A DNA stretch of 39,643 nt, taken from IMG/VR virus record IMGVR_UViG_3300008339_000149, positions 1-39,643 of that record. One strand, 5' to 3'. Positions 1-39,643 of this stretch are shown piece after piece (position 1 is the first letter of the stretch; each line of letters starts with the position of its first letter). This DNA comes from a virus. The translations under genes were made by a program, and so were the position numbers. The notes under the pieces were generated by a model. That model was not told the DNA's origin, made no database searches, and was given only the letters and a program-made list of their open reading frames with translations.

Positions 1-444
1 GGTTGAATCCACTGAAAGGAACCCGAGCTTTTGCGCAAGCATGGCAAAAACATTGTCGGACAATTCCGCATCAAACCACTTTTCCACCGCATCGGAAGTG
101 AGCCGATTTCCGGCTGCCTCGGCTTCAAGGAAACCAATGCAGGCTTCTACAGAGATTTCCGAATCCTGCACAATCTTCAGATTTCCGCCGCTGGATTCAT
201 ACAATCCGCGAATGATGCCATCCTGAGCGGATTCCAGCATGTTGCAGACATACGGGAGGAGCTTGGTGATGTTGGAAGTGATGCTGGCGGGATCGATGAA
301 AGGAACCGAAACCGCGACAGATTGCAGCGGATTGGTTTGATTCTTGGTTTTCTTGTAACCAATCTTCGCTAGACGCTGACCTGACAAGGGCTTGTCACCC
401 GCTTTGAAAGGCTTCAGGTCGTGAACAGTGGACACATTCGACAT
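1..444 (-). CDS. Hypothetical protein, C-terminus cut by window edge
   Basis: I read 148 uninterrupted codons from ATG at 444 down to base 1, so the gene runs off the left edge. An AGGAG ribosome site (453-457) lies 8 nt before the start and fixes it. The product starts MSNVSTVHDLKPF and matches no family I know. Residues about 26-148 look distantly related to the 204-aa protein at 36745-37359. Both have a Lys-rich stretch with an NQ pair, a Val-rich strand ending in a Pro, an Ile/Leu-rich helical part, and a late Glu-x-Trp-Phe/Thr motif. This resemblance is by eye only. It is the second gene of the leftward unit that starts near 727, so it is probably expressed early. Confidence 0.85.
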   Translation of the reverse strand, partial: MSNVSTVHDLKPFKAGDKPLSGQRLAKIGYKKTKNQTNPLQSVAVSVPFIDPASITSNITKLLPYVCNMLESAQDGIIRGLYESSGGNLKIVQDSEISVEACIGFLEAEAAGNRLTSDAVEKWFDAELSDNVFAMLAQKLGFLSVDST

Positions 445-531
445 GATAGATTCTCCTGCACATAAGTGTGCAATCTGACCTAGGAATCTAGGGCATTGGA
501 TAGCACCCGGATAGGATGCTAGATCAATGAA

Positions 532-687
532 CTATTCCCAAACCCGCGGCACATTACTCCACCCGCGCGCAGCTAGTGTTTTTTTCCAATCCTGGGTTTC
601 ATGTTGTGAAACATCATCCAAACCCCAAACCGCCAGGATACGAACCCATCTACCGGGCAGTTTCTTGAGTCGCAGTTCACTAGGCAT
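532..687 (-). CDS. Small tryptophan-rich hypothetical protein (51 aa)
   Basis: A 51-codon frame starts at ATG 687 and ends at TAG 532-534. A GGGAG ribosome site lies 9 nt upstream. The product, starting MPSELRLKKLPGRW, contains five Trp residues and a basic N-terminus, and has no membrane segment or known domain. It is the first gene of the leftward unit and sits directly downstream of a promoter candidate with a palindrome in its spacer. That position is typical of small early phage proteins that bind host factors, but this is inference. The gene is easily missed because of its length. Confidence 0.65.
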   Translation of the reverse strand: MPSELRLKKLPGRWVRILAVWGLDDVSQHETQDWKKTLAARGWSNVPRVWE

Positions 688-733
688 TTTTCAATCTCCC
701 GTTTCTTAAATCCACCGGACGACCCGGTACTCT

Positions 734-761
734 ATATTAGCACGCCGCGTGCCAGATCCAA
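734..761 (-). promoter_or_regulatory. Candidate leftward sigma70-like promoter with palindrome in the spacer
   Basis: On the minus strand TTGGAT (761-756) and TAATAT (739-734) are separated by 16 bp, which predicts a start near 727 and a leader of about 40 nt before the gene at 687. The -35 match is poor (3 of 6) and the -10 is 4 of 6. A 13-bp palindrome, GCACGC-n-GCGTGC (740-752), fills most of the spacer, as an operator would. A factor bound there would block RNA polymerase or replace the weak -35. The promoter is tentative; the palindrome is exact. Confidence 0.4.
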
Positions 762-773
762 AAAACCCAATGA

Positions 774-883
774 AATCAACCACTTAGCCACATTGTGAAT
801 ATTCACACTCCCATGTTGCACCGCACCATGTCAACAATCCCGACACTCACAATGTGAAATCCCTTTAGAATCAACCACTTAGC
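774..883. repeat. 15-bp direct repeat AATCAACCACTTAGC, two copies
   Basis: Identical copies lie at 774-788 and 869-883, 95 bp apart, each followed by a CACA-containing stretch. Between them lie the 14-bp palindrome at 794-807 and the inverted CACATTGTG/CACAATGTG pair. The arrangement suggests binding sites for one protein; the function is unknown. Confidence 0.6.
794..807. promoter_or_regulatory. 14-bp perfect palindrome TGTGAATATTCACA
   Basis: The sequence equals its own reverse complement and would suit a dimeric DNA-binding protein. It lies inside an inverted CACATTGTG (789-797) and CACAATGTG (848-856) pair, between the copies of the 15-bp direct repeat. No regulator for it can be named from this window. 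Confidence 0.5.
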
Positions 884-980
884 GCACAATATCCCATGTC
901 GGTGCTCAGGTATTCAGTCGCTTATATTTAACACTCCCAATTTCTAAGGGTAAACCCTAACATATCCCCTACATTCCGTA

Positions 981-1139
981 GTAAGCACTCACTAGCTTAC
1001 CATGCTCCGCCCTGCTCTCTCCCATCCAGGCAACAAGTATGCAAGCACTCACTCACATTCTATCCCGGCTTCCCTATAACAATGTAAGCACTCACTCACA
1101 TATGGGAACTGCGCAGCAGGAAGTAAGCACTCACTCACA
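981..1139. repeat. Four iteron-like direct repeats, core AAGCACTCACTCACA
   Basis: Three copies match over 15 bp (1043-1057, 1086-1100, 1125-1139). A fourth matches over the first 11 bp (983-993), where the core is flanked by GTAAGC and GCTTAC to form a short inverted repeat (981-1000). Start-to-start spacing is 60, 43 and 39 bp. The intervening DNA is not conserved, so this is not a CRISPR. Spacings near four helical turns and the nearby AT-rich tract fit iterons bound by a replication initiator or phage activator. A 9-bp match to the core also occurs at 35116-35124, probably by chance. Confidence 0.7.
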
Positions 1140-1182
1140 AAGTGGGAGGGGTGGAGGCTTTTTTGGGTTTGGCTGGGCTGCT

Positions 1183-1225
1183 GTTCCTAAGGAACCACTC
1201 TAAATTTTCTAAAATTTTTTCAACT
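1183..1225. promoter_or_regulatory. 13-bp palindrome followed by AT-rich tract
   Basis: GTTCCT-A-AGGAAC (1183-1195) is a palindrome around one central base. It is followed by A/T-rich DNA with short A and T runs (about 1201-1225). It lies between the iterons and the first late gene. It could be an operator for rightward transcription or a duplex-unwinding element of an origin; the sequence alone does not decide. Confidence 0.4.
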
Positions 1226-1324
1226 ATCCCACCTGCGGTATGAATCCCAGCTTTGCTTTACTATCCCCAATACATTTAGATGGCTATGCCATTTATCATT
1301 CATCATCCCTCAGAGGATTCTCCC

Positions 1325-1882
1325 ATGTCTAACCATTCTCTCACCGCTACCACCACAGAATCACAAGCTCTAGATCTCCTAGGTGTTGGAGCCTCACCTT
1401 CCCAAGTTGCGGCGGCCCTAGGAGTTTCTGAAAGCCTGATTTCTCAGTTCCTGGCGCAGGAAACTTTCGCCCGGGCGGTTGCAGAGCGGAGATTCAATTC
1501 TCTCCTGAAACATAATCGCAGAGATGATAAGCTAGATGAGCTAGAAGATGCTCTGATCAAGAAGCTTGAGAATATTATTCCGATGATGTATAAACCATCA
1601 GAAATCATCCATGCTTTCACACGTATCAATCAAGCAAAACGCCGCGGATCTTCTGCTCCCGAACAAATCCACCAACAGCAAACTGTTATTTCTCTCACTC
1701 TTCCTATCCAAATCATCCAACAAGTTACAGTTGATGCCAGAAACCAGGTAGTAAAAGCTGGACAACAAGATCTTATTACTGTACAATCAGGTCGATTGCC
1801 TGCACTCCTTCAATCTCCTCAAAAGGTGCCTCAAAATGTCCTCCCTCAGCCAAGCCGAAATGAAAGCTCTGAAGCAGCTTGA
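1325..1882 (+). CDS. terS: Terminase small subunit (putative)
   Basis: A 185-aa protein with an N-terminal helix-turn-helix at about residues 20-45 (core SPSQVAAALGVSESLISQFL) followed by a charged helical region. This is the usual plan of small terminases, which recognise phage DNA for packaging and load the large subunit. An upstream in-frame ATG at 1280 exists, but ATG 1325 has an AGAGG ribosome site 8 nt before it and is preferred. The C-terminal third is rich in Gln, Pro and Ser and may be a flexible tail that contacts TerL. Position directly before terL supports the call. A general HTH regulator is the alternative. Confidence 0.75.
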   Translation: MSNHSLTATTTESQALDLLGVGASPSQVAAALGVSESLISQFLAQETFARAVAERRFNSLLKHNRRDDKLDELEDALIKKLENIIPMMYKPSEIIHAFTRINQAKRRGSSAPEQIHQQQTVISLTLPIQIIQQVTVDARNQVVKAGQQDLITVQSGRLPALLQSPQKVPQNVLPQPSRNESSEAA

Positions 1883-1994
1883 GGAAAAAACTCGTCTGGA
1901 GCAGAAAAACAAAGAAGCGGCCCGGCTCCATTTGCTTCAAATCCAGTCTCAACTTGCTCGGGCTCCTATTCTTCCGCGGAAATTCGGAACTTGA
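1836..1994 (+). CDS. Small coiled-coil protein between terS and terL (52 aa)
   Basis: ATG 1836 lies inside the 3' end of terS in another frame (47-nt overlap), preceded by AAAAGGTG, a usable ribosome site. The stop at 1992-1994 lies 9 nt before terL. The product is rich in Lys, Glu, Gln and Leu (core MKALKQLEEKTRLEQ), predicts a single amphipathic helix, and ends in a basic, Pro-containing tail. terL itself has no clear ribosome site, so translation through this frame may deliver ribosomes to it. A packaging accessory role is possible but unproven. Confidence 0.6.
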   Translation: MSSLSQAEMKALKQLEEKTRLEQKNKEAARLHLLQIQSQLARAPILPRKFGT

Positions 1995-2003
1995 TCCTCT
2001 CAG

Positions 2004-3569
2004 ATGACTAAATACACAGAAGAATCTCTAGGTCTAGGCGCTCCATCTCAGCCTTCCGAAGAGATTCCTCAAGAGACTACCAGTCAAGTATCAGTTTCCG
2101 CGACTGAGGCCCAAGAATTAGCTAAACAATCCTTAGATTTCCTGGCCGCCCTCGCCTTGCCATTGGTATTCCGCTATGTATTCCCACCTGTTTTCAAAGC
2201 AATCTGGACCTGGCTACTCTCTTACATTCACAAAGAACGAGACTTCTCCCAATTGGCCATTGGATTACCTCGGGGATTCGCTAAAACAACCTTCATCAAA
2301 ATCTTTCTCCTGTACGTTATCTTATTTACTCGACGCTCCTTCATTCTAGTCTGTGCGAACTCTCTTCCCAAAGCTATTGCAATAATCTCCGATGTCTGCG
2401 ACTTTCTTGATGAGCCCAACATCCGTTCCCTATTCGGCGATTGGCGCGTTGGAATTGAAACTGACCAGCAAGTCCTGAAAAAATTTGGTTTTCGTGGCCG
2501 TACCATTGTTCTTGCAGCAGGTACCGTAGAATCTGTTCGGGGCTTGAACGTAAAACATCAGCGTCCAGATGTAATGGTGTTTGATGATATTCAATCTCGC
2601 CAAGATGCAGACTCAGAAACAGTTTCCCAGCAGATTGAAACTGATCTGTATGGTACTGCGATGAAAGCCAAATCTCCGCATGGATGTTTATTCATCTTTG
2701 TGGGGAACATGTATCCGACCAAATGGTCGCTTCTCCGTCGGATCAAACAGAATCCTACCTGGATTAAATTCATTGCAGGTGGATTGCTGCAGAAAGAGGA
2801 CGGTTCTGTAGAATCTCTCTGGGAAGATCTACAACCGAAAGAACAGCTTTTAAAAGAATTCGCCAATGACCAACAATCTGGGCGACCCGAGGTTTTCTAT
2901 GCTGAAGTTCTCAATGATGAAAACGCATCAGTTAACCTACTGATCGACACATCTAAGATTCCTCAGTGCCCCTACGAATCAGACTTCCCAGGATCTCAGC
3001 ACCAAGGTAATTACATCATCATCGATCCATCAGGAGATAAAGCAAACTCTGATGCAGTTACTTTAGGATATTTTGAAATCTGGGATGAGAAACCTGTATG
3101 CAGAGAAATCATTGAAGGTCGCCTGTCCCCCGGTGATACTATTAAGGAAGCCCTTAAACTCTGCTTCAAATGGAATTGCACCCTGGCCGCCGTAGAATCT
3201 AACGCATATCAATACTCCCTGCTCTACTGGTCTGGAGTTATCTGTGCCCAGATGGGAATTATTGGTATCAATTTCGTAGATATCTATTCAGGCAAGCGGT
3301 CTAAAAATGCGCGGATTCTGGATATGTTTAAAGCGCTTCTTGCTGGAGAGACATATCTTTCTTCAGAATGCCGCGCCCAAGTAACATCTCAGATCCAATC
3401 TTTTAACCCAACAAAGACCAACAACGTGGACGGTATTCTGGATTGTGTGACTTATGCTCCTAAGGTGATTGAACTCTACGGAGAATACATTGCATCTCAG
3501 CTTACATTAAATATCCAGGATGTTAATGCAATTCCTATCCGCTCAGAGTTGGAAACCTCTGATTTCTAA
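2004..3569 (+). CDS. terL: Terminase large subunit, packaging ATPase and nuclease
   Basis: A 521-aa protein that pumps DNA into the prohead and cuts it. The ATPase domain shows a variant Walker A (GLPRGFAKTT, about 87-96) and a Walker B-like strand (VMVFDDI, 190-196). The RNase-H-like nuclease domain shows acidic residues at the expected spacing: D341 in IIIDPSGD, E398 in AAVESN, and D480 in GILDCVTYAP. The first 45 residues are low-complexity (Ser, Glu, Gln). Length is normal for the family. There is no good ribosome site before ATG 2004, so coupling to the 52-aa gene is likely. It is co-transcribed with portal and head genes. Confidence 0.93.
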   Translation: MTKYTEESLGLGAPSQPSEEIPQETTSQVSVSATEAQELAKQSLDFLAALALPLVFRYVFPPVFKAIWTWLLSYIHKERDFSQLAIGLPRGFAKTTFIKIFLLYVILFTRRSFILVCANSLPKAIAIISDVCDFLDEPNIRSLFGDWRVGIETDQQVLKKFGFRGRTIVLAAGTVESVRGLNVKHQRPDVMVFDDIQSRQDADSETVSQQIETDLYGTAMKAKSPHGCLFIFVGNMYPTKWSLLRRIKQNPTWIKFIAGGLLQKEDGSVESLWEDLQPKEQLLKEFANDQQSGRPEVFYAEVLNDENASVNLLIDTSKIPQCPYESDFPGSQHQGNYIIIDPSGDKANSDAVTLGYFEIWDEKPVCREIIEGRLSPGDTIKEALKLCFKWNCTLAAVESNAYQYSLLYWSGVICAQMGIIGINFVDIYSGKRSKNARILDMFKALLAGETYLSSECRAQVTSQIQSFNPTKTNNVDGILDCVTYAPKVIELYGEYIASQLTLNIQDVNAIPIRSELETSDF

Positions 3570-3585
3570 TCTCTAAGGAATCCTC

Positions 3586-4806
3586 ATGGCAGAGCGCTCA
3601 GAGATTTTTAATCGTCTAACTGATCCGCCTAAAAAGCGCGATACGGCAGAAAACCGCGCACAGTCTGCAGCGGATTTTGTTCTTGGTGCAATCCGAGGAG
3701 CTGTAAAATCTGTCACTACAGACATCCCAGGTTTTCTTATGGATGCAGCAGATCAACTGGCTGGGCAGGTTAAGAGTTTTGGAGAGAAAGATAGATCTGA
3801 ACAGCTGTTTTCTGCGGTGACTGGAACGAAGAAAGATAGTAGGCAGGGGGAACTTGTAGGTAGTTTTATGAATCCTATCGCTGCTACCCAGGCGATCATT
3901 GCTCCTGCATTTTTAGTGAAATCTCTTAAACAAGTTAAGAAAGCGGATCAAGCATTAAGAGAAGGCATCGATGCTGCTCAGGTTGAGAAGTATACCGGGA
4001 TTTTTCGGCTGCCTGAGAATGTAGACGATGGAGTGCTTAGAGCAATAATTGACGACTCAAAAGCTAAACTCCGCTACAGTGATTCTCCTGCAGAAGTAGG
4101 TGTGTTACGCAGGCAATCTCCTATTAATTCTGATGGACCTTCGATGAATGTGCACATCGGAACCAGTGACATTCGTAAACTTCCAGAGGTTCTTGATCAT
4201 CCTGAACTCTTTGCTGCAATTCCGGAGTTGAAAAATACTCGGGTAATTAACGAATTTGGAGGGTTTCGTGGAGCTGCTTACTTTCCAGACGAGGACATAA
4301 TTCGTATTGCATCTGATAACTCCCCAGAGCGGTTTCTTCAAACTCTGTTGCACGAGACTCAGCATGCTGTTCAGACAAAGTTTAACATGAATCCAGGCGG
4401 GTCTCCTAGACAGTTTCTAACAGACCCACAGGCTTTTAAAGAAGCTAAAGCACACATCGATAGTGTTGATAATGGGCTCATGGAGTTGTTTAAGAAAAAG
4501 ACAGATCCTGAGTCGGTTGCTACAATCATGAGGCGGCAGGAAGTGGTAGCAAAAAAACAGCAGGCTTTGCGCACCGCCGATAACCAAGCACTGGAATCTT
4601 ATTTCCGTATTGCAGGAGAAAGAGAAGCTTCGGCCGTTGAAGCTATGAGAGCTGCAAATACTCGCTCGATTCCATCTATGCAATACTACGGATCAGATTT
4701 AGATCGTCTTATCTCAGATCCTCTTACCGCTCCAAAGACTGACTCTTCTGCAATTATTCAGACTATCATTAACAGGGCCTTAAACGAAGCGGCCCGTAAA
4801 AACTAG
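3586..4806 (+). CDS. Zincin-like metallopeptidase of the large-polyvalent-protein type
   Basis: A 406-aa protein. Residues 250-265 carry the zinc protease motif HETQH (256-260) with hydrophobic flanks, followed by a Gly-Gly-Ser loop. About 85 residues on, RIAGEREASAVEAM (341-354) matches the GE-x-EA second metal-site motif of zincin domains in polyvalent phage and plasmid proteins. Upstream, DHPELFAAIPEL (205-214) matches the strand that begins that domain. The N-terminal 135 residues are helical and Ala-rich with no known fold. It lies between terL and portal, with AAGGA 7 nt before the start. In the known family such domains are carried with injected DNA and thought to process host or phage proteins. 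Injection here is inferred; head maturation protease is the alternative. Confidence 0.75.
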   Translation: MAERSEIFNRLTDPPKKRDTAENRAQSAADFVLGAIRGAVKSVTTDIPGFLMDAADQLAGQVKSFGEKDRSEQLFSAVTGTKKDSRQGELVGSFMNPIAATQAIIAPAFLVKSLKQVKKADQALREGIDAAQVEKYTGIFRLPENVDDGVLRAIIDDSKAKLRYSDSPAEVGVLRRQSPINSDGPSMNVHIGTSDIRKLPEVLDHPELFAAIPELKNTRVINEFGGFRGAAYFPDEDIIRIASDNSPERFLQTLLHETQHAVQTKFNMNPGGSPRQFLTDPQAFKEAKAHIDSVDNGLMELFKKKTDPESVATIMRRQEVVAKKQQALRTADNQALESYFRIAGEREASAVEAMRAANTRSIPSMQYYGSDLDRLISDPLTAPKTDSSAIIQTIINRALNEAARKN

Positions 4807-4818
4807 GATCATCTCCTC

Positions 4819-6840
4819 ATGGCAGCCACCCAAGCTTTCACAATCTCCAAAGTCTCGCAAGAGTCTCTCATCCAATTCCACCGTACTGCTCCTACCTTAA
4901 TGGAAAAGCAGTGGAACATTCGCGAGTCTATGCGACTGATCGATGTCGCGTACATTCGTGAAGCTGATATGACAAAAGAGCAGGCTCAGCTTCAGCTCGC
5001 TAATATCATCGGTGATGCAAATAAGATTCAGAATATCACTGTTCCAATTATCAAGCCGCAAGTCCGCGCTGCTGTAGCTTACCAAGCCGCTGTATTCCTC
5101 ACCGACTACCCAATGTTTGGTGTAGTCTCCGCGCCTCAATTCATATCTGCTGCAAAACAAATGCAAGCAGTAATTGAAGAGAATTCTGTTCGTGGCTCCT
5201 GGGTGCGAGAGTTCCTCCTCTTTTTCCAGGATGGCTTTAAATACAATCTCTCAGCCATTGAAATCTGCTGGGACAAAGTTACTACTGCTGCCCTAGAAAC
5301 TGATCCCACTGCTCCAGGCGGCAAGGGCGCAAACATTCGCCAAGTGATTTGGGAAGGTAATAAAGTTCGCCGCTGGGATCCTTATAACACATATTTCGAT
5401 ACTCGTGTTGATCCATACGATATTCCTGAAAAAGGTGAGTATGCTGGCCGCACCGAACTTATGTCGCGGACTGCTCTGAAAGCATTCATTGCAAAGCTAG
5501 ATAACAAGATCATTGAAAACATCCCGGCCGCCTTTGAATCTCCCTCAGTTCTCAATCCTCTGGGTGCCGCTCAATTCGGATGCTCTTATTATCTCCCTCT
5601 AATCAATGGTAAAGCACTCCTCGATCCAGCTTTGCTGGGTATGAATGATTGGGATACTTGGATGGGTCTTGCCACTTCTCCAAAGAATGCTGGCCACATC
5701 AAGTATCGTGGCATTTACGAAGTTTCCACAGAGTATGTTCGTATCATTCCTTCTGATCATGGCATGCGTGTTCCTGCTCCGAACACTCCGCAAGTCTGGA
5801 AACTGATTATCATCAACCACTCAGTTATCATTTATGCTGAGCGCCAGACTAATGCCCATGAAAAGATTCCTGTCTTTTTCGGCTGCCCCTCAGAAGATGG
5901 TCTTGTTTACCAAACCAAATCTCTTGCTCAGGATGCTTTGCCTTTCCAGCAAGTAACTTCTGCCCTGATGAACTCTGTTCTTGCAGGTCGCCGGCGCGCA
6001 GTTACAGATCGAGTTCTTTATGATCCTTCTCGTATTGCAGAAGGTCATATGAATAATCCTAATCCCTCAGCTAAGATTCCTGTGCGCCCCTCCGCATATG
6101 GAAAACCTGTCGGTGAATCTGTTTACCAGTTTCCTTTCCGGGATGATCAAGCTGGCATTGCGATGCAGGAGATTCAATCTCTCGCCCAGTTTGCTAATGT
6201 CCTCCAAGGTCAGAATCAGGCGCGACAAGGACAATTTGTCAAAGGAAATAAAACAGATGGACAGTGGGAATCCACGATGTCCAATGCCACTTCCCAAGAT
6301 CAGATCACAGCTCTTCTCTATGAAGCACAAGTATTTACTCCTCTGAAAGAGGTGCTGAAACTCAACATGCTTCAGTACCAAGGTCCTACATCCATCTACT
6401 CTCCCTCGAATAAACAAGTTGTAGATGTTGATCCTGTAGCTCTGCGCCAAGCAATTATCAATTTCAAGATCACTGATGGCCTGCTCCCTGCTGATAAGGT
6501 CATCAAATCTGATACCCAGAAAGTTGCTCTCCAAGCTATTGCATCTTCCCAGACTCTGGCTGCTGGCTACAATGTTGCCCAACTCTTCTCTTATCTGATC
6601 CGTACTGAGAACGTCGATTTTACTCCTTTCGAGAAATCTCCGCAGCAGCAGGCGTATGAGCAAGCAATGGGAGCCTGGCAACAAGTTGCAATGTTGGCTG
6701 CACAGAAGGGAATGGAAATCAGCACTCCTATGCCTAAGCCTCAAGAGTTCGGTTATGATCCGAATATGCAAAATCCGGAAGCTCAAGCTCAGGCACAAAT
6801 GTCTGGATCAACTGGAGGTATGACCAATGGCAACGCTTAA
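4819..6840 (+). CDS. Portal protein
   Basis: A 673-aa protein that forms the dodecameric DNA gate at one capsid vertex. Identification rests on position (after terL, before scaffold and capsid), on length, and on a typical podovirus portal layout. This has an N-terminal helical part, a central wing/stem region (for example RRWDPYNTYFD near 190), a long helix of the VTSALMNSVLAGRRRAV type near 390, and a C-terminal tail very rich in Gln, Met and Pro (about 615-673). No catalytic motif is expected. Its last 14 bases overlap the next gene. Confidence 0.85.
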   Translation: MAATQAFTISKVSQESLIQFHRTAPTLMEKQWNIRESMRLIDVAYIREADMTKEQAQLQLANIIGDANKIQNITVPIIKPQVRAAVAYQAAVFLTDYPMFGVVSAPQFISAAKQMQAVIEENSVRGSWVREFLLFFQDGFKYNLSAIEICWDKVTTAALETDPTAPGGKGANIRQVIWEGNKVRRWDPYNTYFDTRVDPYDIPEKGEYAGRTELMSRTALKAFIAKLDNKIIENIPAAFESPSVLNPLGAAQFGCSYYLPLINGKALLDPALLGMNDWDTWMGLATSPKNAGHIKYRGIYEVSTEYVRIIPSDHGMRVPAPNTPQVWKLIIINHSVIIYAERQTNAHEKIPVFFGCPSEDGLVYQTKSLAQDALPFQQVTSALMNSVLAGRRRAVTDRVLYDPSRIAEGHMNNPNPSAKIPVRPSAYGKPVGESVYQFPFRDDQAGIAMQEIQSLAQFANVLQGQNQARQGQFVKGNKTDGQWESTMSNATSQDQITALLYEAQVFTPLKEVLKLNMLQYQGPTSIYSPSNKQVVDVDPVALRQAIINFKITDGLLPADKVIKSDTQKVALQAIASSQTLAAGYNVAQLFSYLIRTENVDFTPFEKSPQQQAYEQAMGAWQQVAMLAAQKGMEISTPMPKPQEFGYDPNMQNPEAQAQAQMSGSTGGMTNGNA

Positions 6841-7129
6841 TCACGATTCACCTTTCCAATCCTGGAATCTCACCCCCGATGAGTTCCTGGCCGGCTCCAT
6901 TCTCACAATCACTCAGAAACAAGTTCTTCAAAATCAGATTGCACAGATTGCAATTCAGAAAAATAACTTCGAGCCGGACTACCAAAATCTTTTAGCAACT
7001 GCTCAAAAAGAATCTTACCTGCGTGGCCAACTGGATGCTCTCCAGTATCTTCTCACTCTTTCAGCTAGTTCTGAAGCGCAAATGAATCCGGGCGCCCAGA
7101 ATATTTCCATCAACGCGGATCAATCTTAA
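6827..7129 (+). CDS. Hypothetical small head-region protein (100 aa)
   Basis: It starts inside the end of the portal gene and has a strong GGAGG ribosome site 8 nt upstream. The 100-aa product is mostly helical and Gln-rich (TQKQVLQNQIAQIAIQ) and has no known motif. Position between portal and scaffold suggests a role in head assembly or as a minor head protein. Confidence 0.8.
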   Translation: MATLNHDSPFQSWNLTPDEFLAGSILTITQKQVLQNQIAQIAIQKNNFEPDYQNLLATAQKESYLRGQLDALQYLLTLSASSEAQMNPGAQNISINADQS

Positions 7130-7147
7130 CTCCTTCAGGAATCTACC

Positions 7148-7951
7148 ATGTCTTTCTTTGATAAAATCTTCGGCCAAGGTCAGCCTGCTCAACAAACTGC
7201 AGCTCCGGCTCAACCTACTCCTGGCAATAATCCTGCCCAGAATCCTGCTCCTGCAGCTCCCGCATCTTCGGCAGTTACTGCACCTAACGGAGCTATTCCT
7301 GCAGACGGAAACAAGCCTGGCGACCAATCCCCGCCTGACAAGTTTAGCAAGCTGTGGGATCCTGCTGAACCTGACCAAAGTAAGCAAGGCGACCAGACTC
7401 CGAGCAATCAATTGACTCCGGAGAAAATGCTTGAAGCTGCAGGAAAAGTGGATTTTCGTAAGGCTCTAAATCCAGAGTTGATTACGAAACTCCAATCTGG
7501 CGGCGCTGAAGCAGTGGAAGCTACCTTAGCTTTGATGAATCAGACAGCTCAACAAGTTTACGGCCAATCTGTGGTTGTGTCTCAGAAACTTGTTGAACGA
7601 GCCGTTGAGCAAGCTACTGAGCGATTTGCTGCTCAGATTCCTGGCCTTGTGAAAGGTCAAGCTGCTCGCGAATCTCTTCTGTCGGACAACCCGGCATTTA
7701 AAGATCCCAAAGTTGCACCTATCGTTGGTGCGGTTCAACAGCAACTTCAAGCAAAGTATCCTCAAGCTAGTGCGGCTGAGATTAGCCAAATGGCTCGAGA
7801 TTATTTTAAAGAAGCTGCAGGCGTATTTTCCTCTGATCCTAAAGCTGCAGCTCTTGCTGCTTCCCAAACAGCTCAAACTGGAGCAGGGAACGAAAGCTGG
7901 GATGATTGGTTTGCTCTTCCTACCCCTTCTTCTGTTTCTAATCGTTCTTAA
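7148..7951 (+). CDS. Scaffolding protein (putative)
   Basis: A 267-aa protein with the composition of phage scaffolds. Residues 13-95 are rich in Pro, Ala, Gln and Asn (probably disordered). Residues about 95-240 are helical and rich in Ala, Glu and Gln. A short acidic and aromatic end (NESWDDWFALP) resembles a capsid-binding tail. It lies just before the decoration candidate and the major capsid gene, the usual place. Scaffolds line the prohead and leave before DNA enters. Recognition is by composition and position, since scaffolds share little sequence. Ribosome site AGGA before ATG 7148. Confidence 0.75.
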   Translation: MSFFDKIFGQGQPAQQTAAPAQPTPGNNPAQNPAPAAPASSAVTAPNGAIPADGNKPGDQSPPDKFSKLWDPAEPDQSKQGDQTPSNQLTPEKMLEAAGKVDFRKALNPELITKLQSGGAEAVEATLALMNQTAQQVYGQSVVVSQKLVERAVEQATERFAAQIPGLVKGQAARESLLSDNPAFKDPKVAPIVGAVQQQLQAKYPQASAAEISQMARDYFKEAAGVFSSDPKAAALAASQTAQTGAGNESWDDWFALPTPSSVSNRS

Positions 7952-7971
7952 TCTTTTAGGAGAATCCCATC

Positions 7972-8388
7972 ATGGGTTACAATCGTGCTCTAATTCAATC
8001 GCCTGGTTTGCCCATTCCTGCACCTGCTGCATCTGGAATGCTCGGCAATGTCACTATCAACGAGCGTACTGAAGATACTAACGTTACAATTGTTACCAGC
8101 GAAATGCAACGTGGCGGTGTTAATTTCACCGGATTCAGTGCTGGCCGAAACATTACTACTCCGACGGGCGCACAGATTACTGCTGCATTCCCGGAGATGG
8201 ATGTTGGCGATGGTTTTATGTTTATGGTGTCTATTCAAGACGCGTTTGCTGGCACTTATGTAGCTGGTGATGCAAACGTACTGCTCTCTGGTCGGGCCAC
8301 TACTCCTGCAAGTTCTTGGTCTATGATTGTTGTCACCCGCCTGCCTGACTCTGGCGCTAATCGTCAGTACCGCTGGCGTGTGATGTAA
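7972..8388 (+). CDS. Putative capsid decoration protein (138 aa)
   Basis: The 138-aa product is beta-rich with many Gly, Thr and Val residues. An N-terminal Pro/Ala segment is followed by strands and a basic end (QYRWRVM). It sits between scaffold and major capsid, where head decoration or stabilising proteins are often encoded. Ribosome site AGGAG precedes ATG 7972. No sequence motif proves the role; a minor structural protein is equally possible. Confidence 0.6.
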   Translation: MGYNRALIQSPGLPIPAPAASGMLGNVTINERTEDTNVTIVTSEMQRGGVNFTGFSAGRNITTPTGAQITAAFPEMDVGDGFMFMVSIQDAFAGTYVAGDANVLLSGRATTPASSWSMIVVTRLPDSGANRQYRWRVM

Positions 8389-8423
8389 GTTTTACTGATT
8401 TTTTTAATCTCTGGAGAATCTAA

Positions 8424-9650
8424 ATGACGACTGGTATTTTTAACACCTCTGGTGTTGCACTTACTCCTAATCTAGTCAAGCCTAGTTTTGCGAGTTCTAT
8501 CACTCGGCTTATGCCGAATGGTCAGGCTCCGTTGTTTGGTATGACTAGTATGCTTCCTGAAGAAACTGCTGTTCAAGTTGAGCACGGCTTCTTCACTAAG
8601 ACCATGCTGTTCCCTTTGATGAATCTGGATGCAGCAGTTGCGGATGCCGGTACCAATATTTTCACTGTTGCAAGCACTGCAGATCTTTTGCCTGGCATGC
8701 TGATGCGTGCGGAGAGCACTGGTGAAGTTGTTCTGATCAATTCCATTGTTACTCCCACTCAAGTTGCAGTTACTCGTGGCATTGGTACTACGGCTGGCGC
8801 TATTGCGGATAACGTGAATTTGTACCAAGTTGGTAATGCATTTGAAGAAAGTTCGGTTCGTCCGAATGCTCTGCAAATCAACCCGGTTCGTATTACCAAC
8901 CTTACCCAGATTTTCCGTAATACCTGGGCTCTGAGTGGTTCGGCACAATCTACGCAAGTGATTGCTGGTGATACGACTGTTGCAGAAAACCGGATGGACT
9001 GCGCTTCGTTCCATGCCGCTGATATTGAGAAAGCGTTGTTCTTTGGTGCTAAGTCTCAAGGTACGCGAAATGGCCAACCGTTCCGTACCATGGACGGTTT
9101 CTGGAACATTGTTCGGAATGCTGCTTACTACCCGGCTAGTTTTGGTGGTGCAGTTAACTATACGGTTGCTGGCGCCACCACGAACTTTACCCAACTTGAA
9201 GCTGCTCTGGATGGCGTGTTCAACCAAGCAACTGATCCGAAGGTTGGTAACCAGCGAGTTCTTTTCGTTGGCGGCGGTGCCCGGAAAGTTATCAACAACA
9301 TCGGCAGACTGAATGGTACGTATTACATTCAGAACGGTCAAACCAACTACGGTCTGCAGTTTGGTTCGTTCAACATTGCTCGCGGTTCGTTCAACATGAT
9401 TGAACATCCGCTGTTTAATAGCAATGCTGACTGGTCCAAGTATGCAATGGCAGTGGATCTTTCTACCTTCCGTGTTGCTTATCTGTCTGGTCGTAAGACT
9501 AGCCGCGATGAGTTCAATCTGGGCGGCCAGAAAGTTGATAACGGCATTGATGCTGTTGGTGGCACTCTTACTACGGAACTCACTTGTGTGATTAAAAACC
9601 CGCCTGCTAACGCAATCATCACCAATCTGACTGCTGCGGCTGCTGGTTAA
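8424..9650 (+). CDS. Major capsid protein, DUF5309/SU10-like HK97 fold
   Basis: A 408-aa protein that builds the head shell. The segment at about 155-210 (RITNLTQIFRNTWALSGSAQ, then a Glu/Asn-rich stretch and HAADIEKALFFGAK) matches the conserved core of the DUF5309 family of HK97-fold capsid proteins, and overall length fits. An inserted beta-rich part at about 75-135 has the pattern of a small surface domain. GGAG precedes ATG 8424. Codon use is strongly G/T-biased at third positions compared with flanking genes, as expected for a highly expressed gene, and this creates a long open frame on the other strand. Confidence 0.88.
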   Translation: MTTGIFNTSGVALTPNLVKPSFASSITRLMPNGQAPLFGMTSMLPEETAVQVEHGFFTKTMLFPLMNLDAAVADAGTNIFTVASTADLLPGMLMRAESTGEVVLINSIVTPTQVAVTRGIGTTAGAIADNVNLYQVGNAFEESSVRPNALQINPVRITNLTQIFRNTWALSGSAQSTQVIAGDTTVAENRMDCASFHAADIEKALFFGAKSQGTRNGQPFRTMDGFWNIVRNAAYYPASFGGAVNYTVAGATTNFTQLEAALDGVFNQATDPKVGNQRVLFVGGGARKVINNIGRLNGTYYIQNGQTNYGLQFGSFNIARGSFNMIEHPLFNSNADWSKYAMAVDLSTFRVAYLSGRKTSRDEFNLGGQKVDNGIDAVGGTLTTELTCVIKNPPANAIITNLTAAAAG

Positions 9651-9662
9651 TCTGGAGTACTT

Positions 9663-9905
9663 ATGACCATCCTTCAACTTAATCCGGTTGGGATGGTCAG
9701 TACTGATGTTGGCTATATTTCGTCGATTACAGTTCGATACAATGGCGCCAACAACGTGCTGACTCCCGATGGGAATAACCAGATCACTCTTCCTAACGCA
9801 ACTACTGGTGCAATCCAAGCTGCTGATCGAATTACTGGAGCCGCCGCAGGAGTTAATCCTGGTCCTGGTGGAACTGGTATTCGAGCAGTTAGTACGGCTG
9901 CCTAA
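9663..9905 (+). CDS. Hypothetical small structural protein (80 aa)
   Basis: An 80-aa, Asn/Gly/Thr-rich protein with short strands and no charged clusters or membrane segment. A GGAG ribosome site lies 6 nt before ATG 9663. Its place directly after the capsid gene suggests a small capsid-associated or decoration protein. No family recognised. Confidence 0.7.
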   Translation: MTILQLNPVGMVSTDVGYISSITVRYNGANNVLTPDGNNQITLPNATTGAIQAADRITGAAAGVNPGPGGTGIRAVSTAA

Positions 9906-9908
9906 TTC

Positions 9909-9971
9909 CTCCTGAGGGAACTCAGTTTTGGTGGGGTCTGAGTAATAAAACCCTGCCGCCTACCTCAGGAG
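9909..9971 (+). promoter_or_regulatory. RNA hairpin that would hide the ribosome site of the next gene
   Basis: CTCCTGAGG (9909-9917) pairs perfectly over 9 bp with CCTCAGGAG (9963-9971). The 3' arm contains AGGAG, which lies 7 nt before ATG 9979. Inside the loop a second stem ACTCAG/CTGAGT (9920-9925 with 9938-9943) can form. No U-run follows, so it is not a typical terminator. It would lower translation of the 145-aa gene relative to the capsid gene, or protect the capsid mRNA 3' end. Confidence 0.6.
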
Positions 9972-9978
9972 TTATCCA

Positions 9979-10416
9979 ATGTCTGAAATCGCTGAAACCC
10001 AAGTTGCTGATAAGCGACTGTATAAAAGTACGATCAAGTTCTGTAACATCATTCTTCCGGATGGTACTCGTCTGGATTTCAAGGGCGGGATTTATATCAC
10101 CGGAGATGAAAGCGTGATTAGCTATCTTGATCGTGCAATTGCTCGTAACGAGTATTCTGGCAATATCTATATTGATCCAGAAGCTCGCACTGTGACCGCG
10201 GAACAAGAGAATCCGATGCTTGCTTTGCGTAAGAAGATGTTTGCTGAATTCTTGGCTGAGCAGGCTAAGATGATTGATCCTTCCAATAACATGGGGGAAT
10301 CTAAGCAAGGTCCGCTGAGGGCAGCTTCGACCACTGATATTGCTCCGGTAACTATTGGTGGTCCGTCTGTTGCATCTCTCATGAGCGCTGCAGCTAAGCT
10401 CACTCCTGCTACTTAA
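9979..10416 (+). CDS. Hypothetical head-region protein (145 aa)
   Basis: A 145-aa protein. Residues 13-60 form a beta-strand-rich part (STIKFCNIILPDGTRLDF) followed by a helix (SVISYLDRAIARN). The rest is helical, then a low-complexity Ala/Ser/Thr tail. No enzymatic motif is visible. Its place between capsid and the adaptor gene suggests a head-completion or minor head protein. The ribosome site lies in a predicted hairpin, see 9909-9971. Confidence 0.75.
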   Translation: MSEIAETQVADKRLYKSTIKFCNIILPDGTRLDFKGGIYITGDESVISYLDRAIARNEYSGNIYIDPEARTVTAEQENPMLALRKKMFAEFLAEQAKMIDPSNNMGESKQGPLRAASTTDIAPVTIGGPSVASLMSAAAKLTPAT

Positions 10417-10430
10417 CCTAATCTGTTATC

Positions 10431-11021
10431 ATGACGCTGACCGAACTACGGCAAGAAGTCTATAATCTCACCAATCGTCCCAGCTTGGTGGCTGAGACTC
10501 TTACCGCTATTCGGTCAGCTACTTTAAAGTTGCACCAGCTAGATTATTTTTACAAGGATATTGTAGAGCAAGGAGTGTCTTTTTTAACTGCTGAATATAC
10601 CCAGCAGATTGAATATAGATCACTTTTCCCGCGTTGGCGCGCTCTTAAGTATATTCGTAAAACTGATTCTACTGGAACAGAGCAAGGTGAATTTTTAACC
10701 TTTATTACTCCTGAAACTGTCCTGGATCAATTCGGACGGAACCAGGAGAATGTCTGTTATGTGGCAGGGGCTGTTGTTCAGATTCGATCTTCTACTGCTC
10801 TCCAATATTGCATTGTAGGCAGATACGACAATCCAGATATCACTGAATCTGGATACAATTCTTGGATCGCCTTGGATCATCCTTACGCTATTGTCTTTGA
10901 TGCAGCCGCTACTGTATTTAAAGCAATCGGCGACACAGAAAAATTTGCTGCATATACCCAACTAGCTGCTGTTCAGGCAGCAGAGGTTCGTATGTCTAAT
11001 ATTCAATCTTACGGGTACTGA
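10431..11021 (+). CDS. Head-to-tail adaptor, P22 gp4-like
   Basis: A 196-aa protein that probably binds under the portal and connects head to tail. The N-terminus (MTLTELRQEVYNLTNR, then a helix with LHQLDYFYKDI) has the layout of podovirus adaptors: a short helix, an Arg-containing turn, a long helix ending in aromatic and acidic residues, then a beta domain. The C-terminal helix is Ala-rich. Length is typical. It precedes the tail genes, as expected. There is no clear ribosome site before ATG 10431, so coupling to the upstream gene is likely. Confidence 0.7.
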   Translation: MTLTELRQEVYNLTNRPSLVAETLTAIRSATLKLHQLDYFYKDIVEQGVSFLTAEYTQQIEYRSLFPRWRALKYIRKTDSTGTEQGEFLTFITPETVLDQFGRNQENVCYVAGAVVQIRSSTALQYCIVGRYDNPDITESGYNSWIALDHPYAIVFDAAATVFKAIGDTEKFAAYTQLAAVQAAEVRMSNIQSYGY

Positions 11022-11030
11022 GGAATTGAA

Positions 11031-12557
11031 ATGACTGCATCTATTTGGAATCCTCAAATCACAGTTCTAAGTGCGGCAGTTCTTGCAGCGTTTGCAGCAC
11101 CCAGCGGAGCTTCTCTTGTTGGGTACAATGCAGGCGGCGTTGGCGCAATTTCTAGAACTATTCAAGCAAAATTTCGTGAATATGTAAGCGTTACAGATTA
11201 TGGTGCGGTTGGTGATGGTATTGTTGATGACACTGCTGCAATTCAACTTGCTATCAATTCTTCTGCTGGCCAGGCGCTGCTTTTTCCTAAGGGCAATTAT
11301 AAGATCACAGCAGCTCTAAGTATTATCACATCCGGCATTACATTGGTTGGAGAGCAGTTTGGAAATGTAACTCTTATTCAGCATACAGACAACACGCCAT
11401 TCATTCGTATTGGCGATGGTACGCTTATCAATAGAGTTACTAGAGCTACTTTAGAAAGTCTTCAATGCATTCCACGGGCAGGCGCAGCTAACTGGACTTC
11501 AGCTTATGGTATTGAAGCTCGTTATGCGGGCTTTATCAATATTCTGAATTGCGAAGTCTATGGGCAAGATGGCCCAAACTATCGTATCTTCGGTGGAATT
11601 CTTTTTGACCGCGTATCTTTCAGCAACATCTATGATAGCTGGATTCGCGGCATCAAAGGTAACGGTATTTTTACGGTAGGCGCCGCAGGAAATCTAACTG
11701 CAGATATCCGCATTATGAATACCTATGTCCTCGGTTTTGAGGGCAACGGTTTGCATTTTTCTGATTACACCAACGGTCATTTTATTGTAAATGCAGAGAT
11801 TGTTACTAGCGTAGGCCAGAATGGTGTGTATCTTGACAGTGATCCAGCAAATGGAGGTGTGAATTTCTTTTTCACTAATCTCAACATGGAGTTGTCTGGT
11901 GCAACCTGTAATGGAGTTACATTAAACCGCGGGTCTCTAATTCAATTTCAAGATGGTTGGTGGGGAGCGGCCGCGGGGCAATCTGCTGTTAGAGTTGCTG
12001 CTGGAGTTTCTAATGTCACATTTAATGGCCCCTGGACTACTGAAGGTCGTTGGTTAATTGAAGGCGTAAATGTTAAAGTACACGGTCCAGGTAATATTGG
12101 TACGCTTGCTCCAATGTTTACTGCTGGCATTACTATTGTCGGAGCGACAGCCAATATCGTTGAAGTCAAAGATATGGCCATTGCACAGTTTACCAATGGT
12201 GGCATTACTTCTACAGGCACTCCTACTAATGTAACTTTGACCGGCAACGATCTAACTGCACTTGGAGGTGGTACTCCTATCGGTGGATCTTACGGCGCAG
12301 GCAGCGAAATTGAAGGAAACCGCGGAGATACGTCTAGAGGTACTGCTGCCAGTATTACTGTAGGAGCATCTCCATTTACTTACACTGCAGGCTCCAGACC
12401 TGAATCTGTTTATATTACTGGAGGAACTGTGAGTGCAATTACTATCGGCGGTGTAAATATTGCCACGGCTACTGGTCAATCAGTACAGCTGCTGCCAGGG
12501 AAATCAGTAACTGTTACTTACACAGCAGTCCCAACTATGGCAAAAGTTTTTCAGTAG
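11031..12557 (+). CDS. Tailspike with pectate-lyase-type beta-helix
   Basis: A 508-aa protein. Residues 51-76 (VSVTDYGAVGDGIVDDTAAI) are the hallmark start of the Pectate_lyase_3 family. They are followed by a long repetitive part (about 80-420) with regular Asn/Gly turns, fitting a right-handed beta-helix. Residues 1-50 would be the virion-binding anchor. The end (about 430-508) is Gly/Thr/Val-rich and may form the trimer tip. Such spikes bind and often cut capsule or O-antigen; which sugar, and whether it cuts, cannot be read here. AGGA precedes ATG 11031. Confidence 0.85.
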   Translation: MTASIWNPQITVLSAAVLAAFAAPSGASLVGYNAGGVGAISRTIQAKFREYVSVTDYGAVGDGIVDDTAAIQLAINSSAGQALLFPKGNYKITAALSIITSGITLVGEQFGNVTLIQHTDNTPFIRIGDGTLINRVTRATLESLQCIPRAGAANWTSAYGIEARYAGFINILNCEVYGQDGPNYRIFGGILFDRVSFSNIYDSWIRGIKGNGIFTVGAAGNLTADIRIMNTYVLGFEGNGLHFSDYTNGHFIVNAEIVTSVGQNGVYLDSDPANGGVNFFFTNLNMELSGATCNGVTLNRGSLIQFQDGWWGAAAGQSAVRVAAGVSNVTFNGPWTTEGRWLIEGVNVKVHGPGNIGTLAPMFTAGITIVGATANIVEVKDMAIAQFTNGGITSTGTPTNVTLTGNDLTALGGGTPIGGSYGAGSEIEGNRGDTSRGTAASITVGASPFTYTAGSRPESVYITGGTVSAITIGGVNIATATGQSVQLLPGKSVTVTYTAVPTMAKVFQ

Positions 12558-12590
12558 TGACATTTAATCTCCAACTAATTGGCATTGTCT

Positions 12591-14192
12591 ATGGGACAGA
12601 TCGCATATCGCGCTAATCTTAGCTCTGCTACGTTCCCAATGACAATTGCGGACGGTGGTAGAACTGTAATTGTTCCGGGGCCAGATCAGAACTTTGATAG
12701 ACGAGTTGACCCACAGGGGGAACAGAAAGATGCAGGCATTCCTCAGGCATTGTATCTGGAGAATGTTATGCCCACGCCTAATGGATATCAGAGCGTAGGC
12801 TACAAAACCTTAGCCGCCCTTCCTGCCCCCGGGCCAACTTCTGGAGGTACAGGATCTGCAATTGTTAGGGGGTCTGCATACTTATATGTGGCAAGTGCTC
12901 TCACTGGAGACATTCGTAGATTCCTCTGTTTATTTCGTAGCCAAGCTAGTTTTTCTAACAGGGACGTTGTTGCTTCTAGCTTTACAACTGGGATTTTTGC
13001 TTGGACTTACGCAACTGGAGCTATGCCCTTTCCAGTGGGGGAGTTCCTTTCTACCACCCGTGTACGAAATGCAACTTATGTATACTCTGATGGTGCCTTC
13101 TACACTGTAGATAACCCTGGTAGCGATGTACTTAATTTCACTAATATTTCCGGTAGTATTGTAGGTATTGCTACTCTTAGTGATGTTGTCTGTATTTGGT
13201 CCTGTGCCAACTATTTGTTGGTTGTATTGAAGTCTGGCCTCGTTATGTGGTCCTCGCTTCTTACAATCACTGATTTCACTTCTTCACTCATTAACGGAGC
13301 CGGGCAGATTTTTCCTAACGATCTTAATCTAAGAGTTAAGTTTGTTAAAGAAGCTGCAAATGGTTTCTATATGTACACAGAGTCTGGAATTGTCTATGGA
13401 CAGTACACAGGCAATGCTCGGTATCCGTTCAAGTTCACTCCAGTAAAAGACAGCGGCGGGTATGATTTTTCTTACCAAGCATTTGGAGAGAGCCGGAGTA
13501 GCACACAATATGCTATCGACTCAACTTCTAATGTTCGTATAATCTCAGGACAACAAGCACAACTTATTGCCTCTGATATCTCAAGCTTTTTGGAAAAAAC
13601 TAAAAAAGTTGAGGAACTAGATTATATCGCCAACACATTCTCAACTGGTAATGTAACTTCCACCAAAAAACTTACATATCTTCTTGATAAATACGTACTA
13701 GTTAAATACACGACTGGTACTAACTCTTATTTTCTTGTATACGATACAGGCTTGGCAAGATATGGAAAACTTAAGGTGCAAGGAGACGTGTACACAGATC
13801 TCAATAGCTTGTACATCTTTGGTACCGATCAAGGTTCTGTAGGCTATCAACTCTCTTTTAATGTCTACGATACTGACTTTCCTGCAGCTTCTGTAATTCT
13901 CCTAGGCAAGTTCCAGTATGTTCGCTCCCGTATGATGCAGATGGAGGAGATTGAAATTGAAGGACCACAAAACACTGCGATTATTCCTTCTCCTAATTTC
14001 TCTCTTGCTCTCATCCCTAGCACAGATGGTCGCAATTTTGATGCTCCTATTCCCTTGACTGCTCGATCAATCAATGGCGGCTTGGCAGTTTATAACTGTC
14101 ACCACACAGCTCAGAACCACTCGATTCTAATCAAGGGTGCTTTCTCCATTAACACTCTGCAGCTTAAATTTGTACCTGGAGGGGAGCGATGA
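12591..14192 (+). CDS. Tail nozzle/hub-like structural protein
   Basis: A 533-aa protein from ATG 12591. A TTG at 12579 would add four residues, and neither start has a clear ribosome site. The sequence is beta-rich throughout with repeated aromatic Gly-Tyr and Asn-Gly turns. An early segment (PQALYLENVMPTPNGYQSVG, about 52-71) is of the type found at the N-terminus of podovirus tail nozzle proteins (P22 gp10/T7 gp12 role). Position after adaptor and spike and before a short fibre gene fits. A beta-propeller fold is likely but not shown. Other tail structural roles are possible. Confidence 0.55.
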   Translation: MGQIAYRANLSSATFPMTIADGGRTVIVPGPDQNFDRRVDPQGEQKDAGIPQALYLENVMPTPNGYQSVGYKTLAALPAPGPTSGGTGSAIVRGSAYLYVASALTGDIRRFLCLFRSQASFSNRDVVASSFTTGIFAWTYATGAMPFPVGEFLSTTRVRNATYVYSDGAFYTVDNPGSDVLNFTNISGSIVGIATLSDVVCIWSCANYLLVVLKSGLVMWSSLLTITDFTSSLINGAGQIFPNDLNLRVKFVKEAANGFYMYTESGIVYGQYTGNARYPFKFTPVKDSGGYDFSYQAFGESRSSTQYAIDSTSNVRIISGQQAQLIASDISSFLEKTKKVEELDYIANTFSTGNVTSTKKLTYLLDKYVLVKYTTGTNSYFLVYDTGLARYGKLKVQGDVYTDLNSLYIFGTDQGSVGYQLSFNVYDTDFPAASVILLGKFQYVRSRMMQMEEIEIEGPQNTAIIPSPNFSLALIPSTDGRNFDAPIPLTARSINGGLAVYNCHHTAQNHSILIKGAFSINTLQLKFVPGGER

Positions 14193-14530
14193 CACAGGGA
14201 ACAAATGCTGTATCACCTTTCATTGATCCTACTTTACGGGATCTAGCTGATTCTATTGGTATCACACAGTTCCAGGGAGAGAGCCAGTGGTTCCAAACAG
14301 TTGGCGGAATTCTTATCCAGGGTGGCCTAGTAACTGGAGTAGGTTCTGCAGCCACAGTTGTTGTACCTTTTAATGTAGGCTTCCCCACTCAAGTGCTAGG
14401 TGTATTTGTGCAAGCCCGCGGAACTTCAGTCTTAGGATGGTCAGTAAATAACATTACAACTGCACAATTCGAATTAGTAAACGCAGCAGTGGCCGCTAGA
14501 TCATTTAACTGGTGGGCGATAGGTGTCTGA
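14189..14530 (+). CDS. Short tail fibre/tip protein, gp53-like C-terminal domain
   Basis: A 113-aa protein beginning 4 bases inside the previous gene, with a strong GGAGG ribosome site. The C-terminal half, with VVVPFNVGFPTQVLGVFV and the end FNWWAIGV, matches the common tail-fibre tip pattern of a Pro-Phe strand, a mid Val-rich strand and a terminal F-x-W-x-A-I-G motif. The N-terminus is short, so it is probably a separate tip or receptor-binding subunit rather than a full fibre. Confidence 0.65.
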   Translation: MTQGTNAVSPFIDPTLRDLADSIGITQFQGESQWFQTVGGILIQGGLVTGVGSAATVVVPFNVGFPTQVLGVFVQARGTSVLGWSVNNITTAQFELVNAAVAARSFNWWAIGV

Positions 14531-14579
14531 CAGTATCCCTACTGTTTATCTAACCTATTTCCTGTATCCTATTTATAAT
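14530..14579 (+). promoter_or_regulatory. Short hairpin followed by a TATAAT box before the holin gene
   Basis: ACAGTA/TACTGT (14530-14535 with 14540-14545) makes a 6-bp hairpin with a 4-nt loop followed by TTTATC, a weak terminator-like element overlapping the stop codon. A perfect TATAAT lies at 14574-14579, 20 nt before the holin ATG, but no good -35 hexamer is present. The holin may have its own weak or factor-dependent promoter. Low certainty. Confidence 0.3.
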
Positions 14580-14598
14580 CACCGGAAGTATCACCGAT

Positions 14599-14871
14599 AT
14601 GTCCGAGCATTTGCACTCTAAACTATCACTTAAGGAAACAATTGTGGGACGTTTATCGCCTCATGATTCCTCTATTGAAGGAATGTTGGCCAAACTATTT
14701 GCAGCTTGGCTAGGATTTTTCGGAGGTGTGACACTGTCAGATGTGTTTACATTTGCTAGTATTGTATATGTATGTTTAAACATTTTTGTTCTTATCCGTG
14801 ATAAGCTCCTGAGAAATCAAGGAGAAAAAGTTACGGATAAGGCTGATGGCAAAGATTCTTCAGGAGAATAG
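14599..14871 (+). CDS. Putative holin
   Basis: A 90-aa protein with two hydrophobic segments (about 29-46 and 48-66), a basic stretch right after (RDKLLRN) and a charged, hydrophilic C-terminus. This is the layout of class II phage holins, which open the inner membrane to time lysis. It lies alone between tail and internal virion genes. No endolysin or spanin gene follows, unlike most lysis cassettes. A membrane protein with another virion role is the alternative. Confidence 0.65.
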   Translation: MSEHLHSKLSLKETIVGRLSPHDSSIEGMLAKLFAAWLGFFGGVTLSDVFTFASIVYVCLNIFVLIRDKLLRNQGEKVTDKADGKDSSGE

Positions 14872-14874
14872 ATT

Positions 14875-15519
14875 ATGGCAACAAATTTTAACGCCTCTTT
14901 AGATCTTGGGGCGCTGCTCCCCGGCACCACTTCTATGTCGGGATCGGGGAGTAAAACTTCTCAGCGAGTTCTTTCAGAAGAGGCTCAGCTTCGCATGATT
15001 CAGAATGCGCTATCCGCAGATAACGGATTGGCGCAGCTTCTTTCTGGACAGAATCTTGCTGGGGGAAATTCTAGCTCCGCTGCAACTCTGCAGTCTCAAG
15101 ATTTCATGGCTAAAGTGATTGCGGAACTTGCAGCAGTTACCGCACCACTGCAGGAAACTCAGGAATCTGGACAGTCTTCTAAGAAAAAGATGTCTGTGAT
15201 CTGTACCGAGCTGGCGCGCCAAGGGAAACTTCCGCAAGAGCTATATGCTGCAGGCCATGCACATTTTGAAGCTACCCCGGAATTTACGAAGCGTGGTTAT
15301 TGGAGCTGGGCTACTTCTGTGGTTCCTCTCATGCAACGCTCTGAGCGGCTTTCTTCTATTCTGGCTCCTATTGTTCTGGGTCGCTATAAGATGATTACTG
15401 GCCGCGGCTGGAATCTTCTGGGCGCTTTGACAATCTATCTGGGCCAGCCAATCTGTTTCCTCATTGGTGCCATCCTCTCGCTTGGAGATTCTTATGGCCG
15501 AACCCAATCCGGTAATTGA
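14875..15519 (+). CDS. Internal virion (ejection) protein A (214 aa)
   Basis: A 214-aa protein with a low-complexity Ser/Gly/Gln N-terminus (1-85). A conserved-looking core follows (about 108-175): CTELARQGKLPQELY, RGYWSWATSVVPLMQ, and a basic end of core. This pattern recurs in small podovirus internal core proteins ejected ahead of the DNA (T7 gp14 role). A C-terminal hydrophobic stretch (about 183-203) could enter a membrane. It is the first of three adjacent genes of growing size, the usual order of ejection proteins. AGGAG lies 9 nt before ATG 14875. Confidence 0.65.
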   Translation: MATNFNASLDLGALLPGTTSMSGSGSKTSQRVLSEEAQLRMIQNALSADNGLAQLLSGQNLAGGNSSSAATLQSQDFMAKVIAELAAVTAPLQETQESGQSSKKKMSVICTELARQGKLPQELYAAGHAHFEATPEFTKRGYWSWATSVVPLMQRSERLSSILAPIVLGRYKMITGRGWNLLGALTIYLGQPICFLIGAILSLGDSYGRTQSGN

Positions 15520-17149
15520 ACTGATTCGTGGATTAACTGGTAATGCAGTTCAGTCCACAGGTTCATTAGCTGCAGCCAGAACAAGAGCAGCTACTCAGAC
15601 TACTGATCTGATTTCTGAACAAGTTGATCTTGTTCGGGATGTGGCTGCTGCTAGGCAGATTCAAGTTTCTGCAGAACGCAGTGCTCAAATGGCTGCGCAG
15701 GATCAGGCCACCCAGATTATTTCTGGCAATCGTGGCATGGAAACTCTCAGTAAGCTTCTTGGGGAAACTACCCGAGTTGCTGATGAGGTGGTTGGCCTAA
15801 CTCAGACTGTTCGTAAAGAGCAAGAAACTCGTCTGATTGATGATCCTATTACTTGGATTAAAGCTCAAGTTGACTGGAACAATAATCAGGAAAAACTTCA
15901 GGGAGCTATGGGTCAGCTTCAAGTTGTGCAGGCCGCTGCTCAAAGTGTGGCATCCCAGATTGGACAAGTGGGCGAAAAGAGTAAGGCTCTTGCTCGCACC
16001 ATTACTCAGGTTGGTATCCAAGCTGAGAACGATCAGATTCGTTTGACTGCTGAAGGGCAGCGGGCTAATTTAGCGATCGAGGGGATTAAATTAAACCTTG
16101 GCGGTGTAGAAGCAGCAGCTAATGCAGATGACAGGATGCTGCAACTTGCAACTTCTATTTATGGAGTTGAAAGAGCTGAAGCTCAATTTCAGCTTGGATT
16201 AGAAGCAGCCGAGCGGGACCGTGCCCGTGACACTGCAGCGCGCCGGAAAGATGAAGATGATAGACAGTTTGAAGAACGTATGGTTGCCACCATTCGGGCT
16301 GGCCAAGAATCTCGTGGAGTTCTTCCTGAATCTGCCCAACAGATCAAAGATAAAGTTCGAGCAATGGGCGGCGTGCGAGATGAATACAAGGACTACTACG
16401 ACAAAGGAGAAATTTATCTTCGCAGCGGCCAGGCAATTTTAGGATATTCCCCAGGAGAGTCAGCGGCCATTCTTTCTAAGGATCCTACTCTTCTGGAAAA
16501 CCTTAATGCTAACCAGCGTAAGGTTGCTGATGTTCTTGCTGAGGCTACTAAAGTTCTGGGGGATAAAGCTGTTCGTACCAAGGAAGGTTTGGATGACGAC
16601 AAGACTGGAGCTAAGGCTCGCCGTGTAGTTGCAGATCAGACTAATCAGCTCATTCAACGGCAGCTTGCTTTTGTTGGAAACAATCCTGATAATCCATTCT
16701 ATGTGGGTGATCTGAGCGCATACATTGGATCCTCAAAAGCTCCCGGGATTTCTACTTTCCAGAATTATCCGATCACAAAGTTGGTGTTGAATCCTGCCAT
16801 TGAATCTGGTGTGAGTTTAGCCGATCCGAGTGTTGTCTATAAACTGGCGCTTGGTGCAGTTAAAGAAGGTAAGATTACTTCTATTCAAGCTGCAGCAGAT
16901 CTTACCAATATCTATACTCGAGCGGGTGCTATTAATAGAGCAGCTACAGATTGGCGTCGCTTTGGTATTTCGCTTCCTCCGAATGCTGGACAATACAAGG
17001 TTAAGATCAACGGAGAGGTTGTCAACTTGACTGACTTTCCGTCAGTTGCAAATGCTATGGCTCGACAATTGCGAATTGACGCATTTAATGAAAAGTTGAG
17101 CCAGCGTAATGTTCCTGCCGGATTCCTTGGTCGAATGAATAAGGAATAA
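15494..17149 (+). CDS. Internal virion (ejection) protein B (551 aa)
   Basis: Start taken at ATG 15494, which has GGAG 6 nt upstream; a GTG at 15464 in frame lacks one. The gene overlaps the previous one by 26 bases. The protein is almost entirely helical, rich in Ala, Gln, Glu and Arg, with long coiled-coil segments (about 50-290). A more globular C-terminus has Asn/Pro turns. It has the size and composition of the middle ejection protein of podoviruses (T7 gp15 role). No catalytic motif seen. Confidence 0.65.
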   Translation: MAEPNPVIELIRGLTGNAVQSTGSLAAARTRAATQTTDLISEQVDLVRDVAAARQIQVSAERSAQMAAQDQATQIISGNRGMETLSKLLGETTRVADEVVGLTQTVRKEQETRLIDDPITWIKAQVDWNNNQEKLQGAMGQLQVVQAAAQSVASQIGQVGEKSKALARTITQVGIQAENDQIRLTAEGQRANLAIEGIKLNLGGVEAAANADDRMLQLATSIYGVERAEAQFQLGLEAAERDRARDTAARRKDEDDRQFEERMVATIRAGQESRGVLPESAQQIKDKVRAMGGVRDEYKDYYDKGEIYLRSGQAILGYSPGESAAILSKDPTLLENLNANQRKVADVLAEATKVLGDKAVRTKEGLDDDKTGAKARRVVADQTNQLIQRQLAFVGNNPDNPFYVGDLSAYIGSSKAPGISTFQNYPITKLVLNPAIESGVSLADPSVVYKLALGAVKEGKITSIQAAADLTNIYTRAGAINRAATDWRRFGISLPPNAGQYKVKINGEVVNLTDFPSVANAMARQLRIDAFNEKLSQRNVPAGFLGRMNKE

Positions 17150-17151
17150 AA

Positions 17152-20100
17152 ATGAGTGATCTATTCACATTTGTTCGTCCTCCTCAATCCACTCCTGCAC
17201 CTGTTGAAGAAGAGGATGGTGATTCTCCGTCCCTTCCTTTCCAGATTGCAGACCTCCATAACATTTCCAATGGCGGCGTAAGCTGGACTAATCCACTTAG
17301 CTGGGGAGAGAAACTTCAGGATATGGGCCGCTTTATTGCGGTTTCTGGTCTTTCTGGAATCAACTCTTTCTACAACACTGGTGCATATGTAGGACAGTTC
17401 TTTGATCCTGGTATTCAGGAGCGAGATACGGCGGACTGGATTACAGAACTTGACACTGATTTGGGTAACTACTACCGAGTCAACCAAGAGTCTGCGGATG
17501 TTACCGGCTTCATTCTGGGTGCAATCGTTCCTGGATTGGGTGGCATTCGTGTATTCAATGCAGGCCAGATTGCACTGAAGACTGCGATTAATACTGGCAA
17601 GGTTGGTGGAACTACTGGGCGCGCATTAGGTTTGTTGGTGCCGAAAACTGATGAGTTCATGTCTCTCGCAATGAAAGACATCACTGCATCCACCACCACT
17701 CTCAATCTGGTGAATGCGAATACCACTAAAGCCATTGGTGCTGGACTCTGGCAGAATGTGATGGAAGCGGCAGCTTTTGAAACTATGGTACAAGCTACCA
17801 TGTTCCGCTCTCCTATTTTGCAGCAGCAAGATGGCTGGGATATTGCACAGAATATCGCAATCGGCGGCTTGCTAGGCGGCGGAGTTGCAGGAGTTTTTGG
17901 CGCAGCAAGATTGCGGGGGCAACTTAAAACTGCAATCCGGGAAGAAGAAGTTCTGCGTCGGCCTTTCCAGGAGCGGGTACAATTCTCTGTAGCTTCTCCG
18001 GATGCAAACCGTCTGGTGCAACTCAGCTTTGATTCTGAGATGGCAGCGGTTCCTATTACTCTCAGGGCCGCTGATGGCACACTTATTGAAAATAACTTTG
18101 CTGCCACCAAAACTCTGTACGAGCAAAAGATCCAAGCCAATGCTCTAGATCAGCGGACTGCTTGGAATAATCTTTCCACAGATTCTCAGCTTGGTAACAC
18201 TGTTGCCAATCTAATGTCACCTGTGATTAAAGATGGCCGCCTGGTTCCTGGGTTTGCGCAACAAACTTATGAGTCCGCGTCAGGTGCAATTAAGATTCTA
18301 CGTGCAGGTGACCAACATCCTTTGGAACTTGCACAAGCTAAAGCTCTCGCTAAAGGCGAAGCCGTTGAGAATCCTATTGCTATCCGTTTCATCAAACTTC
18401 AAGGTGATGATTCAGGTGGCGTGTTCGATTCTCCCGGAGCTTATCTTAGTTTTGCTGATCGTTATGCTACGCCGGATAAGGTGCGTGCAGCTATTCGGGA
18501 ATCTTTTGGATTCAAGCAAAAGTTTGAGGCTACCAATCGTTGGAGTGCTCTGAAACTTAAAGGAGCTAAAGCTGTAGAAGAAGCTGAAGCTCGCCATATC
18601 TGGGCCGCTCGCAGTTCTGGGATGTTGAAAGAGATTCCAGAAAATGCTGTGATTGATCGTCATGATCTTCCTATGTTACAGCGAGCATATGCAGATGGCA
18701 GGACAGATATCAAAATCGTTTCCGGAGAGGGTCCGACTGTTTCTATTGATCCTGTAACTTCCTTAGAGGAACTCTATAAGATTATCAAGCAGTCGAAGAA
18801 TGAGACGATTGAACATTTTGGTCGCTCATTCCTCACCAAGAAGGGTAAGGCTAAGAAAGGAAAAGAGCCTGGGCTGATTCCGAAAGCTCAAGCTCAAGAT
18901 GGAGCCATTGGAATTATCGCAGATGTAAGGAAAAACTACCTGGATGGTAACCCTTCCGGCGTAGAGGCTGATGATCTGTTTGCAATGTCGGCAGCAGGTA
19001 GGAAATACCAGAATCAACTCTCAGCTCGTGGGCTCTCTCTGACAACTCCTGAGGCTGCAACTCCTGTGCAGTTCCTTCCGAAATACGCGAAAGTAGTCTA
19101 CGAGCAGTCGAAAGATATTGCTGCCCTGAATGAGAATGTCCTTGATGGTATTGCTCATTATGCGGCCATGGAAAAGATCTATGTTGAATCTGCGCAGCGG
19201 GCCGCAGCAAAAGTTCTGGGCGGCTGGGCTGAACAACTGCCTGCACTAAAGAAAAATAAGCTTGTAACTGCTACTCGTGATGATCCTTCAGCGGGTCTTT
19301 TCTCCAACGACTCCTCTGCTTACGGAACTGTTGGATCTTCGATGAGCTTTATCGGATCCATTGTTCGAGCAATTAAACAAGATTTCCGTAAGAATCTAAA
19401 TGACACACTTGCTCCTGCTATGACTCGGATGGCGGGAAAGACTGAGGCTGTCTTTGAATTTGAGGGGCTGAATCAGAAGATCACTCGCACTGGTAAACAG
19501 TTCTATCTTCGGGAAGCTGAAGATGGTACGCAGGTTCTGATTGATAAGAAACTGGTTAAGCGGAATAAAGCAGGTGAAGAGGAAATCAATTGGGAAGCAG
19601 CCGAAGATGGTGTGAATGCTTTCAACATCCGTAATGTTGAGACTGCTGAATTCATTCGTGCACACATTGCAGCTTCTGGCCTCAGGACTCAAAACTTCCG
19701 TGAGATTCGTGCAGCGCAAGGTAAGGTAGATAATAAGGACCCGGAAGTTTTCCGTCCTATCCGTCCTGACCTTAAACAGTATGCACACTTCGCATTTGTC
19801 AAAGATCCTCGTGTCACTGGTACGGGCCACATGACAATGATTCATGCAGCATCTGAGAAAGAACTCGCTCAGCTTGCTGAACGTGTGCCGCCACAATACA
19901 AGGTGATCTATAAGCGGGATACTGAAGATTACTTCAAAGCCCGCGATGAGTATGATTATCAGCGCACTCTGAATGAGAACTATCTAGATTCAGAGCTGGC
20001 TAACAATGGCGTGTTCTCGAACTTCTTCCCGAAGTCTGATCCCCAGAAAATCGCTGATGACATTCTGCAGCAGCACTATCGGGAATCAGATACTCTGGTT

Positions 20101-22149
20101 TACGAATCAGTTCGCCTGAATTACGAGCCTCAGTTTGCTCTCCTGGAAGATCTAGGCCGCCAGTATTCTCTGGTGGAGACCTCTAAGTTCGCATCCCGCG
20201 CGGACATGATTGAAGCACAATCTAAGAATCCGTACTTCAATCAGATTAAGACAGCTCTGGATATTTCCAAGATCAATGAGCACCCGCTAGTCTATGGAGC
20301 TAATAAGCTTCTGGATACTGCGGTGTCTAAAGCCTGGGCATCCATTACTCGTACATTCGATGAGATTAAATCTCCAGGCGAGCTTGATCGAATCAATGCC
20401 CTGACAGCAGAATATGGTATTCAGCCAGCTTACTATGATGCTGCAATGCAGGCACTTGTAAATCACACAGCGCCGCGTGGAGCATTGACTCGCTTTGTTC
20501 GTGGAGCTAATGCAATTCTCTCTCGCTTCACTCTTGGCCTTGATCCTCTTAACGCACTGAACAACGTTATTGGATCTAATGTCCTGCGTGGAACTGAGAT
20601 GGGATTGTTGACTCGTGCGATTCGAGAGGGCAATCAGGCGGTTGCTGGTGATCTGTCAGCTCTTGCAAAGATCAAGCTTCCCGGCGTAGATGCTGAAGTT
20701 CTGTCTCCCACGAAACTTCTGGCTCAGGCTATTACGAATTTCTGGAAAGATGCGAAACAGCCGGTGGTTGTGCGGATGACAGATGCAGGTCCAGTGTATA
20801 AACTGGATGCAAAAGGCAACACTGTTTTATCCGACTACGGTCCGCTCATGGCTAAATACCGTGATATGCAGATCATTAAAGATCGTGCAGAGCAGCTTAA
20901 AATGCTGGTGGATGATTTCACCCTGAAAGGAACTGAGTCTGCTGCGGAACTTGATACTCGGATGGCACGTGGGTTTGCCAGAGCTAAAGAGCTTACATCT
21001 GAGAAACTCGACACTGCAGAAAAGCTGACTGGCAATACTTTCGCAGAAGAGTTTAACAGATTCATTTCCGCCAATGTGATGGATCAGATTACATCCATTG
21101 CAGTAAAGCATGGATTGATGGATGATGCGACTGCTCGCACTTATATCAATACATTTGTGAATCGGGTGGAAGGGAACATTGTTGCTAGCCAGCGGCCCTT
21201 GATTTTCCAAGGTCCTATTGGTCAGGCAATCTCGCTCTTCCAATCTTATCAATTCAACCTCATCCAACAGCTTCTTCGTTTTACTGCAGAAGGTAAAGCG
21301 AAAGATCTTGCTATGTTGGCTGGCCTGCAATCAACTCTGTATGGCTACCAATCTCTCCCGGGATTCCAGGCAATCAATGTCCACATCATTGGACAGCTCG
21401 GTGGCAATGATGCGCACAAGGATTTGTACGATATCACATATGGAGCAGTTGGAAGAACTGCAGGAGATTTCATCCTATATGGAATTCCCTCAACCCTTCT
21501 CGATACCAACATCTACTCTCGCGGCGATGTCAATCCACGACATCTGACTATTCTTCCCACGAGCTTACAGGAAACTCCGATCGTCGCTGGTTGGGGGAAG
21601 TTCTTTGGTTCGATCTATGAGACCTCTAAGAGAATTGCTGGCGGCGGAGATGTGTGGGAGACTTTCCTGCAAGGTGTGGAGCACAATGGTATCAACCGCC
21701 CACTCGCAGGTTTAGCTCAAACTGTTCAAGCCTTTGGTCCTGAAGGTATGGCATATTCCACATCTAACAAGGGAACTATCCTCTATCAAAATGATTTGAT
21801 GAGCCTTGCTACACTTACGCGTCTTGCTGGTGGTAGGCCAATGGACGAAGCAATTGTGAATGATGCAATGTTTCGAGTGAGAACTTACGAAGCAAGGCGC
21901 CGGGAAAAGTTGCTGAGTCTAGGTGAGAAAGTTAAGGGCACTCTTATCCAGGGAAACCAACCCACCGATGAACAGATCAATCAGTTTGCTGAAGAGTATG
22001 CAAAACTCGGCGGCAAGCAGAAACAGTTCAATAAGTGGATGATGGAGATGTATAAGAATGCAAACACAGCGCAGGCTGAAAAGCTTGCAGAATCTTTAAA
22101 CAATCCGTACTCCTATAAGATACAACTTCTTATGGGCGGCGGAGAATAG
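17152..22149 (+). CDS. Giant internal virion (ejection) protein (1665 aa)
   Basis: The largest gene here, starting 2 nt after the previous stop with AAGGA upstream. Two glycine-rich hydrophobic segments lie at about 117-134 and 234-252, suited to crossing the host membrane. The middle is mostly helical with many charged residues. The last 350 residues contain a Phe/Gln-rich stretch (QGPIGQAISLFQSYQFNL) and Gly/Leu segments resembling C-terminal domains of large polyvalent proteins. I see no clear lytic transglycosylase site. It fits the largest ejection protein (T7 gp16 role) that forms the channel for genome entry. A frame of this length without disruption is clearly functional. Confidence 0.75.
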   Translation: MSDLFTFVRPPQSTPAPVEEEDGDSPSLPFQIADLHNISNGGVSWTNPLSWGEKLQDMGRFIAVSGLSGINSFYNTGAYVGQFFDPGIQERDTADWITELDTDLGNYYRVNQESADVTGFILGAIVPGLGGIRVFNAGQIALKTAINTGKVGGTTGRALGLLVPKTDEFMSLAMKDITASTTTLNLVNANTTKAIGAGLWQNVMEAAAFETMVQATMFRSPILQQQDGWDIAQNIAIGGLLGGGVAGVFGAARLRGQLKTAIREEEVLRRPFQERVQFSVASPDANRLVQLSFDSEMAAVPITLRAADGTLIENNFAATKTLYEQKIQANALDQRTAWNNLSTDSQLGNTVANLMSPVIKDGRLVPGFAQQTYESASGAIKILRAGDQHPLELAQAKALAKGEAVENPIAIRFIKLQGDDSGGVFDSPGAYLSFADRYATPDKVRAAIRESFGFKQKFEATNRWSALKLKGAKAVEEAEARHIWAARSSGMLKEIPENAVIDRHDLPMLQRAYADGRTDIKIVSGEGPTVSIDPVTSLEELYKIIKQSKNETIEHFGRSFLTKKGKAKKGKEPGLIPKAQAQDGAIGIIADVRKNYLDGNPSGVEADDLFAMSAAGRKYQNQLSARGLSLTTPEAATPVQFLPKYAKVVYEQSKDIAALNENVLDGIAHYAAMEKIYVESAQRAAAKVLGGWAEQLPALKKNKLVTATRDDPSAGLFSNDSSAYGTVGSSMSFIGSIVRAIKQDFRKNLNDTLAPAMTRMAGKTEAVFEFEGLNQKITRTGKQFYLREAEDGTQVLIDKKLVKRNKAGEEEINWEAAEDGVNAFNIRNVETAEFIRAHIAASGLRTQNFREIRAAQGKVDNKDPEVFRPIRPDLKQYAHFAFVKDPRVTGTGHMTMIHAASEKELAQLAERVPPQYKVIYKRDTEDYFKARDEYDYQRTLNENYLDSELANNGVFSNFFPKSDPQKIADDILQQHYRESDTLVYESVRLNYEPQFALLEDLGRQYSLVETSKFASRADMIEAQSKNPYFNQIKTALDISKINEHPLVYGANKLLDTAVSKAWASITRTFDEIKSPGELDRINALTAEYGIQPAYYDAAMQALVNHTAPRGALTRFVRGANAILSRFTLGLDPLNALNNVIGSNVLRGTEMGLLTRAIREGNQAVAGDLSALAKIKLPGVDAEVLSPTKLLAQAITNFWKDAKQPVVVRMTDAGPVYKLDAKGNTVLSDYGPLMAKYRDMQIIKDRAEQLKMLVDDFTLKGTESAAELDTRMARGFARAKELTSEKLDTAEKLTGNTFAEEFNRFISANVMDQITSIAVKHGLMDDATARTYINTFVNRVEGNIVASQRPLIFQGPIGQAISLFQSYQFNLIQQLLRFTAEGKAKDLAMLAGLQSTLYGYQSLPGFQAINVHIIGQLGGNDAHKDLYDITYGAVGRTAGDFILYGIPSTLLDTNIYSRGDVNPRHLTILPTSLQETPIVAGWGKFFGSIYETSKRIAGGGDVWETFLQGVEHNGINRPLAGLAQTVQAFGPEGMAYSTSNKGTILYQNDLMSLATLTRLAGGRPMDEAIVNDAMFRVRTYEARRREKLLSLGEKVKGTLIQGNQPTDEQINQFAEEYAKLGGKQKQFNKWMMEMYKNANTAQAEKLAESLNNPYSYKIQLLMGGGE

Positions 22150-22161
22150 GAGAAAGTGGTG

Positions 22162-22398
22162 ATGAGTAATACTAGTGATCCGATTAAATTTGCCCTAGCT
22201 GTAACTCCTAATGACACGAATGTACTTACGCCGTTTAGGTGTTTGTATGTTGGGGTGTCTGGAGATGTAGCTGTGCGTATGTATGGTGGAGGTAACAACA
22301 TTACTTTCACTGGACTTGCAGTTGGCTGGCATCCAATTCAAGGTGATAAAGTTTTAGCCACTGGCACAACTGCTAGTGACATTGTTGCTGGTTGGTAA
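22162..22398 (+). CDS. Head-spike base protein, RcGTA Rcc01079-like
   Basis: A 78-aa protein from ATG 22162 with AGGAG 9 nt upstream; an in-frame GTG at 22156 is too close to that site. It matches the compact beta fold described for the head-spike base of the Rhodobacter gene transfer agent: LAVTPNDTNVL, then RCLYVGVSGDVAVRM, then a GW-type turn and VLATGTTASDIVAGW at the end. In that particle the protein sits on the capsid vertices and carries a fibre. Three possible fibre or enzyme genes follow it directly. Confidence 0.75.
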   Translation: MSNTSDPIKFALAVTPNDTNVLTPFRCLYVGVSGDVAVRMYGGGNNITFTGLAVGWHPIQGDKVLATGTTASDIVAGW

Positions 22399-22434
22399 TT
22401 TGTACCCACATCGATAGATTAAGGAGAATCCTTC

Positions 22435-22857
22435 ATGGCTGCTTATGTGAAATTTGAGGCTTTCACTGAAATCCAACTTACCACTCCGGTGGATTGGAAC
22501 ACTGATACCATTAAGCTGGCGCTTACAAATACTGCGCCCAATGCTGCAACTGGTGATTTCTTTAATGATATCACTGAGATTGGTGCAGGTAATGGTTATA
22601 CCGCTGGCGGTAATACTCTTAGCATCTCTGTATCTCGTTCTGGTGGAGTGACTACTATCACTGCAACTGACAGTGTGTTTACTGCATCTGGTGGATCTAT
22701 TGGTCCGTTCCGTTATGTGATTATGTATAAGAGCACGGGTACTGCTTCTACTTCTCCGCTTGTGGCTTATTGGGATTATGGTTCTAGTATCACTCTGTTG
22801 AACGGTGAGACTTTTACTGCGGACATTGGAGCCGGCGGCTTGTTTACGCTGACCTGA
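22435..22857 (+). CDS. Structural protein, putative spike/fibre component (140 aa)
   Basis: A 140-aa beta-rich protein with the common phage structural pattern DTIKLALTNTAP followed by EIGAGNGYTAGGNT, then alternating strands and an end of LFTLT. AAGGAG precedes ATG 22435. It lies between the spike-base and esterase genes, so it may link the enzyme to the virion. The exact position in the particle cannot be read from sequence. Confidence 0.65.
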   Translation: MAAYVKFEAFTEIQLTTPVDWNTDTIKLALTNTAPNAATGDFFNDITEIGAGNGYTAGGNTLSISVSRSGGVTTITATDSVFTASGGSIGPFRYVIMYKSTGTASTSPLVAYWDYGSSITLLNGETFTADIGAGGLFTLT

Positions 22858-22858
22858 A

Positions 22859-23653
22859 ATGGCAAACAATACATTATATATTGGATGGGCAGCGGTACCT
22901 ACTGGTAATGCTAGAATGTCTTTCTGGGGGCAGAGCAATGCTCAGGGCGCTGCCCTCCGGAGTGGCATTGCAGCAATTACTGCTGATCCTACATTAGTAG
23001 ACTGGGATAATGGTACCTACACTTTTCCTCGTGTAATGTTTTGGAATGGCACAGCGTACGCTACATATGTGCCAGGGTCAAACACAGGTACCGATCCTAC
23101 TTTACTCGGGCCTGAGTTTGGCATGGCAGTTCGCTGGATGAGGGAGACATCTAGCGGAATTCTTTATATGGATAAGAACGCATTTGGCGGAACGTCCATT
23201 GACTTGTTTGAGCCCCCCTCCGCAGCTAGGTGGTTAGATGGACTTACAAGTCGTGCGGCCCAAGATGCATGGCTTGCTAGTAACAGTGTAGTTATTGATA
23301 ATCTGAAAACATTCTGGCTGTGGAGCCAAGGAGAAGCTGACTCGGCGGATACTCAATCTCAGTATCAAATACCCATGCAAGCTATTGTTGATGCTATTGA
23401 GATTAATGGGATCATGCCTTATCGTGGAGTGCTCACGGATATTCCTACAGGGAGTCCTAGGTTCAATTCCGCAGTAACCGCAGCAAAGCAAGCAGTAGCA
23501 GATACAACTGGTGGCCTTCTTGTTAAACAAATTGAGCCTGCATTCCCGACATATTTTGAGGCAGATAACCTGCACTTAAATGCCCGCGGTCAGGTGCAAC
23601 GTTCTTATACTGCGTATTCGTTCTTCTTTGACGCTCCCACAATTACGGTGTAA
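22859..23653 (+). CDS. SGNH/sialate O-acetylesterase-like carbohydrate esterase
   Basis: A 264-aa protein with the blocks of SGNH hydrolases. Block I is FWGQSNAQG with nucleophile Ser26. A Gly block is FGGTSI (about 109-114). WSQGEADS (155-162) is typical of the sialate O-acetylesterase branch, and DNLH (Asp236, His239) completes the triad. Such enzymes remove acetyl groups from polysaccharides. No signal peptide is seen, so it is probably virion-bound. It starts 1 nt after the previous stop and is coupled to the spike-base operon, suggesting it edits host capsule or O-antigen during adsorption. Substrate is unknown. Confidence 0.85.
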   Translation: MANNTLYIGWAAVPTGNARMSFWGQSNAQGAALRSGIAAITADPTLVDWDNGTYTFPRVMFWNGTAYATYVPGSNTGTDPTLLGPEFGMAVRWMRETSSGILYMDKNAFGGTSIDLFEPPSAARWLDGLTSRAAQDAWLASNSVVIDNLKTFWLWSQGEADSADTQSQYQIPMQAIVDAIEINGIMPYRGVLTDIPTGSPRFNSAVTAAKQAVADTTGGLLVKQIEPAFPTYFEADNLHLNARGQVQRSYTAYSFFFDAPTITV

Positions 23654-23655
23654 TC

Positions 23656-24609
23656 ATGGCACGAAGCGACAACTTCAATAGAGCGGATACTGGAGCAGGA
23701 GGGCTTGGGACTCCAAGCGATGGCGGTAGTGCCTGGAATGATCGTAGCTCAGTTTTTCAGATATCTAGCAATAAAGCTAAAAGTACTGGCGGAGCTCAGG
23801 CGTTAGCTGTATTGACGGATACACTTTCAAATGTTGAACTTAACGTTACTTGTGTTACTGGAGCTTCATCCGATATTTGGATCCCATTTCGCTTTGTAGA
23901 CGATGGCAATTATTGGATTGCTGTTGTTGGCTCAGGCGACGGCCCTCGTCTTTTTAAACGAGTATCAGGTGGTTTCACACAAGTGGGATCCACGGGCTCG
24001 GGAACATTAGCAGCGGGAACACATCTTATTACAGTAGAGGCAAATGGAAACTCCATTGAGCTTTTAGTAAACGGTGTTAGCAAAGTTGGTCCAATTACAG
24101 ATTCTTTTCAGTCGACAGCAGTAGCTCACGGCATTGGTAGTAATTCGGACACTACAACTACTTTTGAAGATTTTTCAACAGTAGCTGCTGGAGGCTATGT
24201 AATTACTCTAGACCCCGGTTCTTATTCTATCAGCGGCCAAGCAGTTACAACTCTAGCTACTCGTCTTGTTGCTTTAAACTCAAGCTCCTATTCTTGGGCA
24301 GGTCAGGCTGTAACTCTTACATACGAACAGCCAGGTGTAACAGTTCTAGCTCTTGACCCAGGAAGTTATGTATTCAGTGGATCAAATGTTTTACGAGCCA
24401 TTAGCTTTGCAGCGAATTCTGGATCGTACACTATCTCAGGACAAGACTTAAACTTCACCCGCACATTTCCGCAGGCTTATTCTATCACTATTGAGAATGC
24501 TGCATACAATATGACTGGGCGTGCAATTGCACTTCGCTGGTCAGGAGAGCCAGTATCTGACTTTATATCAAATAAGATTTCGATCAGTATTGGAGCAAGA
24601 GTCGGATAA
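23656..24609 (+). CDS. Lectin-like fibre protein with five short tandem repeats
   Basis: A 317-aa protein. Residues 1-175 form a beta-sandwich-like part (SDNFNRAD start, WIPFRFVDDGNYW near 75-87, VEANGNSIELLVNG near 127-140), like laminin-G/concanavalin-type sugar-binding domains. Residues 182-292 hold five repeats of about 23-26 aa with core GSYxxxGQxV, at about 182-197, 205-220, 232-245, 251-265 and 277-292. It ends the late operon, 2 nt after the esterase gene. A sugar-binding fibre that presents the esterase to its substrate is the simplest reading, but this is inference. Confidence 0.65.
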   Translation: MARSDNFNRADTGAGGLGTPSDGGSAWNDRSSVFQISSNKAKSTGGAQALAVLTDTLSNVELNVTCVTGASSDIWIPFRFVDDGNYWIAVVGSGDGPRLFKRVSGGFTQVGSTGSGTLAAGTHLITVEANGNSIELLVNGVSKVGPITDSFQSTAVAHGIGSNSDTTTTFEDFSTVAAGGYVITLDPGSYSISGQAVTTLATRLVALNSSSYSWAGQAVTLTYEQPGVTVLALDPGSYVFSGSNVLRAISFAANSGSYTISGQDLNFTRTFPQAYSITIENAAYNMTGRAIALRWSGEPVSDFISNKISISIGARVG

Positions 24610-24621
24610 AAATTCCAGACA

Positions 24622-24664
24622 TAAAAAAGCCCCCAAAGGATTTCTCCTGAGGGGGTTTTCTTTT
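24622..24664. terminator. Bidirectional Rho-independent terminator between convergent units
   Basis: CCCCC (24630-24634) pairs with GGGGG (24651-24655), and inner AGGA/TCCT bases extend the stem. A T-rich tract follows on the plus strand (TTTTCTTTT, 24656-24664), and a run of six A precedes it, giving a U-run on the minus strand. It lies between the last rightward stop (24609) and the last leftward stop (24674) and can end both transcription units. Confidence 0.9.
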
Positions 24665-24673
24665 GCCTGCTGA

Positions 24674-24985
24674 TTACTCACCTTTGAATGGAATCACAAT
24701 CTGTGTTCGTTTTTCATATAATGCTTTGGTAAGCTGCTCACAGAGGAATAGAACATCTTTAAGAGTGTGAACCTCAGCTACCACAAGAACATTCGCGTAA
24801 GTTGCGATTTCAAGGAGCCGGATATATACATCCTTTTGTGGCTGATTCTCTAGGATGGTACAGAGAGCTGGATGGAAAGCTACTTCTCGATTCAGTGCGA
24901 TGATCTCATCCTGAAAAAGTTCGTACTTGAGTTTCGCATTCGGCGGCAGAGACTGTACCTGGAAAGGTTTATCACTTGTGCTCAT
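24674..24985 (-). CDS. Hypothetical protein (103 aa), last leftward gene
   Basis: A 103-aa helical protein with GGGAG 6-7 nt before ATG 24985. The centre (YELFQDEIIALNREVAFHP) is acidic and amphipathic. No known motif. It lies 3 nt downstream of the exonuclease gene and ends just before the terminator. Its role is unknown. Confidence 0.75.
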   Translation of the reverse strand: MSTSDKPFQVQSLPPNAKLKYELFQDEIIALNREVAFHPALCTILENQPQKDVYIRLLEIATYANVLVVAEVHTLKDVLFLCEQLTKALYEKRTQIVIPFKGE

Positions 24986-24988
24986 GTA

Positions 24989-25510
24989 TTACTCCCACTG
25001 TAGGTATTGATTGTATGCAAAGATCTGTGCCAGATGTGTGGCTTGATTGATTGCATCTTGTAGAGCATGATGAGGAACAGGATTTTGCAGATAATTAAGT
25101 TGTGGATGTAGTTTCTTCAGTGTGCGCATATCTCGTACATTGTTGTATTTCCAGGGTACAGCTAGCTTATGTTGAGTGTACGCATGAGTTAGAATAGCTG
25201 TGTCGAAATCTGTGCCTTTGCACCAAATAATTGGTTCTGCGCGCAAAGAGTGCAGCCAGTAACTGAATTCTTCTAATCCTGTATAGAGATTGATTACTCC
25301 TCTTGGCATGCTGATAGGTTGGTGTGTCCACCAATCAAGAGTTGATTGGGATTGTGTGCGTTCATATTGTGTGCTAGGATTATACTCTCCGTAGAATGTC
25401 TGCTGGTCTTCTCTGTGCATAGTTACTGCACCAATACTGAGAACTACAGCATTCGGAGTTGTGTCTAGTGTTTCAATATCTACCATTACATGTACTTTAT
25501 TTGAGCTCAT
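24989..25510 (-). CDS. DEDD-family 3'-5' exonuclease (Rv2179c/DexA-like)
   Basis: A 173-aa protein from ATG 25510, which has AAGGA 8 nt upstream; 13 codons further up lies a start without such a site. It shows the first DEDD motif VDIETLDTTPNAVVLSIGAV near the N-terminus, a middle part with KGTDFDTAIL, and the last motif HHALQDAINQA. This set is typical of the small phage exonucleases related to T4 DexA and Rv2179c. Likely roles are trimming nucleic acid ends, mRNA turnover or host DNA degradation. Start overlaps the wHTH gene by 14 nt. Confidence 0.8.
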   Translation of the reverse strand: MSSNKVHVMVDIETLDTTPNAVVLSIGAVTMHREDQQTFYGEYNPSTQYERTQSQSTLDWWTHQPISMPRGVINLYTGLEEFSYWLHSLRAEPIIWCKGTDFDTAILTHAYTQHKLAVPWKYNNVRDMRTLKKLHPQLNYLQNPVPHHALQDAINQATHLAQIFAYNQYLQWE

Positions 25511-25916
25511 GAATAATTCCTTTCGGGGTTTGGATAATCCGTGTACCAATCTTTTGTTTCCGCCGCCAGTCTCTGCAGGAGTCTTTCATAGGTTTAGGAG
25601 CTGGCTTAGGCGCATCGTACATTCCATAACCCAGTTTCCATAATGCAACAGGATGACCTTTCTGTCCTGACTTGCCCCACTCTGCAATATACACCAGGTT
25701 TTTAATATCACCTTTTCGTGTAGCGAGTAGGTTCATCCAGCGGCATACTGTTGTTCTTTGCAGCCCTGTAATCTCAACTATCTGATCTTTACTCCGAGGT
25801 GTTTCTGCGATAGCTGAAAGCATTACCTTAAGTACAGCCGCATTCAAAAGACTATTTGTTTTCTTTCTTATCGGCGCGCGCGATGGCTTCTGTGTCGGAG
25901 TATCGGAGATTGACAT
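25497..25916 (-). CDS. Winged-helix DNA-binding protein (putative)
   Basis: A 139-aa protein. Residues about 25-75 form a helix-turn-helix: SLLNAAVLKVMLSAIAETPR, then KDQIVEITGLQRTTVCRWMN, then a likely wing with KNLVYIAEW. The N-terminus and C-terminus are basic (RRKQK), fitting DNA or RNA contact. The start at 25916 lies 65 nt inside the MazG-like gene with only AGGT as ribosome site, so an internal start is possible. It may regulate leftward or late transcription; no target is visible. Confidence 0.7.
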   Translation of the reverse strand: MSISDTPTQKPSRAPIRKKTNSLLNAAVLKVMLSAIAETPRSKDQIVEITGLQRTTVCRWMNLLATRKGDIKNLVYIAEWGKSGQKGHPVALWKLGYGMYDAPKPAPKPMKDSCRDWRRKQKIGTRIIQTPKGIIHELK

Positions 25917-26481
25917 ATCGCTGACCTAGCTTTTCTGCGTTTGCTTGGATGATTGCTTGACGATGATCTTCAGATGATTTACCGAATGAGCAGAATGTGT
26001 AGCGATAGAGTTCTAGAGCATACTCGAATCGTGCACACGCTACAACCAACGCTGCAATGTCACGAGGCTTTCCATAAATATATTCCCTCTTGATTACATC
26101 ACAGATTTCTCCGCATGCAATGATCAGACGATCCGATACCAGACAGTCAGGAGCAAAACTCGGATAGAGTGATCCTAGAATATGAACACGAGAAACACCA
26201 TAGTGATTCCGTAGAACTTGAAGATAGAATTCAATATCACCTAGTTCTTCGTAAGCATTCTTATGATCTTCAACTAGCTCACCAACTTCTCCGGCTAGAC
26301 CAATGGCACAATGCAATGCCATAACTTGATCTGTACCAGGCTTGAAAAGCCAGCGAACAAACTGATCGTAACGTACAGTTTCATGAGTAGGAGCTACTTC
26401 AGGATCAGTGTGGGGAAGGACAACAGCGACAAAGATATCAGTGTCGATATTGGGAGAGTGGAGTTGTGGGGTGCCGTTCAT
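25852..26481 (-). CDS. MazG-like nucleotide pyrophosphohydrolase
   Basis: A 209-aa protein. Residues 60-90 carry the all-alpha NTP-PPase signature: AGEVGEL (E65, E68), then EELGDIEFYL (E79, D82), spaced as in MazG. A second helical half may be a degenerate repeat, and the end has NAEKLGQRY, the usual final helix. Such phage enzymes hydrolyse (d)NTPs or (p)ppGpp to clean nucleotide pools or mute the stringent response. No PurZ-like gene is seen in the window, so there is no support for a Z-DNA system. AAAGGA precedes ATG 26481. Confidence 0.8.
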   Translation of the reverse strand: MNGTPQLHSPNIDTDIFVAVVLPHTDPEVAPTHETVRYDQFVRWLFKPGTDQVMALHCAIGLAGEVGELVEDHKNAYEELGDIEFYLQVLRNHYGVSRVHILGSLYPSFAPDCLVSDRLIIACGEICDVIKREYIYGKPRDIAALVVACARFEYALELYRYTFCSFGKSSEDHRQAIIQANAEKLGQRYVNLRYSDTEAIARADKKENK

Positions 26482-26491
26482 TTAGATTCCT

Positions 26492-26761
26492 TTAGATCGC
26501 ACAGTGAATGAGTTTAGCCACAGTTCTAGGGTCTGCTATTGCTTTATTAGTGCCTAAAAAATAAACTACATTTAAAGGTACAGCACAGTTATATCCTAGA
26601 AATTCTTTGCTCCATTTCATGAAGTCTTCTCTAAATCCTTTAGGCCAAGGAACGCCAGGAATCACTTCTTTAGGCAATTCGTAATTAGGATATGTAGGGG
26701 CTTCAATGATATCTATACCTAGCAAAGAACGTCTACCAATAGGTGGCCATAAATAGTTCAT
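26492..26761 (-). CDS. Hypothetical protein (89 aa)
   Basis: An 89-aa protein that overlaps the stop of the ATPase gene by 4 nt (ATGA), so it is translationally coupled. It is rich in Pro, Trp and Tyr (PGVPWPKGFREDFMKW). No membrane segment or known domain. Coupling to the replication ATPase suggests a helper, but nothing in the sequence shows it. Confidence 0.7.
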   Translation of the reverse strand: MNYLWPPIGRRSLLGIDIIEAPTYPNYELPKEVIPGVPWPKGFREDFMKWSKEFLGYNCAVPLNVVYFLGTNKAIADPRTVAKLIHCAI

Positions 26762-28017
26762 CGCTTCATATCCCTTTCTTCTTGCGTCAGCAAGTTTGGA
26801 TTAAAAATATCCGGCCGCAGTGCAGCCAGTGCTTTCTTACAGGGGAGAAATCCTCCCACTTCAGGAATCGTTTGAATCTTATCAGCTTGTTGCAAGCCAA
26901 CTAGAATATCTTGGAGCTGAGAAATCTTTTCCAGATCAGCATGTACTTCTCGCCAGATGTCTTTTAATCTTACAACACCTCGCGCATTGTGGATGATTTC
27001 TAGAACTTTATGTGTCACATCCGAGTTGCGGGCTTTTCCGAATTCTCCAAGGGCGCGCGGCATAAATTGCTCTGCGTGGCTAAGTATTGTGTTTGCATAG
27101 ATAACATCACGCTCTGTAATTTCTGCAGATAATCTATTTGCACTAACAATGAGACAGAGCTTAAGGAGGTGATCGAACCTGCGGTTTGAGTAGCTTGCAA
27201 ATCTAACATCATCAACTTTAGGATCGAGGATATAGATGTCAGCAAGGAGTTTCTTTGCTGTTCCAGTAAGCTGGGCTGGTCCGAATACTGTGGACTTAAT
27301 CGTTCTAAGAAGCTCGACAAGTGATTGAGTTGTACTGGGATCTGGGATTGGTGGAAAGGGAATTCGTTTTCCATTAGGCTCACCGTAGATTAGAAGGATA
27401 CGTGAGAAGAAACCTTGACCTAGAATTTCTGGGGGGAATGCAAGAGAGAAGCCAGTAGGAGTATTGCCACCGAGAATGCTAACAGTAGGATCGTTGATTG
27501 AAACACTTTTACCATTTTTAATTCTGTTTTGGTACACACCAGAAAAGTCCCAAAGAGTGCCCAATAAGCTGATAAACTCAAGGTTACCATTGCCGAAAAA
27601 ATCGTTAAACTCGTCAGCCATGATAAACATTTCTCTAGCATCTCCATCGCCTGTTTCCTTTCCAAATAGATTCTGTTCGAGAATATCATCAACATTCGCT
27701 GCATCGCCTGGACCAGATTCGCCAGCCAGATCAAGCATAAACTTTTCTTTCGTACTCTTTTCAGCTGCTATTGTATTGTACCCTGATTTGAGTAGGAGGG
27801 ATCGCATTAGTTTAATCGATGTTGATTTTCTGGTGCCGGGTGAACCAATCAACATGCAATATGTATTCGGATAGATTGTTTTAAAGCCGTGTTGAAAATA
27901 ATATTGTCGCCCAAGTAGGGCACCTAATCCTGCAATAGCACACCAACGCTGGAACACTGCCGGAGGTTCAGAGTCTGATGTGTATTGTAGATAGGATGAA
28001 AAGAAATCCTCCGGCAT
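26758..28017 (-). CDS. Replicative helicase-type ATPase, DUF3987/D5-like
   Basis: A 419-aa P-loop ATPase. Walker A is GSPGTRKST (58-66), Walker B FIMADEFNDF (131-140, D136/E137), a sensor Asn lies in ILGGNTPTGF, and an arginine candidate lies in GFFSRILLI. The N-terminus (FFSSYLQYTSDSEPPAVFQRW) is typical of phage DUF3987-type helicases. The C-terminus (about 330-419) may be a winged helix (NARGVVRLKDIWREV). It has no primase or TOPRIM part. GGAG precedes ATG 28017. It likely unwinds DNA at the replication fork with the polymerase encoded upstream. Confidence 0.75.
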   Translation of the reverse strand: MPEDFFSSYLQYTSDSEPPAVFQRWCAIAGLGALLGRQYYFQHGFKTIYPNTYCMLIGSPGTRKSTSIKLMRSLLLKSGYNTIAAEKSTKEKFMLDLAGESGPGDAANVDDILEQNLFGKETGDGDAREMFIMADEFNDFFGNGNLEFISLLGTLWDFSGVYQNRIKNGKSVSINDPTVSILGGNTPTGFSLAFPPEILGQGFFSRILLIYGEPNGKRIPFPPIPDPSTTQSLVELLRTIKSTVFGPAQLTGTAKKLLADIYILDPKVDDVRFASYSNRRFDHLLKLCLIVSANRLSAEITERDVIYANTILSHAEQFMPRALGEFGKARNSDVTHKVLEIIHNARGVVRLKDIWREVHADLEKISQLQDILVGLQQADKIQTIPEVGGFLPCKKALAALRPDIFNPNLLTQEERDMKR

Positions 28018-28043
28018 GTGTGCTCCAGAATTGGAGAAGCAAG

Positions 28044-28391
28044 TTAAGCGGTACGTTGAAGTACCTTATTGGTTGTGCCTGCATTCAGGTGGTCAATCCA
28101 AGCCTGCTGACCATTAGCAATGATGAACTGTTGAATGATATCCTTGTCTTCAGGAGAATAGTAGTCAGTGTTTTGTTTCGTGTTGATTCGAGTATAGGTA
28201 TGGTCTTGAGTGATTCGCTCATGGGTTAGCATATCACCTAGATCTTTCAATTCCTTGGGCGCGCTGTCCCAACAATTGAGGCCACGATCTACTAGGGCTT
28301 TGAACAGAGAGATAGATTCCTCTGTCACCTCAATACGGATGAGATGGAGAGAGTTGTTGTCGTTACGAGTAGCAGTTACTTTGATGGTCAT
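28044..28391 (-). CDS. Hypothetical protein (115 aa)
   Basis: A 115-aa protein, N-terminal half beta-rich (SLHLIRIEVTEESISLF), C-terminal half helical and polar. A GAAG-type ribosome site lies before ATG 28391. No family recognised. It lies between polymerase-linked small genes and the replication ATPase. Confidence 0.7.
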   Translation of the reverse strand: MTIKVTATRNDNNSLHLIRIEVTEESISLFKALVDRGLNCWDSAPKELKDLGDMLTHERITQDHTYTRINTKQNTDYYSPEDKDIIQQFIIANGQQAWIDHLNAGTTNKVLQRTA

Positions 28392-28392
28392 G

Positions 28393-28620
28393 TCAATCTT
28401 CTTCTACAAAAATGATATTGTTCCTACCTTCACAATAATGTAGCTGGTCTACAATTGGAGGGCGACCTACAACAATGATTGTCCTATCTCGCTGTCCCCG
28501 GAAAACATCTGGAGTTTCTGGGGAGGCGTAGATTGGTGCAGTGTTCACTGATCTGACGTTACACTTGCGCCAAAGTTCTGCGCGTTTGATTGTTTCAGCA
28601 TAGATGATTAGTGGGTTCAT
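28393..28620 (-). CDS. Hypothetical protein (75 aa)
   Basis: Start set at ATG 28620, which has AAAGGA 6 nt upstream; nine codons further up lies a start without a site. The product begins MNPLIIYAETIKRAELWRKC and has an alternating strand/turn pattern with RTIIVVGRPP in the middle, as in small alpha/beta proteins. It resembles a nucleotide-binding half-domain but lacks a P-loop. Function unknown. Confidence 0.65.
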   Translation of the reverse strand: MNPLIIYAETIKRAELWRKCNVRSVNTAPIYASPETPDVFRGQRDRTIIVVGRPPIVDQLHYCEGRNNIIFVEED

Positions 28621-28630
28621 ACTAATCCTT

Positions 28631-28849
28631 TTAACCTCCGCAATCAATGATTGGAATATTGTAAATAGTTAAGCTAACAATTTTTTGTTTAGCTTGAGTG
28701 TATCTCATATGAGACTCTGCTTCTTCCTTCAATTTAAGCCAAGTTGTATGAGGCACACCAATGCAGAGTGGAAGAAATCCTAAATAAGTTTTGTGTATAG
28801 AGATGTAAGACTCTAGCATAGCAAATGTGTCAAGATCGACAACATTCAT
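28631..28849 (-). CDS. Hypothetical protein (72 aa)
   Basis: A 72-aa protein whose ATG overlaps the polymerase stop (ATGA, 28846-28849), with GGAG 9 nt upstream inside the polymerase gene. Mixed helix and strand, no known motif. Coupled expression with the polymerase is clear; the role is not. Confidence 0.7.
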   Translation of the reverse strand: MNVVDLDTFAMLESYISIHKTYLGFLPLCIGVPHTTWLKLKEEAESHMRYTQAKQKIVSLTIYNIPIIDCGG

Positions 28850-31221
28850 TCTGTTTCACTCCAGTATTTAGCTCTAACAAATTCCCCAGTAGCCTTGTCT
28901 TTCTTTCCAAGTTTCAATGCTGCTGGAACTGTGAAGGTTCGATCAACCCCAGATACATCGCGGACTGTACATTGAATCTCCATACATTCTCGCACTCGAT
29001 CTGCGTGAGCTTCAAAGCCTTCCTTGTATGAGAATAGAATGGAGTCATGTATCTGCGCATGCAATCTAAAAGTATGTACATTTGGTAGCGCGACTTCATA
29101 GAATACCCTCATGAATGCTTCATTAAGCGTTCTTGCATTAAGGCTTTGAGGGCAATGAGCAACGTACGCGTTGAGATCAGACTTCGATGAGTTTGGTCGG
29201 CCAAAGCAATATCTCGTCCAATCTCCAGTGGCGATGTATTGACTAGCTTTGTAATGTCCGAGATTGTATTCTGTATGATGGAAAGCTCTCGATACAAGTC
29301 TGCGGTTGATACTAATCTCTGAGGCGACCCAGGCATAGTAAGTTCCTTCAGTGAATGGAGTCTTAGGACCCCGGAGTTTAGGATAGGTAGCGTGGAATGT
29401 GGCGAGAAGATGTTCAGCGATTTTCAGAGGATCTTTATACGGAAGCTTTAAGAGAGCAGCAGCTTCCCAGATTTTAGCCAGGCCCATTGTGGTAATCAGG
29501 ACTGCCGGACCCATGTTATAGTTAGCTCCGTGGTTGACTCTCTTCGCCAAGTCGCGTAATGGTTTATCTTTAGTTTTTCCAGCGGAGTCATCATAGATAG
29601 ATTCATAAGGCCGACCAAAAAAAGCGGACGCATTAACTGAATGAAAATCCCGGCTTCCGGATACAGCGCTAATGAGCTTAGCATCTCCCGCAATGTGCGC
29701 GGTGTCTCTGGATTCAGCTTGCTCCAGATCGCACTCTCCAAGGAAGAATCCATCGTCGGCACAAATGGTTTGTTTAACTTCTGGCCCGCGTGGAATGTTT
29801 TGAATCTGAAGCCCGGTCCAGAAATGGTGCTCTCTACTCGCCAATCTTCCTGTGTCTGTTCCATGAGGATTAAGCGCATAGAGTACGCGTCCAAAGAATT
29901 CTTTTGCTCCACCTTCACCTGCATGGATTCCTGATTTAACTGCATCGTCATCTGTCCTAAGATAGGTTGAAGCTAGTTTCCTGAGGCCGCGTATGTCTAG
30001 GATCTGATTAAAGATTCGAGCATTGAGCGGATGGCGATAAGCTGCTTTTTGAAGCTCGGCTTCTCCGGAGGAAGTAATGTCACGACACCCGAGAATAGCA
30101 AGGAGTTGAGTGACCTGCTTGGGAGAGTTTGCATTAAATCCAGGGGAACCAAGGCAGGATCGTAAAGATACCGTGGCGGCTTCGATCTGTGAATCAATCT
30201 CTTGCCGCGCCTGTTTAAGTTTCTGTCCATCTCTTTTCAGTCCTGTCATTTCTGCCAGCAGGCAAGGAAAAACGAGCGGGAATTCCAGCATGTAATTTCT
30301 CCTGGCCCAGTCTGGCATTTCATCCATTTGCCGAAGCCAGACATTAGCTGTTGCCCACGTATCCAAAGCGCAATATCTGTAATACTCGCTGAGGTCTGTG
30401 GTTTCGGCCAGGTCTTTCCAATATACCACCTTGCGTAGAAAGAAGGCATTAAGGAAAGCAAGATCCTTTGGTAGCTCGGAATAGTAACAGTGAAATAAGT
30501 GTGCTGTGTCCCAGAGCCAATTGGTGGGCGCAGCGTTGTAGCGAAGAAGATATGAATTATCGTACTTGCCATTTTGAAATATCTTAGGAGGTGACAGTGC
30601 GTGGAGTTTTCGGGCTGCTGCTAGAGCCCACTCGGAATCCATGGGCAGAACAACTGAAACAGTCCTAGGCCGATCAGTGCCAGAGATATAGATAGCAGTA
30701 TAGCCAATGCACCGAATCGATAGAGGGTCACGGAAAGTCTCGATATCAATTGCGATAGCATCTGAGCAGATGAACTCATCATAAATCTCCTGGAAATTCG
30801 TGGCCGTAAGCAAGGCCCACTTGAAATCAGAAGGCTCTGCCCACTTAGATGGTGTGATTACCTTGGAAATGAATCGCTCTGCAATGAACTTACCATAGGT
30901 AACTGTGAAGAGCTGCTTCAGGGGAGAGATGAAAACGATTTCGATTCCGCGGTATTCAAACAGAGAGCCCTGATAATCTGCCAGAGAAGGATTGATCTTT
31001 ACATTCCCCTCGCGCGCGAGAAGTGCCGTAAGAATATCAGTATTAGTAGACACCACACGAGTAATGTTCTTACTCGGTTGTTTGCAATAGTGTTCAAGTT
31101 CATAAAGAAGCTTGATAGGATGAGTGTTTACAAAGGTTGTGACACCACCGAAGAGTCCACGAAGTTGTGGTACATAAGTTGTATCTTCGGCCGTGCCAAG
31201 AAAAAGTGCGTTACCTGCCAT
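28846..31221 (-). CDS. DNA polymerase, family A, with 3'-5' exonuclease
   Basis: A 791-aa polymerase. Exo I is AIDIETF (D159, E161), Exo II FQNGKYDNSY (N218, D221), and Exo III YRYCALD (D287). Polymerase motif A is ECDLEQAESR (D498, E503), motif B is RDLAKRVNHGANYNMG (R556, K560, Y568), and motif C is QIHDSILF (H725, D726). Two positions differ from E. coli Pol I: His564 sits where Phe762 is, and Ser727 replaces the Glu of HDE. About 150 residues of unknown fold precede the exonuclease part. There is no ribosome site, and the start overlaps the upstream gene by 11 nt, so it is coupled. Confidence 0.93.
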   Translation of the reverse strand: MAGNALFLGTAEDTTYVPQLRGLFGGVTTFVNTHPIKLLYELEHYCKQPSKNITRVVSTNTDILTALLAREGNVKINPSLADYQGSLFEYRGIEIVFISPLKQLFTVTYGKFIAERFISKVITPSKWAEPSDFKWALLTATNFQEIYDEFICSDAIAIDIETFRDPLSIRCIGYTAIYISGTDRPRTVSVVLPMDSEWALAAARKLHALSPPKIFQNGKYDNSYLLRYNAAPTNWLWDTAHLFHCYYSELPKDLAFLNAFFLRKVVYWKDLAETTDLSEYYRYCALDTWATANVWLRQMDEMPDWARRNYMLEFPLVFPCLLAEMTGLKRDGQKLKQARQEIDSQIEAATVSLRSCLGSPGFNANSPKQVTQLLAILGCRDITSSGEAELQKAAYRHPLNARIFNQILDIRGLRKLASTYLRTDDDAVKSGIHAGEGGAKEFFGRVLYALNPHGTDTGRLASREHHFWTGLQIQNIPRGPEVKQTICADDGFFLGECDLEQAESRDTAHIAGDAKLISAVSGSRDFHSVNASAFFGRPYESIYDDSAGKTKDKPLRDLAKRVNHGANYNMGPAVLITTMGLAKIWEAAALLKLPYKDPLKIAEHLLATFHATYPKLRGPKTPFTEGTYYAWVASEISINRRLVSRAFHHTEYNLGHYKASQYIATGDWTRYCFGRPNSSKSDLNAYVAHCPQSLNARTLNEAFMRVFYEVALPNVHTFRLHAQIHDSILFSYKEGFEAHADRVRECMEIQCTVRDVSGVDRTFTVPAALKLGKKDKATGEFVRAKYWSETE

Positions 31222-31495
31222 GGTTATGAGCTTGATTGGACAGCTTGTCTACTAGAATCACAGCGGCTTCTATGTCTTTCTTATGGGCCGCAGCGTGCTC
31301 TCGAAACCTCATCTCATCGTGGATAGCTTTCAGATCCTGCGCATAGGATTGCTGGAGAGCTGGCCACCGAATAAATCTTTCAGTGTCTGCCAGTCTATTG
31401 GTGACAATTGTTTCCAAAGATAGCAGGCGGGAATTGGAAATACTTTTCAGTCGCTCTCTGAGTTTAGCTTGAGGCCATGAAATAGAGTCTGACAT
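31211..31495 (-). CDS. Hypothetical protein upstream of DNA polymerase (94 aa)
   Basis: A 94-aa, almost all-helical protein rich in Arg, Glu and Leu (QAKLRERLKSISNSRLL). AAGG lies 5-6 nt before ATG 31495. It follows the terminator at 31534-31558, so it should be the first gene after a transcription stop or read-through point, and its end overlaps the polymerase start. No family recognised. Confidence 0.7.
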   Translation of the reverse strand: MSDSISWPQAKLRERLKSISNSRLLSLETIVTNRLADTERFIRWPALQQSYAQDLKAIHDEMRFREHAAAHKKDIEAAVILVDKLSNQAHNHGR

Positions 31496-31522
31496 GGGAA
31501 CCTTCTGAGGGTGAGGGAATGA

Positions 31523-31558
31523 GCTAACAAATACGCCCCAGAGGATTAGTCTGAGGCG
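31523..31558 (-). terminator. Rho-independent terminator for leftward transcripts
   Basis: CGCCCCAGA (31534-31542) and TCTGAGGCG (31550-31558) form a 9-bp stem with one wobble pair and a 7-nt loop. On the minus strand it is followed by TATTTGTT. It sits right after the 72-aa gene (stop at 31579) and before the polymerase operon, so the polymerase genes need read-through, antitermination or their own promoter. Confidence 0.7.
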
Positions 31559-31578
31559 CAGGGAGTTAGATCACTAGA

Positions 31579-31797
31579 TCAGAACACGACGTTCTGGTAA
31601 AGATCAACTGGATGATCGAGTACATTCAATGCTTCGAGCTTTGCTTTGGTGATACAAAGATCTTCCACATTCTTACGAGCTACTTCAATGCGTCGATCAA
31701 GAGTTTCACCGATGGTTACAGGCTTAGCTCGGAGTGGAACTTGTCCAACATCGGGGCCGCATCCATCGTAATGAGCAGAGGAATTCGAGCATCCCAT
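31579..31797 (-). CDS. Hypothetical protein (72 aa)
   Basis: A 72-aa protein starting one base after the upstream stop, with a GGTGGTG-type ribosome site. The N-terminus has Cys and His (MGCSNSSAHYDGCG), which could bind metal. The rest is a helix (GETLDRRIEVARKNVEDL) common in small phage proteins. It is followed by a terminator. Function unknown. Confidence 0.65.
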   Translation of the reverse strand: MGCSNSSAHYDGCGPDVGQVPLRAKPVTIGETLDRRIEVARKNVEDLCITKAKLEALNVLDHPVDLYQNVVF

Positions 31798-31798
31798 A

Positions 31799-32299
31799 TC
31801 ACACCACCATCAGCGTATCAATCTGAGCATAGACAACCGGCGTGCCGTCGTCTTGCTTCTTGTTCTTATCCTTCCGATGCTTGATCGAGATGACAACTTC
31901 AGCATTCTGAGAATCAGCGATCAGTTCACGATTGCTCTTTGCACCGTAATGTTCAGCCAGAGACTTCATCAGAGCCTTGAAAGAACCTTGTGCGTATTCA
32001 TTGGTCAGATCAAAGAGTTGACGGAATTCAACGCCAGCTTCCAGAGGAGCATCCGTAGAACCTGCGGGCAGTTCCACAGTTTCGATGGCCTTACCTTCCA
32101 AAGCAATGAATCGCTTCAGACCGCTGGATTCCTTACCCTTCTCATTGAACACATTCGGAATGGTGTATGCCAGATTCCAGCTCATAAGAATCTTATGGGC
32201 GCCGACAGGATAAACACGATATTCAGGAATGTCTGCCAGATCATCCAGCGTACCGTCCAGAAGAGCGTCCATTTGGTCGAGCATGTTGGTTTGTTCCAT
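31799..32299 (-). CDS. Hypothetical protein (166 aa), replication-linked
   Basis: A 166-aa protein with an acidic N-terminus (LDQMDALLDGTLDDLADI). A middle part of strands (YRVYPVGAHKILMSW, then FIALEGKAIETVEL) is followed by a helix and then a strand pair joined by a Lys/Asp-rich loop (KHRKDKNKKQDDG). Several strands around a basic loop could be a single-strand DNA-binding fold, and the gene lies beside recombination genes where an SSB is expected, but no defining motif is seen. This is a guess and is marked as such. Confidence 0.65.
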   Translation of the reverse strand: MEQTNMLDQMDALLDGTLDDLADIPEYRVYPVGAHKILMSWNLAYTIPNVFNEKGKESSGLKRFIALEGKAIETVELPAGSTDAPLEAGVEFRQLFDLTNEYAQGSFKALMKSLAEHYGAKSNRELIADSQNAEVVISIKHRKDKNKKQDDGTPVVYAQIDTLMVV

Positions 32300-32335
32300 G
32301 ATGGAGATTACCTTTGATTGATGAAAGAAAGAAAG

Positions 32336-33019
32336 TTAAAAAGAAGTACGTGCAAGTTGGAAAGGGAGTTGTTTGTCAATGATAAGAGTTAGCTGCGCAT
32401 AAAGAACCTCCAAGGTAGAGTCGTTGTAAATGAGAAAAGTTTGCTCGGGCTGGTTGAAGTTGATTCCACTTTCAGATCGATGACTTGGAATTCCTACCTT
32501 ACCATCGTGATGTGGACGGAGGATGTGGAAAACTACTCCACCATTATTACAAATCCAATCCGCCTCATCCTGGAAACGAACATCAGAAATGATTACTGTG
32601 TCACCTTCTTCATAGTGTCCTTCTCCTGCTGGCGGGGCAGATTTACCTGTGAGCCTAGAATCCATGAGCTGAATCCAATGACTGCTGAATTCACCATCAT
32701 ATAGTTCATTGACCAGATCACGGAACATCTCAGTGCCAACGAACTGTGCAATCTTCCTAGGCGTAGTTCCCCAGAATGTCTCTTGTTCCTTCAGAGCGGA
32801 ATCATTGAAATGATCAAGCGGCAATCCAAAAGCAGCAGCACATGCAGCCTTTAGGGGTTTAGCAAAAGATTCTCCGTAACAATTCAGGTGGTTCTGTGTA
32901 ATCCAGGCGGCCGCCGTATCTTTACCTACACCAGCGTGGCCATGAATTCCGATAAGTTTCAGAGAACGAATGTCGATGATATCATTTCCCATAATTCCTT
33001 GGGCAGGGGTGATACTCAT
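32336..33019 (-). CDS. Deoxynucleoside monophosphate kinase
   Basis: A 227-aa P-loop kinase, T4 gp1-like. Walker A is GHAGVGKDTAA (about 27-37). A substrate part follows with SFAKPLKAACAAAFGLP and then TPRKIAQFVGTEMFRD, and a strand with the Asp of VIISDVRFQDEAD (about 142-154) matches the family's DVRF motif. It converts dNMPs to dNDPs for DNA synthesis. ATG 33019 overlaps the stop of the upstream gene (ATGA). An internal ATG at 32992 is less likely because its ribosome site is too close. Confidence 0.88.
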   Translation of the reverse strand: MSITPAQGIMGNDIIDIRSLKLIGIHGHAGVGKDTAAAWITQNHLNCYGESFAKPLKAACAAAFGLPLDHFNDSALKEQETFWGTTPRKIAQFVGTEMFRDLVNELYDGEFSSHWIQLMDSRLTGKSAPPAGEGHYEEGDTVIISDVRFQDEADWICNNGGVVFHILRPHHDGKVGIPSHRSESGINFNQPEQTFLIYNDSTLEVLYAQLTLIIDKQLPFQLARTSF

Positions 33020-33942
33020 TTGCTCATACCTTTCTCTTTCATGCGTTGTTGAAGAGTCGAGAGACCAGTTACAGCATTCTGTGCTGGAGTTTGTGCACTA
33101 GAAATAACAGGCTGTGCTTTAGGTTCCTCAGTAGGTGGGTCATCTGCGGCGACGATCAAAGGAAATAATGGAGATAGATCAGGTTCTGGTAGATCTTCAA
33201 TCCTGAAATCTGTCCTTGATTTCGTGAGACAATCATTGGAATACGTACTACTCGAATAAGCTCGGTGTTTCTTATTCTTCACCTCCATATAGATAACATG
33301 AGAGAAATTCTTAGCAATCGTTAGTGCCATTCCCTTAGAGCCGAAGTCAGGAATCAGTTTTGTGGAAATAACCTTATCTCCCTGCATCACATTGTGTTCA
33401 ATGGCATGGAAGATGACGATTAGATTACCTCGGAATCCTTGAAACTGAGAGGCAAAAAATTCTGTGTACTTTCTCAGCGCACCCCAGTCATCCCGTTCAG
33501 GCTTGTAATCTACAGCTTCATCTTTAGTTACATGAGAGAGGATAGAACGACCAAGCTGGGAACCAGTGTCGATCACACAGATATCTTGCGGCCCGAACTT
33601 TGTGAAATCAACCTGAGAGAACTCAGCTTTAGCTTTTGTGCAGAGCTGGCAGCTATACATTCCATGAGCTACACAGACAGAACCTTTTTGATTCTTGAAA
33701 AGCTGGAGTAGAGTTTGGCAGCCGACCGGGAATGTAGCAGTGTCTGGAATGTTGATGAAGTTGATGTTATCTAGCTGCTCATCAGGGAGTTTCAGGAGCA
33801 CATCAGAATCATTATCAAGGCAGAGCCAAGTGAGCTTGTGAGTTTTAGAAAGTGTGGCGGCTAGAGTAGATTTACCACAACCAGGAAGACCGAATAGCAT
33901 CACCCTGGTGTAGTTTGTTGCGGAGGTTTTAGTGAGTCTCAT
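33016..33942 (-). CDS. Sak4-like RecA-fold ATPase, single-strand annealing
   Basis: A 308-aa AAA_24-type ATPase. Walker A is GLPGCGKST (18-26), Walker B ICVIDTGSQL (D125). A strand ending in His is NLIVIFHAIEH. A zinc-finger-like insert C90-x2-H93-x4-C98-x2-C101 lies before Walker B. The C-terminal 60 residues are Pro/Gln-rich, suited to bind an SSB or polymerase. Sak4 proteins pair single strands in phage recombination. It overlaps the Cas4-like nuclease upstream (ATGA) and the kinase downstream, so the trio is co-translated. Confidence 0.8.
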   Translation of the reverse strand: MRLTKTSATNYTRVMLFGLPGCGKSTLAATLSKTHKLTWLCLDNDSDVLLKLPDEQLDNINFINIPDTATFPVGCQTLLQLFKNQKGSVCVAHGMYSCQLCTKAKAEFSQVDFTKFGPQDICVIDTGSQLGRSILSHVTKDEAVDYKPERDDWGALRKYTEFFASQFQGFRGNLIVIFHAIEHNVMQGDKVISTKLIPDFGSKGMALTIAKNFSHVIYMEVKNKKHRAYSSSTYSNDCLTKSRTDFRIEDLPEPDLSPLFPLIVAADDPPTEEPKAQPVISSAQTPAQNAVTGLSTLQQRMKEKGMSK

Positions 33943-34982
33943 GTAGAGATCTTTCCAAGTTGTGTTTCCAACAGATCATTCAAGCTCAATGTGACCTGAT
34001 ACTTAGTTGTATCAAAATCTTTTTCTGTTCCTTGCCGCGCTAGAAATTCTGTGCTCATCGTACAGGAGTTAATGTATTCACACTCTCTCATGAATGAGAA
34101 GCAAGATTCTCCATGCATCTTATAGACTCCGGCGGCCTCGGACATTTTGATGAACTCGATATCCAGAAGGAGTTCACGAATCCAGAGAGCCCGCTGGAGA
34201 TATGTTTTCTCAAATGGCCAAGCCAGATATTCCTGAGTGTGTGTCTGATAGATCAGATAGAGCACATCATAACTGGATAGATCAGGGAAAAGAGAATCAA
34301 GGACAATGGAATAGCCAATAGCTTGAGCCGAATTTTTGTATGTCGCAGGATTAAGTGTACGGGCTCCTGTTGTTTTACACTCCAGTACCAGGATTTTACC
34401 AGTAACACGATGTCTAAGAACAGCATCAACGTGCCCCCGATACCGAAAAGCGTCAGGAAAATTAATGCAGAAGGACAGTTCGCAAGCAGGTTTTCCATCA
34501 TGATATACCAGTTCATACTCCGCCAGAAGAGTGTGTCGAATGGCGAAGAATCTTTTAGCAGCTACAACTGCGGACCAGAAAGATTTCTTAGCCTTCTCAT
34601 CTTCAGCCAAAAGATCTGCATACCAGCCAAGGAACATATGAAGAATCACTTCTTCTTCAGCGGCTCCAGCAAGGATAAGTTGGATAGCTTCTCCAACGAC
34701 GTGGCCGTAAGCAAAAGTGACTGTTTGCTTTTCTGAATCTTTGGTGCGGTGAACTGTGCGGAGCTTGTAGAGCTGGAACTTACGCGGGCAGGTATGTAGT
34801 GTGAGGAGACTGGAGTATGACAGTTGGCGAATGCGGTAGTCAATCTTTCCCTCATATCCTGGTTCGTAGAGAGGGCCGCTGAAAGATTCTCCTGCTGTCT
34901 CATCGTCAAGTATAGCCGACACATTGTCAACTGATCCTGAAGAATCAAGAAGTGTGTCGATGAAACTGTCTGGGGTAGACAT
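33939..34982 (-). CDS. Cas4/RecB-like PD-(D/E)XK exonuclease with Fe-S cysteines
   Basis: A 347-aa nuclease. The active site is H94 (YGHVVGEAI), D186 (YRGHVDAVL) and E201-x-K203 (LECKT). Four cysteines (C65 in TCPRKFQLY, then C294, C301 and C307 as C-x6-C-x5-C) match the split Fe-S cluster of Cas4 and AddB nucleases. It probably resects DNA ends for the Sak4-like protein encoded next. No ribosome site precedes ATG 34982, which follows a 141-bp gap containing a direct repeat. It is not near any CRISPR array. Confidence 0.85.
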   Translation of the reverse strand: MSTPDSFIDTLLDSSGSVDNVSAILDDETAGESFSGPLYEPGYEGKIDYRIRQLSYSSLLTLHTCPRKFQLYKLRTVHRTKDSEKQTVTFAYGHVVGEAIQLILAGAAEEEVILHMFLGWYADLLAEDEKAKKSFWSAVVAAKRFFAIRHTLLAEYELVYHDGKPACELSFCINFPDAFRYRGHVDAVLRHRVTGKILVLECKTTGARTLNPATYKNSAQAIGYSIVLDSLFPDLSSYDVLYLIYQTHTQEYLAWPFEKTYLQRALWIRELLLDIEFIKMSEAAGVYKMHGESCFSFMRECEYINSCTMSTEFLARQGTEKDFDTTKYQVTLSLNDLLETQLGKIST

Positions 34983-35015
34983 GCTGATATGGTGTTGAGT
35001 AAGGAGGATGGATTA

Positions 35016-35090
35016 GAGAATTCGTTTGCTGAGTATGGGAGTTTTTCGATTGATAGAAAGGATGCGAGAAGTTTAGTTCGTGAGTATGGG
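35016..35090. repeat. Imperfect 25-bp direct repeat before the nuclease gene
   Basis: Two units of about 25 bp (35016-35039 and 35066-35090) share GAGAA at one end and TGAGTATGGG at the other, with partial match between, 51 bp apart. They lie in the 141-bp gap before the nuclease ATG (34982), where no gene is found. A promoter or binding site for a phage factor is possible. No sigma70 match was found. Confidence 0.45.
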
Positions 35091-35123
35091 TACAGATGAA
35101 TGATTGATCTGAGGATGAGTGCT

Positions 35124-35426
35124 TCAGATAGAGATAGTTTTTCCATTCAGATTATTCGCAAGTTCGGAAGGAACAGGAAGTCCGATGTTATGGAAAAGGG
35201 CAAAGAGGAGAAGAGAAGGTTGGGAAACCTCTGCCGCATATTGCATACGACGTTCAGTTTTATTGCGGAGACGGAGACCAGCAAGTTTTTCTTGCTTTTC
35301 TTGCAGCTTCTTAATAGCTTCACTGCTCTTTCCATCTTCCCAAAGAAGCTCAAACCTAATCTTTTCATCAATATCAGCAATCTTAGTTGCCAGTTCCATA
35401 TTATGCTTACGCCATGCCTTAGCCAT
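35124..35426 (-). CDS. Hypothetical protein, coiled-coil (100 aa)
   Basis: A 100-aa protein with a clear AAAGGA ribosome site 7-8 nt before ATG 35426. It has a charged helix with heptad character (about 8-62: ELATKIADIDEKIRFELL, then AIKKLQEKQEKLAGLRLRNK) and a short hydrophobic end. No known family. It could be a small regulator or a partner of the nuclease encoded after the gap. Confidence 0.65.
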   Translation of the reverse strand: MAKAWRKHNMELATKIADIDEKIRFELLWEDGKSSEAIKKLQEKQEKLAGLRLRNKTERRMQYAAEVSQPSLLLFALFHNIGLPVPSELANNLNGKTISI

Positions 35427-35446
35427 GATAGTTCCTTTCGTATGAA

Positions 35447-35725
35447 TTAAAAAGCGTCATCACCTAAATCCCGAATCTTCGCCTGAATCCCTGTGCTACT
35501 CTTCTTCTTCACAACAGATTCAGCAAGAAAAACTCCAGTCTGATTTTGCAATCCCTTGACAAGGATACAGATTTCTTCTTCAGGTAGGAGAGTTACATTC
35601 TCAGGCTGAGCTTTGAGAGCAGCATGGATTTCTTGAAGAAGAATAGGCATACGAGGGTGCCGTTCGAGCATTGCTTTTTCAAGGGAGAGAATCTTTTCCT
35701 TGACTTGGATAAGAGAGTCACTCAT
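35447..35725 (-). CDS. Hypothetical protein (92 aa)
   Basis: Start set at ATG 35725, which overlaps the stop of the 52-aa gene (ATGA, 35722-35725); a TTG four codons upstream is less likely. Helical N-terminal half (SLIQVKEKILSLEKAMLE), then a Leu/Glu segment and a Lys/Ser-rich end. No family recognised. Confidence 0.65.
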   Translation of the reverse strand: MSDSLIQVKEKILSLEKAMLERHPRMPILLQEIHAALKAQPENVTLLPEEEICILVKGLQNQTGVFLAESVVKKKSSTGIQAKIRDLGDDAF

Positions 35726-35880
35726 GATTTGTTCCAATCATCTTCATCGGGGGGAGAATTTCTGCTTCGTTCTTGTCTTTTTTCATATTCTTCTCTTAGT
35801 ATTTTTAGTTCTTCTTCTGAATATCTTATATATGCGGGAACATACCTTGCATCTTCATCATAAAAAAAGTTACCGTCCAT
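35722..35880 (-). CDS. Small acidic hypothetical protein (52 aa)
   Basis: ATG 35880 shares its A with the upstream TAA (TAATG) and GTGGAAG lies just before. The TGA overlaps the next ATG. The product, starting MDGNFFYDEDARYVPAY, is tyrosine- and glutamate-rich with a central helix and ends in an acidic DEDDW tail. The two perfect couplings are the main support for this short gene. Function unknown. Confidence 0.7.
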   Translation of the reverse strand: MDGNFFYDEDARYVPAYIRYSEEELKILREEYEKRQERSRNSPPDEDDWNKS

Positions 35881-36137
35881 TATTCTTCCACCAGACCTTT
35901 CTTAAGACAGAGCCATTCAGCAGCAAGAATCCAATCCATAGCTTCTCTAGATCCAGGCTCGGCGTTTTTAGGTGCCCGAACAATCTTAGAGACTTGGGAA
36001 AGAGGAAACCATTCACGGACAGGATCAGCTACAGGTGAGCCTGAGATTTCTCTAACTTCAAAGAGAATAGCTTTCTCTGTCTCTGCTACGATGAAACCAG
36101 TGAGAGTGGTGTATACAGTTGTTGAGGTGCGGGTCAT
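35880..36137 (-). CDS. Hypothetical protein with small beta fold (85 aa)
   Basis: ATG 36137 has AAGGA 7 nt upstream and overlaps the upstream stop (ATGA); GTG 36143 is rejected for lack of a site. The pattern TGFIVAETEKAILFEV then EWFPLSQVSKIV occurs in many small phage and plasmid proteins and suggests a small beta-barrel. A helix with WILAAEWLCLKKGL ends it. Function unknown. Confidence 0.7.
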   Translation of the reverse strand: MTRTSTTVYTTLTGFIVAETEKAILFEVREISGSPVADPVREWFPLSQVSKIVRAPKNAEPGSREAMDWILAAEWLCLKKGLVEE

Positions 36138-36523
36138 ACACATCCTTCATTAAGTTTACTCATTGATTGCCTGAGATAGAACGTAAGAATAGATCCCTTT
36201 CGTTCATGATAAAGAATCAGTGTTGCTGGTTCGACTTCAAGTTTGTGTTCAATGTCCATCCATTTTTCTTTGACAACAGCTTTGATAATGCGAGGATGTA
36301 AAAGTCTATTAGCCGTTACCGAGACACCTTTAGAAGATGCTTCAGTTAACGGCATTGATTTTAGTTTGCACCAGATTGGTTGGTACTGTCTCATCTCTGT
36401 CTTTGGTGCATTGAATGCTAATTCAGGTGTAGCACCGACTGAAATGTACGAGGGCCGCCCAGGCCAATAACACATCCAGAGATTATTCTCCCAAGATGCT
36501 TTGAATATACGAATCTTTTGCAT
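36134..36523 (-). CDS. Hypothetical basic protein (129 aa)
   Basis: A 129-aa, basic, Trp-rich protein (KIRIFKASWENNLWMCYW) from ATG 36523; GTG at 36538 is an alternative and neither start has a good ribosome site. The GTG lies inside the outer inverted repeat described at 36535-36671, so that element may control its start. No known domain. Confidence 0.6.
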   Translation of the reverse strand: MQKIRIFKASWENNLWMCYWPGRPSYISVGATPELAFNAPKTEMRQYQPIWCKLKSMPLTEASSKGVSVTANRLLHPRIIKAVVKEKWMDIEHKLEVEPATLILYHERKGSILTFYLRQSMSKLNEGCV

Positions 36524-36534
36524 GAATGATATGA

Positions 36535-36735
36535 ACACATATTGCTACAGCCTAGCCATACAAACTATCCTGCTTGTTGTCCAGATAGTTTGTATGTTTT
36601 ATGCTTAGACTTCTGTGGGAGGAACGGGACGGTGGGCACAGAATTACCATCTAAGCTGCAGCAATATGTGTGGACAGTTTTATATCATGTCCAGGATACT
36701 TCGCCACTAGTTGAACTCAATATTCATGGGCGAAG
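36535..36735. repeat. Nested inverted repeats, a 200-bp structured non-coding element
   Basis: Outer arms ACACATATTGCTACAG (36535-36550) and CTGCAGCAATATGTGT (36656-36671) match at 15 of 16 positions when inverted. Inside lies a perfect 13-bp stem CATACAAACTATC/GATAGTTTGTATG (36557-36569, 36584-36596, 14-nt loop). Next come TGGACA/TGTCCA (36671-36676, 36688-36693) and CTTCGCC/GGCGAAG (36699-36705, 36729-36735). No U-runs fit simple terminators. The 206 bp between genes at 36539-36744 hold nothing else. A structured RNA, a protein-bound hairpin site or a remnant of an inserted element are possible. Confidence 0.6.
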
Positions 36736-36744
36736 GCGAAGCCA

Positions 36745-37359
36745 TTACAGATTCTCAAGCACGCTCTTCATGTCATCAGCAGCCAGATAAGTATCGCAAC
36801 GCTTGATGAGCAGTTCCAGAATATCACTGTAAGCTTCAGCGGAAGGCTGGGCAGAATACAGAGCCAGTTGTTCCTTCAGCTTTTCGGTCAGCTTCTTATT
36901 CGTCTTAACCGGAACCATCTTCTTCACGAAGACTTCAGTGGCATTCTTAACTTGATCCGCAGTCTTACCCGAAACGGCAGGCATAACAGCGCAGTAATCT
37001 GCCACAAAACCAGTCCACAATTCTTCCGGAATGGTCGAAGAACGACGATCTTCCTTCGGCATGTTGGCAATGTTTTGCCAGAGCAGCTTAGAAATATCGA
37101 AGTTGGCCGGATCGAAACTATCTTCCGAAACAAAGCCGCCGAGAACATCACGGACAGTATTGTAAAGAGCTTCTTGAACCAGCGAGAATTGCTTCTGGTC
37201 ACCATCAGTCAGCATCTTAACAATGCCATCAGCGGTAGGAACCGGAGCTTGAATAACAACAGTCGGACGCTGATTACCCAGCTTATCCTTCTTAAAGCGG
37301 AACTTGAATTCTTGCAGAGTGTGGGTGTTGTCGATAGCGGATTGGACAGGAGCGTTCAT
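36745..37359 (-). CDS. Hypothetical protein (204 aa), paralogue candidate of the left-edge gene
   Basis: A 204-aa protein, mostly helical, with a Lys-rich segment (FKFRFKKDKLGNQRPTVVIQ) followed by a Pro-Val strand. A long Gln/Leu helix and a conserved-looking end with IPEELWTGFVADYCAVMP come next, then a charged tail. It resembles the partial gene at 1-444 in order and spacing of these elements. It has its own strong promoter (37460-37488) and a long leader, so it is probably abundant early. SD AAAAGG is 11 nt from ATG, rather far. Function unknown; DNA-binding is only a guess. Confidence 0.8.
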   Translation of the reverse strand: MNAPVQSAIDNTHTLQEFKFRFKKDKLGNQRPTVVIQAPVPTADGIVKMLTDGDQKQFSLVQEALYNTVRDVLGGFVSEDSFDPANFDISKLLWQNIANMPKEDRRSSTIPEELWTGFVADYCAVMPAVSGKTADQVKNATEVFVKKMVPVKTNKKLTEKLKEQLALYSAQPSAEAYSDILELLIKRCDTYLAADDMKSVLENL

Positions 37360-37366
37360 GGTGTAA

Positions 37367-37442
37367 AAAACCTTTTGAGAGAAAGAAACTGCGGAATGCA
37401 GCGGGAGATTGCGAAGAGGTTTTAGATAAATCTGGCACCTCT
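37367..37442 (-). promoter_or_regulatory. Leader with two mutually exclusive RNA pairings near the ribosome site
   Basis: In the leader transcript, AAAACCTCT (37423-37415) can pair with AGAGGT upstream (37442-37437) or with AGGTTTT downstream (37373-37367), which contains the end of the ribosome site. The two pairings exclude each other. The first would free translation of the 204-aa protein, the second would block it. This is pattern reading, not a folding calculation. Confidence 0.35.
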
Positions 37443-37459
37443 CCTAAGCCAGTACGCGG

Positions 37460-37488
37460 ATACTACCGGGGTCGGGGATAGGTGTCAA
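37460..37488 (-). promoter_or_regulatory. Strong sigma70-like promoter for the 204-aa gene
   Basis: A perfect TTGACA (37488-37483) and TAGTAT (37465-37460) are separated by 17 bp, the best host-type promoter in the window. The start would fall near 37453, giving a leader of about 94 nt before ATG 37359. It sits in the gap after the 111-aa gene, so it adds to transcription from further upstream. Confidence 0.75.
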
Positions 37489-37504
37489 CCCCTGGTGGTT
37501 AGAC

Positions 37505-37840
37505 TTAAGGATCTAGACGATACCCTACATTTCGAGGGTTGAGATTTAGTTCGTGCAGAATAGAATCAAACATACAAGTAATGTATTCTTGTTGATCTGA
37601 CCAGAGAGAAGACTTATAGCCTTCAGAGGTATTTAATCGTTCAAGAAGCTCTAGAACAAACTTAGCATCTTTTTCTGTGGCGAAATAGTCTGTGTCACGA
37701 GAGCCTGGCTCTTGGAATCCTTTAGGATCTGAGTGAATAGTCCCTACATACCAACCAGCAGCTGATTTCATTACACATAGATCTGAATAGGCGTATTGCT
37801 CAGATTGAGGAATGTGGATAGATACTTGGATAGATTTCAT
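37505..37840 (-). CDS. Hypothetical protein (111 aa)
   Basis: Start set at ATG 37840 with AAGGA 8 nt upstream; an ATG at 37873 lies before the site and is rejected. The product starts MKSIQVSIHIPQSEQ and contains strands, a Gly-Trp-Tyr turn (KSAAGWYVGTIH) and a helical end. No known domain. It is coupled to the preceding 67-aa gene. Confidence 0.7.
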   Translation of the reverse strand: MKSIQVSIHIPQSEQYAYSDLCVMKSAAGWYVGTIHSDPKGFQEPGSRDTDYFATEKDAKFVLELLERLNTSEGYKSSLWSDQQEYITCMFDSILHELNLNPRNVGYRLDP

Positions 37841-37841
37841 T

Positions 37842-38045
37842 TCAATTTCCTTCCTGGCGTGCCCGCCATTCAAAATGATTGATAGTTTGTTCTACAAAAG
37901 CAGAATCTTTTGTGTGTCCAAACCATTCGCAGGCAGTAGTAATTCCAATCTTACGAATGGCATTTTCAAACTCGTCCATAGGAACTTTTACTTCCACTTG
38001 AGGGAAGAAGTTTGGCTTTCCAAATTGGTCGTATTTATTTGGCAT
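37842..38045 (-). CDS. Hypothetical protein (67 aa)
   Basis: A 67-aa protein with AAAGGA 8 nt before ATG 38045; the start lies 11 nt inside the upstream gene and the stop one base before the next start. It is rich in Phe, Glu and Lys and has a helix (MDEFENAIRKIGITTACEWF). No family recognised. Confidence 0.7.
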   Translation of the reverse strand: MPNKYDQFGKPNFFPQVEVKVPMDEFENAIRKIGITTACEWFGHTKDSAFVEQTINHFEWRARQEGN

Positions 38046-38196
38046 AGTATTTCCTTTCTTCTAAAAACTTATCTGCATTGTAGTTCGATTTAGCTAGATC
38101 AGGATGTTTAACTTGTTGCATCCATCTAAGATACCTAGATTGGTAAGTATATCTAGGGGCGCGTCCTTGTTGAGGTTGTGGAATTGGGCGGCCCAT
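38035..38196 (-). CDS. Small basic hypothetical protein (53 aa)
   Basis: ATG 38196 has GGAG 8 nt upstream inside the end of the helicase gene, and the stop overlaps the next gene by 11 nt. The product, starting MGRPIPQPQQGRAPRY, is strongly basic and rich in Gln, Tyr and Arg, fitting nucleic-acid contact. It sits right after a helicase. Function unknown. Confidence 0.7.
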   Translation of the reverse strand: MGRPIPQPQQGRAPRYTYQSRYLRWMQQVKHPDLAKSNYNADKFLEERKYYAK

Positions 38197-38199
38197 AGA

Positions 38200-39643
38200 T
38201 TACTCCAGTGTTTCATCAGCCATCTGTTTCTGCTTACCTTTAAACCACTCAGCTTTCTCAGCCAGTGTATTACCTTTCACCTTCTGAGATTCAATACCTT
38301 TCACAAATGTATCTCCTTCGCAGATGATATACAATTCCTCCCTTGCACGGGTAACCGCAGTGTAAAGCAACTCTCGCTGAATCATCTTGGAATGTGTGTG
38401 GTGGAAACAGAGAAATACTTTCCTCCACTCTGAGCCCTGAGATTTGTGAACTGTGAGAGCATAACCCAACAACAATGCGTTAACATCGCCCGCTGAATCA
38501 ATAGTAACCTCTCGCTCAGTGTCAAGCATCCGGAGTTTAATCTTATGGGATGCTTTATTTACACGCTCATCATCATCTGCACTGGCGGCCTGAGAGAGAA
38601 TAAAATCAAGGTGGGATTCATCTTCTTCATCAATATCTACTTCGTCTTTCTCAGACTTGTGGCCCCAGTAATCTAGATGCTGAGACTCCCTCTGAGCAGG
38701 TTTACCTGAGTAAGTTGGATTAGGAAAGATATCTAGGATGATTGCATCTTCTTTGTCATAGAGAACTTTATCTCCAATGGAGAGATAGACTTTCTGGAAA
38801 CCTGCGATGATTTCATAGGTTACAGCTTCACGCTTGCGAGCTAGAGCATTTGCAATGAGCTTGTTTAGCTCGATAGTTCCACAGGCTTTGTTGAAAGGGA
38901 TAAGGATGATATCTTCTTCTGGATCGTAGATACCTTCAGATTCAAATGTACGGAATACATTTCCAAGAGTGATGACTGCATTTAGATCATCGATCTTCTT
39001 TTTCCAGGGGCGGATTTTTAGTTTCCCTGGGAAGTCCCATTGTGAGAATTCTTTTGCCTCCAACCTATTACCAGAGAGAATTCTGTGCGCCAAACTAATA
39101 ATCGGACTTTCCAAAGCTTGTCTGTATACTTCACTGAGTTCGACCACAGGCAATTCGAGAAGTTTAAATCCCAGAATGGCAGGACCAAACACGGGTGGTA
39201 ACTGTTGAATGTCGCCCAGATAAATAATCTGGGGCCTATGCGGAAGCGCATCAATAACCTCCTGGTGAAGATCAGTTCCAATCATAGAACTCTCTTCAAA
39301 AATTACGGTATGAATAGAGCTAGGAAGAGGATTCATTCTATTCCGGGTCGCCTCGAACTTCATCGTGTTCTTAGTTTTCCCAGAGACCGGATCATCAACC
39401 TCGTAAAAGACAGGTTGATATTCTAGGAGTTTGTGGATAGTGATACAGTTATTTTGCAGGTCTGCGGGCATGTTTCTGCGAATGTTTGCCACTGCTCTGC
39501 GAGTGTAAGCACAGATGACAATTCCTGGAGTTCCAGACACAAGATGTTTATGTCCACCGGAGTTAAGGATTCCGGCCGCGCCAGACTGGATGAGATTCGC
39601 AACGACTGCCTTTTGGCACGTTGTTTTACCTGTACCAGCAGCC
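38200..39643 (-). CDS. RecD/Dda-like SF1 helicase, N-terminus beyond window
   Basis: The frame is open to the right edge, so the true start lies outside; an internal GTG at 39540 is not the start because the P-loop AGTGKT lies upstream of it, at the very edge. Motifs in order: AGTGKT (motif I), VIFEESSMIG (II), YLGDIQQLPPV (III), ELSEVYRQ (IV region), YALTVHKSQGSEW (V), and YTAVTRAREELYI (VI). These define an SF1B helicase of the RecD2/Dda type, which moves 5' to 3'. An acidic insert (about 260-300 residues after the P-loop: DEVDIDEEDESHLD) is unusual. It likely works in replication fork restart or recombination. Confidence 0.9.
   Translation of the reverse strand, partial: AAGTGKTTCQKAVVANLIQSGAAGILNSGGHKHLVSGTPGIVICAYTRRAVANIRRNMPADLQNNCITIHKLLEYQPVFYEVDDPVSGKTKNTMKFEATRNRMNPLPSSIHTVIFEESSMIGTDLHQEVIDALPHRPQIIYLGDIQQLPPVFGPAILGFKLLELPVVELSEVYRQALESPIISLAHRILSGNRLEAKEFSQWDFPGKLKIRPWKKKIDDLNAVITLGNVFRTFESEGIYDPEEDIILIPFNKACGTIELNKLIANALARKREAVTYEIIAGFQKVYLSIGDKVLYDKEDAIILDIFPNPTYSGKPAQRESQHLDYWGHKSEKDEVDIDEEDESHLDFILSQAASADDDERVNKASHKIKLRMLDTEREVTIDSAGDVNALLLGYALTVHKSQGSEWRKVFLCFHHTHSKMIQRELLYTAVTRAREELYIICEGDTFVKGIESQKVKGNTLAEKAEWFKGKQKQMADETLE

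Follow-up and report, generated by a model that had tools for sequence, protein, structure and literature searches.

An exchangeable gene cassette with an RcGTA-type spike base and a putative SGNH esterase in a Fredfastierviridae-like podophage

Overview of the cassette

The DNA considered here (the window) is a virus record of 39,643 bases, analysed by sequence and predicted structure. A block of four genes in it is an exchangeable cassette occupying a hypervariable slot and swapped whole between near-identical phages, a point absent from the preliminary description of this stretch. As a whole, the block is best read as a host-surface cassette combining a spike base for capsid vertices, gene 4 as a probable fibre and an O-acetylesterase acting on polysaccharide, with a probability of about 0.5. 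By searches with its portal and ejection proteins, the phage falls close to PaMx41 (Fredfastierviridae), Tiera and EBPR podovirus 3. It is a Fredfastierviridae-like podophage whose virion operon has the block at its 3' end. All four genes were confirmed; they and their surroundings are as follows.

11031..12557, + strand: pectate-lyase-like tailspike gene (PF12708), replaced too in sister phage L184
17152..22149, + strand: ejection-protein-like gene, matching PaMx41-type ejection/structural proteins; the block's left border falls at its stop codon
22162..22398, + strand: gene 1, spike base protein of the RCAP_Rcc01079 family (78 aa; alternative in-frame GTG start at 22156)
22435..22857, + strand: gene 2, phrog_644 family protein (140 aa; phrog_644 at 1.4e-22)
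22859..23653, + strand: gene 3, classed as a SASA-type SGNH esterase (264 aa; PF03629)
22928..22939, + strand: GQSN block of gene 3, with predicted nucleophile Ser26
23564..23575, + strand: DNLH block of gene 3, with predicted Asp236 and His239
23656..24609, + strand: gene 4, probable beta-sandwich (lectin-like) domain at residues 1-180 and five degenerate YxxxG repeats (317 aa)
24577..24606, + strand: C-terminal alternating peptide of gene 4, ISISIGARVG, a candidate docking peptide for the base
24629..24664, no strand assigned: terminator-like hairpin 3' of gene 4, unchanged in L184; right border of the exchanged block

The four genes had been described as adjacent and coupled. This holds for genes 2 to 4, with only 1 and 2 nt between them, but gene 1 stands apart, with 36 nt between it and gene 2, which has a ribosome-site-like sequence of its own. 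The block is indeed far from the tailspike gene, which lies about 9.6 kb upstream.

The slot and its contents in related phages

The sister phage L184 is about 92% identical to the window over the virion genes compared. Its homology stops at position 22148, in the stop codon of the ejection gene, and restarts at 24614, five bases past the stop codon of gene 4; the counterpart of the block between these points consists of unrelated genes. Also replaced in L184 are the tailspike and the middle of the gene that follows it (approximately 12803-13901). The joint replacement of tailspike and block points to host-surface recognition. In the comparison of window positions 11031-14192 with L184, three regions were seen to differ together: the tailspike, the middle of the next gene and the slot.

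Among 87 distinct slots sampled from relatives, some of them empty, 15 contain spike bases, and in three of these (L215, L239 and L265) the base is the sole slot gene. The order of the block was found in part in a cousin, L172, which has a base, a gene 2 homologue and a gene-4-like protein in the same succession, but with a BNR_4 protein where the esterase stands in the window. Slots without a base carry SGNH hydrolases (L240, L183 and, more weakly, L235), glycoside-hydrolase-like proteins (L234), or tailspike-type domains, namely a K1-lyase C-terminal domain (L272) and, weakly, an endosialidase barrel (L238). A short lipoprotein-like gene is found 5' of the base in three relatives (L172:10219-10428, L173:10157-10396 and L175:10218-10415) and is missing from the window.

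The spike base

With 68.1 bits, gene 1 clears the cut-off of 28 set for NCBIfam NF048002 ("spike base protein, RCAP_Rcc01079 family"), and it matches phrog_12296 at 7e-20. The name of the latter, "tail fiber", was discarded as an indication of location, the solved members of the family being capsid proteins; it seems to be an inherited label. A 28-sequence profile, which includes one Rhodobacter-phage row, matched the Rcc01079 chain in the PDB (6tb9) with E=4.5e-18 and a "Spike Base Protein" (8cjz, from the mature capsid of phage Carin1) at 6e-10; searching with the single sequence also recovered Rcc01079 (E=0.0017). The AF2 model (pLDDT 86.6) is a small jellyroll, for which Foldseek returned good matches to those two structures only (6tb9, E=1.2e-4; 8cjz, E=1.2e-3). 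The identification of 22162-22398 as an RcGTA-like spike base is thus borne out by family score, PDB profile matches and fold. Homology to Rcc01079-type proteins, on which that reading had been made to depend, is present, and the jellyroll agrees with the capsid-mounted bases of RcGTA and Carin1, in keeping with the statement that such proteins occur on the heads of gene transfer agents and some phages.

In viral contigs, base genes were found either among head genes (capsid, portal, connector and head closure) or immediately 5' of a longer protein with a GLGLG-type N-terminus. A place on the head is well supported for the base: it is homologous to two proteins mounted on capsids, and its family is often found in head clusters. 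The gene 1 product is likely to sit on the capsid.

In RcGTA, each capsid pentamer bears five bases, which grip a single fibre at its N-terminal IALGLGLGL; the aliphatic residues of this peptide occupy hydrophobic pockets of the five bases (PMC7296036). N-termini with at least four alternating aliphatic residues were found in 10 of 90 base neighbours and in 19 of 1362 background genes (p=4e-6); this and the other Fisher p-values given here err on the optimistic side, as they take related phages to be independent. A peptide of this N-terminal type was searched for in genes 2 to 4 and in the other structural genes of the window, and is absent from them. The expectation that slots with a base would as a rule encode a docking peptide, written down before further loci were fetched, failed on the fresh loci, with one new fit (L232).

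The family also shows other arrangements. Base-like domains lie inside longer proteins at L016:6855-7262, L021:6853-7260 and L045:8255-9217; two base-like proteins are encoded in L016, and likewise in L021. In seven contigs from the base loci L124-L144, a protein of 570-625 aa with a LALGVGLNL-type start is encoded about 3-4 kb beyond the base gene, so the two kinds of gene can lie apart.

Gene 2 and the coherence of the block

Gene 2 probably encodes a small virion accessory protein. A homologue lies immediately 3' of a spike base in L075 and L172 as well, and in L075 the pair is downstream of a capsid-protein-like gene (assigned by the start of its sequence only). PDB 9d93, the "wing arm" protein of a mycobacteriophage tail, is a weak match to gene 2 as well (E=0.005). 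Proteins with YxxxG-type repeats accompany phrog_644 in 26 of the 41 loci fetched with gene 2, as against one of the 106 fetched with gene 1, counts that come from partly redundant contigs. In the gene 2 loci L053-L093, phrog_644 was seen partnered with YxxxTG-repeat proteins independently of spike bases.

These associations bear on whether the four genes might be unrelated passengers of a variable slot, with no joint function. The hypervariability of the slot is consistent with this, as is the occurrence of base, phrog_644 and esterase each elsewhere without the others. Yet base and phrog_644 recur together in two other phages, phrog_644 and repeat proteins keep company at the frequencies just given, the esterase adjoins the N-terminal domain of gene 4 in L010, and the block was replaced as a unit in L184, which together make mere cohabitation very improbable.

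The esterase

The preliminary description of gene 3 as an SGNH esterase with GQSN, GE and DxxH blocks stands. The blocks fall at residues 24-27 (GQSN), 157-159 (QGE) and 236-239 (D236-x-x-H239), and gene 3 and two homologues sharing 59-64% identity with it, three sequences in all, do not differ in any of these blocks, Ser26, Asp236 and His239 included. The Pfam family SASA (PF03629) was passed narrowly, with 25.1 bits against a cut-off of 24.8, and the gene 3 profile aligned weakly (E=0.052) with a putative plant esterase, 2apj, through QGESD and DNLH. By family and catalytic residues, gene 3 is classed as an SGNH-type esterase, and its substrate is probably a polysaccharide ester. No relative of the family was found in bacterial genomes, nor any direct relative of gene 3 among named phages.

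Homologues occur in morphogenesis clusters. In L010 one of them (64% identical) lies one gene after a portal-like gene, with no base detected there, and those in L288-L291 have an N-terminal extension and belong to a siphophage-like morphogenesis cluster. More generally, the esterase was found, with or without the N-terminal domain of gene 4, in phages where no base was detected nearby.

The gene 3 sequence is a lone domain of 264 aa with no signal peptide, export signal or recognisable tail-anchor domain. A lone, anchorless domain would suit a free late enzyme outside the virion, for example one that deacetylates debris or receptors at lysis and so spares progeny from trapping. An SGNH-like hydrolase in the same slot of L183 (L183:9517-10326) carries a twin-arginine export signal, which indicates that not all slot enzymes are virion parts. 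Gene 3, however, has no such signal, is flanked at 1-2 nt on both sides by likely virion genes, and has its homologues in the morphogenesis clusters described above; a free enzyme is accordingly improbable here.

Gene 4, a candidate fibre

Gene 4 had been described as lectin-like, with five GSYxxxGQ repeats. Five units are present, but they are degenerate (YxxxG), with exact GSYxxxGQ in two only. For the lectin-like part there is no sequence-family match (no lectin family was recovered from Pfam, NCBIfam or the PDB by sequence or profile), but the nearest structures to the low-confidence model (pLDDT 41.6) are CBM66 and galectins (best E=0.018). With low confidence, then, the model suggests a probable ConA-like sugar-binding domain for gene 4, followed by the five degenerate repeats. 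A likeness to a lectin domain in L175 was set aside as too weak to use. In L010, the protein encoded next after the esterase shares 89% identity with residues 1-180 of gene 4, while the esterases themselves are 64% identical, so that the N-terminal domain behaves as a mobile module. Matches among named phages are partial, covering at most half of gene 4.

The C-terminus of gene 4 resembles the RcGTA docking peptide. Counted at alternate positions from the first I, ISISIGARVG reads I, I, I, A, V, five alternate aliphatic residues with the spacing of the RcGTA peptide. Tails related to this one end the repeat proteins in the base-bearing slots of L172, L175 and L232, and proteins adjoining the base end in LGIAIGIGI in L166 and in SISISVGLNM in L047. 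C-terminal alternating peptides are enriched near bases at p=0.014, a post hoc and uncorrected value. Repeat proteins of the gene 4 type are found in 4 of the 15 base-bearing slots and in none of the 72 others (p=0.0006, relatedness ignored). The resemblance of the last residues, ISISIGARV, to the docking peptide suggests that gene 4 is the spike fibre, an assignment we make tentatively and at somewhat less than even odds.

Head or tail

The preliminary description had gone on to propose a capsid-mounted enzyme that deacetylates host polysaccharide. The base half of this proposal is well supported, and a head-spike esterase is made plausible by SGNH-like fibres beside bases in two other phages. 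Directly after the base in L044, a protein (L044:8162-10150) starts with MIGLGLGLQ, matches PF00657 weakly and has GDS, GTND and DGTH motifs; at the same position in L038, another (L038:8230-9945) starts with MFGLGLTF and has GDS and DLSH, assigned by motif only. Both are candidate head-fibre SGNH/GDSL-like hydrolases. Profile comparison detected no homology between gene 3 and their SGNH-like domains, so that these, if real, would be independent cases. The esterase half of the proposal fared less well: genes 2 to 4 lack an N-terminal docking peptide, the base is alone in three slots, and the esterase occurs without a nearby base. A physical location of gene 3 on the head is doubtful on this evidence.

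The main competing explanation is that genes 2 to 4 make up a tail-associated adhesin and deacetylase in a general second slot for receptor-binding proteins and enzymes, with the base an independent head decoration that shares the operon. Base-free slots do contain tailspike-type domains (L272, L238) and larger SGNH proteins (L235, L240), known phage esterases are on tails (PMC13123978, PMC11654681), and gene 2 weakly resembles the mycobacteriophage tail wing protein. Against this, gene 3 has no recognisable tail anchor and repeat proteins of the gene 4 type are found in slots only alongside bases. This explanation is, overall, rather unlikely.

In the preferred reading, that of a host-surface cassette with a vertex base, the gene 1 products would form pentamers on capsid vertices, and gene 4 would be a flexible fibre docked into them by its C-terminal alternating peptide and binding a host surface polysaccharide. 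Gene 3, associated with the virion in the spike complex or nearby, would remove O-acetyl groups from that polysaccharide, which could let the phage pass the polysaccharide layer or reach its tail receptor; gene 2 may be an accessory linker or decoration protein.

Significance

The head spikes of RcGTA have so far been the worked example of capsule-binding, capsid-mounted adhesins. The spike-base family is widespread in environmental phages, with many different partners, and in the lineage of the window the slot of the base is swapped whole, along with the tailspike. An esterase mounted on the head would mean that phages act on host polysaccharide with the capsid and not just with the tail. A broader proposal, unlikely in its full extent, is that RcGTA-type vertex spikes are exchangeable enzyme mounts, in which a conserved pentameric base would take fibres by an alternating peptide of nine residues, N- or C-terminal, and cassette swaps would bring in different polysaccharide-modifying enzymes (SGNH esterases, BNR_4 proteins and others), with an O-acetylesterase on the head of the window phage. 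L184 and the window form a near-isogenic natural comparison for the head-esterase question.

Comparison with known systems

Among Fredfastierviridae and their relatives, PaMx41, Tiera and EBPR podovirus 3 share portal and ejection-protein homology and gene order with the window. No homologue of genes 1 to 4 was found in the stretches of these three genomes that were examined, where nothing or one tiny ORF lies between the ejection gene and the opposite-strand genes.

SGNH-type esterases like gene 3 are known as tailspike and tail-fibre deacetylases, in gp63.1 of E. coli phage G7C and in receptor-binding proteins of Klebsiella prophages. Such enzymes are expected to strip acetyl groups off surface polysaccharide (PMC13123978), and the phage esterases reported in that paper and in PMC11654681 are tail proteins. 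In the literature, which was incompletely covered, no phage was found to be described as carrying an esterase on its head. Unlike the G7C type, gene 3 is a lone 264-aa domain beside a head-spike base and not part of a larger anchored tail protein.

The capsid spike base of Carin1 (8cjz), for which no paper was found, shares family and fold with gene 1 and is located on a phage capsid. The RcGTA head spike, a pentamer of the base GhsA (Rcc01079) with the fibre GhsB (Rcc01080), has capsule binding as its known role (PMC7296036, PMC10218006), and GhsA and gene 1 share a curated family and a fold. As in RcGTA, a sugar-binding partner is likely. Unlike RcGTA, the window has no fibre with an N-terminal IALGLGLGL; gene 4 has its alternating peptide at the C-terminus instead, and the block adds an esterase and a phrog_644 protein.
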